Shown here: positions 1-64,000 of the stretch, piece by piece
How the letters are laid out: the number at the start of each line of letters is the position of its first letter
Position numbering within the stretch: position 1 is the stretch's first letter
Assembly: GCA_024683455.1 (NCBI GenBank)
Contig: JAIKYE010000090.1
Span: 62,001 to 126,000, forward strand
Direction: 5' to 3'
Length of the DNA stretch: 64,000 nucleotides
DNA from: Bacteroidaceae bacterium
GTDB taxonomy: Bacteria; Bacteroidota; Bacteroidia; Bacteroidales; Bacteroidaceae
Program-made: the position numbers and the translations under genes
The notes under the pieces: model-generated
Told to the model about the DNA's origin: nothing
Seen by the model: the letters and a program-made list of their open reading frames with translations, nothing else
The model's database searches: none

Positions 1-511
1 ATCGTTCCTCTGCACTCTTTATTTTGGTAGAGATGGAGACTTTGTCGTCAAAAGGTATTAGAACTAGATAGCGTCCGGGGAAGGTTATTTCGCAGGTAAG
101 GCGTGGTCCTTTTGTGCTGATGGGCTCTTTTACTATCTGTACCAATATTTCCTGTCCTTGTTGAAGTACGTTCTGTACACTGCCGGTCTTTTCCAACTCG
201 TGTTGGAAGGTGGCTTTCTCAAAAGGGGAGAGACTCTTCTTGTCGTTAAGAACCTGTTTCAGGTATTTGGCATAGGAATTAAATTGTGATCCTAAATCAA
301 GATAGTGCAGGAAAGCATCGCGTTCGTGTCCAACGTTAACAAAACAGGCGTTCAAGCCAGGCATTAATTTGCGGACTTTGGCCAAATAGATATTGCCTAC
401 CGAGAAGGAGGCTGATTGCTCTTCTTCCTGATATTCGACAAGCTTCTTGTCTTCGGTAAGAGCAATGGCAATCTTCTTTGGCTGGACGTCTATGAAAAGT
501 TCGCTAGTCAT
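1..511 (-). CDS. rng: Ribonuclease E/G family protein (Rng), N-terminal part, runs off window start
   Basis: Reverse-strand reading from ATG at 511: MTSELFIDVQPKKIAIALTEDKKLVEYQEEE...FSVGNIYLAKVRKLMPGLNACFVNVGHERDAFLHYLDLG, typical RNase G/E S1-domain N-terminus. Confidence 0.85.
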   Translation of the reverse strand, partial: MTSELFIDVQPKKIAIALTEDKKLVEYQEEEQSASFSVGNIYLAKVRKLMPGLNACFVNVGHERDAFLHYLDLGSQFNSYAKYLKQVLNDKKSLSPFEKATFQHELEKTGSVQNVLQQGQEILVQIVKEPISTKGPRLTCEITFPGRYLVLIPFDDKVSISTKIKSAEER

Positions 512-540
512 TCTTGTCTTTCTTGTTTTGTTAAATACTA

Positions 541-583
541 ATCTTAAAAAAGACTCGGTGACATGTTTAAGTCTGTCACCGAG
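541..583 (-). terminator. Rho-independent terminator downstream of the 29-aa ribosomal-protein-like gene
   Basis: Perfect 10-bp stem CTCGGTGACA/TGTCACCGAG (554-563/574-583) followed on the minus strand by a T run (rc of aaaaaag). Confidence 0.75.
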
Positions 584-605
584 CCATGTCTTCTGAGAAG
601 TACTT

Positions 606-695
606 TTACTTGCTCTTATGTCTGTTCTTTCTCAGTCTCTTCTTACGCTTGTGAGTAGACATTTTGTGTCTCTTATGCTTCTTTCCGTTTGGCAT
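606..695 (-). CDS. 29-aa highly basic protein, AURKAIP1/COX24 (mS38/bS22)-like small ribosomal protein
   Basis: Minus-strand ORF MPNGKKHKRHKMSTHKRKKRLRKNRHKSK*, not in the supplied ORF track because of size; matches the Bacteroidetes MPxGKKxKRHKxxTHKRKKRxRxNRHK family; own terminator. Confidence 0.8.
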   Translation of the reverse strand: MPNGKKHKRHKMSTHKRKKRLRKNRHKSK

Positions 696-877
696 AATTG
701 TTTGTTATTTATGGGTTAGTACTATTATTTCTTGCTTTTCGAGCTGCAAAATTACAATTTTTATCTTAAAGCCGAAAGCATTTTCTCGATTTTTTATCTT
801 AAAAAAAAGTGTATGAGCTTGTTTCTTGCTGCTTTTTATGTAATTTTGTGACCCGAAAGAAGGTTAATTATCAGAAA

Positions 878-1903
878 ATGGCAGATTTTTCAGCAATTAT
901 AGAGCAATGGTATGAACAGCATAAAAGGGTGTTGCCATGGCGCGAGACTACCAATCCATATTATATATGGCTTTCTGAGATTATTCTACAGCAGACAAGG
1001 GTAGAGCAGGGTAGGGCTTATTATGAGCGTTTCGTTGCCGCCTTTCCTACCGTCCAGACATTGGCGGCAGCTTCAGAAGAGCAAGTGTTGCTGCTTTGGC
1101 AGGGATTAGGTTATTACAGTAGGGCTCGTAATCTACATAAGGCTGCGCAGCAGATAGTTGCTCTTGGTTCCTTTCCTTCCGATTATAAATCCATTCTTTC
1201 GTTACCAGGCGTTGGCCCTTATACGGCTGCAGCCATAGCAAGCTTTGCTTATGGTCAACCGTATGCCGTTTTGGACGGTAATGTTTTTCGTGTTTTGTCA
1301 AGATACTTTGGTATTTATACACCAATAGACTCTGCTGAAGGTAAAAAAGAGTTTAAGGCTCTGGCCGATGAGTTGTTAGATAAAAGACGCCCCTCCCTTT
1401 ATAATCAAGCCATTATGGATTTTGGGGCCTTGGTATGTAAACCATCTGGAGCAGATTGCACCCTTTGCCCTCTCTGTGAGACGTGTGTGGCTTATTCTCA
1501 TAATTGTGTGCAGCAACTGCCAATTAAAGAAAAAAAAATAGAACATAAAACTCGTTGGTTCTCATACGTTTATATTTGTGACTCTAAAGAAAATGTCCTA
1601 ATTAGAAGAAGGGAAAGTGATGATATTTGGAAAGGCCTTTTTGAGTTCCCTTTGATAGAGTCTATTGAGGAAATTTCGCCCTCTTTGTTGCAAGATAAAT
1701 TCCCCGCAGGGGAGTGGACTCTGCTTCGCCAAGGTTTTGTTCATCACTTAACGCATCAGCGTTTGGTCGTTAATTTCTATATGTTGAAACTATTCCAAGA
1801 AAATGCATGTATTCCTGGTCTGTGGGTAAAGAAATCAGAACTTCAGAACTATGCTTTTCCACAGCTTCTTGTTAAGTTGCTCATTCGTACCGACATTATA
1901 TAA
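878..1903 (+). CDS. mutY: A/G-specific adenine glycosylase (ORF 809-1903; ATG at 878 more likely)
   Basis: LPWRETTNPYYIWLSEIILQQTRVEQG, LPGVGPYTAAAIASFAYG, C-X6-C-X2-C-X5-C Fe-S cluster (CKPSGADCTLCPLCETC), C-terminal NUDIX-like domain. Confidence 0.95.
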   Translation: MADFSAIIEQWYEQHKRVLPWRETTNPYYIWLSEIILQQTRVEQGRAYYERFVAAFPTVQTLAAASEEQVLLLWQGLGYYSRARNLHKAAQQIVALGSFPSDYKSILSLPGVGPYTAAAIASFAYGQPYAVLDGNVFRVLSRYFGIYTPIDSAEGKKEFKALADELLDKRRPSLYNQAIMDFGALVCKPSGADCTLCPLCETCVAYSHNCVQQLPIKEKKIEHKTRWFSYVYICDSKENVLIRRRESDDIWKGLFEFPLIESIEEISPSLLQDKFPAGEWTLLRQGFVHHLTHQRLVVNFYMLKLFQENACIPGLWVKKSELQNYAFPQLLVKLLIRTDII

Positions 1904-1945
1904 AACCAACATGTGCATGATATAAGGCGGAACGATTGGATTGCG

Positions 1946-1994
1946 GAGGAGTTTGAACACTAAATACTCCTTGAATTTAGGCTTCAGACTCCTC
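1946..1994 (+). terminator. Imperfect hairpin after mutY, possible terminator
   Basis: GAGGAGTTTGAA ... TTCAGACTCCTC inverted repeat (1946-1957/1983-1994) with weak downstream T tract. Confidence 0.35.
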
Positions 1995-2105
1995 GTAAGT
2001 AGTCTTTTCAAGATTATTGAAGTTGATATGTGATTGTTTTCTCTTTATTCATTCGTCATTTTCAAATTATTTATCTAAATTTGCGCGGTAATACTAACGA
2101 AAACA

Positions 2106-5100
2106 ATGAATAAATCTCTAACACACTTACTTTTATTGTGTTTTTATTGGTGTTCTCTAAATGCGTTTGGCGCATTAGAGAACGGTGTCTATTCTATCTC
2201 ATGTCTGGTAGGAGATGGTTATGTTGGGTTAGGCTCATATCATGATGTAGCTCCATATATATGTTATGTCAAGGATGGTGGTACAATGACGGGCGATGCT
2301 TATTGGGTGGTTACAAGTACGAAGTCTGGTTATACTTTCCGAAACGAAGCAAGCGGTCAGTATCTTGTTTATACATCTGACCGTGTGGATGCATATTATA
2401 AGTATATGACGTTGGCAGACTCTGCTCCTGAAGACCAAAGCCACTTATGGTACGTTCAGGAAAATAGCGACGGGTCGTTCAGTATTAAAAGTGTCATCTC
2501 TGATTCTTATTACTGGAACCTTCGCTATGACCAAGGGCTCTTAGGTACGTACCGTGGAGGAGGAGGAAATGGCAACAATGAACACTATTTTTTTCAAAAG
2601 AAGGATGGCGGTTCAGGCCCCGATCCGCAGATTGACCCCAATCCTTCGGATCGCATCTCTTTCCCTGCTGCCCTGCATGTCTATTTGAACGATGGGCGCT
2701 TGGAGGCATACCCGAAGGACTATGTTACTAAGTACAGTGAAACAAACGGACAATTGGTTATTGAGACTAACATTGGACAGACATTCACCTACTCGTTGGG
2801 CGATGTGACCTCTGTGAGCGAAACAGTTCCAACGGACATCCCTACTTTCGATTCGTTCAAGTTCAATAATAAATATAACGATCAGCTGTTCACTGATGCC
2901 GATGGTAATATGATAGGTGATACAATCTTTGTAACCATCGCAGCTATCGGGAAACGCCTTACGCCGTCATTCAAACTGCCTGCAGGCGAAGATATTGAGG
3001 TTTATGTGAACAACGAGCAACAGGAAAGTAAGGTTTCACGACTACGTTTCGATAAGGACATATATTATGTTATTACGCGTCCAGGCTATAGAATGCTGCT
3101 GCCTAACGAGCCGGAGGAGAAGGGGTCTCGTACCTATTCCATGCAACCATACGGACGTGTTGTCCGTGTTCATGTGGATTGGCTGACAGACCGTTCTCAG
3201 GTGCCGACTATCTATATCAATACTTCTGATGGCTTGCCAATAACAAGCAAAGATAACTATAAGGATGCTACCATCCGCATCGATGGACATGACATCTTCC
3301 CTTCGATGGAGGAGACTGCCATGCAGATTAAAGGACGCGGTAACAGTAGTTGGGGATGGCCAAAGAAACCCTATCGTATAAAGTTTGCAGAATCTGTGAA
3401 ACCCTTAGGCATGACAAAGGGAAAAAACTGGGTTCTACTGAGTAACTATCAGACGGGTTCGATGATGTCCAACGCCATTGGTATGAAAGCTGCGAACCTG
3501 ATAGGGACAGCAGCTGCCAACCACATTGTGCCTGTGGATGTCTATCTCAACGGTGAATACCGTGGAAGTTACAATCTCACGGAAAAAGTGGGACTTTCTA
3601 ACAACAGCGTAGATCTGGATGATGAGAGTGTTGCCGCTCTGTTGGAGCTGGATTCATATTACGATGCTGAGAATGGACAGAAATTTCGTACGGAACCTTA
3701 CAACCTGCCCATTAATATTAAAGAACCCACATTTTCAGAAGGTACTACAAGGCTGACGCTTGAGGATATATCCTCGAACTTTAATGCTTTTATGCGCACG
3801 CTCTACCGGAAACGCGATATCTCCAAATACGTAGATGTTGCGCAGTTAGCACGTTTCATGATGGTCAATGAGTTGACTTTGAACTATGAATTCTATCACC
3901 CCAAAAGTACTTTTTGTTATCGCGAGTCGTTCGAAAGCACCGAAAGCAAATATGTCTTCGGTCCTGTATGGGATCTTGACTGGGCTTTTGGCTATGAGCG
4001 GAGTAAAAACTATTTCCGTCGCGAAGCCACCAACAACTATTGGATTGATTGTCCTAATATGGAAGTGGTTGATTTTATTCGTGACCTACGTTTCAAGTAC
4101 GAACCATTGAACGAAGTTTATAAACAATTGTGGGAGGAGTTCATGGAGAAAAACTTGACGGAATTGTTAGAGTATTGTCAAGACTATTATGAATTTGCCA
4201 AGAATTCATTTGTGGATAACCAATACGTATGGGACGATTATACTGACTACGCTATGCAGGCCAGCGAGGCAGCTGATTGGTTGGCTACTCGCTCGCAAGT
4301 AATCTATGATGATATTCTCAGTGGCCGTAAACCTGATATCATTGATCCTGAAGATGATCCAGAAGATGCAGAAGAGATGCTGTTCGCTAACAATAAACTA
4401 TATACTATCACATGCCGACGTGGTGACATGGTTTTGGATGACTGGCACGCAGGACTGGCTGCAGGACAGACAAGAACAGATGCACCAGAGGAAGACAGAC
4501 TCTTTGCCATCCTCTATATCGAGGGTAAGAACTACATCTATAGTCCTGTAACAAAGAATTTCCTAAACTATCAGAACAATGGCAACTGGGTGGACGCCTT
4601 GGGAACGTCAATCCATTTCAGTTCGGATAATGCCGATGGGGAGTACCTATATATGCTTTCTGTCAAGAACGACAACGGCGGGATATACTATTTCAATAAC
4701 AATGGACAGATTGTCATCAACAATTATGATAAGCCTGACGCCGGCAACCGTTGGCTGATAGAAGAGGCTGGTGACTTTGACCCGACTGAGGCTCTGGCAT
4801 TGGCAGAAGAGAGCTTCTTTGCCGTTACTAACCGCATTTTGTTCAACGGACAGGTTGTTGGTGAAGAATCGTACAAGTTGCCTGATGGTTCAAGGCCTCC
4901 CAAACTTTCTAATCGATGGGCTACGGACTATACGAGCCTTGTTGAGCCCGAAGACATGCCCTTTACTATTCATGAAAACACGATATTAGATTATGAGGTC
5001 GAATGGACTGGTCCTTTCCAGTTCTCTACCTCAGAGCAAGATGCTACTTGGTACAATATGCACATCCGTAGTGGTTGGTATGTAGAAAAGCAGGAGAGTG

Positions 5101-5603
5101 AACCTTACTATCCAATGCGAGACGATGGTGGAGTGACTGGTACAGCGGTATCCTTGTGGGCTTTCGGTGGCGACCCTTATCATGTCAAGGTATATAATTA
5201 TACAACGGGTTTCACTGAGACGCTTGCTAAGGAAGGAGAGATTGTCGTGATGCGTAAAGGTGACTATATGTGGGATCTGCTACCGAACAACGGAGGCTTT
5301 GTACTGCGAGAGACAGGCACATCATACAATTGTGTCAACCAATTTGGTGGTGGAGGTGGCCCTCTGAAGTTTTGGGATGATAAGAATAGTCTTACGGATG
5401 ATGGTTCAACCTTCCGTGTAGAGGAAGCAATGGATGTTGTGGATGCCGTGGAGCATTATATTCCTAATCTTCCCAAAGACGAGGGGGATATTTATGACCT
5501 TTCTGGTCGTAAGGTGTTCAATGAACGAAGAAAGGGTATCTATATCATTCGTATGAGTGATGGGACAAACCGTAAGGTGATGATTTCTTCTTCTGCTAAA
5601 TAA
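2106..5603 (+). CDS. Secreted CotH-family (spore coat protein kinase-like) protein with flanking beta-rich modules and T9SS-like C-terminal tail
   Basis: CotH core: MQIKGRGNSSWGWPKKPYRIKF...LGMTKGKNWVLLSNY...VYLNGEYRGSYNLTEKV...FGPVWDLDWAFGY; signal peptide; C-terminus IYDLSGRKVFNERRKGIYIIRMSDGTNRKVMI. Confidence 0.85.
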   Translation: MNKSLTHLLLLCFYWCSLNAFGALENGVYSISCLVGDGYVGLGSYHDVAPYICYVKDGGTMTGDAYWVVTSTKSGYTFRNEASGQYLVYTSDRVDAYYKYMTLADSAPEDQSHLWYVQENSDGSFSIKSVISDSYYWNLRYDQGLLGTYRGGGGNGNNEHYFFQKKDGGSGPDPQIDPNPSDRISFPAALHVYLNDGRLEAYPKDYVTKYSETNGQLVIETNIGQTFTYSLGDVTSVSETVPTDIPTFDSFKFNNKYNDQLFTDADGNMIGDTIFVTIAAIGKRLTPSFKLPAGEDIEVYVNNEQQESKVSRLRFDKDIYYVITRPGYRMLLPNEPEEKGSRTYSMQPYGRVVRVHVDWLTDRSQVPTIYINTSDGLPITSKDNYKDATIRIDGHDIFPSMEETAMQIKGRGNSSWGWPKKPYRIKFAESVKPLGMTKGKNWVLLSNYQTGSMMSNAIGMKAANLIGTAAANHIVPVDVYLNGEYRGSYNLTEKVGLSNNSVDLDDESVAALLELDSYYDAENGQKFRTEPYNLPINIKEPTFSEGTTRLTLEDISSNFNAFMRTLYRKRDISKYVDVAQLARFMMVNELTLNYEFYHPKSTFCYRESFESTESKYVFGPVWDLDWAFGYERSKNYFRREATNNYWIDCPNMEVVDFIRDLRFKYEPLNEVYKQLWEEFMEKNLTELLEYCQDYYEFAKNSFVDNQYVWDDYTDYAMQASEAADWLATRSQVIYDDILSGRKPDIIDPEDDPEDAEEMLFANNKLYTITCRRGDMVLDDWHAGLAAGQTRTDAPEEDRLFAILYIEGKNYIYSPVTKNFLNYQNNGNWVDALGTSIHFSSDNADGEYLYMLSVKNDNGGIYYFNNNGQIVINNYDKPDAGNRWLIEEAGDFDPTEALALAEESFFAVTNRILFNGQVVGEESYKLPDGSRPPKLSNRWATDYTSLVEPEDMPFTIHENTILDYEVEWTGPFQFSTSEQDATWYNMHIRSGWYVEKQESEPYYPMRDDGGVTGTAVSLWAFGGDPYHVKVYNYTTGFTETLAKEGEIVVMRKGDYMWDLLPNNGGFVLRETGTSYNCVNQFGGGGGPLKFWDDKNSLTDDGSTFRVEEAMDVVDAVEHYIPNLPKDEGDIYDLSGRKVFNERRKGIYIIRMSDGTNRKVMISSSAK

Positions 5604-5648
5604 GGGATAGTTGTCTTTCTCTCCCCAGGTTTGCCCTAAATTATACTT

Positions 5649-5680
5649 GAGCTTACTCGATTCATAAAACGAGTAAGCTC
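5649..5680 (+). terminator. Rho-independent terminator after the cotH-like gene
   Basis: Perfect 11-bp stem GAGCTTACTCG/CGAGTAAGCTC (5649-5659/5670-5680) followed by atttcatatttt. Confidence 0.75.
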
Positions 5681-5747
5681 ATTTCATATTTTAAGTAAAC
5701 TCAAATTATAATTTCTTTTCGACTAAAAAATCTTTTAGTTGATTTAT

Positions 5748-5778
5748 TTTGTAGTTCATTTGGTTTACACTATCTTTG
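5748..5778 (+). promoter_or_regulatory. Bacteroidetes-type promoter for ssb-gldE
   Basis: TTTG (5748-5751), 19 bp, TATCTTTG (5771-5778), matching TTTG-N19-21-TAnnTTTG. Confidence 0.7.
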
Positions 5779-5796
5779 TGCCAAGATTAGATTGTA

Positions 5797-6162
5797 TTGA
5801 TTATGAATAAGGTAATGTTGATTGGCAACGTAGGCAAGGAGCCAGAGGTTAGGTATGTTGATGCTGGAGTTTGCGTGGCAAGTGTGAGACTGGCTACTAA
5901 GGAACGTGGGTATAAACTGCCTAATGGTGGTGAAGTGCCCGACCGTACAGAGTGGCACAACGTAATACTCTGGCGTAAGCTTGCAGAAGTAGTAGAGAAG
6001 TATGTACACACGGGCGATAAACTTTTTATAGAAGGACAGATACATACTCGTACTTGGGACGACAAAAATGGTATAAAACGTTCCATTACAGAAATTTGGG
6101 CCGACTCTATGGAGATGCTTACCCCTAAGTCGCAAGAAACTACGGAGGGGAATAACGTATAA
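5797..6162 (+). CDS. ssb: Single-stranded DNA-binding protein
   Basis: MNKVMLIGNVGKEPEVRYVDAGVCVASVRLATKE...TEWHNVILWRKLAEVVEKYVHTGDKLFIEGQIHTRTW. Confidence 0.95.
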   Translation: MIMNKVMLIGNVGKEPEVRYVDAGVCVASVRLATKERGYKLPNGGEVPDRTEWHNVILWRKLAEVVEKYVHTGDKLFIEGQIHTRTWDDKNGIKRSITEIWADSMEMLTPKSQETTEGNNV

Positions 6163-7490
6163 TGGATATAGCTTCTTTTTTCCAGTCAATAGCTGAAGCT
6201 TTTGGGGCTGTAACCTATCATACACCTACTTTTGGTGTGATAGTGGCTCTCTGCCTGTCGCTATTCCTACTTATGTGCAGCGGTTTTGTGTCCGCTAGCG
6301 AGATAGCTTTCTTTAGTCTGAAACCTTCTGATATAAATGAGGTAGAGGAAGAGAAGCATAGTTCGGATAAGAGTATTCTACAACTACGTGAGGACAGCGA
6401 ACGCCTGCTGGCCAATATCCTTATCTGTAACAATCTGGTAAATATTGCCATTATCACGCTACTTGATTTTGTATTTATGAAGGTGCTGGAGTTTGGCGGC
6501 TCTGAGGTGCTGCAGTTCTTGTTGATGACGGTTGTGCTGACATTCTTGCTGCTGCTCTTCGGTGAAGTAATCCCCAAGATCTACAGTTCGCAGCACACGT
6601 TGGCTTTCTGTCGTTTTGCTGCTCCTAAACTTTGTAAGATAAGTAAGGTGCTTACACCGCTAAGCAATCTGCTTATCCGTAGCAAGGTAGTGACAAGACG
6701 GTTTGTTCATACCGATACGCAGAGTCTTACCGTGGATGATTTGGAGAAGGCAATGGAACTGACCGACCAGAAGGATATTGCTCAGGAAAGTAGTATGCTG
6801 GAGGGGATTATCCGTTTTGGCGGTGAGATGGCTAGGGAGATTATGACCAGTAGGGTGGATATAGTAGCATTGGACATAAACACGCCATTTCCAGATGTTC
6901 TAAAGTGTATTGTTGAGAACAATTATAGTCGTATCCCCGTTTATCAAGGTACACAGGACAATATAAAGGGTGTTCTGTATATTAAGGATTTGTTGCCGCA
7001 TTTGGGAAAACCCTCTAGCTTTAGGTGGCAGAGTCTTATTCGTCCTCCATACTTTGTTCCAGAAACCAAGATGATTGATGACTTGCTGCGTGATTTCCAG
7101 TCGAACAAGGTTCACATGGCCATTGTGGTAGATGAGTTCGGTGGCACCAGCGGTTTGGTAACAATGGAGGACATCATAGAAGAAATTGTTGGAGAAATTA
7201 ATGATGAGTACGATGATGAGGAAAAGCCTTATCAGCGTCTTAACCAAAACACCTACATCTTTGAGGCCAAGATTATGTTGGCTGACTTTATGAAACTGTT
7301 CAATCTCGACGATGAATACTTTGAAGAGGTGGAAGGTGAAGCGGATACTTTAGCCGGTCTTCTTCTGGAGATAAAGGGCGAGTTTCCCCAACTGCATGAA
7401 AAGATTACCTATAAAGGCTTTTCTTTTGAGATTATGGAAATGGATGAACGTCGCATCGTGAAGGTAAAGGCCATCTATCGCAAGGAATAG
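6162..7490 (+). CDS. gldE: Gliding motility-associated protein GldE-like (DUF21/CNNM, CBS pair, CorC_HlyC domain)
   Basis: N-terminal DUF21 membrane segments, CBS domains (ALDINTPFPDVLKCIVENNYSRIPVY), CorC_HlyC C-terminus; linked to ssb. Confidence 0.85.
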   Translation: MDIASFFQSIAEAFGAVTYHTPTFGVIVALCLSLFLLMCSGFVSASEIAFFSLKPSDINEVEEEKHSSDKSILQLREDSERLLANILICNNLVNIAIITLLDFVFMKVLEFGGSEVLQFLLMTVVLTFLLLLFGEVIPKIYSSQHTLAFCRFAAPKLCKISKVLTPLSNLLIRSKVVTRRFVHTDTQSLTVDDLEKAMELTDQKDIAQESSMLEGIIRFGGEMAREIMTSRVDIVALDINTPFPDVLKCIVENNYSRIPVYQGTQDNIKGVLYIKDLLPHLGKPSSFRWQSLIRPPYFVPETKMIDDLLRDFQSNKVHMAIVVDEFGGTSGLVTMEDIIEEIVGEINDEYDDEEKPYQRLNQNTYIFEAKIMLADFMKLFNLDDEYFEEVEGEADTLAGLLLEIKGEFPQLHEKITYKGFSFEIMEMDERRIVKVKAIYRKE

Positions 7491-7534
7491 CCTTACACCC
7501 ACTTCCTCTCCTGTGGGCGAAAGGGGGCTAAAGT

Positions 7535-8311
7535 CTATTGTTGAAGCGCTTGTAAAAGCGCATCAACTGCTTTCTGGGGATCTTTCAGTTGGTCTAAGAG
7601 GGTTACAAACTTACTTCCGATGATAGCGCCTGCCGCATTCTTTTGGGCACTTTCAAGTGTTTGCTTGTTGCTGATGCCGAAGCCAATCATACGGGGGTGT
7701 TTCAACCCCATTAGGCTAACTTTATTAAAGTAGGTCTGCTTGGCTGCATCAAACTCCTTCTGTGCCCCTGTTGTGGCAGCTGAGCTGACCATATAAATGA
7801 AGCCGTCAGTATTTTTATCTATGAAGCGAATACGCTCTTCTGACGTTTCGGGAGTGATAAGCATAATCACTCGTACGTCATATTTGTTGGCAATAGGTTT
7901 CACTTCTTCCATATAGTCGCGGAAGGGTAAGTCGGGGATAATAACTCCATCCACATTGGCTTCCATGCAGTTTTTAAAGAAAGTTTCGTATCCCATTTGA
8001 TAAATGGGATTCATATAGCCCATAAGGATAAGTGGCAGTTTAACGCCGTCTTTTCTTGCTGATGAAATCTGTGCAAAGAGTTTGCACAGTGTCATCCCGT
8101 TACGTAGTGCTTTGGTGGCGGCATCCTGAATGACGGGACCGTCAGCCATTGGGTCACTGAATGGAATGCCCACTTCTATGAAGTCAATGCCATTCTTTTC
8201 TATTGTCTTGATAATCTCTCCTGTGCTCTCTAGTGTTGGGTGTCCTGCGCAGAAATATAGTGAAAGAAGTCCAGACTTCTTCTCTTGAAATATCTTGTCT
8301 ATTTTATTCAT
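7535..8311 (-). CDS. trpA: Tryptophan synthase alpha subunit
   Basis: IDFIEVGIPFSDPMADGPVIQDAATKAL; GVIIPDLPFRDY; last gene of trp operon. Confidence 0.97.
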   Translation of the reverse strand: MNKIDKIFQEKKSGLLSLYFCAGHPTLESTGEIIKTIEKNGIDFIEVGIPFSDPMADGPVIQDAATKALRNGMTLCKLFAQISSARKDGVKLPLILMGYMNPIYQMGYETFFKNCMEANVDGVIIPDLPFRDYMEEVKPIANKYDVRVIMLITPETSEERIRFIDKNTDGFIYMVSSAATTGAQKEFDAAKQTYFNKVSLMGLKHPRMIGFGISNKQTLESAQKNAAGAIIGSKFVTLLDQLKDPQKAVDALLQALQQ

Positions 8312-8335
8312 CTATGTTGAAAATTGAAAAATTTC

Positions 8336-8959
8336 CTAATCTCTAACTACTAATCGCTTGAACTTTGTTAAAGCTTCGGCATCTTTAAGGGCGGGGGCTA
8401 TCTCAAATCTTGAGTTGAGGTCTATGCCGATACATTTTGGATGGCGCCATCGTTTGACTTTCTCCTCATCACCCGGACCTATGCCGCCAGAGAGCAGAAA
8501 GGGGGTGTTCCCTTTGTAATGCTGCAAGATGTCCCAGTCAAACTGTTCACCGCTACCACCTATACACTTGCATTTGGTGTCGAAGATGAAATAATCGATA
8601 ATTTCTTCGTATAGTGTATAGCGTATAGCGAAGAGTGAAGAATCCTTTTCTCCTACGCTGATGGCTTTTATGATGGGGAGGTTGTTGGATTGTTTTATGC
8701 GTTGACAGAAATCTGGAGTCTCCTCTCCATGCAACTGTATGGCGTTCAGACTGAAATCCTTTATCTTCTGCAATACCTCTTTTTCTGTGGGGTTTACAAA
8801 TACACCCACTCTTGTACAATTGGGCAGATAAGCGGGAACCTCAGAAACATAACGCTTAGACCCTTTCCAGAAGATGAAACCCATCATATCGGGATGAACC
8901 ATTTCTTCTACCACGCGTATGTTTTCTGGGTCGCGCATACCGCATACTTTTATCTTCAC
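8336..8959 (-). CDS. trpF: Phosphoribosylanthranilate isomerase
   Basis: MKIKVCGMRDPENI, VGVFVNP, IQLHGEE, FLLSGGIGPGD, GIDLNSRFE. Confidence 0.95.
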   Translation of the reverse strand: MKIKVCGMRDPENIRVVEEMVHPDMMGFIFWKGSKRYVSEVPAYLPNCTRVGVFVNPTEKEVLQKIKDFSLNAIQLHGEETPDFCQRIKQSNNLPIIKAISVGEKDSSLFAIRYTLYEEIIDYFIFDTKCKCIGGSGEQFDWDILQHYKGNTPFLLSGGIGPGDEEKVKRWRHPKCIGIDLNSRFEIAPALKDAEALTKFKRLVVRD

Positions 8960-9747
8960 AGTTTTTCTGTAAATGCTTTTAAAGCCGTACCGGGGTTGGG
9001 CTGTTTCATAAAATATTCTCCCATTAGGAATCCTCTGTAACCTGCTTCACGAAGTAGTTTTATTACCTCTGGGCTATTAATGCCGCTTTCACTGACCTTA
9101 ACCTTGTTTGCTGGTAAATGTGAAATCATTTGGAATGAATTCTGTACATCGGTATGGAAGGTGCCTAAATTGCGGTTGTTGATACCCAACATATCCACAT
9201 CAAACTCTGCGTAGTCCAATTCTTCAAAAGAATGCATCTCCAACAACACCTCCAGTTTCAACTCGTGTGCCAGCGAAGTTAAGGATTTAACCTCATCTTT
9301 CTTTAGGTCGGCAGCTATGAGCAACACAGCATCTGCACCTATCTCTCGAGCTTGAAAGAGCTGATACTCGTCTATCACGAAATCCTTGCGTAGGATGGGG
9401 ATGTTTACCAGAGGACGTGCTATCTTGATAAACTCCATGCTACCGCCAAAGAACTTCTCGTCGGTAAGGATGCTAAGAGCCGCAGCTCCGTTCTGCTCGT
9501 ATGATGGTGGGACAATTTCAGGCTTCCCTTCTTCCTTAATCCAACCCCTGGACGGACTTTTGCGCTTGAACTCGGCTATGATGCCGTGAGTGTCGTTATG
9601 AAGAGCCTTAGACATACTTTCGACCTCTATGCCGTCAGTCATTATCTTTTCTACTGCGGCATAGAGAGCGCGAGGCGATATCTGCTCTTTTTGTCTAGCA
9701 ACCTCAATACGCTTCCAAGCAATTATCTCGTCAAGAACGTCTTTCAT
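8956..9747 (-). CDS. trpC: Indole-3-glycerol-phosphate synthase
   Basis: IIAEFKRKSPSRGWI, ILTDEKFFGGSMEFI, PILRKDFVIDEYQLFQAREIGADAVLLI, SESGI. Confidence 0.97.
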   Translation of the reverse strand: MKDVLDEIIAWKRIEVARQKEQISPRALYAAVEKIMTDGIEVESMSKALHNDTHGIIAEFKRKSPSRGWIKEEGKPEIVPPSYEQNGAAALSILTDEKFFGGSMEFIKIARPLVNIPILRKDFVIDEYQLFQAREIGADAVLLIAADLKKDEVKSLTSLAHELKLEVLLEMHSFEELDYAEFDVDMLGINNRNLGTFHTDVQNSFQMISHLPANKVKVSESGINSPEVIKLLREAGYRGFLMGEYFMKQPNPGTALKAFTEKL

Positions 9748-9784
9748 TTAAGTTAAAAAAAGTTATCACACGAACCTATAATCA

Positions 9785-10780
9785 TTATGAATTTATCTCG
9801 ACGAACTTTCGGAAGCATTGCAGAGCGCGTCCACTTTCCAGTGACTCGCGGGCTTTCGCTATCGTCTCTGTAATGGTGAGCCCTTCGTCCATAAGGCTGA
9901 TACCACAAGCCGCATTGGCAAGGATTACGTTTTTCTGTGCCTCGGTGCATCTGTTCTCGAGCACGCTGTCGAAAATCTTCATAGCCTCTTCTGCTGTATT
10001 ACCTCCGTAGATATCTGAGGGTTTTACATATTTCAGTCCCATATCTATGGGTGTATAGACTTTCTCGAAGTAGCGTGTGTTAATCTTAAATCCGCTGGTG
10101 AGGGAAATCTCATCGTATCCGTCGTAGCTGGTTATCACGCCATAGTTGTCGCCAATCTTTTGGTGAATATTGGTGTAAAGGCGCTGCTGACTTTGATTGG
10201 CTGTTCCATGTAATGAGTTCTTGGGATTACAGGGGTTGACCAGCGGGCCAAGCAGGTTAAAGCAGGTGGGAATGCCTAGTGCTTTGCGAGTAGGGCCCAC
10301 ATATTTCATGCCTAACGCAAATAGGGGAGCATGGAGGTAGCAGATGTTAGCCTCATCAAGTGAACGACGCAATATGTCTTTGTTGTCAGTAAACTTCACC
10401 CCATGACCTGCCAATACATTGCTGGCTCCACTTACGCTGGTGCTGCCACCGTTTCCGTGTTTGGTGACTTTGTATCCGGCTCCGGCTATCACAAAGGCTG
10501 AACAGGTACTGATGTTAAAAGAGTTTTTGCCATCACCCCCAGTACCAACAATATCCAAGGTGTTGTAATCATTGAGGTTTACTCGTTTGCCTGTTTCCAA
10601 CAGTCCGTCGCGGAAGCCAAGCATTTCGTCAACTGTTACGCCTCTGGTCTGTAATGCCACCAGCAGAGCTGCTATCTGGTGCTCGTTATACTTTTGCTCT
10701 GTTATGCCGAGCATAATGGCATGTGTATCCTCACGGGTGAGGGTAGCGCCTTCTATGAGTTGTGTAAGGTATTGTTTCAT
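9785..10780 (-). CDS. trpD: Anthranilate phosphoribosyltransferase
   Basis: DIVGTGGDGKNSFNISTCSAFVIAGAGYKVTKHGNGGSTSVSGASNVL. Confidence 0.97.
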   Translation of the reverse strand: MKQYLTQLIEGATLTREDTHAIMLGITEQKYNEHQIAALLVALQTRGVTVDEMLGFRDGLLETGKRVNLNDYNTLDIVGTGGDGKNSFNISTCSAFVIAGAGYKVTKHGNGGSTSVSGASNVLAGHGVKFTDNKDILRRSLDEANICYLHAPLFALGMKYVGPTRKALGIPTCFNLLGPLVNPCNPKNSLHGTANQSQQRLYTNIHQKIGDNYGVITSYDGYDEISLTSGFKINTRYFEKVYTPIDMGLKYVKPSDIYGGNTAEEAMKIFDSVLENRCTEAQKNVILANAACGISLMDEGLTITETIAKARESLESGRALQCFRKFVEINS

Positions 10781-11343
10781 TTGTGTTCGAGCCAGTTTTT
10801 AATGATTGCTTTTCCTTCTTTGGTCAGTACGCTCTCTGGATGGTACTGAATACCGTGTATGTCGTATTCTCTGTGGCGGAGCGACATGATGTAGCCCTCG
10901 GGACTAGTACTTGTAATCTCCAAGCAGGCAGGGAAACCATTGGTGTCAACTACCCACGAGTGGTAACGACCTACCTCGATGGTCCTATCCAGCCCGTCAA
11001 AGATGTAATCGTCGGCACAGATGTGTGTGGGAGTGACTACGCCATGGAAAACAGAACTTAGATTGGTGAGTTTTCCTCCAAAGACTTCTCCTATGGCCTG
11101 ATGTCCTAGGCAGACACCCAGCATGGGTTTCTTTCCTGCGTAGATCCTGATAACATCTAACAGAAGACCGGCTTCGCTGGGGATGCCAGGGCCAGGTGAG
11201 AGAATAATCTTATCAAACTTCTCTAGCTCGGGGAGCTGAAATTTATCGTTCCTAAGAACGGTTACTTCTGCCCCTAATTCCTTTACCAAATGTGATAGGT
11301 TGTAGGTAAAGGAGTCGTAATTGTCTATGATAACTATTTTCAT
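10777..11343 (-). CDS. trpG: Anthranilate synthase component II (glutamine amidotransferase)
   Basis: IIDNYDSFTYNLSHL, ILSPGPGIPSEAG, PMLGVCLGHQAIGEVFGG, GIQYHPESVLT. Confidence 0.97.
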   Translation of the reverse strand: MKIVIIDNYDSFTYNLSHLVKELGAEVTVLRNDKFQLPELEKFDKIILSPGPGIPSEAGLLLDVIRIYAGKKPMLGVCLGHQAIGEVFGGKLTNLSSVFHGVVTPTHICADDYIFDGLDRTIEVGRYHSWVVDTNGFPACLEITSTSPEGYIMSLRHREYDIHGIQYHPESVLTKEGKAIIKNWLEHK

Positions 11344-12740
11344 AACTTCCCTGCAATTTCTATGGCTTTGCGCAGTGCGCCCAACTTGTTGTTAACCTCC
11401 TGCAACTCATATTCCACATCGCTCTTTGACACAATTCCACCTCCAGCTTGGAACCACAGTTCGTTGTTCCTGCTTACAAAGGTACGTATAGTGATGGCTT
11501 GGTTCAGATTTTTGTTGAATCCGATGAATCCTATGCAGCCGCCGTAGGCGCCACGGTTGTGCGGCTCATACTTGCTTATCAACTGCATGGCCATGACTTT
11601 GGGGGCACCTGATAGAGTGCCGGCGGGGAAAGTGTCTATGAATGCTTGGATGGGGTCGGCCCCTTCCTCAAGTTCTCCGCTAACCCTGCTTACCAGATGG
11701 ATAACGTGGCTGTAGAACTGCATATCCTTGTAGAAGTCTACCTTCACATTGTGACAGTTTCGACTCAAATCATTGCGTGCAAGATCAACCAGCATTACAT
11801 GTTCGGCATTTTCTTTGGGGTCGTTGCGCAAATACTCAGCATTCTTTCTGTCGGTTTCTGCATCTCCGGTACGCTTTGTAGTTCCTGCAATGGGATCTAT
11901 GTAGGCTTTGCGTCCCTCAATGCGACAATGTGTCTCGGGACTGGAGCCAAAAATGCGGAATCCACCGAAATCGAAGTAAAACAGATACGGGCTGGGGTTG
12001 ATGCTGCGTAATGCCCGATACAGCTTGAAGTCGTCACCCTCGTAATGCTGTTTGAATCGTCTGGAGAGGACAATTTGGAATACGTCTCCTCTCTGGCAGT
12101 GAGCAATACCTTTACGGATATTCTCGCGATGCTCATCATCGGTAAGCGTACTTTGAAAATCTCCTACTGGGTGGAAGTCATATGTCTGATACGGGCGTCC
12201 GTTCAGGTCGCGTTCCAACACATCCAAGTCATCCTCTTCGCCTTCCGACAGCATTTCTATAAGCGTCAACTCATTACGAAAGTGGTCAAAGACGATTACA
12301 TCTTTAAATAAAACATACAATAGGTCGGGCGCATCGTTCATGGGTTGAGTTTCATCTTTTACCCCTATATTTTCAAAGTAACGAACGGCATTAAATGAGG
12401 TATATCCATATAGTCCGCAGTAGTTGCTCTCTGGACCTGTTATGTTAAAGTTTCCTATAAACTGATTGATTAGGTTTGCCGACGTAAACTTCTCGTTTAT
12501 AGGTGTTTCTGTGACATCTCCGTCTGGGTATTTACAGATGCCTATCCCATGTTCTATGCTTACGCTTCCGATGGGATGAACAGCAATGAAGGACTTTGCA
12601 TTTTCACCTCCGTGATAGTCTGAACTCTCCATGAGAGCACTCTGGGGGTAAGCATCCCTAACCTTTAGATAAGCGCTGACGGGAGTAATCAGGTCGCCAA
12701 GGATTTTACGACTAGCAGTATGGTATTTATATGGTGTCAT
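11340..12740 (-). CDS. trpE: Anthranilate synthase component I
   Basis: Chorismate-binding domain: [59 protein letters not shown]. Confidence 0.97.
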
Positions 12741-13929
12741 AATCTATTTCGTTTTTATGTGCAAGGTAGGTAGAGAGATCCTTGTCGCCGCGTCCACTGA
12801 CGGTAAGTACTACCACATCTTCTTTCTTGAATTTCATCTTTGGTAGAATTGCCAGAGCATGGCTGCTTTCCAGTGCAGGTATGATACCCTCAAGTCTGGT
12901 AAGCTCAAAGGCAGCTTGCAGTGCCTCGTTATCGTTGATGGAATAGACCTTTGCTCGTCCTGTTTCGTATAGGTTGCAATGCATAGGACCAGTGCCAGGG
13001 TAGTCCAGTCCTGCGCTTATGCTGTAGGGCTCAATAATCTGTCCGTCCTCGGTCTGCATGACTTTTATACGACTTCCGTGCAAGATACCTGTACTGCCCA
13101 CGTGAAGTGAAGCTGCCGTCTGTTCTGTGTCCATTCCAAGGCCTCCGGCTTCACCCAGAACCAGTTTTACTCGTTCATCGTCCAGATAGTGATAGATGGT
13201 TCCTGCGGCATTGCTCCCTCCGCCTACACAGGCTATCAAATAATCTGGGTAGTTGCGGCCGATTTTCTCGTCAAGTTGGAATTTTATTTCCTGGCTGATA
13301 ACGCTCTGCAACTTAGCTACCATCTCTGGGTAGGGGTGAGGTCCTACGGTACTTCCTATAATATAAAATGTGTCGGCAGGATGACAACACCAGTCGCGAA
13401 TGGCCTCATTGGTAGCATCCTTTAATGTCTTGTTGCCACTCTCTACAGGAAATACCTCAGCTCCCAGCATACGCATGCGTTCTACGTTGACATGCTGACG
13501 TTCAACGTCTAAGGCACCCATATAAACACGACATGGCATATTCATGAGTGCGCAGACGGTCGCTGTGGCTACACCGTGCTGACCAGCTCCTGTTTCTGCA
13601 ATAATACGTGTCTTGCCCATCTTGCGGGCAAGCAGAATCTGACCTATGGCATTGTTGATTTTGTGGGCTCCTGTATGGTTCAGGTCTTCGCGCTTTAGGT
13701 AAAGCTGGCAGCCGTACTTCTCGCTCATGCGTTTAGCGTAATAAAGAGGGGAAGGGCGCCCCACATAATCGCGAAGCAGTTGGTAGTATTCCTTCAGGAA
13801 CTCTTCGCTTTCAATGATAGAAAGGTACTTCTCCTTTAGGTTTTCTACTGTTTTGTATAAAATCTCAGGAATGTATGCACCGCCATACGGACCATAAAAA
13901 CCATCGTCATTAACTTTGTACGATTTCAT
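12727..13929 (-). CDS. trpB: Tryptophan synthase beta subunit
   Basis: [57 protein letters not shown]; first gene of trp operon. Confidence 0.98.
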
Positions 13930-13959
13930 CTTTTACCTTAAAATTACAAAATGCCGACG

Positions 13960-13990
13960 CAAAGTTAATGCATTTTCTTTTTATGGCAAA
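13960..13990 (-). promoter_or_regulatory. Bacteroidetes-type promoter for trpBEGDCFA
   Basis: On minus strand TTTG (13990-13987), 19 bp, TAACTTTG (13967-13960); predicted leader only ~20-25 nt before trpB ATG. Confidence 0.7.
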
Positions 13991-14059
13991 TAAATGTTAT
14001 CAAAAATGCCCTAAAAAACGTATTATGTGATAAGATTTCTTCTATTTGGTAGCAAACTG

Positions 14060-14569
14060 TTATGGCACTTGAAAAGAATAGACTTTTAGGTCCTGTAGTT
14101 CTCCTATAGGTTCTTGTTTCAGGTTAAGCAAGACGTATTCGCCTTTTACAAGTGTGTTTAATGGATGACATATAAAGCCGTTGTCTCCGTCGGACTTGAT
14201 ATAAAAGTTTGCTGGTTCTACCCTTTTATAATCGTTCTCCCAGATAATACTTTTGGGCAGTTTCCTGTAGTATTTTTTTTGCTGCATGCGTATAATGGCA
14301 TAGTCGGCCAGTACCTCGTTTTCTGCAGGAATGATGTGAAACTCTGGGATGTTGTCGTCTGTCAACTGAGTGGAGTGTCCAGCAGAAAGATAATGTGTAA
14401 GTTTGTCTTTAAGCTGAATGTCAAAAACGGTCCAGCCTGGCTTGAGTTCACTCTGTGTTTGCTCAACTGTAAGTTTTACAAAGTTGTTTAGAACTTTTAA
14501 TTCTACCTTCTGTGCATATAAGCAGACTGGTAGCGTAAATGCTATTATTGCCTTTATTATCTTCATCAT
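14060..14569 (-). CDS. Hypothetical secreted protein (169 aa)
   Basis: Intact ORF with signal peptide MMKIIKAIIAFTLPVCLYAQ; no family recognised. Confidence 0.65.
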   Translation of the reverse strand: MMKIIKAIIAFTLPVCLYAQKVELKVLNNFVKLTVEQTQSELKPGWTVFDIQLKDKLTHYLSAGHSTQLTDDNIPEFHIIPAENEVLADYAIIRMQQKKYYRKLPKSIIWENDYKRVEPANFYIKSDGDNGFICHPLNTLVKGEYVLLNLKQEPIGELQDLKVYSFQVP

Positions 14570-14683
14570 AGGTGCAAAATTAGCTATTTTGAGCGAATTT
14601 ACAAAAGATTACTTTGCTAAGTGGAAGAATTTTGTTTCCTTTGCATTACGAAAATTCGTTATCTATACGTTATTTATTGTATT

Positions 14684-16081
14684 ATGACCATTGCAATTGT
14701 AATTTTGATGTTATTTGGATATGCTCTGATTTGTTCTGAGCATATAACCAGAATCAACAAGGCCACTGTAGCATTGTTTTGTGGCGTATGTGGATGGGTT
14801 ATGTATATGTGTGTTGGTCCACATTATATTCAGTCGTTGCATGGTCTGGATTTTTTGAATTACTTGGGCGATGATGCGTATAGTGTTATGGCAGTGAATG
14901 AATACATCTATCAACATGTATTTGTAAAACATATGGTTCAGCTTTGCTGTATAGTGATGTATTTGTTGGCTACGATGGCTATTGTTGAGGTGCTTGCCAC
15001 TAACGAATGCTTTGATTTTATGGTTGATCTTTGTCGTGCCAAGACTAAATGGCGTGTGACATGGACTTTAGCAGCATGCAGTTTCTTGTTAAGTGCCAAC
15101 CTTGATAATCTTGCTTCTGCAGTCATTATGCTTACTATTCTAAGTAAGTTGGTAATCAATCCGCGTCAACGTTGCATATTGGGTGCTATAGTAGTTATAG
15201 CAACCAGTTGTGGTGGATGTTTTGGTGTTATTGGCGATGTTACATCTTTGCTAATATGGACTCGTGATTCCGTTACCCCAACGAACTACACTGCAGCTCT
15301 GATACTACCAACTATCGTAGCTACAATCATTCCAACTTATCTTATAGGAAGGATGCTTCCGGAGCATGTTGATTTAAAGCGTCCTCGTGTTTTCTTCCGT
15401 GGAGATGATGCTGCCATGCCTGTATGGCAGCGTGCTGTCATGCTGTTCTTGGGTTTGGGCGGATTGTGGTTTGTTCCTACATTCCACCGTTTGACTATGC
15501 TGCCACCTTTCTTGGGCGCTTTGTGCGTTTTAGGTGTGTTATGGGTAGTAAATGAGGTGTTTAACCGTAAACGTATTTCCTCTGGCCAGCCCATTTATTT
15601 GACGGGTAATCGCTCGCTACAGTATGAGATGATTCAGATGATTATGTTTTTTGTCGGTGTCTGTCTTTCTGTTGATTTGTTGGTTGAGGTTGGTGCAATG
15701 CGTCATATCGCTGAATTATGTGATACATATATTCATAATATATATTTACTTTCTGTCGTCATTGGCTTCGTTAGTGCCGTAATGGACAATATAGCATTGG
15801 TAATGACTTCTATATCCATCTTTCCTATCATTGATGTGCAGAATTCCATGCCAGACTATGTTGCAGCTTTTGCGCAAAACGGACAATATTGGCATTTGGT
15901 TGCGCTTAGCGGGTGTGTTGGCGGTTGTCTTTTGCCTATAGGTTGTACTGCAGGCTATGCCCTAATGAAGCATGATGGGGTAGGTATCTGGTGGTATTTT
16001 AAATGTATTACCGCAAAGGTTTTTGTGGGATGGATTGCATCGCTAGGTGTATATTTCCTTGTTGATTATTTTTTGAGATAA
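14684..16081 (+). CDS. nhaD: NhaD-type sodium:proton antiporter (ORF 14621-16081; ATG at 14684 likely)
   Basis: SEHITRINKATVALFCGVCGWVMY, FLLSANLDNLASAVIM, SCGGCFGVIGDVTSLLIWTRDSVTP, SAVMDNIALVM. Confidence 0.85.
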   Translation: MTIAIVILMLFGYALICSEHITRINKATVALFCGVCGWVMYMCVGPHYIQSLHGLDFLNYLGDDAYSVMAVNEYIYQHVFVKHMVQLCCIVMYLLATMAIVEVLATNECFDFMVDLCRAKTKWRVTWTLAACSFLLSANLDNLASAVIMLTILSKLVINPRQRCILGAIVVIATSCGGCFGVIGDVTSLLIWTRDSVTPTNYTAALILPTIVATIIPTYLIGRMLPEHVDLKRPRVFFRGDDAAMPVWQRAVMLFLGLGGLWFVPTFHRLTMLPPFLGALCVLGVLWVVNEVFNRKRISSGQPIYLTGNRSLQYEMIQMIMFFVGVCLSVDLLVEVGAMRHIAELCDTYIHNIYLLSVVIGFVSAVMDNIALVMTSISIFPIIDVQNSMPDYVAAFAQNGQYWHLVALSGCVGGCLLPIGCTAGYALMKHDGVGIWWYFKCITAKVFVGWIASLGVYFLVDYFLR

Positions 16082-16091
16082 AACGCGCTGA

Positions 16092-17402
16092 ATGAAGTTT
16101 GATATTACAAGACTCGGCATTGAGTTCTTGAATCCGATGCAGCAGGAAATGCTACAGGAGGTTCGACGTGAGCGTCAGTTGGTATTGCTAAGTCCTACAG
16201 GTTCTGGTAAGACATTGGCATATCTGTTACCTCTATTGCAGTTGTTAGATTCCAAAAGTGACACGCTGCAGGCGTTGGTTCTTGTGCCTTCAAGGGAGTT
16301 GGCTATCCAGACTGTAGATGTTGTAAAGCGTATTTGTCAGGAAGTGCGTGTCATAGCTTGTTATGGCGGTCGCCCTGCAATGGATGAACACAGGCAGATT
16401 AAAGGCGTTAATCCTCATATGATTGTTGCAACACCTGGAAGAATCTTGGATCACATACGTAAGCAGAATATAACGCCAGCTACTATTGTCAATTTGGTTA
16501 TTGATGAATTTGACAAGTGTTTGGAGTTGGGCTTTCAGGAGGATATGAAAGCCATTATATCTGAATTGGCGTCTGTAGAGAGACGTATTCTTCTTTCTGC
16601 TACAGACTGTCCTTCTATTCCTGATTTTGTTGGTTCGTCAGATTATTGTCGTCTCTCATATCTTGATGTTGAGGAACCTTGTTCAGACAGGATCGTTATT
16701 CGTAGCGTCTTATCTCCCGATAAAGACAAACTTCCTACACTGAAAAGTCTGCTCTGTATGTTGGGAGCTCAGAAAAGTCTTGTTTTCGCCAATCATAGGC
16801 AAAGTGTAGAACGTATCGGTTCATACCTTTCTGCCGAGGGTATAATGGCAGATGTTTTCCATGGTGGAATGGAGCAGCGCGACCGCGAACGTGCTTTGTA
16901 TCGTTTTATTAATGGTTCGTGTAATGTTTTTGTCTGTACCGATTTGGCTTCACGCGGTCTTGATATTCCTGATGTAGATAATATCATTCATTATCATCTT
17001 CCTATTGACGAGGAGTCATATATCCATCGTAACGGAAGAACTGCTCGTTGGGAGAATGTTGGTAATGCTTATTTGTTGCTCGGTCCAGAAGAAACGATGC
17101 CTCTGTATGTTCAACTTACGGATGATGAGTTTAAGTTACCGAAAAACTCTCCTCTTCCTTCCTTGCCTTTGTGGGCTACAATTTATGTGGGCAAAGGGAA
17201 AAAAGATAAGATCAGTAGAGGAGATGTGTTGGGCTTCCTTACCAAGGTTGGTGGACTTGATGGTAAACAAATAGGCCGGATTGACGTTTTGCCAAACTGG
17301 TCTTATGTGGCTGTTCAGAGGAAATTGGTGAAGTCTCTTCTTGCGCGTATTAAAGGGCAAAAGATAAAAGGTATTAAAACCATTTTTGCTCTAGCTGACT
17401 AA
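16092..17402 (+). CDS. DEAD-box RNA helicase with DbpA-type RNA-binding domain
   Basis: SPTGSGKTLAYLLP, VPSRELAIQ, ATPGRILDHI, variant Walker B VIDEFDKCLE, SATD, DLASRGLDIPDV, HRNGRTAR; C-terminal KISRGDVLGFLTKVGGLDGKQIGRIDVLPNWSYVAV. Confidence 0.9.
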   Translation: MKFDITRLGIEFLNPMQQEMLQEVRRERQLVLLSPTGSGKTLAYLLPLLQLLDSKSDTLQALVLVPSRELAIQTVDVVKRICQEVRVIACYGGRPAMDEHRQIKGVNPHMIVATPGRILDHIRKQNITPATIVNLVIDEFDKCLELGFQEDMKAIISELASVERRILLSATDCPSIPDFVGSSDYCRLSYLDVEEPCSDRIVIRSVLSPDKDKLPTLKSLLCMLGAQKSLVFANHRQSVERIGSYLSAEGIMADVFHGGMEQRDRERALYRFINGSCNVFVCTDLASRGLDIPDVDNIIHYHLPIDEESYIHRNGRTARWENVGNAYLLLGPEETMPLYVQLTDDEFKLPKNSPLPSLPLWATIYVGKGKKDKISRGDVLGFLTKVGGLDGKQIGRIDVLPNWSYVAVQRKLVKSLLARIKGQKIKGIKTIFALAD

Positions 17403-17422
17403 TTTGCAATATATATATATAA

Positions 17423-17463
17423 GGTAAGCATCTGCCCAAATGAAAAAGATGCTTACCTTTTTA
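17423..17463 (+). terminator. Rho-independent terminator after the helicase gene
   Basis: Perfect 11-bp stem GGTAAGCATCT/AGATGCTTACC (17423-17433/17447-17457) followed by ttttttattat. Confidence 0.8.
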
Positions 17464-17482
17464 TTATATTGTTAACTATAGT

Positions 17483-18679
17483 TTATTTCAGAACCCCCAA
17501 CTCTCGGAAGACCTTTTTTAGTTTTACTACGGACAGGTCAACCTGTTCGTGAGTATGTGTAGCCATCAACGCATATCGTACCAATGTGTCCTGAGGACCA
17601 CATGCAGGGGGGATTACCGGGTTGATGAATACGCCCTCTTCAAAGGCCATGGCAACAGCCATAAAGGTCTTTTGCGTATCTCTTACATACAAAGGGATGA
17701 TCGGACTCTCTGTTTCGCCAATCTCAAAGCCTTCTTCGCGGAAACGTTTCAAAGCGTAGTTTGTTACATCCCAAAGAGCCTCCAGTCTTTCAGGTTCAGC
17801 TTGAATGATATGCAGTGCCTCTAAGGCGGCTGCAGTAGCAGCTGGTGTGTTGCTTGCGCTAAAGATATAGGTTCTTGCTGTGTGGCGCAGAGAGTCAATA
17901 ATTATCTGGTCGGCAGCAATGAATCCACCGATAGAAGCCATACTCTTAGAGAAGGTACCCATGATGAGGTCAATGTCTTTGGTCACTCCGAAGTGATCGC
18001 AGACGCCGCGCCCCTGTTTGCCGAATACGCCCAAGCCATGAGCTTCGTCAACCATAATGCTGGCATTGTACTTGTGCTTAAGTTCAACAATCTCAGGCAA
18101 TTTTGCTAAATCACCTTCCATAGAGAAGACACCATCAACAATAATCAGCTTCACCTTGTCAGGCTCACAACGCTGCAGCACTCTTTCAAGGTCTGCCATA
18201 TCGTTGTGCTTGTAATGCAACTGAGTAGCAAAGGAGAGACGACGACCATCTACAATACTTGCATGATCTCTGTCGTCACAGATAATGTAATCGTCTTTGC
18301 TCACCAGCTGGGGGATAACGCCGCTGTTAACAGTAAAACCTGTGGAAAAACACAATGCGTCGTCTTTGCCAACATATTCTGCCAATTCTTTTTCCAACTG
18401 GACGTGGATGTCAAGAGTTCCGTTTAGGAAACGGCTACCTGCGCAACCACTTCCATACTTTTTCATTGCCTTGCATCCTGCCTCTATAATACGTTCGTCA
18501 CCCGTCAAGCCGGTATATGCGTTAGAGCCAAACATTAAAACGTGCTTGCCGCCCATTTCTACTTCTGTACCCTGCTTTCCTTCTATCTCGCGAAAATAAG
18601 GGTATATACCTTTTTCTTTTATCTCCTTTGATAAGGAATAAAAGGGGTGCTTAGAGAGTTTTTCTTGTAGTAATTCCAT
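17483..18679 (-). CDS. spt: Serine palmitoyltransferase / alpha-oxoamine synthase (ORF to 18712; MELLQEKL at 18679 likely start)
   Basis: AOS family: GSNAYTGLTGDERI, YGSGCAGSRFLNGT, LIIVDGVFSMEGDLAKLPEIV, MVDEAHGLGVFGKQGRGVCDHFG, IMGTFSKSMASIGGF (PLP Lys); closest in my recollection to Bacteroides Spt. Confidence 0.85.
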   Translation of the reverse strand: MELLQEKLSKHPFYSLSKEIKEKGIYPYFREIEGKQGTEVEMGGKHVLMFGSNAYTGLTGDERIIEAGCKAMKKYGSGCAGSRFLNGTLDIHVQLEKELAEYVGKDDALCFSTGFTVNSGVIPQLVSKDDYIICDDRDHASIVDGRRLSFATQLHYKHNDMADLERVLQRCEPDKVKLIIVDGVFSMEGDLAKLPEIVELKHKYNASIMVDEAHGLGVFGKQGRGVCDHFGVTKDIDLIMGTFSKSMASIGGFIAADQIIIDSLRHTARTYIFSASNTPAATAAALEALHIIQAEPERLEALWDVTNYALKRFREEGFEIGETESPIIPLYVRDTQKTFMAVAMAFEEGVFINPVIPPACGPQDTLVRYALMATHTHEQVDLSVVKLKKVFRELGVLK

Positions 18680-18723
18680 TTTTATTATAATGTTTAGAGG
18701 GTATGCCCTCATGAAAATTTTTG

Positions 18724-18731
18724 CAAAGGTA
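18724..18731 (-). promoter_or_regulatory. -7 element for spt
   Basis: TACCTTTG on the minus strand upstream of spt; no clear -33. Confidence 0.45.
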
Positions 18732-18826
18732 CGATTTTTTATCTAATTTCACGTCATGTGAATTGAAAAAATGAACAATATAAGATTATTCATCTTCATA
18801 ATGACGTAGTTTCATACACTTTTTGC

Positions 18827-18834
18827 TACCTTTG
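18827..18834 (+). promoter_or_regulatory. -7 element for the lipid-kinase gene
   Basis: TACCTTTG immediately upstream; makes the GTG at 18834 an unlikely start. Confidence 0.45.
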
Positions 18835-18845
18835 TGCATAAATTT

Positions 18846-19886
18846 ATGCAAACCACCATCTCAGTTTGGTTCATTGTGAACCCCATTTCAGGTACTACCG
18901 ACAAAAGTCGGATAGTAAATTTGATACCTGATTATATGGATACAAAACGCTTCAAAGTTAAGGTCTTGTATACAGAATTTCGTGGCCATGCTGCTCAGTT
19001 TGCTCGTCAAGCGGTTAGTGAAGGTATTAATGTCGTTGTCGCAGTTGGTGGAGATGGTACTGTTAATGAGATTGCACGTTGCCTAATACATACCCAAACA
19101 GCTTTGGGAATCATTCCTTGTGGAAGCGGTAACGGATTGGCACGTCATCTATTTATTCCCATGAACCCCGAAGGTGCACTTCAGGTACTTTCAACCTGTG
19201 CCATAGAAGCGCTGGATTATGGAATGATAAACAACACGCCTTTCTTCTGTACTTGCGGACTTGGGTTTGATGCTTTCGTCAGCAGTAAGTTCGCTAAAAG
19301 CGAACGCCGGGGGCTTCTTACCTATATCGAGAATACACTGCGTGAAGGCTTACGTTACAAGCCAGACACTTATGAGATAGAGATTGATGGGGAAAAACAA
19401 CGTTATAAAGCATTTCTTATTGCTTGTGCTAATGCCAGTCAATATGGTAATAACGTTTTTATTGCTCCCCGCGCAAGTATGTCAGATGGGTTGATGGATG
19501 TGACAATTATGGAGCCTTTCACTATGTTGGAGGCTCCTCAGATTGCAATTCAGCTTTTTAATAAAACCATTGACAAGAATAGTCGCATTCGTACTTTTAA
19601 ATGCAAAAGTATGCGTATTCATCGTGGGCAACCTGGTGTTATTCATTTTGATGGCGATCCCAAAGAAGAGGGTACCGATATTCAGGTAAGTCTCGAACCT
19701 AAAGGTATCTTGATGGTAGTAAATACAAATGATCAGCCATACACTCCTCCCTTGATGCGTGCCTTTACCGATATATATAATAACATGAATGCCGAGTTGA
19801 ATGTTATCAAAGAGGATATCAGTAGACGGCAACAGCGAATCCGCTCAATAAATAAAGAAATGTTACGTAGGTTGCGTAATCACTAA
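18846..19886 (+). CDS. Diacylglycerol kinase-catalytic-domain family lipid kinase (YegS/DgkB/sphingosine-kinase-like)
   Basis: WFIVNPISGTTDKS, VVAVGGDGTVNEIARCL, LGIIPCGSGNGLARHL, CGLGFDAFVS; ORF track start 18834 is a GTG. Confidence 0.85.
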   Translation: MQTTISVWFIVNPISGTTDKSRIVNLIPDYMDTKRFKVKVLYTEFRGHAAQFARQAVSEGINVVVAVGGDGTVNEIARCLIHTQTALGIIPCGSGNGLARHLFIPMNPEGALQVLSTCAIEALDYGMINNTPFFCTCGLGFDAFVSSKFAKSERRGLLTYIENTLREGLRYKPDTYEIEIDGEKQRYKAFLIACANASQYGNNVFIAPRASMSDGLMDVTIMEPFTMLEAPQIAIQLFNKTIDKNSRIRTFKCKSMRIHRGQPGVIHFDGDPKEEGTDIQVSLEPKGILMVVNTNDQPYTPPLMRAFTDIYNNMNAELNVIKEDISRRQQRIRSINKEMLRRLRNH

Positions 19887-20047
19887 TCCACAGACATCTT
19901 CTTACATATAATATATATGTAAAAAGAAAAGATGACACGATGTCACTTTGTCATTGTTACGTTTTGGGTACTCTCGAATATTAAGCGCTATTCGTTTAAA
20001 AAGCATACTTATTAGTATCTGATTTCTTGACAATTTGAGGAATTTCG

Positions 20048-20314
20048 TACCTTTGTAGAGTCAAAAGATATAGGCCGAAAATGGCCGGTATTAGGAGAAA
20101 TAATTGCTAGTATTAATATTAATTTCTGTGTGCATTAATAGTAGCAAAAATGGTACTTGTGAGCAAAAAATGAAATCTATCTGCTGGGGCTGAGAGTTTT
20201 CTTTACACTTTAATTAAACTATTGGTGGGAGAGGCGAGTAATGTTTCCTACTGCCTTGGCATACCTTTAAATCGCCCTCTGTAGGTCCTCCTTACCCCTA
20301 AGGGTAGGGCAAGT
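20048..20314 (+). ncRNA. Candidate structured non-coding RNA with its own promoter (family unidentified)
   Basis: TACCTTTG (20048-20055) with TTG 18 bp upstream; then hairpins GGCC/GGCC (20073/20083), TTGCTAGTATTAAT/ATTAATAGTAGCAA (20104-20117/20134-20147), AGAGGCGA/TCGCCCTCT (20230-20237/20272-20280), long-range CTATCT-GGGG/CCCC-GGGTAG (20177-20189/20295-20307) and ACTTG/CAAGT; no substantial ORF. Confidence 0.4.
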
Positions 20315-20323
20315 GAAATGCAT

Positions 20324-22537
20324 TTATGAGCGTGAGACGTTCTTTACGCCTTTTACGGTCTTTATTTTTTTGAGTAGTTGTTGTAGGCGACTGGTGTCGT
20401 CTAGCATGACGGTGAGGGTTCCAGAGAAGAGGCCATCGTGGCTGTCGATACTGATGCTGCGCAGCAAGATGCCTTCTTTGCTGATGATGCTGGTGATGTT
20501 GTTGACGATACCCAAGTCGTCATTGCCGACGATACGCAGGGTGATGGGGTATTGGCTGCCTCGCTTACCTGCCCATCGTGCCTTGACAATGCGGTAGCCG
20601 AATCGTGCTCGTAGTTGAGGTGCATTGGGGCAATCTTCGCGATGAATCTTGATGCCTCCTCCGCTGGTGACAAAGCCAAAGACATCGTCGCCATACACTG
20701 GCTGGCAGCATCGAGCCATCTGAAAGTCTAGCCCTTTGAGTTCTTGGTCGATAACTATGACATCCTCCCCACCAGCAAGTTTCTTGTTGTCTGTCTCTTG
20801 CATCACAAACTCCTGAGCGCTGGTGGCTGGTGTGGTGCGTTCCTCCTCGCCCTTATTGTGACGCAGTTGGGCAGCGTATGTTTCCAGCACTTGATCCATT
20901 GTGATGGTGCCTGATCCAAGAGCGGCATAGAATTCGGTCACTATGCGGTAGCCTAGCTTGGTAATAGTATGCATGAGAGTGGGCTCGTTGTACTCCAATT
21001 TGCGGTTCTTAAGTTTGCGCTCCAGTTCCTCCTTAGCCATCAGGGCTTGCTTACTCTCCATTTCCTTAAGGCTTTGACGAATCTTGTTTTTCGCCTTGCT
21101 GGTTTGTACAATATTGAGCCAGTCTTGTTTGGGTGTCTGGTTTGCGTTGGTAAGTATTTCAACTTGATCTCCACTTTGCAACTTCTGGCGTATGGTTACG
21201 TTCTTGTTGCCGATTTTGGCTCCTACGCATGAGTTTCCCACCTTGGTGTGGATGGTATAGGCAAAGTCCAAAACGGTGGCTCCTGCGGGCAGTTTGAAAA
21301 GGTCGCCGCGTGGAGTAAAAACAAAAACCTCATCCTCTACCAAGTCCATGCGGAATTGATCCATGAGCTGCATGTCGTCATTAGTCTCCAAGGCACCGCG
21401 TACATTTGCCAGCCATTCCTCGATGCCGTTTTGGCCACTCTTGATGCCCTTGTATCGCCAATGGGCAGCCAGACCGTGTTCGGCAATATCGTCCATGCGT
21501 TCGGTACGTATCTGTACCTCCACCCACTTTTGGTCAGGGCCCAAAACGGTAATATGGAGACTCTCGTAACCATTGCTTTTGGGTACAGATAGCCAGTCGC
21601 GCATACGCTTGGGATTGCTTTGGTACATATCGGTAATGATGCTGAATACTTGCCAGCAGTCTTGCTTCTCGCGTTCAGGTTGGGAGTCTAGGATGATGCG
21701 GATTGCAAAGAGGTCATAGACACCCTCGATATCCACTTGCTGCTTCTTCATTTTCTGCCAAATGGAGTGAATGCTCTTAGTGCGCCCCTTCATGTGAAAC
21801 TTCAGGCCAGCTGCACAGAGCTTTTCGTCGATAGGCCTAATAAATCGCTCGATGTAAGCATCACGGCTTCGCTTGGTTTCGTTAAGTTTCTCCTTGATAT
21901 GGTAATAAGCGTCATGTTCTAGGTACTTCAGACTGAGGTCCTCCAGTTCGCTCTTTAGCTTGTATAGACCCAGTTTGTGGGCCAGAGGAGCATAGAGGTA
22001 GGCTGCCTCCATGGAAACCTTACGCTGCGCCTCGACGTAAGGTGTGTCCTTAATCTTTCGCATGATAAGTACACGGTTGGCTATCATGATGAGGATAACA
22101 CGCAAATCTTCGGCAAAGGTGACAAGCAAACTGCGGAAGTTCTCGCTCTCTACTGTTGCGCTCTTGGCATAGAGGTCGCGGATACGTAACATGCCATGTA
22201 GGATGTTGGCAACGTCCTCGCCAAAGTCTTTCTTTATCTCTTCTACAGATGCTGCTCCGCTTAATACCACACCGCTGAGCATAACGCCCAATATGGAAGG
22301 CCGGTTCATTCCAATTTCCTCGGCTACGATGAGGGCCGTCTCACAATCGTTGATAATGGGGTTTAGGTCGAAGGAATCGCGTTGTAGCAACCCCTTCTCG
22401 ATAGCCTCTCGTATATAGAAACGAACTTTTTGGTCGTCGTTGGGCAAGAGCACATCCTTTGATACTGTATAGAGTTGCTTATACAAGTCTGTAATCTGCG
22501 TTTTCTCCTCAGCAGTAAAGAAATTGTCCTTTGTCAT
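20324..22537 (-). CDS. Long RelA/SpoT homolog: (p)ppGpp synthetase with TGS and ACT domains and degenerate HD hydrolase domain
   Basis: Synthetase: GVYDLFAIRIILDS, MRDWLSVPKSNGYESLH, VEVQIRTERMDDIAEHGLAAHWRYK; TGS VFVFTPRGDLFKLPAGATVLDFAYTIH; C-terminal ACT; HD motif replaced by MLSGVVLSG. Confidence 0.92.
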   Translation of the reverse strand: MTKDNFFTAEEKTQITDLYKQLYTVSKDVLLPNDDQKVRFYIREAIEKGLLQRDSFDLNPIINDCETALIVAEEIGMNRPSILGVMLSGVVLSGAASVEEIKKDFGEDVANILHGMLRIRDLYAKSATVESENFRSLLVTFAEDLRVILIMIANRVLIMRKIKDTPYVEAQRKVSMEAAYLYAPLAHKLGLYKLKSELEDLSLKYLEHDAYYHIKEKLNETKRSRDAYIERFIRPIDEKLCAAGLKFHMKGRTKSIHSIWQKMKKQQVDIEGVYDLFAIRIILDSQPEREKQDCWQVFSIITDMYQSNPKRMRDWLSVPKSNGYESLHITVLGPDQKWVEVQIRTERMDDIAEHGLAAHWRYKGIKSGQNGIEEWLANVRGALETNDDMQLMDQFRMDLVEDEVFVFTPRGDLFKLPAGATVLDFAYTIHTKVGNSCVGAKIGNKNVTIRQKLQSGDQVEILTNANQTPKQDWLNIVQTSKAKNKIRQSLKEMESKQALMAKEELERKLKNRKLEYNEPTLMHTITKLGYRIVTEFYAALGSGTITMDQVLETYAAQLRHNKGEEERTTPATSAQEFVMQETDNKKLAGGEDVIVIDQELKGLDFQMARCCQPVYGDDVFGFVTSGGGIKIHREDCPNAPQLRARFGYRIVKARWAGKRGSQYPITLRIVGNDDLGIVNNITSIISKEGILLRSISIDSHDGLFSGTLTVMLDDTSRLQQLLKKIKTVKGVKNVSRS

Positions 22538-22562
22538 ATCTCCTTCACTTTTTTATTTTGTA

Positions 22563-22570
22563 CAAAGGTA
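22563..22570 (-). promoter_or_regulatory. -7 element for the RSH gene
   Basis: TACCTTTG on minus strand (plus-strand caaaggta). Confidence 0.45.
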
Positions 22571-22613
22571 TGAATTTTTCTGTGTTTCGTTACGATAATT
22601 GAGATTTTTTGTT

Positions 22614-22621
22614 TACTTTTG
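22614..22621 (+). promoter_or_regulatory. -7 element for the DUF4301-fhs-flippase unit
   Basis: TACTTTTG matches TAnnTTTG; places the true start at ATG 22646. Confidence 0.5.
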
Positions 22622-22645
22622 TGCACTAAAATAAAAACAAAGGTT

Positions 22646-24175
22646 ATGTTGTTCACAAAAGAAGATAATGAACTTCTCCAGCAGAAGGGGATAAGCGAAA
22701 GTCAGATAGAAGCGCAGTTGAGGAATTTTGAGCAGGGATTCCCCTATTTAAAGCTTCGTGCAGCAGCTTCGGTGGGTAACGGTATAATTGCTCCTACGGA
22801 AGAAGAGGCTGACAAGTATGTAAAGATATGGAACGACTACAAGACGGAGGGGCATAGCATTACCAAGTTTGTTCCGGCAAGCGGTGCTGCCAGCCGTATG
22901 TTCAAGAATATGTTTGAGTTTCTGAATGCGGACTACGACGTTCCTACAACTGATTTTGAGAAGGCATTCTTTGTTGGCATTCATAAGTTTGCTTTCTTTG
23001 ACGCTTTGAACGATGCTTGTTTCCTGAACGAGGGGGAAGGTGTTGATGCTCTGATTGAGGAAGGGCAGTACAAGGCTGTGGTTGACAATATGTTAAACGA
23101 AGGTGGACTTGATTATGGGCAGTTGCCCAAGGGCTTGCTACAGTTCCATAGCTATGAGGATTGTGCCCGTACTCCGGTAGAAGAGCATTTGGTAGAAGCT
23201 GCGTTGTATGCTAGTAGTCAAGGCGAGGCTGATGTACACTTTACTGTAAGTTCAGAACACAGGGAGCTCTTTCAGGAGTTGATAGATCGTGTATTGCCAG
23301 AGGCAAGCAGCAAGTATAAGATTAATTATCATGTCAGTATGAGCGAACAGAAGCCGAGTACAGATACTATTGCAGCCAATATGGATAATACTCCTTTCCG
23401 TTCTGACGATGGCAAGTTGCTTTTTCGCCCAGGGGGACATGGTGCTCTGATAGAGAATCTTAATGATTTGAAGAGCGATGTGATTTTTGTCAAGAATATC
23501 GATAATGTGGTACCCGATAGGCTGAAGGAAGATACCGTATTCTGGAAACAGGTATTAGCTGGTGTGTTAGTGAATGTTCAGAAGCAGACCTTCGCATACC
23601 TAAACCTTTTGGAAAACGGTAAGTATTCGCATGATGACTTAGAGGAAATCATTCGTTTTGTACGTCATACCTTGAACACGGATGTTCCTGGACTGAAAGA
23701 TTTGGAGGACACCGAGTTGTACATCTTCCTGAAGAATAAGTTAAATCGTCCTATCCGCGTGTGTGGCGTGGTAAAGAATGTGGGTGAGCCGGGAGGTGGT
23801 CCTTTCTTGGCATACAACCCCGACGGAAGCGTTTCCTTGCAGATTCTGGAAAGCAGTCAGATAGACCAGAACAACCCAGAGTACGTGAAGATGTTTACAC
23901 AAGGTACACATTTTAATCCGGTAGATCTGGTATGTGCCGTACGTAATTATAAGGGAGAGAAGTTTAATTTGCCAGATTATGTTGATCCTGCTACAGGTTT
24001 CATCTCTTACAAGAGTAAAGGAGGCAAGGAACTGAAGGCCTTGGAGTTGCCTGGATTGTGGAATGGTGCTATGAGTAATTGGAGTACCCTGATGGTAGAG
24101 GTTCCCCTAAGCACTTTTAATCCTGTGAAGACGGTTAATGATTTGCTTCGTCCTCAACATCAATCTGAATGTTAA
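22646..24175 (+). CDS. DUF4301 family protein (ORF 22619-24175)
   Basis: FVPASGAASRMFKNMFEFL, LPKGLLQFHSYEDCARTPVEEHLVEAALY, LFRPGGHGALIENLNDLKSDVIFVKNIDNVVPDRLK. Confidence 0.8.
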   Translation: MLFTKEDNELLQQKGISESQIEAQLRNFEQGFPYLKLRAAASVGNGIIAPTEEEADKYVKIWNDYKTEGHSITKFVPASGAASRMFKNMFEFLNADYDVPTTDFEKAFFVGIHKFAFFDALNDACFLNEGEGVDALIEEGQYKAVVDNMLNEGGLDYGQLPKGLLQFHSYEDCARTPVEEHLVEAALYASSQGEADVHFTVSSEHRELFQELIDRVLPEASSKYKINYHVSMSEQKPSTDTIAANMDNTPFRSDDGKLLFRPGGHGALIENLNDLKSDVIFVKNIDNVVPDRLKEDTVFWKQVLAGVLVNVQKQTFAYLNLLENGKYSHDDLEEIIRFVRHTLNTDVPGLKDLEDTELYIFLKNKLNRPIRVCGVVKNVGEPGGGPFLAYNPDGSVSLQILESSQIDQNNPEYVKMFTQGTHFNPVDLVCAVRNYKGEKFNLPDYVDPATGFISYKSKGGKELKALELPGLWNGAMSNWSTLMVEVPLSTFNPVKTVNDLLRPQHQSEC

Positions 24176-24212
24176 TTGGAAGAATAACTATATAAAAGAA
24201 GAACACATATAA

Positions 24213-25880
24213 ATGAAGTCAGACATTGAAATAGCGAGGGAAACTCCGCTGGCTCCTATTGCGGATGTTGCTGCAAAAATGGGTGTGCCTGCCGAGTCAG
24301 TGAAACCTTACGGACGCTTTTGTGCCAAGTTGCCCATAGAACTAATAGACGAGGAGAAAGTAAAGAAGAGTAAACTTATCCTTGTAACAGCCATCACACC
24401 AACCAAGGCTGGCATCGGTAAGACAACGGTAAGCGTGGGGCTGGCCTTGGGAATGAACCGTATTGGAAAGAAAACTATCGTGGCTCTACGCGAGCCTTCT
24501 TTAGGTCCTTGTTTCGGAATGAAAGGTGGTGCTGCCGGCGGTGGTTATGCCCAAGTATTGCCAATGGATAAGATAAACCTGCATTTTACGGGTGATTTCC
24601 ATGCCGTTACTACAGCGCACAATATGATAACCGCCCTGATGGACAACTACATCTATCAGCATAGGGACGAAGGGTTTGCCTTGCGTGAGGTGTTGTGGAA
24701 GCGAGTGCTGGATATCAACGATCGTAATCTCAGGAATGTTGTTACAGGCCTTGGCCCCAAAACAAACGGAGTTACAATGGAGAGCGGCTTTGATATAACT
24801 CCTGCCAGTGAGATAATGGCTATCCTGTGTCTGGCCAAAGACTTGGATGATTTACGTCGTAGAATAGAGAATATCCTTTTGGGAACAACTATTGATGGTA
24901 AACCTTTCCGTGTTAAGGATATGGGTGTAGCAGGCTCTATCTGTGTGCTCCTGAAAGAAGCCTTGCGTCCTAATCTTGTTCAGACTACGGAGCAAACCCC
25001 TGCAATTGTTCATGGCGGTCCCTTTGCTAACATCGCACATGGTTGTAACAGTATTCTGGCTACCAAGATGGCGTTAACCTACGCTGATTATGTGGTAACG
25101 GAAGCTGGCTTCGGCGCAGATTTGGGTGCTGAGAAATTTTATAATATAAAGTGTCGCAAGAGCGGTTTGGAACCAGCATTAACTATTTTGGTTGCTACTA
25201 CTCAAGGCTTGAAGATGCATGGCGGTGTTCCTGTGGAGGAGATAAAGCAGCCTAATATGGATGGCTTGAAGGAAGGTATGAAGAATTTGGATCGTCATAT
25301 CCAGAACCTTCAGGACTTTGGACAATCTGTGGTTGTATGCTTTAACCGTTATGCTACAGATACCGATGAGGAAATAGAAATTTGTCGTCAGCATTGTAAG
25401 GAAATGAACGTAGGCTTTGCTGTTAACAATGCATTTAATGAGGGTGGAAGCGGAGCTGTAGAGTTGGCTCAATTGGTAGTGGATACTATAGAGAATAAAC
25501 CAAGTAAGCCACTGAAGTTGTCATACGATGATAATGCTAGCGTTGAGGAGAAGGCAAAAGCCGTGGCACGTAATGTATATGGTGCAGATGGTGTGGTCTT
25601 TGCTCCTGCAGCTAAGCGTATGATTGACAAGATAAACGAGATGGGCATAGCTCATTATCCTGTTTGCGTAGCCAAGACGCAGTATAGTTTCTCTGCCGAC
25701 CAAAAGGCATATGGTGTTCCTACTGGCTTTAAGATTAATATTCGTGACATCGTTATTAATTGTGGAGCGGAGATGATTGTACTTATAGCTGGCGACATCC
25801 TGCGTATGCCTGGCTTACCCAAGAGTCCACAGGCAGAACGTATAGATATGGTAAATGGTGAAATAATAGGTCTTTCGTGA
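24213..25880 (+). CDS. fhs: Formate--tetrahydrofolate ligase
   Basis: [75 protein letters not shown]. Confidence 0.98.
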
Positions 25881-27409
25881 GTGAATTAGAGAATCTTCGT
25901 AATGAAGAAACAAATGACATCTCGTATGATCATGTACTGAAATATACGGGTGTTTTTGGAGGGGTACAGGGACTGAAGATGCTTGTGTCCTTGATACGAA
26001 ATAAACTTACGTCCAAATTTCTTGGAAGATTTGGCGTGGGAATGATATCAGTGTATAGTTCAATCTCAGAGTTTCTGATAAGTGTCAGTAATATGGGTAT
26101 TCCCTTCAATGCAACGCAAAGGTCGGGCGAGTTGTTCGAAGTTGGCACAAACGAGCAGATAGAGCATTTTGTTAAGGTTGTACGGACATGGGTGTTATGG
26201 ACGGCAATTCTATCGGCTCTTCTCTGTGTTTTTTCTTCCCCTTTCCTAAGCTATTTCTTTTTTGAGAAGGAATGGAATCATTGCTGGGAGGTGCTGATGG
26301 TAATTCCTATATCCGTAAGTTATCTGTTAGCTGAAGGTGAATGTGCTATTCTTAAGGGGTTGAGGCAAGTACGCAAAGTAGCTATTATCGAGAGTTGTAT
26401 TGCTTTGCTTACGTTGGTTCTTACTATCCCCTTTTATTACTATATGGGATGGAGAGGTGTTCTCATAGGACTTATTTGCAGCAGTCTGGCCTCATTTATA
26501 ACACATGCATGTTTTTCTTTTAAGCTTATTTCCTATAAAGTCTCACCTATTAGCAGAAGGATTTTCTTTGAAGGTCTTCCCATGCTAAAAAAAGGTATTC
26601 CCTATGTCTTGGCGGGTATTTCGACTGCGGGGTTAGCAATGATTATACCTGCATTGATTCTGAAAGGAGAGGGTGGTTCTATGGATGACGTTGGTCTGTA
26701 TCGCGCAGGATGGACATTGACCGCAGGTTATGCCAGTATGATGTTTGTGGCATTGGAAGCTGATTATTTCCCACGTCTTTCTTCTGTTAATCAAGATACG
26801 GAACGTATGAATCAGGCAATTAATCAGCAAGTAAATGTTTGTCTGTTGGTTCTTACGCCGTTGTTGATCCTGTTTATTCTATTCCTGCCTTGGCTCATAC
26901 GCATTCTTTATACCGATGCCTTTATGCCTGTGTTAAACATGTCGATATGCGCATGCTTCTATACATTTTTTAGAGCCTTGTCACTTCCTCTTGGGTATAG
27001 TACTTTAGCAAAAGGAGATAGTCTGGTATTCTTGGCAATGGAGGTTGCATATAATCTCTTTTTTGGTGGCTTGATTTGGTGGCTTTATAATGCTTATGGC
27101 TTGGTGGGAATCGGTATTGCGCTTTCTGTTGGTGCCTTATATGATATCTTCGTTGCCATTTTGGTATGTGGATATCGTTATAAGGTCAAGATCTCCCGTA
27201 AAACATGGATGATTTTTATTTTTCAACTGATTTGTTTATCAGCAACTTTCTTTTTCTGTATAACTAACAGTCATGAACTTAAGTATATCGTTGGCGGAGT
27301 GGCATTTGTGGTATCTCTGTCGTTCAGTTTCTTTCATCTGAACAAACGTAGCGATTTCTTGCGTGATGTTATCCATCATTTTACCCATTCATCAGGAGAT
27401 TGTTGTTAA
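25877..27409 (+). CDS. Polysaccharide flippase / O-antigen translocase-like membrane protein (MOP superfamily)
   Basis: Multi-TM protein; N-terminal Wzx-like [59 protein letters not shown]; overlaps fhs stop. Confidence 0.75.
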
Positions 27410-27411
27410 AT

Positions 27412-27449
27412 AAAAAAAGAACTTGGGAAATTTTCCTAAGTTCTTTTTC
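27412..27449. terminator. Bidirectional terminator between the flippase gene and tRNA-Cys
   Basis: aaaaaaagaacttgggaaa / ttttcctaagttcttttt near-perfect inverted repeat with A and T tails. Confidence 0.75.
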
Positions 27450-27453
27450 TTGT

Positions 27454-27528
27454 TGGAGGTGCCTGGCGGATTCGAACCGCCGTGCACGGTTTTGCAGACC
27501 GGTGACTAAGCCACTCATCCAAGGCACC
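27454..27528 (-). tRNA. tRNA-Cys (GCA), CCA encoded
   Basis: Minus strand GGTGCCTTGGATGAGTGGCTTAGTCACCGGTCTGCAAAACCGTGCACGGCGGTTCGAATCCGCCAGGCACCTCCA; anticodon loop CTGCAAA; discriminator T. Confidence 0.92.
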
Positions 27529-27613
27529 ACTTTTAGAAAAGCGTTGCAAAGGTACAATGTTTATTGCAATCTACCAAATGCAGTCGCATTTTTTTTACTT
27601 TTCAGTATGATTG

Positions 27614-27686
27614 TCGGGGTGACCCGACTCGAACGGGCGACCACCTGGTCCCAAACCAGGTGCGCTACCAACTGCGCTACACCCCG
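27614..27686 (-). tRNA. tRNA-Pro (TGG)
   Basis: Minus strand CGGGGTGTAGCGCAGTTGGTAGCGCACCTGGTTTGGGACCAGGTGGTCGCCCGTTCGAGTCGGGTCACCCCGA; anticodon loop TTTGGGA. Confidence 0.92.
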
Positions 27687-27828
27687 AATCTCTTCACGCT
27701 CTCGTGAAAAGCGATGCAAAGGTACTTCAATAATTTCAATTGTGCAAGAAACTCCTCTGTTTTTTTTTCTTTTTGTGCCCTATAATTATTTTATTTTAAA
27801 TATAATTAGGTATATTCTATTTTATCTG

Positions 27829-27836
27829 TATTTTTG
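27829..27836 (+). promoter_or_regulatory. -7 element for serC-serA-DUF1015-yigZ
   Basis: TATTTTTG matches TAnnTTTG 61 bp upstream of serC. Confidence 0.45.
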
Positions 27837-27897
27837 CATGTAAAACGATTGTAAACTTAACAAAGGATTAACAACAAATCAACTTACAAATTACAAA

Positions 27898-28965
27898 ATG
27901 AAAAAGTACAATTTTAATGCTGGTCCATCAATACTTCCTCGCGAAGTGATGGAAGCTACTGCAGCCGCTTGTCTTGAGTTTGAAGGAAGTGGCTTATCTT
28001 TGATGGAAACAAGTCATCGTGCAAAGAATTTCCAACCAGTTGTCGATGAGGCTGTAGCTCTTTTCAAGGAACTTTTGGATATTCCTGAAGGGTATAGTGT
28101 AATTTTCCTTGGCGGTGGTGCCAGCCTTGAGTTCTGTATGATTCCCTACAACTTCCTTGAGAAGAAAGCTGCTTATCTGAATACTGGTGTTTGGGCAACT
28201 AAGGCTGAGAAAGAAGCTAAATTATTTGGAGAAGTCGTTGAGGTTGCTTCAAGCAAGGACAAGAATTTTACATATATTCCCCAGAATTTTGAGATTCCAA
28301 CAGATGCTGATTATCTGCATATTACTAGCAATAATACTATATATGGAACAGAGTTACGTAAGGATTTGGATTCGCCAATTCCTGTTATTGCTGATATGAG
28401 TAGTGATATCTTCTCTCGTCCCGTTGACGTTAGCAAGTATGGTATGATTTATGGCGGTGCCCAGAAGAATCTTTCTATGGCAGGTGTAACCTTTGTTGTT
28501 ATAAAGGAAGATCTGTTGGGCAAAGTAAGTCGTCCCATTCCTACTATGTTGGATTATCGTACCCATATAAAGAAAGGTAGTATGTTTAATACGCCTCCAA
28601 CAGTTCCCATCTACTGTGCTCTTCAGAATCTGAAGTGGATTAAGAAGCAGGGTGGTGTAGAGGCTATGGCAAAGTTGGCTCAGCAGCGTGCTGAGATTGT
28701 TTATGGCGAGATTGACCGCAACAAGTTGTTTGTTGGTACAGCAGAAGAAGATAGTCGTTCATTGATGAACCTAACCTTTGTTCTGAAGCCCGAATATCAG
28801 GATTTGCAGGATGAGTTCATGGCCTTTGCAACAGAGAAAGGTATGGTTGGTGTTAAGGGGCACCGTGATGTAGGTGGTTTCCGTGCTAGTTGCTATAATG
28901 CCATGAGTATAGAGGGCTGCCAAGCTCTTGTCGCTTGCATGAAAGAATTTGAGGCAAAACATTAA
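27898..28965 (+). CDS. serC: 3-phosphoserine/phosphohydroxythreonine transaminase
   Basis: [66 protein letters not shown]. Confidence 0.97.
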
Positions 28966-29001
28966 TTTGTTTACAGTTTACAGTTGAAATTAAAGAAATC
29001 T

Positions 29002-29919
29002 ATGAAAGTTCTTATTGCAACAGAGAAACCATTCAGCAAGGTAGCTGTAGATGGTATTAAGGCTGTAACAGATGCAGCTGGATATGAATTGGCTTTACTT
29101 GAAAAATATACAGAAAAGAAGCAGTTATTAGATGCTGTGGCCGATGTGGACGCTTTGATTATTCGTTCCGACAAGGTTGATGCAGAGGTGTTGGATGCTG
29201 CCAAGAATCTAAAGATTGTGGTTCGTGCTGGTGCCGGTTATGACAATATTGATTTGGCTGCTGCTACAGCTCATAATGTTGTAGCTATGAATACGCCTGG
29301 TCAAAATGCAAATAGCGTCGCTGAATTGGTATTCGGTCTTTTAGTATATGGAGTTCGTAACTTCTTTAACGGAACCAGCGGTACTGAGTTGCTGGGTAAG
29401 AAGTTGGGTATTCTTGCATTTGGAAATGTAGGGCGTAATGTAGCTCGTATAGCTCAGGGTTTTGGCATGGAAGTCGTTGCATACGATGCATTTTGTCCTG
29501 CAGAAGTTATTGAGACTGCAGGTGTTAAGGCTGCCAAAAGTCAGGAAGAACTTTTTGAAACATGTGATATTATTTCTCTTCATATACCAGCAACTCCAGA
29601 GACAAAGCAGAGCATTAACTATGCTTTGGTGGGTAAGTTGAAGAAAGGTGGCATTCTTGTTAATACAGCTCGAAAGGAAGTTATTGATGAGCCAGATCTT
29701 ATCAAACTTTTGGAAGAACGTACCGACCTAAAGTATCTTACAGACATTAAGCCGGATGCAGATGCTGAGTTTGCCGAGAAGTTTGCCGGAAGGTACTTTG
29801 CAACCCCGAAGAAGATGGGTGCTCAGACAGCCGAAGCAAACGTTAATGCAGGTATAGCAGCTGCCAATCAGATTGTTGGTTTCTTGCGTGATGGTATTTC
29901 AAAGTTTAAAGTCAATTAA
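29002..29919 (+). CDS. serA: D-3-phosphoglycerate dehydrogenase (ORF from 28984; MKVLIATEK at 29002 likely start)
   Basis: LIIRSDKVDAEVLDAAKNLKIVVRAGAGYDNID, LGILAFGNVGRNVARIAQGFGMEVVAYD, GGILVNTARKEVIDE. Confidence 0.93.
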   Translation: MKVLIATEKPFSKVAVDGIKAVTDAAGYELALLEKYTEKKQLLDAVADVDALIIRSDKVDAEVLDAAKNLKIVVRAGAGYDNIDLAAATAHNVVAMNTPGQNANSVAELVFGLLVYGVRNFFNGTSGTELLGKKLGILAFGNVGRNVARIAQGFGMEVVAYDAFCPAEVIETAGVKAAKSQEELFETCDIISLHIPATPETKQSINYALVGKLKKGGILVNTARKEVIDEPDLIKLLEERTDLKYLTDIKPDADAEFAEKFAGRYFATPKKMGAQTAEANVNAGIAAANQIVGFLRDGISKFKVN

Positions 29920-29921
29920 AT

Positions 29922-31169
29922 ATGGCTATCATTAAACCATTTAAAGGATTGCGTCCACCGAAGAACCTTGTAGAACAGGTGGAGAGTCGCCCATACGATG
30001 TGCTCGACTCAGAGGAGGCACGTCGTGAAGCGGGTGGTAATGAAAAATCGCTTTATCACATCATTAAGCCGGAAATCGACTTCCCTGTAGGTACCAGCGA
30101 ATATGATGAGCGTGTTTATGCTCGTGCTGCAGAGAACTTTGCCAAATTCCAAAAGGAAGGTTGGCTTGTTCAGGACGACCAAGAGATGTACTACATTTAT
30201 GCGCAGACCATGAATGGTAAGACTCAGTACGGGTTAGTTGTTGCTGCAGCTGTAGAGGACTATATGAACGGTATTATCAAGAAGCATGAGTTGACCCGTC
30301 GTGACAAAGAGGAAGACCGTATGCGTCACGTTCGTATTAATGATGCCAATTTGGAGCCTGTTTTCTTTGCTTATCCTGACAATACAACGCTCGCCTCTCT
30401 AGTTGATCATATTACAGAAGGTAAGCCGGAGTATGATTTCATTGCTCCCATTGATGGGTTTCGCCATCAGTTCTGGTTGGTAAAAGATGCCGATGATATT
30501 GCAACGATAACAGACACTTTTGCCAAGATCCCGTATTTGTATATAGCAGACGGACATCATAGAAGTGCAGCTGCAGCTCTTGTTGGAGCAGAGAAGGCGA
30601 AGAAAAATCCTAACCATAAGGGTGATGAGGAATATAATTACTTTATGGCCGTATGTTTTCCTGCTAGCCAGCTTACTATTCTTGATTACAACCGTGTGGT
30701 AAAGGATTTAAATGGAATGTCGGAAGATCAATTCCTTGCAGCCCTTTCTAAGAACTTTATTGTTGGTTGCCAAGGGTCAGAGCCTTATCGCGCCAAGCAA
30801 TTGCATGAATTTAGTCTCTATCTTGATGGAAAGTGGTATAGTCTGACTCTCAAGGAAGGGCTTTGTGATGAGTCTGATCCCATAGGAAGTTTGGATGTGA
30901 GTATCAGCAGTGATTTGATTCTTGACAAATTGTTGGGCATTAAGGATTTGAGAAGTGATAAGCGTATAGACTTTGTAGGTGGTCTGCGTGGCCTTGAAGA
31001 ACTGAAGCGACGTGTTGACTCAGGTGAGATGAAGCTTGCTCTTGCACTTTTCCCAGTTTCCATGCAACAGATTATGAACATTGCGGATAGTGGCAACATC
31101 ATGCCTCCCAAGGCTACATGGTTTGAACCTAAGTTGCGCAGTGGTTTGGTTGTTCACAAACTTTCATGA
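29922..31169 (+). CDS. DUF1015 family protein
   Basis: IKPFKGLRPPKNLVEQVESRPYDVLDSEEAR, YIADGHHRSAAAALVG, MPPKATWFEPKLRSGLVVHKL. Confidence 0.9.
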   Translation: MAIIKPFKGLRPPKNLVEQVESRPYDVLDSEEARREAGGNEKSLYHIIKPEIDFPVGTSEYDERVYARAAENFAKFQKEGWLVQDDQEMYYIYAQTMNGKTQYGLVVAAAVEDYMNGIIKKHELTRRDKEEDRMRHVRINDANLEPVFFAYPDNTTLASLVDHITEGKPEYDFIAPIDGFRHQFWLVKDADDIATITDTFAKIPYLYIADGHHRSAAAALVGAEKAKKNPNHKGDEEYNYFMAVCFPASQLTILDYNRVVKDLNGMSEDQFLAALSKNFIVGCQGSEPYRAKQLHEFSLYLDGKWYSLTLKEGLCDESDPIGSLDVSISSDLILDKLLGIKDLRSDKRIDFVGGLRGLEELKRRVDSGEMKLALALFPVSMQQIMNIADSGNIMPPKATWFEPKLRSGLVVHKLS

Positions 31170-31753
31170 TAGACGAATTTAAGACTATAAAAGATAAAAG
31201 TGAAGGGACTTATTCCGAATTGAGGAGTAAGTTCCTCGCTTTTGCTCATCATGTTACCTCTGTAGACGAGGCGATGGCCTTTGTAGAACAATACCAGAAA
31301 AAATATTATGATGCACGTCATGTCTGCTGGGCGTATATGATAGGTCCTGAACGAGACACATTCAGAAGTAACGATAATGGAGAACCCAGTGGCACGGCAG
31401 GCAAACCTATACTAGGCCAGATTAAAAGTAACGAGCTTACGGATGTCATTATTCTTGTGGTTCGATATTTTGGTGGCGTAAAATTAGGTACAAGTGGATT
31501 GATCGTGGCTTATAAGACGGCTGCTGCAGAAGCTATTGCTAATGCTGAGATAGAATTACGTACAGTAGATGAGGAATATACCTTTAGTTTTGAATATCCT
31601 CTCATGAATAGTGTACTTAAGGTTGCGCGTAACATGGATGCACGCATTGTAAATCAGTCATATGATATAGATTGCCAAATGACGCTTTCTATCCGAAAGG
31701 GTAGAATGCATGAGTTGCAGGAGAAAATAAAGAAGGCGTTGTTTCCTTTGTGA
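31166..31753 (+). CDS. YigZ/IMPACT family protein
   Basis: KKYYDARHVCWAYMIG, SNDNGEPSGTAGKPILGQIKSNELTDVIILVVRYFGGVKLGTSGLIVAYKTAA. Confidence 0.95.
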   Translation: MIDEFKTIKDKSEGTYSELRSKFLAFAHHVTSVDEAMAFVEQYQKKYYDARHVCWAYMIGPERDTFRSNDNGEPSGTAGKPILGQIKSNELTDVIILVVRYFGGVKLGTSGLIVAYKTAAAEAIANAEIELRTVDEEYTFSFEYPLMNSVLKVARNMDARIVNQSYDIDCQMTLSIRKGRMHELQEKIKKALFPL

Positions 31754-32560
31754 TTATTTTAAAATAAACCTCTTAACGGCAACAGCAACTCCATCTTTCT
31801 CGTTACTTTGAGTGATATAGTCGGCAGCTTCCTTTACGACAGTTTGCGCATTAGACATAGCCACACCAAGTCCTGCAAATTTTATCATACTTAAGTCATT
31901 GAAGCCGTCTCCGCATACCATCAGTTCTTCACGTTTTAAGTCAAGATGATTCAAAAGATATTCCAAACATTTTGCTTTGTCAATTCCTAATGGTAAGATT
32001 TCTAAGAAAAAGGGTTCGCTACGGTAAATGCTCATTTTGCCCTCATAATATGCCACCAGTTCTTTCTCCAGTACACTAAGTTTATCTTCATTGCCAACAA
32101 TAAGACATTTGGGTTCTGGAAAATTGATTTCGTCAAGGAAACTGTTTAATTTCTGGAGTTTCATCTTGTTTAGTTTTGCTTCATAGCGTACATATTGGTT
32201 TTCTATATCTTCGCATGCTATGCAGTTGTCCAGATAACTGAGAATTTTAAAATCCTCAGTATTGCCAACTTTATACAAATGCTTGTAAACGGAAGTGTCA
32301 AGTACTTTCTGGTATATGGATTCTCCTGTTGAACAGTCTATGATGAGTCCACCATTAAAGGCCAAAATATATCCACAATAGTCTTTCAGATGTAACTGTT
32401 CTGCCAAAGGCATAATGCCAGGCAAAGGGCGTCCGCTGGCAAGTACTAATCGTATGCCTTTTTGTTGTGCTTGAATTAATACGTCTAAAGTCTGTGGGGT
32501 TATCTCTTTCTTGCTATTGGTGAGCGTTCCGTCTAAATCAAGTGCAAGAATCTTATACAT
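31754..32560 (-). CDS. Cof-type HAD-IIB family hydrolase
   Basis: ILALDLDGTLTNSKKEI, VLASGRPLPGI, LMVCGDGFNDLSMIKFAGLGVAMSNA. Confidence 0.93.
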   Translation of the reverse strand: MYKILALDLDGTLTNSKKEITPQTLDVLIQAQQKGIRLVLASGRPLPGIMPLAEQLHLKDYCGYILAFNGGLIIDCSTGESIYQKVLDTSVYKHLYKVGNTEDFKILSYLDNCIACEDIENQYVRYEAKLNKMKLQKLNSFLDEINFPEPKCLIVGNEDKLSVLEKELVAYYEGKMSIYRSEPFFLEILPLGIDKAKCLEYLLNHLDLKREELMVCGDGFNDLSMIKFAGLGVAMSNAQTVVKEAADYITQSNEKDGVAVAVKRFILK

Positions 32561-32583
32561 TAAATTCCAGGATATGTTTTGAG

Positions 32584-33117
32584 TTATTCTTCTTCTGTAT
32601 TCGCTTTGCGCAAAATTAGTGTTGTGGCACCAATGGTTATGATGGATGCATCATCAAGGTAAATACGATCTTGGTCCTTTAGAATCTCATTCATATAGAA
32701 TGTTCCTGTATTGCTGGGCGCGTCTCGTAAAATATATTGCAGTTTACCCTTCTTGCTTCGTTGAACGCGAATAATGCAATGTTTGGTGTCAATGCTTGGA
32801 TCAACAGTTTCAATAGGCTTATTAATGGTAGAGCCTTTAACGTAGCGTCCAAATATGTTATCACCCATCTCCAGTGGAATTACCTGCTTATAATGAAAAA
32901 AATTTTCTACCACAACGATGCTACCAAGCTCCTTAGCATGTTCCTGTTCATCAAGATTCTCATTCTTGCGAGTCTCTTTGATTTTGCTTGTACCTATGCG
33001 TATTCCAAACTGGCGATTACACTCGGGACAAACGAACACCAATTGTTGTCCTTCTTCGTATTGTTTTTCATCAAAGGTGATGTAATTGTCGCACTTAGGG
33101 CAACGTACTCTTTTCAT
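32584..33117 (-). CDS. FHA domain protein with N-terminal zinc ribbon
   Basis: MKRVRCPKCDNYITF...VFVCPECNRQFGI; FHA signature FGRYVKGSTINKP, TKHCIIRV, LRDAPSNTGTFYMNEIL. Confidence 0.85.
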   Translation of the reverse strand: MKRVRCPKCDNYITFDEKQYEEGQQLVFVCPECNRQFGIRIGTSKIKETRKNENLDEQEHAKELGSIVVVENFFHYKQVIPLEMGDNIFGRYVKGSTINKPIETVDPSIDTKHCIIRVQRSKKGKLQYILRDAPSNTGTFYMNEILKDQDRIYLDDASIITIGATTLILRKANTEEE

Positions 33118-33130
33118 TTGAATAGTTTTG

Positions 33131-34135
33131 TTATTTATTCTCCATTATCCATGCGTTGGAGAACTCTTTGCTTTTGTTACGCAATGAGCGAACCTCTGTT
33201 AAAGCATCTTCTCTTGAGGTAAAGTTCGGAACTAGAACTCTTAGAACCGTTCCAGAATTATCTACAACGGCTTTAATACCCCGCTCGTTCAAGTTTTTGC
33301 AATATGTTTCCGCATTTCTGAGAGGTACACCGCAACAGATAACAACAGAGAATGTGGGATTCTCATCTATATTTTCTGCTTGTGGGTTGTCTGAGGCATT
33401 TTCTTTGTCGATAGACTCTATAACGTCCTCCTTTGAGGATTTTATCCCCATTTTATTATTCTCTTTCCGAATACAGTTATCTTGTTGTTCTGTAATAAAA
33501 CTAGAGGGTAGGAATAGCTCAGAGTGAATATCTTGTTGTTGTGTAAAGACATCCTGAGAAACGGGTGTGCTAAAAGCAAAGAATAAAACGATGGCAGCTG
33601 CGATGGCAGCTGCGTAGTGAAGCAAACGCTTGTTAATATTGATGGTTACATGTTTTGCATCAGTATTGACAATTTTCTTCTGTGCTTGTTTGTGAGTGGG
33701 TAATACAATCTGTTTTGTGGGGTGAACGTGGATGGCATCCAATCCGTAAAGTGATGGTGAAGCCACACCAGCCTGACAAGGAATAAACTTTATTTTCCCT
33801 GTTGCCTCATCCTGGACAAAATCTCCGATGCTACCCAGTTCGAAACTTCCATATTCATTAAGTTCCTGTTGAATGTTCTCAGTAAACTCTAGTGTTGCTA
33901 TGTAAGCTTCTTCTGTTGATATTTGATAGCTGGCAGAGATTGTTTCAATGAATCGGGTGTCTGTTTCATTCACCTCATTCGTAAAGCTTAATGCTCTATA
34001 GGGAGGCAGAAGGATTTCTTCCTCCTCAATCCACTTGCTGGGTACATAAGTTACCTTAAACGTACCCAGTCTTGGTACCACAACTAAGTTGTGGTATAGC
34101 AATTGAAATTCTATATGTCTCGATAGATTTATCAC
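33131..34135 (-). CDS. HU-CCDC81-like / transmembrane / SPOR domain protein
   Basis: N-terminal HU-like MINLSRHIEFQLLYHNLVVVPRLGTFKVTY...LPPYRALSFTNEVNE; TM LLHYAAAIAAAIVLFFAF; C-terminal SPOR FSVVICCGVPLRNAETYCKNLNERGIKAVV...LRVLVPNFTSREDAL. Confidence 0.85.
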   Translation of the reverse strand: MINLSRHIEFQLLYHNLVVVPRLGTFKVTYVPSKWIEEEEILLPPYRALSFTNEVNETDTRFIETISASYQISTEEAYIATLEFTENIQQELNEYGSFELGSIGDFVQDEATGKIKFIPCQAGVASPSLYGLDAIHVHPTKQIVLPTHKQAQKKIVNTDAKHVTININKRLLHYAAAIAAAIVLFFAFSTPVSQDVFTQQQDIHSELFLPSSFITEQQDNCIRKENNKMGIKSSKEDVIESIDKENASDNPQAENIDENPTFSVVICCGVPLRNAETYCKNLNERGIKAVVDNSGTVLRVLVPNFTSREDALTEVRSLRNKSKEFSNAWIMENK

Positions 34136-34180
34136 GCTGCAAAAGTACAGATTATTTTTATTTTGCCAAAAGAAAAGATA

Positions 34181-34214
34181 AAAAACTTATTAACAATGTT
34201 GTTAACAAGTTTTT
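34181..34214 (-). terminator. Terminator for the OmpH/Skp-like gene
   Basis: AAAAACTTATTAAC-aatgtt-GTTAACAAGTTTTT inverted repeat abutting the stop codon. Confidence 0.65.
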
Positions 34215-34843
34215 TACTTGTTGGCTTCTTTCTCTGCCTTAATATGTTCGTTTACTTCAGCACTGCGTTTGTAACGCTTATTTAGACCTTTTACGATATC
34301 TTGTGTAATGTCATACTTGGGATTTGCGATTAGCAAATTATCTCCTGCTTTTACCATTACATAATCATACTTTTTGGTCTTGTTGTAGCGCTTAAGAAAA
34401 GACTGTATACTGTCTCTTGCTTCTGTATTGATGCGAGCTTGCTCTTCGTTAAACTCATTGTTCAGGCGGTCTGCCAATTGTGCCAATTCCTGCTGTTCGC
34501 GTTGAATGTTACTCTGCGCACGTTCCAGTTCGTCTCGGGTTGTGAAACCATTGCTTTCATACTTTTTCTGGACGGCAGCAGCATGACCCTCCAATGTGCG
34601 TTGTTTTTGGGCTAATGTGTTTTGTATGTTGTTTCCTTTGTGTGTCAATACCTCGCTATAATCTTTATAGAGCTGGTATTGGCTCATCAGTGTGTCTAAC
34701 TCTACGTATGCAATCTTAATGCCAATAGATTGCACTTCTTCGTTCTCTGTTGTTTCGGCTTCTTCTGCAGCTTTGTTACAACTTGATATCGACATTCCCA
34801 AAGACATCGCGAAGATGCCAAGCAGATATTTCTTCATATACAT
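34214..34843 (-). CDS. OmpH/Skp-family periplasmic chaperone-like protein
   Basis: Lipoprotein-like N-terminus (SISSCNKAAEE), IAYVELDTLMSQYQLYKDYSE, coiled coil, DYVMVKAGDNLLIANPKYDITQDIVKGLNKRYK. Confidence 0.85.
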   Translation of the reverse strand: MYMKKYLLGIFAMSLGMSISSCNKAAEEAETTENEEVQSIGIKIAYVELDTLMSQYQLYKDYSEVLTHKGNNIQNTLAQKQRTLEGHAAAVQKKYESNGFTTRDELERAQSNIQREQQELAQLADRLNNEFNEEQARINTEARDSIQSFLKRYNKTKKYDYVMVKAGDNLLIANPKYDITQDIVKGLNKRYKRSAEVNEHIKAEKEANK

Positions 34844-34856
34844 TATAATTATAAAT

Positions 34857-35066
34857 TTATATTCTTTCTTTTACCTTGTGAGGGTTTTCTTTTCTCATCA
34901 TTTTATCCATGCTTTGAACACAATGTATGTCGCGTTTACGCATCTCCTTGTTGTCGCTAATATGTGAACTTGCGAACTTCCCGTTAGGGAGAATTATCAA
35001 TTTAATACACAAAAGTGCTATTGATATCGCAACAATTCCCGCAGTTAATAATACTACTTTCAACAT
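34857..35066 (-). CDS. Small single-TM hypothetical protein (69 aa)
   Basis: MLKVVLLTAGIVAISIALLCIKLIILPNGKFASSHISDNKEMRKRDIHCVQSMDKM; own promoter at 35088-35119; upstream of the OmpH-like gene. Confidence 0.7.
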   Translation of the reverse strand: MLKVVLLTAGIVAISIALLCIKLIILPNGKFASSHISDNKEMRKRDIHCVQSMDKMMRKENPHKVKERI

Positions 35067-35073
35067 ATTTTGC

Positions 35074-35081
35074 TATATTTG
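35074..35081 (+). promoter_or_regulatory. -7 element for the pepD operon
   Basis: TATATTTG matches TAnnTTTG. Confidence 0.5.
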
Positions 35082-35087
35082 CAACTG

Positions 35088-35119
35088 CAAAGGTATAGAA
35101 AATGATAAAATAAACCAAA
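35088..35119 (-). promoter_or_regulatory. Promoter for the 69-aa protein/ompH unit
   Basis: Minus strand TTTG (35119-35116), 20 bp, TACCTTTG (35095-35088). Confidence 0.65.
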
Positions 35120-35123
35120 TATT

Positions 35124-36584
35124 ATGACTGAAATTGAGTTAAAACCTAAGTGCGTATTTGATTGTTTTGCGAAAGTAAATGCAGTTCCTCGTCCTTCAAA
35201 AAAAGAGGAACAGATGATCTCTTTTCTTGTTGATTTTGGAAAACGGCTTGGGTTAGAGACGGATTGTGATAAGGTAGGTAATGTTGTTATACGTAAACCT
35301 GCCACTCCTGGCATGGAGAATCGCAAGATACTGATTCTTCAGAGTCATATGGATATGGTATGTGAGAAAAATAAGGATTTAACGTTCGATTTTTCCAAGG
35401 ATGCTATTCAGACATACGTAGACGGAGATTGGATGAAGGCAAAGGGTACCACTCTTGGTGCTGACGACGGAATAGGTGTTGCTATGCAGATGGCGCTTCT
35501 GGAGAGTGCCGACATCGAACATGGTCCATTGGAGTGTGTGTTCACTCGCGATGAGGAGACGGGCCTGACGGGTGCTTTTGGTATGGATGGTGATTTTATG
35601 AAGGGACGCATGATGGTGAACCTTGATAGCGAGGATGAAGGACAGATCTTTGTTTCCTGTGCAGGTGGTTGCCGTACTTTTGTTCAGTTGCCATATCACC
35701 TTGAAGCAGTTCCTCAGGGATTTTTTACTTTTTCTTTATGTGTTAAAGGTTTAATGGGGGGGCATAGTGGCGATGATATTATCAAGAGTCGTGCCAATGC
35801 CAATAAACTTTTGGCACGTTTCCTTTATCTCGTTCAAAAGAAATATGACCTTCGTCTAGTAGATATTCAGGCCGGTGGATTACATAATGCCATACCTCGT
35901 GAGGCTACATGTGTCTGTGCTATTCCGATGAAGGATAAAGAGCAGATTCGTGTAGATTGGAACCTTTATGCTGCAGACGTTGAAGAAGAGTTCAGCGTGA
36001 CAGAAAAGACTATGCAATTCATACTTTCTTCCGAGGATACTGCTGTTGAGTCTGTGGATAAAAATACCAGTACCAAACTTATTACTGCATTGCAGGCTGT
36101 TGACAATGGTGTGTTTGCTATGTGTCAGGATATAGACCTTGTAGAAACCAGCAGTAATCTTGCAAGCATTCACATGCGTCCAGAAACTAAGGTTATTGAG
36201 ATAAATAGTTCTCAGCGCAGTAGTATCTATAGCGCTCGTGTGAATATGGCCAATACTTTTGCAGCCGTATTCGAATTGGCCGGTGCTAAGGTAGATATAG
36301 GCGAGGGTTATCCTGGGTGGAAGATGAATCCTAATAGTGTTATCCTGCAGGTGGCTGTTGAACAGTATCGCAAGCTTATGAATAAAGAACCTCTGGTTTT
36401 GGGTATTCATGCTGGGTTGGAGTGTGGGCTTTTCAGTGAGAAGTATCCGGGAATGGATATGATTAGCGTAGGTCCTACCATGCGCGGTGTGCATAGTCCT
36501 GATGAGAAGCTTCTCATTCCCTCCGTTCAGATTGTTTGGGACTGGCTTCTTGCCATTCTGAAGAATATTCCTGAAGAGAAATAA
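35124..36584 (+). CDS. pepD: Aminoacyl-histidine dipeptidase (PepD family)
   Basis: KILILQSHMDMVCEKN, TTLGADDGIGVAMQMALLE, TRDEETGLTGAFGMD, GLMGGHSGDDI, HAGLECGLFSEKYPGMDMISVGPTMRGVHSPDEKL. Confidence 0.97.
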   Translation: MTEIELKPKCVFDCFAKVNAVPRPSKKEEQMISFLVDFGKRLGLETDCDKVGNVVIRKPATPGMENRKILILQSHMDMVCEKNKDLTFDFSKDAIQTYVDGDWMKAKGTTLGADDGIGVAMQMALLESADIEHGPLECVFTRDEETGLTGAFGMDGDFMKGRMMVNLDSEDEGQIFVSCAGGCRTFVQLPYHLEAVPQGFFTFSLCVKGLMGGHSGDDIIKSRANANKLLARFLYLVQKKYDLRLVDIQAGGLHNAIPREATCVCAIPMKDKEQIRVDWNLYAADVEEEFSVTEKTMQFILSSEDTAVESVDKNTSTKLITALQAVDNGVFAMCQDIDLVETSSNLASIHMRPETKVIEINSSQRSSIYSARVNMANTFAAVFELAGAKVDIGEGYPGWKMNPNSVILQVAVEQYRKLMNKEPLVLGIHAGLECGLFSEKYPGMDMISVGPTMRGVHSPDEKLLIPSVQIVWDWLLAILKNIPEEK

Positions 36585-38041
36585 TGAAAAGTCAAATTAT
36601 ATACATCCTGTTTTTTGCGTTTGCTGGGTTGTTTTGTGCGTGTTCCAATTACGACTCGTTTTCAGACAATCCGTCATTTCGTTTGTCCTTTTCTGAAGAT
36701 ACGGTGCGATTTGATACGTTGATATCTACCATTGCCAGTCCGACAAAGACACTGTATGTTTTCAATAAGAACTCAGATGGTGTACGTGTTTCTAATGTTC
36801 GATTGCAGAAGGGAAACGAGAGTCTGTTCCGTGTAAATGTTGATGGGGAATATCTGGCTAGCGGTTCTGGTAATGATTATCTTATCAGAAAGAAAGATAG
36901 TATTTTGGTTCGTATTGAAGTCACTTTGCCCGAAAGTGGAACTACGGATACTGTTACTTATTCGGATGAGTTGCTCTTTAGTCTTGAAAATGGTATTCTG
37001 CAGCGTGTGCTGCTTACGGCAGGATCTGTTGATGCCTATATTATTCATGGCATGTATATTGAGACGGATTCTACCCTTGCTACAGATAAACCTTATCTTA
37101 TTTATGATTCTCTTGTAGTGGCTAAGGGCGCAAGCCTTGAATTGCTTCCAGGTACCAAGCTTCTGATGCATGACAGTACTGCGGTTGATATCTATGGTCG
37201 TATCAATGCGCACGGGAATATAGATAAACCTGTTACTTTCCGGGGTGCTCGTACTGATCGTATGTTTGATTATCTTTTTTATGATAATACACCCAGTCGA
37301 TGGAAGGGAATAACTATACATAAGGGTAGCTATAACAATTCTTTTGTAAATTGTGACTTTCACAGTGGTCGTTGGGGAATCCGTGTAGATAGTACCTCGC
37401 TGGATCAGTTGGCTTTTACCATGCGGAATTGCATTATACACAATGTGGGAGGCGATGGTTTGTGTCTGGTTAATTGTAATGCAGAAGTTCTAAATACGCA
37501 GATCAGTAACACCCTTGGCGATTGTGTACGTGTATTGGGTGGTGCTTATACGTTTTGTCATTGTACGATAGCTCAATATTATCCTTTAAGTTACGATAGA
37601 GGGGAGGCTCTTTATGTTGCTAATGTAGATAATAACGGATTACATTATGAACTCCGTTATATCCAAGTACTGAATAGTGTTATTACTGGCTATGCCGATG
37701 ATGTTATTATGGGCAATTTGTCTCCAGAGTATGAGGATTCTGAATATTATTACTTTCAGAATAGTTTTTTGCGCACTGTGGGTGAGAATGATGATAATCA
37801 TTTTATTGGTTGTAAGTTCGAGAACGAGGAGATGGAGATTCAGGGTGAGAAGAACTTTAAGGCCTTTGATACACATAATTTTATTTACGACTTTACACCC
37901 GACTCCCTGAGTGAGATTCGCAATATGGCTGACCCCTTGCTTATGAATGGTCTAACGACAGACCGTCTGGGACGGAGCAGAATAGGCGATGATGTTCCTG
38001 ATGCTGGATGCTATGAATATATAAAGTCTACCAAAGAATGA
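36584..38041 (+). CDS. Lipoprotein with right-handed parallel beta-helix
   Basis: Lipobox LFCACSN; VVAKGASLELLPGTKLLMHDSTAVDIYGRINAHGNIDKPVTFRGAR; beta-helix-like repeats. Confidence 0.75.
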   Translation: MKSQIIYILFFAFAGLFCACSNYDSFSDNPSFRLSFSEDTVRFDTLISTIASPTKTLYVFNKNSDGVRVSNVRLQKGNESLFRVNVDGEYLASGSGNDYLIRKKDSILVRIEVTLPESGTTDTVTYSDELLFSLENGILQRVLLTAGSVDAYIIHGMYIETDSTLATDKPYLIYDSLVVAKGASLELLPGTKLLMHDSTAVDIYGRINAHGNIDKPVTFRGARTDRMFDYLFYDNTPSRWKGITIHKGSYNNSFVNCDFHSGRWGIRVDSTSLDQLAFTMRNCIIHNVGGDGLCLVNCNAEVLNTQISNTLGDCVRVLGGAYTFCHCTIAQYYPLSYDRGEALYVANVDNNGLHYELRYIQVLNSVITGYADDVIMGNLSPEYEDSEYYYFQNSFLRTVGENDDNHFIGCKFENEEMEIQGEKNFKAFDTHNFIYDFTPDSLSEIRNMADPLLMNGLTTDRLGRSRIGDDVPDAGCYEYIKSTKE

Positions 38042-38511
38042 AGATTGTTCTCACAGTAGTTGGTAAGACCACAGATAAGCATTTCATTGCCTCTATTCAG
38101 GAATATGTACAGCGCATTAGCCACTATGTGCCGTTCTCGTTTGAAGTTATTTCGGAGCTCAAAGGCTCCAAGAACCTCAGCGAGAAGGAGCAGAAGGATA
38201 GGGAAGGAGAACAAATCTTAAAATCTTTCCTGCCAGGTGATTATATAGTGTTACTGGACGAACATGGTCGCGAACGTCGAAGTATAGAGTTTGCACAGTG
38301 GATACAGAAGAGAATGTCGGCGGGACCGAAGCGTTTGGTTTTTGTCGTAGGCGGTCCTTATGGATTTTCGGAGGCAGTATATGCTGTAGCCCAAGAGAAA
38401 GTTTCTCTTTCGCAGATGACACTTAGCCATCAGATGATTCGCCTTCTATTTGTGGAGCAGATTTATCGTGCTTTGACTATCCTTAACGGAGAACCATATC
38501 ATCATGAATAA
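38038..38511 (+). CDS. rlmH: 23S rRNA (pseudouridine1915-N3)-methyltransferase
   Basis: MKIVLTVVGKTTDKHF, LPGDYIVLLDEHGRERRSIEFAQWI, FVVGGPYGFSEAVY, LSLSQMTLSHQMIRLLFVEQIYRALTILNGEPYHHE. Confidence 0.97.
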   Translation: MKIVLTVVGKTTDKHFIASIQEYVQRISHYVPFSFEVISELKGSKNLSEKEQKDREGEQILKSFLPGDYIVLLDEHGRERRSIEFAQWIQKRMSAGPKRLVFVVGGPYGFSEAVYAVAQEKVSLSQMTLSHQMIRLLFVEQIYRALTILNGEPYHHE

Positions 38512-38569
38512 AAGGCTTAGGTGATATACTTTAGATGATTTTGAATATGTAATTTTTGAATTTGACAAT

Positions 38570-39448
38570 ATGTTAAGTGTAGAAGAATTAAACGACAAGC
38601 TCATCGACCTCTCTTTCGCAGAGGATATAGGTGATGGCGACCATACAACCCTGTGTTGTATCCCTGATACAGAGATGGGCGAGAGTAAGCTCCTTATTAA
38701 GCAGGAGGGCATTTTTGCCGGCGCGGAGATTGCAAAACAAGTGTTTCATCGCTTTGATCCCACCATGCAAGTGGAGGTGTATATTCAGGATGGTGCCCAT
38801 GTAAAGCCAGGCGACATTGTCATGAGTGTCAAAGGTAAAGTGCAGAGCCTCCTACAGACCGAACGTCTAATGCTAAATATCTTGCAGCGTATGAGTGGCA
38901 TTGCCACCATGACGCACAGGTATCAGCAGGCCCTCATAGATGCAGGAACTAAGACGCGTGTGTTGGATACTCGTAAAACCACACCAGGCATGCGTATGCT
39001 GGAGAAGGAGGCTGTTAAAATTGGTGGTGGCATGAATCACCGCATAGGTTTGTTTGATATGATTCTGCTAAAGGATAATCATATTGATTTTTGTGGAGGC
39101 GTTCATAATGCCATATCGCGTGCTAAACAATATTGCAAGGAGAAGGGTAAGAATTTGAAGATAGAGTGTGAAGTTCGTAATTGGAAGGAGTTGGACGAAG
39201 CTTTGGCAGAGGGATGTGATCGTATTATGTTCGATAACTTTACGCCAGAGGATACCCGCAAGGCCGTTGAGATTGTTGCAGGACGTTGTGAAACAGAGTC
39301 TAGTGGTGGCATTACTTTCGATAATATGATTCCATATGCTAAGGCTGGTGTAGATTTTATCTCCTTTGGTGCCCTTACCCATAGTGTTAAGGGTTTAGAT
39401 ATGAGTTTTAAGGCTGCAGGAAGCGATAAACTTTTAATTAAGAGTTAA
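38570..39448 (+). CDS. nadC: Carboxylating nicotinate-nucleotide diphosphorylase
   Basis: AEDIGDGDHTT, LLQTERLMLNILQRMSGIAT, VLDTRKTTPGMRMLEKEAVKIGGGMNHRIGLFDMILLKDNHI. Confidence 0.97.
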   Translation: MLSVEELNDKLIDLSFAEDIGDGDHTTLCCIPDTEMGESKLLIKQEGIFAGAEIAKQVFHRFDPTMQVEVYIQDGAHVKPGDIVMSVKGKVQSLLQTERLMLNILQRMSGIATMTHRYQQALIDAGTKTRVLDTRKTTPGMRMLEKEAVKIGGGMNHRIGLFDMILLKDNHIDFCGGVHNAISRAKQYCKEKGKNLKIECEVRNWKELDEALAEGCDRIMFDNFTPEDTRKAVEIVAGRCETESSGGITFDNMIPYAKAGVDFISFGALTHSVKGLDMSFKAAGSDKLLIKS

Positions 39449-39471
39449 GGATAAAGAGTTATATATTTGAT

Positions 39472-41121
39472 ATGAGAAGATTGTTTATAGTACTTGGAAC
39501 ATTATTCATTAACATCCAATTTTCAATGTTTAATGAAGTTTATGCTTGCACCAATCTTATTGTTGGCAAGAAGGCTAGCAAGGATGGAAGTGTTATTGTT
39601 TCATACAGTTGTGATGACTATGGTGCTTATGGCTATATGAATTTCTTGCCTGGGGGAAAGCACAAAAAGGGCGAGATGCGTGCACTTTATCACTACGAGA
39701 CGAATAACTATTTGGGTGAAATTCCTGAGGTCGAAGAGACTTATTCCGTAGTTGGGTTGATGAACGAGCATCAACTTACTATCCATGAGACAACTTATGG
39801 AGGTCGCGAAGAACTCTGTGATACCCTTACTGGTATGTTTGATTATGGTAGTTTGATGTATGTAACCTTACAGCGTGCAAAGACTGCACGTGAGGCTATT
39901 GCTGTTATGTCTAAATTGGTAGATGACTACGGCTATGGCAGCGAGGGTGAAAGTTTTTCTATTGCAGACCCTAATGAGGCATGGATTATGGAGATGATAG
40001 GCAAGGGGCCTGGTCGTAAAGGTGCTGTATGGGTTGCTATACGTATTCCCGATGATTGTATTAGCGGTCATGCTAACCAGAGTCGCATTCGCCAATTCCC
40101 CCTCAAGGATAAGCAGAATTGTCTCTATAGTAAAGATGTTATCTCCTTTGCCCGCGAGAAGGGGTACTTCACGGGAAAAGACGCAGATTTCTCATTTGCC
40201 GATGCCTATGCTCCTGCTGATTTCGGAGCTCTGCGTTTCTGCGAGGCGCGCATATGGAGCTACTTTAATCGTTGGGCATCAGTGGATATGAAGCCCTACC
40301 TCCCATATGCTATGGGAGATTCTAAGGCTGCAGCCATGCCTCTTTATGTTAAGCCTAAAACTCTTCTTTGTGTACAGGATGTAAAGGATATGATGCGTGA
40401 TCATTACGAAGGAACTCCTCTGGCAATTCAGGATGACCTGGGAATGGGTCCTTGGGAAATGCCGTACCGTCCCACGCCCTTGCGCTTTAAAGTGGATGGA
40501 AAGGATTACTTCAACGAGCGTCCTATCAGTACCCAGCAGACGGCCAATGTATATGTTTCTCAGATGCGTTCATGGCTGCCTGACTATATCGGCGGTGTAG
40601 TGTGGTGGGGAAATGATGATGCCAATATGGTACCTTTTACACCTGTTTACTGTGGTGTTGAGAGTGTGCCCGAGTGTTATGCTATACGTACTGCTGACAC
40701 CTTCCACTTTTCTACACGTTCTGCTTTCTGGGTTCAGAATTGGGTCAGCAATATGACTTATCTGCGTTACTCAGTTATCTTCCCTGAAGTACAGGCTGTA
40801 CGTGACCGTCTGGAGGCCGATTACAACTCTTTGCAGGCTGAGACCGAGAAGAAAGCTGCTGCCATGTCAGAGCCTGAAGCTCGTAAGTTCCTTACAGCTT
40901 ATTCACATCGTACGGCTCAGGCTATGATGGACGAGTGGAATCAGTTAGCACAGACCATCATTGTTAAGTACAACGATATGGCTGTCAAGCAGCAAGATGC
41001 CAATGGTCAGTACCTTAAGACTCCTGGTGGCAACCAACGTCCTGTTAAGCGTCCAGGATACCCCGATACTTATAAACGCAAGATAATTCAAGAAACCGGT
41101 GACAAGTACTTGGTGAAGTAG
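39472..41121 (+). CDS. C69 family dipeptidase
   Basis: Signal peptide then CTNLIVGKKASKDGSVIVSYSCDDYGAYGYM (Ntn Cys); Peptidase_C69 features. Confidence 0.92.
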   Translation: MRRLFIVLGTLFINIQFSMFNEVYACTNLIVGKKASKDGSVIVSYSCDDYGAYGYMNFLPGGKHKKGEMRALYHYETNNYLGEIPEVEETYSVVGLMNEHQLTIHETTYGGREELCDTLTGMFDYGSLMYVTLQRAKTAREAIAVMSKLVDDYGYGSEGESFSIADPNEAWIMEMIGKGPGRKGAVWVAIRIPDDCISGHANQSRIRQFPLKDKQNCLYSKDVISFAREKGYFTGKDADFSFADAYAPADFGALRFCEARIWSYFNRWASVDMKPYLPYAMGDSKAAAMPLYVKPKTLLCVQDVKDMMRDHYEGTPLAIQDDLGMGPWEMPYRPTPLRFKVDGKDYFNERPISTQQTANVYVSQMRSWLPDYIGGVVWWGNDDANMVPFTPVYCGVESVPECYAIRTADTFHFSTRSAFWVQNWVSNMTYLRYSVIFPEVQAVRDRLEADYNSLQAETEKKAAAMSEPEARKFLTAYSHRTAQAMMDEWNQLAQTIIVKYNDMAVKQQDANGQYLKTPGGNQRPVKRPGYPDTYKRKIIQETGDKYLVK

Positions 41122-41150
41122 ATGCTGATATGATGATAAGTAATTAAATA

Positions 41151-41197
41151 ACTGCCTAGTTAAGGAATTTGTTGTCTTTAACTAGGCAGTATTTTTT
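41151..41197 (+). terminator. Rho-independent terminator after the C69 dipeptidase gene
   Basis: 13-bp stem ACTGCCTAGTTAA/TTAACTAGGCAGT (41151-41163/41178-41190) followed by attttttt. Confidence 0.85.
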
Positions 41198-41220
41198 TGT
41201 AGTATATGCATTTATATATC

Positions 41221-41934
41221 CTACAGAATGTCCATGATTTCTTTCAGACTACGGACTTGGTAGTCTGCTTTGTCTATGGGTTCTGTGCACGTTTCCTGTG
41301 ATTGGTTAAAAAAGATGGTGTGCAAACCTGCTTCATGAGCACCAATGATATCTGTATTGTAGTTATCGCCCACCATAATGGTTTCTTTAGGCTCGGCTCC
41401 CGTTAATTGGAAAGCATATTGGAAAAACAATGGACTGGGTTTGTTGGCTCCAGCATCCTCTGAAAGGATAATGTGCTGGAAGTAGGAAATACATCTGCTG
41501 GCACGAAGCTTACTATATTGTACCTCATGAAATCCATTACTGCATATGCTTAAGACATATCCACGCTCTTTCAGATAATCTAGGAGTTGATGCGCTCCTT
41601 CTATCACTTTTGGTTTGATTGCGCATCGTGAAAGAAAATAGTCGCTTACTTGCATGCAGAACTCTACGGTTGGGGTAAGACCTTTGCCCTCGGATAGAGG
41701 ACGGAGGAAGCGTTCAACTATCAGATAATCACGTGATATTTCTCCCTTTGCATATTGTTCCCAAAGCTGTCGATTCGTCTGCCAATATGGTATGGTAAAA
41801 GCTTCTTCTGATGCAAAATATTTCTCTAAATGGAAATGCTCATAAAGTTCGGTCAGTGCCAAACATGCATTGCCGTGCGTATCATAAAGTGTGTCGTCAA
41901 AATCCAGAAATACGTGCTTTATGTTTGTTCTCAT
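41221..41934 (-). CDS. YjjG-family noncanonical pyrimidine nucleotidase (HAD)
   Basis: [71 protein letters not shown]. Confidence 0.9.
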
Positions 41935-41936
41935 AA

Positions 41937-42926
41937 TTACAGTTTTCCTAAAATTCGATCCATAACCCAGTTAACTCCTGTCGCGCTAATACTATCGGCT
42001 GTGCAGATATCTCCTTTTTGCAGGTGCTCTACAATGTTTTTTATAAGTGGCAACTGAACATGCTCAGGATTGGGGACGTCTATCTCTTGCCTTCCTTCTT
42101 CTGTATGGAGTGCTATGGGTTCATACGTAAAGACAGAAAAACAGATTTGCCCCTTGTCTCCGATTAGTTCTATTCTATCGGTACGTGCACTCTCATGGGA
42201 GACAAAACACCATGAGCCACTTCCTGTCAGTCCGTCAGCAAACTGAAAGGCAGCACTTACGCTATCTTCCGTTTCATATAAACCTCCACGATTTGTGCTG
42301 AATCCACTGGCATGTACAATCGGACCAAAGAGTTCTTGCAGCAAATCTATTTGATGTGGAGCAAGGTCATAGAAATATCCTCCTCCTGCAATATCGCGCT
42401 GTACACGCCATGGTAGTGAGGTAGCGTTATAATCCAGATCACGTGGTGGGCATGCAAATCTAATCTGTACACTAATAACATTGCCAATAGCCCCATTTTT
42501 AATTAACTCTTTAACTTTAATGAAATAGGGTAAGTATCTGCGGTAATAAGCTACAAAACATGGAATGTGCGTTTTCTCACTCATTCTGTTGATGCGTTGA
42601 CAATCATAATAGCTACTTGCTAAGGGTTTCTCCACATAGACGGGTTTCCCGCTTTTCATAGCCATAATGGCGTATGTGGCGTGTGAAGAGGGCGGGGTGG
42701 CAATGTATATAGCATTTACGTTGGGGTCATTGATAAGCTGTTGCGCATCTGTGTACCAGTGAGGTATATTGTGCCTTTGGGCATATGATTGTGCCTTTTC
42801 TTTGCTCCTGCTCATTACAGCATATACAGAAGAACCTGGAATTAAACTGAAAGCTGGTCCGCTTTTTTTCTCGGTAACCTCTCCGCAACCAATAAATCCC
42901 CATCTTATTTCTTTATATATTGCCAT
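41937..42926 (-). CDS. Gfo/Idh/MocA family oxidoreductase
   Basis: [51 protein letters not shown]. Confidence 0.93.
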
Positions 42927-42955
42927 CTGCCTGTTAATTTTTTTTGTTACGGATG

Positions 42956-42984
42956 CAAAGATACGCAGAAAAAGTGTAATTTTG
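42956..42984. promoter_or_regulatory. Back-to-back divergent -7 elements
   Basis: TATCTTTG on minus (42963-42956) and TAATTTTG on plus (42977-42984), 13 bp apart. Confidence 0.5.
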
Positions 42985-43006
42985 CAGTCTAAAAGATAAT
43001 TTATTT

Positions 43007-43795
43007 ATGGAAACAACAGGAGAGATTTTTTTTCAAGTTAAGAAAGAACGTTCATATATAAGTTGTACAATAAAAGGTTGTGCCTACGGATTTAAACACT
43101 TAGGCTTGTTGATGCCCTATATTTGGCCTAGTCTGGTGTTGTCGATAATCATGCCCATACCTTTTGTGTTTTTATTTGCAGCTCAAATTGATGCCATATT
43201 ACGCAAATGGATAGAGTTAGGCTTTGTTCCGAATGCTAAGCTAAAGACAATGAAGTGTGATATTGAAAGATGTGTCGGCCGTAGTGCTATTAAAGTGCTG
43301 ATATATGTGTTATGGGTGGGTATCATCCTGACGAGCTTCTATGCGGCTTTATTCCTGGGCTTGAAATGGTGGTGTCTTTTAATCTTCTGCCTTCTTTGGC
43401 TGTTGCTTTTGCCCCTGTCTGTCGTGATTATGCAGGTTAGCTATTCGGACATTACAATTAAGGAATGCTTTAAAAGTGGATTTAGAATTGCCTATGGGAA
43501 CTTTGGTAAGTTGTTCCCCTTTGAATTCCTAAGCACTTTGCTTCAAGTCATTATTATAATAATGGGCGCTTTCCCCGTAATTGTACTGCAGGCAGCAAGG
43601 CTTCAGGCACTAAGGAGTATATTGATGGGTGATGCTACGTCTTTGCCCCTGTCCTTCTACCTGTATGCGATTTTGGCCAGTTTTATTTGTTGGACTGTAG
43701 CGTTCATTACACTACTTGTCTTCAGTTTCAGCCGCTGCCTGATGTGGGGCAGCTTAGTTAATGAAGTTCCAGCTGAGACCGAAGCAAATAGTTAA
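43007..43795 (+). CDS. Hypothetical multi-pass membrane protein (262 aa)
   Basis: Intact ORF with several hydrophobic segments; promoter upstream at 42977. Confidence 0.7.
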   Translation: METTGEIFFQVKKERSYISCTIKGCAYGFKHLGLLMPYIWPSLVLSIIMPIPFVFLFAAQIDAILRKWIELGFVPNAKLKTMKCDIERCVGRSAIKVLIYVLWVGIILTSFYAALFLGLKWWCLLIFCLLWLLLLPLSVVIMQVSYSDITIKECFKSGFRIAYGNFGKLFPFEFLSTLLQVIIIIMGAFPVIVLQAARLQALRSILMGDATSLPLSFYLYAILASFICWTVAFITLLVFSFSRCLMWGSLVNEVPAETEANS

Positions 43796-46015
43796 GGGAT
43801 TCATACCATAATAGGGTGCATAGAAGGCATTGGCTCCGCCTGAAACGTGTTGTGCCATGAAGTAGAAGCGGAAATGCTTGAGGTGTGAATTCAGGTAGAC
43901 ATTGACAATAGGCTGTCCACCCATCTTCTGACGTTCGAAATTGGCATCCTGTACGGCAAACTGTTGAATACTTGGTGAATAGTCTAATCCGTAGTAATTT
44001 GTAAAGTATCGCATATCTGCACCTATCTGGATTCTCAGAAGCCTTGCAATCCGGAAGAGTAGATACATGTTAGAATACACATTTACTGCAGGAAGTGGCA
44101 ACACGTCATCGTTAGAGGATTTCTGGAAGGCAATTTCATTATCCCAATGTAGTATCCCCCATTTCATTTCTTGGGCTACAGATGCTCCTAATACTTGTAT
44201 GTTTCCGTCGGATTGTTTTACTGCTACAGCATGAGATAAGTTGGTAGGAAGGAGTGGGCTGCTTTCGTTGAGAATGGTGTTTTGCATGCCAAAGTATGTA
44301 TAGTTGGTGATATTCTCAAATCCAAACTTGAGCCGCGTGCCAAATTTTTTCAGACGAAGCATCCCCTCGAAACGCATTCTTAGTTGACGTGCCAAATCAT
44401 CATTGTCCCACCAAGTGTGCTGAGAGTGATAATGACGGTAGAAGAAGTCAGGTTTTTCGTTCTTAATCATTGCTTTGATATCAATAAGCAAACTATCCTT
44501 TTTGCCAAGACGAAATTCCCAATTAGTCTTTCCGTCAATGGTAAGATCACCAACTTTTTGTCCACTCAGGAAGAACTCTGAATTAACATTAAAGTGTAAA
44601 AGTTTCCCTTGTGTGCGTGCTAATTCTCCTCCAATGGAGAGGTCGTTTTCATTGTAACGCTGCACTTCCTTACCATGAGGATTGTCCATTAGTAGTTTGT
44701 ATGACCTTATCTTATGGGTTGCAAAAAGGGTTATGCCCATAGCAGCCCACTTATTGAAACCCTCGCGTAAAGCTAAGCCAAAGGTGTTGCGTAAGCTCAT
44801 GGCTCCCGTCATATCGTACACTTTGTTAAGCTCTCCGTAATAGTTGTTTGTATAATAGGAACCGCTAGTTGCATTTGCAATGTAAGTGTGGGCAAGGTCA
44901 CGCATATCAAATGTATGTATAATGCTGCTAACGGGTATGAACTCTTTAGGGATAATTTGCTCATTTTGCCATTTTACGACAAGCGAATCAAGGGCATGTC
45001 TACGTGCTATTGTATCTGTCCTAAGCACTTGTTGTACGCTATCTGGGAGATCTGCAAGGAGTTCGCTTGCAGATGGTATCTTTGGCTTCAGAGAATCAGG
45101 TACTTCTAATTCCCGATAGAATCCAAAGTTATATTTGTGTGTGAGGTAGAAATTGCGCTCATGATTACGATTCCATGTGTCATTGAGAAGTACGGGAATA
45201 TCTGTGGTAGAAAAGTTTTGTTCTATTTTCTCAGGTTCTCTGATGTACTTGTCGTCTTCAATTCCGCCATTTTCAAACATCTTCAAGTGATTTACATTGG
45301 CATAAGCATGTATGTTGTATCGCTCTCCCCTGTAGTAGCCATAGAAAGTTGTTCCAAAAGAGCTGGTTGAAGAATTCACGAAATAGCCACGTCCATATAA
45401 ATAGTCAATTTTAAAGCCCAACCCAGCATCTTTATTTATGTTGGTGGCAAAGTATGCTCTGACGCGATCTTCTCCGTTTATCTTGTTTCCCACGGAATGA
45501 TAGGCCAGATTTGTGATAGGACTCAATGTGTTAGTAAATCGAAAATCTCCTAGACTTCCTCTAAAATAGCTAAGAGGACGTAAAAAAAGGAACTCGTCTG
45601 AGTCATCAATTCTATTCATGTATATACGGTTGTATCTAGGGGTACCTGTATTGCCCAGATAGCTGTATTCACCAGTGTAACCGTCAGTATTATTGAAGTT
45701 TTGAAAGTTATGTACTACAGTATCATTGTTCTCAGCATCTATTACTGTGCCCAAGCGTGGTTCCAAGACCCATTGAAACATACCAATAGGAATTTTCTTT
45801 TGTTTGGCATGCTTGGTACTGTCTCGACCCCATGTTGTGCGATTCCCCGCAGGGTCTGAATAATCGCCCTGTTCAGAGTATTCGTCATATCCAGATTGGT
45901 TGTTGCGAACTGATGTTCGCCTGTTTTGATTGGAATAACGACTTGGATAATCTTGTGCCGAAACTTGAATGCCCAGAGAAAACAGCAAAATAGCTAAGAA
46001 CAGATTATACTTCAT
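43754..46015 (-). CDS. Putative porin (ORF to 46051; MKYNLFLAI at 46015 likely start)
   Basis: Signal peptide MKYNLFLAILLFSLGIQVSAQ; long beta-rich OM-like sequence ending in FGLSWNFIN; resembles Bacteroidetes putative porin family. Confidence 0.8.
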   Translation of the reverse strand: MKYNLFLAILLFSLGIQVSAQDYPSRYSNQNRRTSVRNNQSGYDEYSEQGDYSDPAGNRTTWGRDSTKHAKQKKIPIGMFQWVLEPRLGTVIDAENNDTVVHNFQNFNNTDGYTGEYSYLGNTGTPRYNRIYMNRIDDSDEFLFLRPLSYFRGSLGDFRFTNTLSPITNLAYHSVGNKINGEDRVRAYFATNINKDAGLGFKIDYLYGRGYFVNSSTSSFGTTFYGYYRGERYNIHAYANVNHLKMFENGGIEDDKYIREPEKIEQNFSTTDIPVLLNDTWNRNHERNFYLTHKYNFGFYRELEVPDSLKPKIPSASELLADLPDSVQQVLRTDTIARRHALDSLVVKWQNEQIIPKEFIPVSSIIHTFDMRDLAHTYIANATSGSYYTNNYYGELNKVYDMTGAMSLRNTFGLALREGFNKWAAMGITLFATHKIRSYKLLMDNPHGKEVQRYNENDLSIGGELARTQGKLLHFNVNSEFFLSGQKVGDLTIDGKTNWEFRLGKKDSLLIDIKAMIKNEKPDFFYRHYHSQHTWWDNDDLARQLRMRFEGMLRLKKFGTRLKFGFENITNYTYFGMQNTILNESSPLLPTNLSHAVAVKQSDGNIQVLGASVAQEMKWGILHWDNEIAFQKSSNDDVLPLPAVNVYSNMYLLFRIARLLRIQIGADMRYFTNYYGLDYSPSIQQFAVQDANFERQKMGGQPIVNVYLNSHLKHFRFYFMAQHVSGGANAFYAPYYGMNPLTICFGLSWNFIN

Positions 46016-46019
46016 TTCT

Positions 46020-46259
46020 CTATAATACAAAGCGAATAAAGAATTCCACAATTTTTAGCAACATTCCCACACCTATCACAATTAGAGCATCAGTGTGGTT
46101 GTTGTCATTTAAAAAATACATTGCCAGGCCTATTATAGCCAAAAGCAAAAATAACGAATTGAGAATTTGGCGAATCTTTGTATGGCTGACATCTTTCTGT
46201 CGTCTACGTCGAATACGCTCTACCTGTTCTTCAAGGGAAGGCTCTTCTGCTTTGCTCAT
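46020..46259 (-). CDS. Small two-TM hypothetical protein (79 aa)
   Basis: MSKAEEPSLEEQVERIRRRRQKDVSHTKIRQILNSLFLLLAIIGLAMYFLNDNNHTDALIVIGVGMLLKIVEFFIRFVL; between the porin and DUF4468 genes. Confidence 0.7.
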   Translation of the reverse strand: MSKAEEPSLEEQVERIRRRRQKDVSHTKIRQILNSLFLLLAIIGLAMYFLNDNNHTDALIVIGVGMLLKIVEFFIRFVL

Positions 46260-46273
46260 ATTTGTTCTAGAAT

Positions 46274-46879
46274 TTAGTCTTCAATTACGTTCTTTCGTTT
46301 ATCTTCGAAGGTATCCATGCAATCCTCAAAGATTTCCTCAATACGGTCTATGGTCTTGATACGGAACTTTCCACTCCGAGGATATAGCTTTGTACCTTTC
46401 TTATTAATAGCCTCTGCATCAGAAATCCATTCTTCTGCTTTATATGATTCGCCGTTTTGGCCGTCATTGTCCTCATTATAATAATAGCTAATTTGGGAAA
46501 TGGCAAGTTTAACTTTGTTTCCCTCTACCTGAGCCTGTAACTGATAGATAAAACGAGTTCGATCGAGGTTCAGGAAAACATGGCTAAAGGTCATGTATTC
46601 CTCTACTCTGGCTACAATGACACCATCTTCTTTTCCATCGCTTGTAATGCGTGTACGTTTTTCATGAATAGCAGGACTAATAATAGCATTGTTGACGTAA
46701 TTGTATAATCTAGTGTAAATCTGTTCTGCCTGCATGTTAGGGACGCTGAACGATTTTCTAAAAACTATTACTCCATTTTCTTCAGGAACACCACCTTTAA
46801 GATACTTGGCACTTACGGGGGTCTTTGCTATTGCCATGAAAGGCAACATAAGCACAAATACAAAAAATAATTTCTTCAT
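46274..46879 (-). CDS. DUF4468 domain-containing protein
   Basis: Signal peptide; NGVIVFRKSFSVPNMQAEQIYTRLYNYVNN...FIYQLQAQVEGNKVKLAISQISYYY. Confidence 0.75.
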   Translation of the reverse strand: MKKLFFVFVLMLPFMAIAKTPVSAKYLKGGVPEENGVIVFRKSFSVPNMQAEQIYTRLYNYVNNAIISPAIHEKRTRITSDGKEDGVIVARVEEYMTFSHVFLNLDRTRFIYQLQAQVEGNKVKLAISQISYYYNEDNDGQNGESYKAEEWISDAEAINKKGTKLYPRSGKFRIKTIDRIEEIFEDCMDTFEDKRKNVIED

Positions 46880-46905
46880 TGTTATATGTTTTTTTTATTT
46901 AATGT

Positions 46906-47244
46906 TTATTCTAATGTGTATTTTTCAATATAAGAAAAAAAACTTTCTCTGTAACTGTTGCTGATAGGCAGATTAAAGCCGCCAATATTAACAGATCCTT
47001 TATTTATAGAATCGATCTTGCTGGTCTGAACAATGATGGATCTGTGAATACGCATAAACTGAGGTTGTGGAAGATGTTCTTCCAGCGTTTTCATTGTTAG
47101 AAGTGTCATAATAGGACGTTGGTCTTGCATATGAAGTTTCATATAATCCTTTACGCATTCTACGAATAAGAGTTTGTTAAGAACAACCTTGATTAAACGG
47201 TGTTCACTTTTGACATAAAAGAAAGGCTCTTCTTGACTATTCAT
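46906..47244 (-). CDS. Stand-alone LytTR DNA-binding domain protein
   Basis: LLFVECVKDYMKLHMQDQRPIMTLLTMKTLEEHLPQPQFMRIHRSIIVQTSKIDSI; no receiver domain in 112 aa; overlaps permease stop. Confidence 0.9.
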   Translation of the reverse strand: MNSQEEPFFYVKSEHRLIKVVLNKLLFVECVKDYMKLHMQDQRPIMTLLTMKTLEEHLPQPQFMRIHRSIIVQTSKIDSINKGSVNIGGFNLPISNSYRESFFSYIEKYTLE

Positions 47245-48457
47245 ATCTCAATGCTTCTATAGGATCCAAACGGGCAGCTTTGCGGGCAGGGATTATACCA
47301 AAAACGAGACCGATACAAGCGCATACGCCAAAACTGACGATAACGCTCCATATTGGCACTGTCGCTGGGAATCCAATGGATTTTGCTATCCACGTAAATA
47401 AATATCCAAGTCCAACGCCCAGAAGTCCTCCACTCATGCTAATCATTACACTCTCTATCAGGAACTGGCGGCTGATATCTTTTCCTCTGGCTCCAACACT
47501 CATTCGCAGACCTATTTCTCGTGTACGTTCTGTAACACTAACTAACATAATGTTCATAATACCGATACCTGCGACTAGAAGAGAGAAGGCTGCTGCTACA
47601 ACAAGAACTGTCTGTAAGGTTTGCATCGTGCTGGACATTGTTTCCATCATTTCTTGTTGACTACGAATGTTAAAATCATCTTCGCTTCCTTCTTTTATTT
47701 TGTGGTTTATTCTCAATATTTTGGAAACCTGTTCAATGGCATCGTTGCTTAGATCTTCAGTCATTACGCTTAGATTGAAACTGTTGAAATGGGTTTGTGC
47801 AGCCAAACGTTTCATCACTGTGGTATAAGGCGCAATAATAACGTTATCTTGATCCATACCCCAGTTGTTGTAACCTTTTCCTTTCAGTACTCCTATGATG
47901 CGGAAAGGGATACTCTTGAATCTTATGACCTTACCTACACAGTTGGCATTTTTATCACCAAACAATTCCTGTACGACAGTCTTTCCTACTACGCAGACTT
48001 TTGCGTTTTTGCGAACGTCTTCTTCATTAAAACATTGTCCTGCTTCAATATCCCATAACTTGATGGTCATATAGTCTGGGCTTTCTCCGTAGATGGTTGA
48101 GTTTGTGTTTTTAGCTCCGTAAATTGCTTGTCCACTAGACGTAACTTCAGGGCTTATATGTGTGATTAGGCTTGCTCCATCACGTATGGCTTCGTAGTCG
48201 GCCTGTTTTAGTGTTTGCATAGCGGACGGGTCAAGTCTGACACCACCACGCATTTCACCTCCAGGTCTAACGGTAAGCAGATTGGTGCCCCATTTCTGCA
48301 AATCGGCACGAATACTGTCTTTAGAGCCTTGACCGATAGCCATCATTGTAATAACGGCAGCCACACCTATGATGATACCCAGGGTAGAGAGGAAAGTTCT
48401 CCATTTATTGCTCATGATAGCCGTGATGGCTACCTTAAGTAGGTTCTTTAGGTTCAT
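47237..48457 (-). CDS. MacB-like ABC transporter permease
   Basis: NKWRTFLSTLGIIIGVAAVITMMAIGQG; C-terminal FtsX domain VSVTERTREIGLRMSVGARGKDI. Confidence 0.93.
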   Translation of the reverse strand: MNLKNLLKVAITAIMSNKWRTFLSTLGIIIGVAAVITMMAIGQGSKDSIRADLQKWGTNLLTVRPGGEMRGGVRLDPSAMQTLKQADYEAIRDGASLITHISPEVTSSGQAIYGAKNTNSTIYGESPDYMTIKLWDIEAGQCFNEEDVRKNAKVCVVGKTVVQELFGDKNANCVGKVIRFKSIPFRIIGVLKGKGYNNWGMDQDNVIIAPYTTVMKRLAAQTHFNSFNLSVMTEDLSNDAIEQVSKILRINHKIKEGSEDDFNIRSQQEMMETMSSTMQTLQTVLVVAAAFSLLVAGIGIMNIMLVSVTERTREIGLRMSVGARGKDISRQFLIESVMISMSGGLLGVGLGYLFTWIAKSIGFPATVPIWSVIVSFGVCACIGLVFGIIPARKAARLDPIEALRYE

Positions 48458-48474
48458 GTTATTATAATTACTTT

Positions 48475-49227
48475 TTATTCATCTTCTGCTTTTGGTAAAT
48501 TGGCCAATACCTCAGCTGCGCTCATTATATTATTGTTTACAATGTCTTCGCAGATGTGCCCATCTCTAAGTACAATGTTACGACTGCTATATTGTGCAAT
48601 TTCTGGATTGTGCGTAACAAAGATGATGGTTCTTCCCTGTTTGTGTAATTCTTGAAACAGTACTAATATCTCGTAACTTGTTCTGGTGTCAAGATTACCC
48701 GTAGCTTCGTCCGCCAGAATCACTGCGGGATTGTTTACCAATGCACGTGCAATTGCCACACGCTGCATCTGTCCACCGGACATCTGATTGCTTTTATGTT
48801 CCAGTCGATTGCCAAGCCCAACAGCCTGCAATGCTTTGATTGCAGCTTCTTTACGCATTTTTGCGTTATATGAGCTATTGTACATAAGCGGGAGCTCAAC
48901 ATTCTCTACTGCTGTTGTTCTTGCCAATAGGTTGTAATTTTGGAAGATAAAACCAATTTTTCTGTTGCGGAGTATAGCTCGTTCGCTTCTTTTCATCTTG
49001 CGTACGGGCGTTCCATCAAGAATATATTCTCCGCTTGTTGGTGTATCAAGGCAGCCTAATTGATTTAGTAGGGTACTTTTACCTGAACCTGATGTTCCCA
49101 TGATGGTTACGAACTCCCCTTCATGTATTTTGAAAGATACGCCTTTCAAGGCATGAACCGTCTCACTGCCAACGATGAAGTCACGTTTGACATTTTGGAG
49201 TTCAATAACTACTTTTTTGTCGTCCAT
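48475..49227 (-). CDS. MacB-like ABC transporter ATP-binding protein (ORF to 49236)
   Basis: [84 protein letters not shown]. Confidence 0.97.
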
Positions 49228-49251
49228 CTTATACAATATCGATTTGACAAA

Positions 49252-50466
49252 TTATTTTTTCTGTTGCTGGTTTCTGTTCCTGTTTCTAGGTCGTGGCATG
49301 AAGGGGTTGTTGTTCTGCTGCCCTTCGGTCTCTTCAATTCTAGGCATAGATGTCTCGACATCTGTAATTATCTTGGTACCAACTTTCAGCCCACTAACAA
49401 TCTCTGTTATCATACCATTGGTGATGCCAGTTTCTACAGCTAACGCCTTAATGTTAGGTCCTTCCTTCGTCCATACCTTCTTGGGGGCGTCGCAGTCGGT
49501 TATTGTTTCGCCATCATTCAACATAGCTTCGCTTGGCTTAAAATGAAGCGCTTTGCTTGGGATGGCCAAGACATCTTTCATTTCCATCGTATAGATGGTA
49601 ACATTGGCCGTCAAACCAGGTTTAAGTTTGAGGTCCTCGTTGGGTGCGCCTATTACGACCTCGTATGTAACAACGTTGCTTTCTGTTGTGGCCTGCTGGC
49701 GTACCTGTGTAACAGTTCCGCTGAAAGAGTCATTAGGAAATGCGTCAACACTGAATGATACACGTTGTCCTTCTTTTACTTCGCCTATGTCAGCTTCGTC
49801 CACCTTGGCAATTACTCGCATATCTGTAAGGTCTTTGGCAATCTTAAAGAGAGTAGGAGTATTGAAACTACTGGCAACGGTCTGTCCTTCTTCCACCTCT
49901 TTGCTCAGAACAACACCGTCAATAGGGCTGGTGATGGTGGCATATCCTAAATTGGTTTCTGCACGTTTTACGTTGTTTCGTTGTGTATTAACCTGTTGCT
50001 GGGCTTGTACATACGAGAGGCGAGCCTGCTCATAATCATTTGCACTGATAAGTCCTTTGTCATAAAGATTCTTAAAGCGCTCGTAGTTAGCCTTCTGGTA
50101 TGCCAGTGTACTTTCAGCGCTGGTGAGGTTTGCTTTAGCGCTGTTCAAATCGCTAATCAGGTTGGTACGGTCTAACTCGGCAATAATTTGTCCTGCTTTA
50201 ACGGTGCTATTATAATCAACGTACAGTTTGCTTACAATACCGCTAACCTGAGTTCCCACATCAACGCTGGTGACGGGCTCAATGGTACCTGTTGCAGTTA
50301 CACTGGTTATAATGTCTTGTTTCACTGCTTCTTCCTCGTTATAGGTAAAGCTTGGCGCTTTCTTACAACTGCTCATGATTAGAACTAACGCTGTAAGGAG
50401 TAATACCGTCTGGATGATTTTTTTTCCTCTCATCGTTGTATATTCTGTGTTATTTTTACTTTTCAT
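49252..50466 (-). CDS. MacA-like periplasmic adaptor subunit
   Basis: TATGTIEPVTSVDVGTQVSGIVSKLYVDYNSTVKAGQIIAELD...ATITSPIDGVVLSKEVEEGQTVASSF. Confidence 0.95.
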   Translation of the reverse strand: MKSKNNTEYTTMRGKKIIQTVLLLTALVLIMSSCKKAPSFTYNEEEAVKQDIITSVTATGTIEPVTSVDVGTQVSGIVSKLYVDYNSTVKAGQIIAELDRTNLISDLNSAKANLTSAESTLAYQKANYERFKNLYDKGLISANDYEQARLSYVQAQQQVNTQRNNVKRAETNLGYATITSPIDGVVLSKEVEEGQTVASSFNTPTLFKIAKDLTDMRVIAKVDEADIGEVKEGQRVSFSVDAFPNDSFSGTVTQVRQQATTESNVVTYEVVIGAPNEDLKLKPGLTANVTIYTMEMKDVLAIPSKALHFKPSEAMLNDGETITDCDAPKKVWTKEGPNIKALAVETGITNGMITEIVSGLKVGTKIITDVETSMPRIEETEGQQNNNPFMPRPRNRNRNQQQKK

Positions 50467-50468
50467 TA

Positions 50469-51809
50469 TTATAAGTCTATTTTTTCGCCAGTATAGAATT
50501 TTAGAAGCTGTATGTTAAGTAGGGTGGTGTATTTGCTCTGTAGCATACTCTGTTCAGCATTTATAACGTTGTCACGTCCCTGTAATACATCCACAGTATT
50601 CTTCAGCCCATTCAAGAATTGCTCATTCAGTAGTTCATAGCTGGCTTCCTGACTCTTAACGCGTGCCTTTGCTGCCAGATAGCTTTGCTGGTTGTTATTG
50701 GCATTAATCCAGTATTGTTCAATGGTGTTTGATAGCATTGTTTTCTTGTCTTGTAGGTCGAGTTGTGAATCCAGTTCCTGTAACTTTGCATTTCTGATGT
50801 TGCTGGCAATCTGCCTATTGTCAAAGATAGGAACGCTTAAGGTAACACCGGCGCCCATGCTCATGTTACTTTTCATTTGGGTTCCCCATTTGTTGCTACT
50901 ACCAGAGGAGTGGTTACTGCCTAAACTTGCACTGGCACGTAGGGTGGGATAGTGTGCACGTTTGGCAATGTCAAGTTTCATTTTTGCTGATTCGATGCCT
51001 AACTCTGCGCTCTTTATTTCGGGCCTATTTGCTAAAGCCTGGCTGTATGCTTCCTGTTTGCTGGGAATTATACTCAGCACTTTCTCGTCGGATGGGATGT
51101 CCCCCTTAATGTCAAAGTCGTTGTTGATGTCTAGCTCTAGGACAGATTTCAGTTGACGTTTGTAGTTTTCTAATTGGGCTTGGCTGTTTACAATATCATA
51201 TTTTGCGCTACTCAGTTGTGCTTCAAGTTGTATAACATCAGCTTTTGCCATCTGCTCCTGCTTTTGTAACTCAACGCCTCTGTCATATTGGCTTTGTGCT
51301 GTTTTTAGAAGCTGCTCGTTAACCTTTAGTGCTTCTTTTGTGTACATTATTTGAACATACAATTGGGCTATTTGTTCTTGAATGCTTAGCTCGCTCTGTT
51401 CTGTCTGTAGTTTTGTTATTTCATTCTGGATTTCCTGCTCCTTAATATTCTTGTAGTTAATACCTCCGTTCCATAAGGTAACACTGGCGTTTAGCCCATA
51501 GCTTCCCTGATATGTAACGTTGGTGCTAGTGTTGGTAACTTGGTCACCTTGTACTACGGACATAACCTGAGTAAAGGGGCGGTATCCTACGTTCTGGTTA
51601 GTGCTGAAACTGAGGCTTGGGAATAGTTCCCCTTTGTTTTTCCATAAAGATACATTACCTTTTTCTTCACTTATTTTATTTTTCTGAATCTGTATGTTAT
51701 TCATCAAGGCATAATCTATGCAATCCTGAAGCCCCCATGCTTTTTGCGCGTTTACATATGAACTCAAGCCGATTAGTAAACAAGTTATCTTTAATGTTTT
51801 ACTCCTCAT
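50469..51809 (-). CDS. TolC family outer membrane protein
   Basis: WGLQDCIDYALMNNIQIQ...coiled-coil TolC repeats...FLNGLKNTVDVLQGRDNVINAEQSMLQSKYTTLLNIQLLKFYTG. Confidence 0.93.
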   Translation of the reverse strand: MRSKTLKITCLLIGLSSYVNAQKAWGLQDCIDYALMNNIQIQKNKISEEKGNVSLWKNKGELFPSLSFSTNQNVGYRPFTQVMSVVQGDQVTNTSTNVTYQGSYGLNASVTLWNGGINYKNIKEQEIQNEITKLQTEQSELSIQEQIAQLYVQIMYTKEALKVNEQLLKTAQSQYDRGVELQKQEQMAKADVIQLEAQLSSAKYDIVNSQAQLENYKRQLKSVLELDINNDFDIKGDIPSDEKVLSIIPSKQEAYSQALANRPEIKSAELGIESAKMKLDIAKRAHYPTLRASASLGSNHSSGSSNKWGTQMKSNMSMGAGVTLSVPIFDNRQIASNIRNAKLQELDSQLDLQDKKTMLSNTIEQYWINANNNQQSYLAAKARVKSQEASYELLNEQFLNGLKNTVDVLQGRDNVINAEQSMLQSKYTTLLNIQLLKFYTGEKIDL

Positions 51810-51848
51810 CTTTGTGTATAACTATATTGTTTAATTGTAAAATATCTG

Positions 51849-51856
51849 CAAAGATA
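51849..51856 (-). promoter_or_regulatory. -7 element for the tolC-macAB-lytTR operon
   Basis: TATCTTTG on the minus strand (plus-strand caaagata). Confidence 0.4.
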
Positions 51857-51940
51857 CAAAAATATGTGGTCAGTGCGGTAATTACCTGTTACCTTTTCAC
51901 ACTTCTTTAAATAAATTAGGTATATTTTTCTATCTTACGC

Positions 51941-51971
51941 TTGTTAAGTCTTGATTTTTACTCTACCTTTG
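51941..51971 (+). promoter_or_regulatory. Promoter for ribE
   Basis: TTG (51941-51943), 20 bp, TACCTTTG (51964-51971). Confidence 0.6.
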
Positions 51972-52008
51972 CCTTTGAAAATAACATGTAACTTCAAAAA
52001 ATAAAAAT

Positions 52009-52614
52009 ATGTTCTCAGGAATAATAGAAGCAATGGCCCGTGTTGTCGATATTCAGCATGACCAAGATAACGTGCACCTCACCCTTCGCTGTCCTTTTAC
52101 TGCAGAGTTGAACATAGATCAGAGTGTAGCCCATAACGGTGTGTGTCTAACTGTAGTAAGTATTAAGGATGATACTTATACTGTTACTGCCATGCGCGAA
52201 ACATTAGAACGTAGTAATCTAGGGCTGCTTAAAGTTGGCGATGAGGTTAATGTAGAACGCAGTATGCAGTTGAATGGAAGGTTGGATGGTCATATTGTAC
52301 AAGGACATGTTGACCAGACTGCCATTTGTCTGGCCGTTGATGATCAGGAAGGTAGCCACCAATTCACATTCCGATATGAGAGTAACCGTGAGATGGCGTC
52401 ACATGGCTATTTTACTGTTGATAAGGGTAGTGTAACGGTGAATGGTGTAAGTTTAACTGTTTGTAGACCTACAGAAGACACATTTCAGGTATGCATCATA
52501 CCTTATACTTTCGAGAATACGAATTTCCACAACATTAAGGCTGGTTCTGTTGTAAATATCGAATTTGACATTATTGGTAAGTATCTGGCTCGTATGAATA
52601 GTTTGTTGTCTTAG
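52009..52614 (+). CDS. ribE: Riboflavin synthase alpha subunit
   Basis: MFSGIIEAMARVVDI, SVAHNGVCLTVVSI, LGLLKVGDEVNVERSMQLNGRLDGHIVQGHVD, KGSVTVNGVSLTV. Confidence 0.97.
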   Translation: MFSGIIEAMARVVDIQHDQDNVHLTLRCPFTAELNIDQSVAHNGVCLTVVSIKDDTYTVTAMRETLERSNLGLLKVGDEVNVERSMQLNGRLDGHIVQGHVDQTAICLAVDDQEGSHQFTFRYESNREMASHGYFTVDKGSVTVNGVSLTVCRPTEDTFQVCIIPYTFENTNFHNIKAGSVVNIEFDIIGKYLARMNSLLS

Positions 52615-52616
52615 TG

Positions 52617-54644
<2,028 letters not shown>

Positions 54645-54696
54645 TCACAAAATTAAACATAAAATCAAAATTCGGCAAGAATTTGCGTGTTTCATT

Positions 54697-54728
54697 TTTG
54701 GTAAAGTGTTTAAAAAGTATTACTTTTG
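54697..54728 (+). promoter_or_regulatory. Promoter for dapA
   Basis: TTTG (54697-54700), 20 bp, TACTTTTG (54721-54728). Confidence 0.65.
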
Positions 54729-54760
54729 CAGCACATTAAGGTATTAAGGATAATAACCAT

Positions 54761-55648
54761 ATGGCAAACAATAAATTCCGCGGCTTAGGCATAGCACTTA
54801 TCACGCCTTTCGCCAAAGACGGAAGTATAGATATAGCAGCACTCGACCGTCTTGTAGAATATCAAATTAAGAGTGGTGCTGATTTCCTGTGTATTATGGG
54901 TACGACGGCAGAAACGCCTACATTAAGTGCTGACGAAAAGTCCATGCTTAAGTATCATCTTGTAGAGCGTGTCGCAGGTCGTGTCCCTCTGCTCATGGGA
55001 TGTGGAGGCAACAACACGGCAGCTGTGGTACACGAATTGGAAACGTCTAACTGGGATGGCATAGATGGTATTCTCAGCGTGTGTCCTTATTACAACAAGC
55101 CTTCACAAGAAGGTCTTTACCAGCACTATGCTGCCATTGCTAAAGCAAGTCCTGTCCCCGTAGTCTTATACAATGTTCCAGGTAGAACCGGTGTTAATAT
55201 GATGGCAGAGACCACGTTGCGCTTAGCCCGTGATTTCGATAACATTGTAGCTATTAAGGAAGCTAGCGGGAATATATCTCAAATGGATGATATTATTAAG
55301 AACAAGCCTGCCAACTTTGATGTCATAAGCGGTGATGATGGAATAACCTTTCCCTTAATAACCCTTGGTGCTGTAGGTGTAATAAGTGTTATTGGTAATG
55401 CTTTGCCCGCAGAATTCAGTCGTATGGTTCGTTTGGCTTTAAAGGGCGAGTATAATACCTCCCTGTCTATCCATCATAAGTTTGCCGAATTGTTTAAGCT
55501 ACTTTTTGTAGATGGAAATCCGGCAGGTGTTAAGGCTATGTTGCATGAGATGGGCATGATAGAGAATACACTCAGGCTCCCCCTTGTCCCTACACGTTTA
55601 ACAACAATGGAACGCATTTCCACCATAGTCAGGGAATTGGGCTATTAG
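54761..55648 (+). CDS. dapA: 4-hydroxy-tetrahydrodipicolinate synthase
   Basis: GIALITPFAKDGSIDIAALDRLVEYQIKSGADFLCIMGTTAETPTLS, VPVVLYNVPGRTGVNM, VAIKEASGN. Confidence 0.97.
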   Translation: MANNKFRGLGIALITPFAKDGSIDIAALDRLVEYQIKSGADFLCIMGTTAETPTLSADEKSMLKYHLVERVAGRVPLLMGCGGNNTAAVVHELETSNWDGIDGILSVCPYYNKPSQEGLYQHYAAIAKASPVPVVLYNVPGRTGVNMMAETTLRLARDFDNIVAIKEASGNISQMDDIIKNKPANFDVISGDDGITFPLITLGAVGVISVIGNALPAEFSRMVRLALKGEYNTSLSIHHKFAELFKLLFVDGNPAGVKAMLHEMGMIENTLRLPLVPTRLTTMERISTIVRELGY

Positions 55649-55678
55649 AAAGAACTCACCTTTGTGTAAATTTATAAC

Positions 55679-56920
55679 ATGAAAACAACATACTTAAACA
55701 ATAGATGGATGCGGGCAGCAATACCCGCATTGCTGATTCATGCCTGTATAGGTAGTGTATATTGCTGGTCTCTCCTTAAGGGTGATATTGCTACAGAAGT
55801 AGGGTGCTCTGTTAAGGAGGTAGAATTCGCTTTCTCCTTAGCAATTTTCTTTTTGGGCATGTCTGCGGCTTTTGGTGGTCGTTTTGTGGAGAAGAATGTT
55901 ACGGCAGCTTCCGTGGTATCCTGTCTGTGTTTCAGTACGGGCCTTATGCTCACCGTTTTCTCCATTTATACAAAGAGTGTGCTTGGTATTATGCTTAGTT
56001 ACGGATGCCTTATGGGTGTTGGCTTGGGCATTGGTTATTTGTCACCCGTAAAGACGCTGATGCTATGGTTCAAGGAACATAAAGGTCTTGCCACAGGCAT
56101 TGCCATTAGCGGTTTTGGATTGTCTAAGGTTCTTTTTTCACCTTATATAGAATGGTGTACTCCCCAATATGGTGTTTCTACCACGTTGGTGTCTATGTCT
56201 GTGATAAGCATTTTCTCTATGCTTACAGCTGCATACCTCATTCAGAAACCAAAGGATTGGGTAGAACCCGTAGTTAAGTGGAGACTGAAAGATTATTATC
56301 AGGTTATCAAGAATGGCACTTATCTGAAAATCTGGTTTGTGTTCTATATCAATATCACATGCGGATTGGCCCTTATTGCATTCGAGAAGAATATAGCTAT
56401 AGCCGTTGGCATAGGCGCAGTAGGTCTGCTCTCGTCTCTGACAGCCTTCTTCAATACTGCAGGCAGATTCGGTTACTCTACCATGTCAGATTATACCGAG
56501 AACAAGCAGACCATCTATAAGATACTCCTCTCTTCCTCTGTGATAGTCATGCTTCTTGGTTTTGCCTTCGGAAGTAGTGCCATAGTAATTGTTCTTATGC
56601 TTTGTGTTATAAATGCGGGTTATGGGGGGGGATTCTCTACGCTACCCACATTATTGCAGAGCAAGTTCGGAATGGAAAAGATAAGTACCATTCATGGACT
56701 GGCCCTCAGCGCATGGGCATGGGCTGGACTCAGCGGCAACCAGTTGTCCAACCTTATAATCAACCAGTTGGGTTTGACATACGAGGTGCTTTACATTGTA
56801 CTTGCCGTTTTGTATTTCATAGCCTTGCTTCTCACATTTTCTATCCCCAAGAACAAAGAGGCTATTGATTATGACGAGCAACAACAATCTCTTTCCAAAC
56901 TTGATTCCTCGTTCGTATAA
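55679..56920 (+). CDS. MFS transporter, OFA (oxalate/formate antiporter-like) family
   Basis: 12-TM-like; RAAIPALLIHACIGSVYCWSLLKG, GVGLGIGYLSPVKTLMLWFKEHKGLATGIAISGFGLSKV. Confidence 0.85.
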   Translation: MKTTYLNNRWMRAAIPALLIHACIGSVYCWSLLKGDIATEVGCSVKEVEFAFSLAIFFLGMSAAFGGRFVEKNVTAASVVSCLCFSTGLMLTVFSIYTKSVLGIMLSYGCLMGVGLGIGYLSPVKTLMLWFKEHKGLATGIAISGFGLSKVLFSPYIEWCTPQYGVSTTLVSMSVISIFSMLTAAYLIQKPKDWVEPVVKWRLKDYYQVIKNGTYLKIWFVFYINITCGLALIAFEKNIAIAVGIGAVGLLSSLTAFFNTAGRFGYSTMSDYTENKQTIYKILLSSSVIVMLLGFAFGSSAIVIVLMLCVINAGYGGGFSTLPTLLQSKFGMEKISTIHGLALSAWAWAGLSGNQLSNLIINQLGLTYEVLYIVLAVLYFIALLLTFSIPKNKEAIDYDEQQQSLSKLDSSFV

Positions 56921-56958
56921 GGTTTACAAAAGCTTTTTGTTTGTAGTACTACCGTTAT

Positions 56959-57024
56959 TTACTCGTTAACTAGAGAAAAATTACTCGTTAACTAGAGAAA
57001 AATTACTCGTTAACTAGGGAAATA
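56959..57024. repeat. Three tandem 22-bp repeats TTACTCGTTAACTAGAGAAAAA
   Basis: Units at 56959-56980, 56981-57002 (identical) and 57003-57024 (ttactcgttaactagggaaata). Confidence 0.9.
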
Positions 57025-57082
57025 TATTTTCTTAACTAAGCCGTAAATAGCCCTTAACTGATGAGATATAAATATATGTGGC

Positions 57083-57901
57083 ATGAATAAACGGAATTGT
57101 TTATATGCGGTTCTCTTCCTGCTTGCAGGTTTTTCTGGGTTCTCTTTACATACTGATGCAAAGAAACAGAACTCTATACAGCGCGAGGGTTGGGAGTTGG
57201 TGTGGCATGATGAATTTGATGGGGACAAACTATCTGAAGATTGGACGCGTATTCCTCGTTTTTCCAATCCGCCGGAATGGAACAAATATATGAGCACGGA
57301 CGATAGGCTTTTTGAGGTGAAGGACGGTAAACTTATCCTATATGGCCTGAACAATGATTATCTTCCGCAGGATACAGCTCACTTTCTTACGAGTGGCGTC
57401 TATACCCGTGGAAAGGTATTCTTTCAGCGTGGAAGAATTGACATTCGCCTGAAGATGGATGATGCCTCCGGTGCATGGCCTGCTGCTTGGCTGTTGCCAG
57501 AGGCACAATGGCCTTATGGTGGAGAGATTGATATTATGGAGCGCCTAAACCATGATACAATAGTATATCAGACGGTTCATTCCTATACTACAGAGTATGA
57601 TACAATAGCCCGTAAGAGTCAGTGTTGGAGCTCAATAGGTTCTATAAAGCGAGGAGATTGGAATGTATATAGCGTTGAGTTGTATGAGGATCATATATGT
57701 TTTTATATCAACGACCGTCCTACTTTTACATACCGAAAGCAACCAGAATTGGGACATAAGCAATACCCCTACGACCGTCCTATGTATCTGCTAATAGATA
57801 TGCAGTTGGGTGGTCATTGGGTTGGACGCGTAAATCCCAAGGAGTTACCTTGCCGCTACCAGATTGACTATGTGCGGTTTTATAAAAAGAAGGAAAAGTA
57901 G
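57083..57901 (+). CDS. Glycoside hydrolase family 16 protein
   Basis: WELVWHDEFDGDKLSEDWTR, GAWPAAWLLPE, catalytic motif GGEIDIMERL, YQIDYVRFYKK; signal peptide. Confidence 0.92.
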   Translation: MNKRNCLYAVLFLLAGFSGFSLHTDAKKQNSIQREGWELVWHDEFDGDKLSEDWTRIPRFSNPPEWNKYMSTDDRLFEVKDGKLILYGLNNDYLPQDTAHFLTSGVYTRGKVFFQRGRIDIRLKMDDASGAWPAAWLLPEAQWPYGGEIDIMERLNHDTIVYQTVHSYTTEYDTIARKSQCWSSIGSIKRGDWNVYSVELYEDHICFYINDRPTFTYRKQPELGHKQYPYDRPMYLLIDMQLGGHWVGRVNPKELPCRYQIDYVRFYKKKEK

Positions 57902-57909
57902 GGGGGCGT

Positions 57910-58377
57910 TTACGCCTTGAAGTAATAGATAAAGGTGGCAAGTCCTTCAAGAGCTTTCTTGCCAGTCTCCTGAATCTCTATTGTGAATTTGATGGTCGTT
58001 TTAATGGCGCCACGCAGATTGGCCAGTTCCTCAAGCTTAGTAATCATGCGAATGTGCTGACCGCTTAATACGGGTTGAGCAAACTTCATCTTATCCATTC
58101 CGTAGTTCATCATGCGTTCCAGATTGTTGACCTCAATAATCTGATCCCAAAGGTGTGGGAGCATGCTGAGAGTCAGATAGCCATGTGCAATGGTCTGACC
58201 AAAGGGACTCTCGGCTTTTGCTTTTTCTATATCTACATGAATCCACTGATGGTCAAGAGTGGCATCGGCAAACATGTTTATGCGCTCCTGAGTGAGTTCT
58301 ACATAATCACTGGTACCAAGTTCCTGACCTACATATTGTTGAAAATCCTCAAACGAATTGATAATGACTTTGCTCAT
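57910..58377 (-). CDS. MaoC family dehydratase
   Basis: FADATLDHQWIHVDIEKAKAESPFGQTIAHGYLTLSMLPHL hot-dog fold MaoC signature. Confidence 0.92.
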   Translation of the reverse strand: MSKVIINSFEDFQQYVGQELGTSDYVELTQERINMFADATLDHQWIHVDIEKAKAESPFGQTIAHGYLTLSMLPHLWDQIIEVNNLERMMNYGMDKMKFAQPVLSGQHIRMITKLEELANLRGAIKTTIKFTIEIQETGKKALEGLATFIYYFKA

Positions 58378-58405
58378 AATCTGATATTTTTGCTGTTATA
58401 TTGTG

Positions 58406-58413
58406 CAAAGGTA
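58406..58413 (-). promoter_or_regulatory. -7 element for the maoC-like gene
   Basis: TACCTTTG on the minus strand. Confidence 0.45.
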
Positions 58414-58459
58414 CAAAATATTTTTCAATTTTCAGTTTTCTGTTCTCAATTATATTTCG

Positions 58460-58467
58460 TAACTTTG
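58460..58467 (+). promoter_or_regulatory. -7 element for the PLD-family gene
   Basis: TAACTTTG matches TAnnTTTG. Confidence 0.45.
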
Positions 58468-58474
58468 TCCTCAA

Positions 58475-59701
58475 ATGGTAAGAAGGCAGTTTATTTTTTT
58501 TATACTTTATATTATATGTCTGCTGACTGGTTATGCACAGCAATCTGACGAACGTACCATTGCCGATTTTCGACAGATGGGTATACCTTTTTATGAGGGA
58601 AATGAGGTAAAACTGCTGACCACTGGCCCGCTCAAGTTCCAAGATATGTTTGCTGAGATAGAGCGTGCTCAGCGTTTTGTTCATCTGGATTATTTCAAGT
58701 TTCAGGAGGATAGTATATGCAGGGTTCTCTTTAACATTCTAAAGAGGAAAGCGCGCCAAGGGGTAAAAGTTAGAATCGTGTATGATGGTTTTGGAAACAA
58801 ATGTAGCCATCAGCCGCTTTCTAAACGTTTCCTCTCAGAGGTTAGAGATGCCGGAATAGAGATAGAGGCGTTTGACAAATTCCGTTTCCCTTGGATAAAT
58901 CACTTTTTTCACCGTGACCATCATAAGATAGCCATTATAGATGGAAGTATCTGTTATACGGGTGGCATGAATGTCGCCGATTATTATCTGCATGGCAAGC
59001 CTAAGGTTGGAAGATGGCGTGATATGCATATACGTTTGCATGGCCCTGTAGTTGATGGTTACGAGCAGATTTTTGAACGTATGTGGTATGTTGTTACTGG
59101 TGAATTCCTACAACCTGGCTCGTATGATGGTTCGGACATAAGCCAGGATAAAGTGTTGGTAGGATTGGCAGATAGGATTCCGCGTCTTTCGCCTGATATG
59201 ATGCGCAAGACTTATTGTGCGGCTATCAATAACGCACAACATTTGATTCAGATAGTAAATCCATACCCTTGCCTGGGTAATCCCATTCGTAGGGCGTTGA
59301 ATGATGCTTTGGCGCGTGGTGTGAAAGTTCAGCTTATGGTTTCGGAGAAAACGGACGGACAGGCTAACGCTGATGTTACGGGAGTTGAGATGAAGAAACT
59401 GATGAAACGAGGTGCCGAGGTGTACTATTATCAAGGTGGTTTCCACCATAGCAAAATAATGATGATAGATGGCCTGTTCTGTACTGTAGGAACAACAAAT
59501 TTGGATGCCCGTTCGCTGAAATATGACTATGAGGTGAATTCTTTTGTTTTCAGCCCCAAAACTACGGAAGAGTTACAAGAAATCTTTCGAAAAGATGTAG
59601 GGCAATGCTATTTGCTGACGCCTGATACATGGAGAGAACTTTTCCCCGCAGGCCGACGGATAAGAGCCAGCATATATATGTCTATCAAGGGATTGCTTTA
59701 A
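58475..59701 (+). CDS. Phospholipase D / cardiolipin synthase-like protein with signal peptide
   Basis: Two HKD motifs: HHKIAIIDGSICYTGGMN and HHSKIMMIDGLFCTVGTTNLD; N-terminal IFFILYIICLLTGYAQQ. Confidence 0.88.
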   Translation: MVRRQFIFFILYIICLLTGYAQQSDERTIADFRQMGIPFYEGNEVKLLTTGPLKFQDMFAEIERAQRFVHLDYFKFQEDSICRVLFNILKRKARQGVKVRIVYDGFGNKCSHQPLSKRFLSEVRDAGIEIEAFDKFRFPWINHFFHRDHHKIAIIDGSICYTGGMNVADYYLHGKPKVGRWRDMHIRLHGPVVDGYEQIFERMWYVVTGEFLQPGSYDGSDISQDKVLVGLADRIPRLSPDMMRKTYCAAINNAQHLIQIVNPYPCLGNPIRRALNDALARGVKVQLMVSEKTDGQANADVTGVEMKKLMKRGAEVYYYQGGFHHSKIMMIDGLFCTVGTTNLDARSLKYDYEVNSFVFSPKTTEELQEIFRKDVGQCYLLTPDTWRELFPAGRRIRASIYMSIKGLL

Positions 59702-61782
59702 TCCTGAGAGGTCGTGATTTGGAGCATTATCATGTCGTACATCAGGTGATAATCGGATGCGCTTATGCCCATTTCCTCTAGTTCTTTCTCGTCGTCTAAA
59801 AAAAGAGTCTCTATATTTATTGCATCTTCATCTTTGTATAGACGCGGGAATTCATTGAAGAATTTTTTGTAGTACTCCAGTGCCTTGTTCCAATCTCCCT
59901 GGACAAAGTAGATATGACCTGCGTTCTTGTATTGTACCTCTTTGTATATTACGTTGGGAACCTCAAGTATTGCTAAGCAATAGCGTAGTGCTACATCGAA
60001 CTTTTTTAGGTGAAATGCGCATTTCTCTATACCTTGCATATATCTAGGATTGTCTGACTTAAGATAATCAAGCTTGAAGAAGTAGGAGAGAGCCTCTTCA
60101 TAGCGTTTTAGTTTCATAAGGGTAGATGCTGCATTATCTGTATATTGCATCTCGTCGGGATACATCTCCAATAGTTTCATTGTGTATTGGAGTTCTTTTT
60201 CATGCTTACCCAGATGTTTGTAACATTGCTGCATTTTTTGCAGTGCTTCTTTGTCATTGGGCTCCAAAAAGAGAATTTGCGTTAATGGATCTATGGTCTG
60301 AGCATATTGTTCGAGCTTAATCAGACAATCCGTCTTCTTCTCCAACATATAATAGTCATAACCCTCCTTTTGTCCTATGGAGTCAATCCATTGGACAGTA
60401 TCGTTATAGAATTCAGAGGATATCATGGCCTGAATGAGACGATGATATTCTTTCTCCGAGAACTGAATCTGGTAGACTGGATTCTCCCAAAAGCAGTATT
60501 TCCATGAGAAGGGATTGTCGATTTGGTTCTTAATTGGTGAGTAGGTAAATATGCGGTACAGGTTCTGCATAGTAATCTTATAGTGATTGACCTGAATATA
60601 TATTTCTCCGTCAGTTGCCTGTTCTATCTCTTGAAATCCTTTTGTCATGATGTCAAGGAAACTGTTTTTGAGGCTTGATTTGGCTACATAACTGTACATG
60701 GCATATCGGTCTATGTCACACTCGTTAGGAACATCGAGCATCTTATAAGAATCTGCTTTGAAGTTGCCGTCCTTATCTATAAGAAGGTCCTGTATAGCAG
60801 GAGAAGTAATCTCAAATGGTACCCACCAATGAGATATGTTATCTCGCAAAAAGTCCGATCTGCTCCATAAGGACATACGATTGCCGAGGTTTACGTCTAA
60901 ACCGCCAGCAATCATTTTTTGAAGATGCTTCATCTTCTTTTCCATTAGTTGGTTCATCTCTTCCTGCGACATGGAAAGAGAGAACGATGTAATCATGCTC
61001 TCCTCTTCTTTTAAGGCTAAGAGAGTCTGATGCATAATCATCTTTTCAGTTAGAACTTCAAAGAAATGCGATTTAATGGGCTTTTCCTGATAACGTTTAC
61101 ATAAATCGGGGTAATGGGTAATCTCTAACTTATATTTTTCTGCCAGAAATATGAGTGCCGTTATGGAGAGGGCATTTAGTTTTTCGTTCTCGTTCTCGGT
61201 AAAGAAAAACAGCAAAGAGAGTTTCTCTACGTCGAAATACTCCCAGAGGGATAGAAAAACAGCTCCAACAAGATGGGTCTGTATATTATTTGTTTGACGG
61301 CTGAGGAACTCGTACCATTGAGCAGTTTGCTTCTGCGTCCATAGAGGAGATGTCCAGATGAGTAAGAAGAGATGGTCCTGAATGAGCATCTGTTCGTCTG
61401 GTTCAAGGTTGCTACCCCATTTCTTCAACAACTCTTGTTCGGGTTCTGTGCCATACAGGTTTTGCAGTTCATGATAAGATTTTGAGTATTTCTGATTGTC
61501 TTCTTGCAAGCGTATATTGCGATGTGCTGCCATCAGAACAGCCAGTGCCTTCTGACTTATCTTCTCCTGTGTCTGACCTCGTTTTTCATCTTTTCCGCCG
61601 TTAGCAAGAAATGATAACATACTATGGTAATTTTTCATAATTTCCTCAACCTGAGAGATTATCTGATTGTTGGGACAATATCGTGCAATCGTCTTCAGTT
61701 GAATTAAACCTGAACCTATGGCAAGAACAGACAGTTCTTTTCTACAAGACTCAGTTATGTTGTTGAGTGTTGCGTTATCCAT
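59698..61782 (-). CDS. Tetratricopeptide repeat protein (694 aa)
   Basis: C-terminal TPRs (QILFLEPNDKEALQKMQQCYKHLGKHEKELQYTMKLLEMYPDEMQYTDNAASTLMKLKRYEEALSYFFKLDYL; GDWNKALEYYKKFFNEFP); N-terminal ~450 aa unassigned. Confidence 0.8.
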   Translation of the reverse strand: MDNATLNNITESCRKELSVLAIGSGLIQLKTIARYCPNNQIISQVEEIMKNYHSMLSFLANGGKDEKRGQTQEKISQKALAVLMAAHRNIRLQEDNQKYSKSYHELQNLYGTEPEQELLKKWGSNLEPDEQMLIQDHLFLLIWTSPLWTQKQTAQWYEFLSRQTNNIQTHLVGAVFLSLWEYFDVEKLSLLFFFTENENEKLNALSITALIFLAEKYKLEITHYPDLCKRYQEKPIKSHFFEVLTEKMIMHQTLLALKEEESMITSFSLSMSQEEMNQLMEKKMKHLQKMIAGGLDVNLGNRMSLWSRSDFLRDNISHWWVPFEITSPAIQDLLIDKDGNFKADSYKMLDVPNECDIDRYAMYSYVAKSSLKNSFLDIMTKGFQEIEQATDGEIYIQVNHYKITMQNLYRIFTYSPIKNQIDNPFSWKYCFWENPVYQIQFSEKEYHRLIQAMISSEFYNDTVQWIDSIGQKEGYDYYMLEKKTDCLIKLEQYAQTIDPLTQILFLEPNDKEALQKMQQCYKHLGKHEKELQYTMKLLEMYPDEMQYTDNAASTLMKLKRYEEALSYFFKLDYLKSDNPRYMQGIEKCAFHLKKFDVALRYCLAILEVPNVIYKEVQYKNAGHIYFVQGDWNKALEYYKKFFNEFPRLYKDEDAINIETLFLDDEKELEEMGISASDYHLMYDMIMLQITTSQD

Positions 61783-61787
61783 TTACG

Positions 61788-62747
61788 TTATTTTGCGATT
61801 GTGGTTTTGATGAATGTGTCAGAGGTGAAGTTCTTGGGGAGCGCTCCACGACCGGTGAGCCAGTTGGCGGCTTCATCAACATCTTTTTTCTTAGGAAGGG
61901 TTGGTTGTTTGATGGGGATTATGTTGAGAGAATCTACAATGGATTCTGGTATCTCATATTCTTTTACCAATATGGAACGAAGCGAGTCAGCATAAAGCCC
62001 TTTGTTGATGTTTTCGACTGCAGCTTTGTAAACAGATATGAATTTGCGGGCTTGCCCTTTCTTCCTTTTGTCTTTCGTCAAGCTATCGGCAATTACCCAA
62101 ACTGCCAGTTGGATGGATTCATCCTTTGTTTTCATAAGTTTCTTGTTGCCCTCCAATATGGCCCAAGATGCGTAGGGCTCCTCCAGCATGGCACCTTCAA
62201 GCAGACCTGTACACAGCATCTTACCACGTAGCCTAACGTCATTGATTTGTGGCCTGTAAATGCTGTCAGGACTAATTTTGGCACTGTCAAGCATCTTGTC
62301 GCACCAATAGTCGGTGGCGCAAAGACGGCAAATGGCAATCATTTTTTCGCTCATCTGCTTGGCCTTGCTGATTCGCTTTCCTTTGGGAGCGACCAAGGTT
62401 ATAGGTTCGTCAACAGCTAAGAAGGATGATAAATGTGTGGAGTCTGAAAGTCTTATAGCTCGGATTATATCGGTATATGCTATGTCTGCATGTCCTTTGG
62501 TTATTGCGGTGTCAATATCCATCTGCGCAGAATAGCGGAGTAACCTTATATCCAAATCCATGGAGTCTGTAAGTCCTGTCTTTTGGGCATAATATATGGG
62601 CAGACAACCTAATGTAGGCATTATCGCTACGTGAAGTGCAAGGCTATCTGCCAGTTTGTCATCTTGAACAGAAAGCATGGCCTCCTGTTTATGAGCACAG
62701 GAGGCCAGCATTATAATAGACGTTAAGAATGAAATGAAATGCTTCAT
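61788..62747 (-). CDS. Lipoprotein resembling an NMT1/THI5-type ABC solute-binding protein
   Basis: Lipobox IIMLASCAHK; HVAIMPTLGCLPIYYAQKTGLTDSMDLDIRLLRYSAQMDIDTAITKGHADIAYTDIIRAI. Confidence 0.7.
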   Translation of the reverse strand: MKHFISFLTSIIMLASCAHKQEAMLSVQDDKLADSLALHVAIMPTLGCLPIYYAQKTGLTDSMDLDIRLLRYSAQMDIDTAITKGHADIAYTDIIRAIRLSDSTHLSSFLAVDEPITLVAPKGKRISKAKQMSEKMIAICRLCATDYWCDKMLDSAKISPDSIYRPQINDVRLRGKMLCTGLLEGAMLEEPYASWAILEGNKKLMKTKDESIQLAVWVIADSLTKDKRKKGQARKFISVYKAAVENINKGLYADSLRSILVKEYEIPESIVDSLNIIPIKQPTLPKKKDVDEAANWLTGRGALPKNFTSDTFIKTTIAK

Positions 62748-62775
62748 TCTTTAATAACTTACATGAAATGTTGTA

Positions 62776-64000
62776 TTAACCTTTAATAGCAGCTACGCCG
62801 GGAAGAACCTTACCCTCGATAGCTTCAAGCAGTGCGCCACCGCCTGTAGAGATGTAAGAAACCTTGTCGGTCAAACCAAACTTGGTGCAGCAAGCAACAG
62901 AGTCACCACCACCAATGAGAGAGAATGCACCCTCAGCAGTAGCCTCGGCAACAGCATCACCTACAGCACGTGAACCAGCGCAGAAGTCATCGCACTCGAA
63001 GCATCCAGCAGGACCGTTCCAAAGAATAGTCTTGGCGCCCTTGATAGCAGCAGCAAACTTAGCGCGGCTGATAGGACCTGCATCCAGACCCTCGAACTCT
63101 GCGGGAATCTCAGTTGACTTGAATGTTTCAATCTTAGCACCTGGTTTAACTGAGAATGTAGAGAAATCATAGTCTGTGCAGCATACGCTATCTTCACCAA
63201 GGATAAGCTCAACACCATTCTCCTTAGCCATCTTCTCAACGTTCAGGGCTACGTCTAATTTGTCGAGCTCAACAATAGACTGACCAATCTCGCCACCGTG
63301 AGCCTTAGAGAATGTATATGTCATACCACCGCAGAGAATCAATTTGTCAACCTTGCCTAACAGGTTCTCGATAATACCAATCTTAGATGATACTTTAGAA
63401 CCACCCATGATAGCAACGAAGGGACGCTTGATGTTAGAAAGAACGTTGTCAACGGCCTGTACTTCCTTCTCCATGAGGTAACCTAACATCTTGTTGTCTG
63501 CGTCAAAGTAATCTGCAATAACAGCTGTAGATGCATGCTTGCGGTGTGCTGTACCGAAAGCATCCATTACGTAGCAGTCTGCATAGCTGGCAAGAGTCTT
63601 GGCGAAGTCTTTCTGACGGCCCTTCATCTCTTCCTTGGCAGCCTTGTAAGCAGGATCTTCCTTGTCGATACCTACGGGCTTACCTTCTTCCTCGGGATAG
63701 TAACGCAGGTTCTCCAGCAAAAGCACCTCACCCATTTTCAGGTTGGCTGCAGCATCTGCGGCTTTGGCGCAATCTGGAGCAAATTTAACTTCGGGAACAC
63801 CAAGAGCCTTGGCAACAGCATCCTTAATCTGGCCCAGAGAAAGCTCAGGCTTAACCTTGCCCTTGGGCTTACCCATGTGGCTCATGATGATAAGTGCACC
63901 ACCACCTTCGAGAATATGCTTAAGTGTAGGAACTGCACCGCGGATACGGGTATCATCTGTAATAACTCCCTCTTTCAAGGGTACATTGAAATCAACACGA
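62776..64000 (-). CDS. pgk: Phosphoglycerate kinase, N-terminus beyond window end
   Basis: Reading continues past the ORF-track start: [73 protein letters not shown]. Confidence 0.98.

Follow-up and report, generated by a model that had tools for sequence, protein, structure and literature searches.

The locus considered here raises the question of what is done by a protein that carries an HU-like part in the cytoplasm and a SPOR domain in the periplasm. It lies in the window, a 64,000-nucleotide stretch of a contig from a Bacteroidaceae bacterium, and the protein is referred to below as HU-SPOR. The first-pass annotation had read it as a tether between chromosome and division site, with a phospho-peptide reader encoded next to it. 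The architecture itself is already known, as Pfam names its HU families and it is conserved across class Bacteroidia. A chromosome-partition role was reportedly predicted for bacteroidete HU-CCDC81 members by Burroughs et al. in 2017, and searches of the open-licence literature turned up no experimental study of HU-SPOR or HU-LysM proteins in Bacteroidota.

Architecture, fold and distribution of HU-SPOR

The HU-SPOR gene (33131..34135, minus strand) has a GTG start codon and encodes a protein of 334 aa, in which the reading frame, Pfam, AlphaFold2 (AF2) and Foldseek together delineate two HU-CCDC81 domains, a transmembrane (TM) helix and a C-terminal SPOR domain. Both HU-like domains pass the curated Pfam cut-offs. 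Domain 1 (aa 1-59; 33959..34135, minus strand), with a reduced acidic arm (WIEEEEILLPPY), scores 53.8 bits against PF18174 (HU-CCDC81_bac_1; cut-off 26 bits), and domain 2 (aa 63-130; 33746..33949, minus strand) scores 44.5 bits against PF18175 (HU-CCDC81_bac_2; cut-off 35 bits). The SPOR domain (aa 261-333; 33137..33355, minus strand) is matched by PF05036 over aa 273-330, also above its cut-off (27.3 versus 21 bits).

An AF2 model built on 47 sequences gave pLDDT values mostly of 81-96 in the HU region and a beta-alpha-beta-beta-alpha-beta order in aa 261-333, while the linker at about aa 190-255 was modelled with low confidence and is presumably disordered. When the model was compared with the PDB by Foldseek, the HU fold was recovered with a probability of 1.00 (target-normalised TM-score 0.7-0.78, deviation of about 2 Å over 66 residues), and the SPOR part matched those of CwlC (1x60) and DedD (6ztg). 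Whole-query E-values were modest (0.002-0.1) because the HU and SPOR domains are small fractions of the query. A class-wide profile of HU-SPOR matched the SPOR structures of CwlC (5e-8) and FtsN (1uta, 2.5e-6). Both the domain order and the two folds that had been proposed from the sequence are thus borne out.

The attribution of this architecture to Bacteroidetes also holds, since PF18174 was found across class Bacteroidia, in 227 of 296 genomes, 220 of them with a score above the cut-off, and in 130 of 166 genera, as a single copy in each, a distribution that makes a chance observation untenable. These HU-CCDC81_bac (PF18174/PF18175) proteins share the architecture of the window protein class-wide, whereas the window copy has diverged, with about 21-36% identity to relatives, and its HU part is acidic to an unusual degree. 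Among the profile matches listed from other classes of the phylum, the majority extend over the SPOR half alone. One 349-aa frame in another class (G525:C40:52933-53937) matches HU2 as well as SPOR, and a simpler form of HU-SPOR may, on the evidence of this frame, be older than the class.

The HU part: DNA grip or protein docking

HU and IHF proteins combine their fold with a basic surface and a long basic beta-arm, and HU-SPOR has the fold in each half without these other features, as judged from sequence charge, the AF2 model and profile matches. The net charge of the two HU domains of the window protein is -12 (pI 4.1), of which domain 1 (aa 1-60) contributes -3 (pI 5.0) and domain 2 (aa 61-135) contributes -9 (pI 3.6); as a reference, the 92-aa HU encoded in the window's genome has a charge of +5 and a pI of 10.2. 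The corresponding region was negative in all 80 Bacteroides/Phocaeicola homologues (mean -8.7, all at or below -3), averaged -2.5 in 35 other-class proteins, and was near neutral in versions outside Bacteroidales. Profile matches to HU structures end at about HU residue 57, where the DNA-binding arm begins. Domain 2 keeps the helices and first strands of HU and lacks the beta-arm, in place of which AF2 places only a hairpin with 5-residue strands. Domain 1 lacks the first helix, and its arm region is shortened, with a tip that is acidic in Bacteroidaceae.

Eukaryotic CCDC81 and IJ34 are microtubule-inner proteins that, unlike HU-SPOR, have no SPOR domain. They belong to the same HU clade by Pfam description, and the second Foldseek match of HU-SPOR was a chain of the sea-urchin doublet microtubule (8snb_1K). 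The homologues IJ34 and CCDC81b have been described as inner proteins of doublet microtubules (PMC10105768, PMC11961760). The acidic HU part, the arm-less domain 2 and these microtubule-inner homologues together favour a protein-interaction module, which is, from sequence, the likelier role of the tandem. The HU part looks too acidic and too poor in arms for the usual grip on DNA; a non-canonical mode is conceivable, and a local basic patch may be compatible with the acidic overall charge.

These features weaken the proposal that the cytosolic HU part binds DNA while SPOR anchors the protein at septal peptidoglycan, so that segregation is coupled to division. The HU fold and the N-in topology agree with such a tether, as do the flavobacterial-type homologues, which retain the HP at the arm position and are near neutral in charge, and the neighbour of HU-SPOR in genus g177, the product of which is a further HU-TM protein that ends in a LysM-like domain. 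Against it stand the strong acidity of the window and Bacteroidaceae HU parts, the absent arm of domain 2 and the acidic arm tip of domain 1, and the part that the eukaryotic homologues play in protein assemblies. The DNA grip assumed in the first-pass annotation therefore finds no support in the HU part, and the tether, plausible in outline, is poorly supported and in our judgement unlikely.

A better candidate for a DNA-wall tether, as far as sequence can tell, is encoded elsewhere in the same genome. The gene for an HU-TM-LysM-like protein (G000:C23:9304-10440) lies directly behind that of the basic 92-aa HU, and the two form a unit (G000:C23:9017-10443; L155:5018-6444) between RimO and MoxR/Bat genes. 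This unit, a basic small HU followed by an HU-disordered-TM-LysM-like protein, was found in about 15 Bacteroidales genomes, and in three genomes of genus g177 (L086, L087, L088) the HU-TM-LysM-like gene is immediately upstream of HU-SPOR. The LysM domain passes the Pfam cut-off in the L087 copy (35.8 bits) and falls below it in the window genome's own copy, for which the label LysM-like consequently rests on alignment to relatives. The HU-TM-LysM-like protein shares with HU-SPOR an HU domain, a TM helix and a C-terminal domain of wall-binding type; it differs in having a canonical single HU with its full arm and a mildly acidic to basic charge, a LysM-like domain in place of SPOR, and a basic HU gene before it.

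The FHA/zinc-ribbon protein and other neighbours

A gene that begins 13 nt downstream of HU-SPOR (32584..33117, minus strand) encodes a zinc ribbon (C6, C9, C30, C33) and a non-canonical FHA domain (D110, T137) that scores well above the curated PF00498 cut-off (31.7 versus 20.7 bits). The FHA gene lies directly downstream of HU-SPOR in all 80 named Bacteroides/Phocaeicola loci, at spacings from -128 to +62 nt, and adjoins it in all 26 sampled loci of the window's family, two sets that have at least five genomes in common and are thus not fully independent. Other neighbours of HU-SPOR are less well conserved. This neighbourhood upholds the proposed operon partnership within Bacteroidaceae, where HU-SPOR and the FHA gene are probably co-transcribed and their products probably partners.

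The proposed reading of phospho-peptides fared less well. The FHA protein retains R91 and H113, and the Ser that contacts phosphate (SxxH) is replaced by Asp (D110) in 101 of 101 FHA sequences and the phosphate-contacting Asn (NGT) by Thr (T137) in 95 of them, the 101 FHA and 140 HU-SPOR sequences being likewise drawn from overlapping sets. Alignment by eye places these residues at what we take to be the equivalents of Rad53 FHA1 S85 and N107. The loss of both residues that mark a phospho-threonine reader renders phosphate-dependent binding doubtful on sequence grounds. The AF2 model of the FHA protein, made from three sequences, had a pLDDT of 43, and phmmer gave no match of the protein to the PDB. 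One FHA partner (locus L097, genome G328; 136 aa) apparently has no zinc ribbon, which could reflect truncation of the gene or an effect of the assembly.

The close pairing of the two genes leads to a second alternative, in which HU-SPOR is an envelope-anchored signalling scaffold whose acidic HU part serves mainly to hold the zinc-ribbon/FHA protein, or clients of that protein, at the division site, and division proceeds independently of HU-SPOR. The strict linkage in Bacteroidaceae suits such a scaffold, as does the far better conservation of the FHA protein than of HU-SPOR (61-62% versus 21-30% identity between the window and Bacteroides/Phocaeicola). However, HU-SPOR persists without an FHA neighbour outside Bacteroidaceae, and in eight other Bacteroidales genomes an FHA homologue is found with no HU-SPOR within 1.5 kb. 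Since the two are unlinked outside Bacteroidaceae, the FHA protein cannot explain the ancestral function of HU-SPOR, and we regard the scaffold as improbable. Very improbable is a non-septal wall sensor or transcription-related membrane protein, in which HU would alter nucleoid state or transcription while SPOR reports peptidoglycan turnover, as the HU part is without canonical DNA-binding features even if the adjoining zinc ribbon is compatible with nucleic-acid work and a SPOR response to denuded glycan outside septation is conceivable.

The HAD hydrolase that had been noted after the FHA gene is present as a Cof-type HAD-IIB protein (31754..32560, minus strand; TIGR00099, 204.6 bits), and its gene, which here follows that of FHA, occurs in only five of 60 sampled loci, for which reason it was dropped from the functional unit as a lineage-specific neighbour. 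Directly upstream of HU-SPOR lies a gene (34214-34843, minus strand) for an OmpH/Skp-like protein whose start (SISSC) resembles a lipobox, and this gene has the same position beside HU-SPOR in two other loci of the window's genus. An anti-phage defence role for the locus was also considered and rejected, as PADLOC gave no match to any defence model.

Membrane topology and likeness to FtsN

Lys and Arg are more numerous before the TM helix than after it in 140 of 140 HU-SPOR homologues, in keeping with the positive-inside rule. Together with the AF2 helix at aa 169-188 (33572..33631, minus strand), this supports a single TM with N-in/C-out orientation, and agrees with the earlier placement of the HU part in the cytoplasm and SPOR in the periplasm. 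HU-SPOR is thus predicted to have the topology of an FtsN-like bitopic SPOR protein. FtsN, DedD and DamX also consist of a cytosolic part, one TM, a disordered periplasmic linker and a C-terminal SPOR domain, although their cytosolic tail is short in comparison with the large HU-fold domain of HU-SPOR. A motif such as NYSxLNPF or NYAxLLP, located 4-12 aa beyond the TM, occurs in 57 of the 140 homologues against about two expected from shuffled sequences, an excess that is large, although the pattern was written after the sequences had been viewed and its enrichment is therefore post hoc. The motif is degenerate in the window's genus (ELFLP), and the window's own copy departs from the pattern; its juxtamembrane stretch ELFLP (aa 206-210; 33506..33520, minus strand) is a possible degenerate counterpart.

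SPOR proteins with secondary roles are present in many bacteria. A survey of the best 30 of 44 SPOR matches from 12 Bacteroidia genomes, plus two from the window's genome, recovered HU-SPOR as the only one with a cytosolic domain and an internal TM. The others have a lipobox or signal-like start, or lack an internal TM as judged by a simple hydropathy scan, the sensitivity of which is imperfect, as it overlooked this helix in the G125 copy of HU-SPOR; the window's genome is 83% complete, so that a further bitopic SPOR protein could escape the survey. The second SPOR protein of this genome is a 165-aa lipoprotein encoded about 3.6 kb beyond the window end (G000:C6:129572; L246), the family of which is present in other Bacteroidaceae. 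The FtsN model TIGR02223 was over its cut-off in none of 13 Bacteroidia genomes and in one of 14 control genomes, and the window protein did not match it at E 0.1.

Because HU-SPOR is the only bitopic SPOR protein recovered, canonical FtsN did not exceed its cut-off in the genomes searched and the periplasmic motif is conserved, we favour, with a probability of about 0.5, the reading that HU-SPOR is a bitopic SPOR protein of Bacteroidia that works like FtsN or DedD and uses its HU part to dock proteins. Its SPOR domain would bring it to denuded septal glycan, where the short motif by the membrane would contact the septal synthesis machinery from the periplasmic side. The cytosolic HU tandem would face the cytosolic divisome as a docking module rather than as a DNA clamp, and in Bacteroidaceae the adjacent zinc-ribbon/FHA protein would be its probable cytosolic partner, its FHA domain most likely binding without phosphate.

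We know of no established activator of septal wall synthesis in Bacteroidia, a major gut group, and HU-SPOR is the one SPOR protein of FtsN topology that emerged from genomes in which FtsN itself did not score. A tentative extension, possible though not the outcome we would expect, is that Bacteroidia have replaced FtsN: the fold of a nucleoid protein, having lost its DNA binding, would have become the cytosolic arm of a septal-synthesis activator, while the basic HU and its HU-TM-LysM-like companion would keep the link from DNA to wall.
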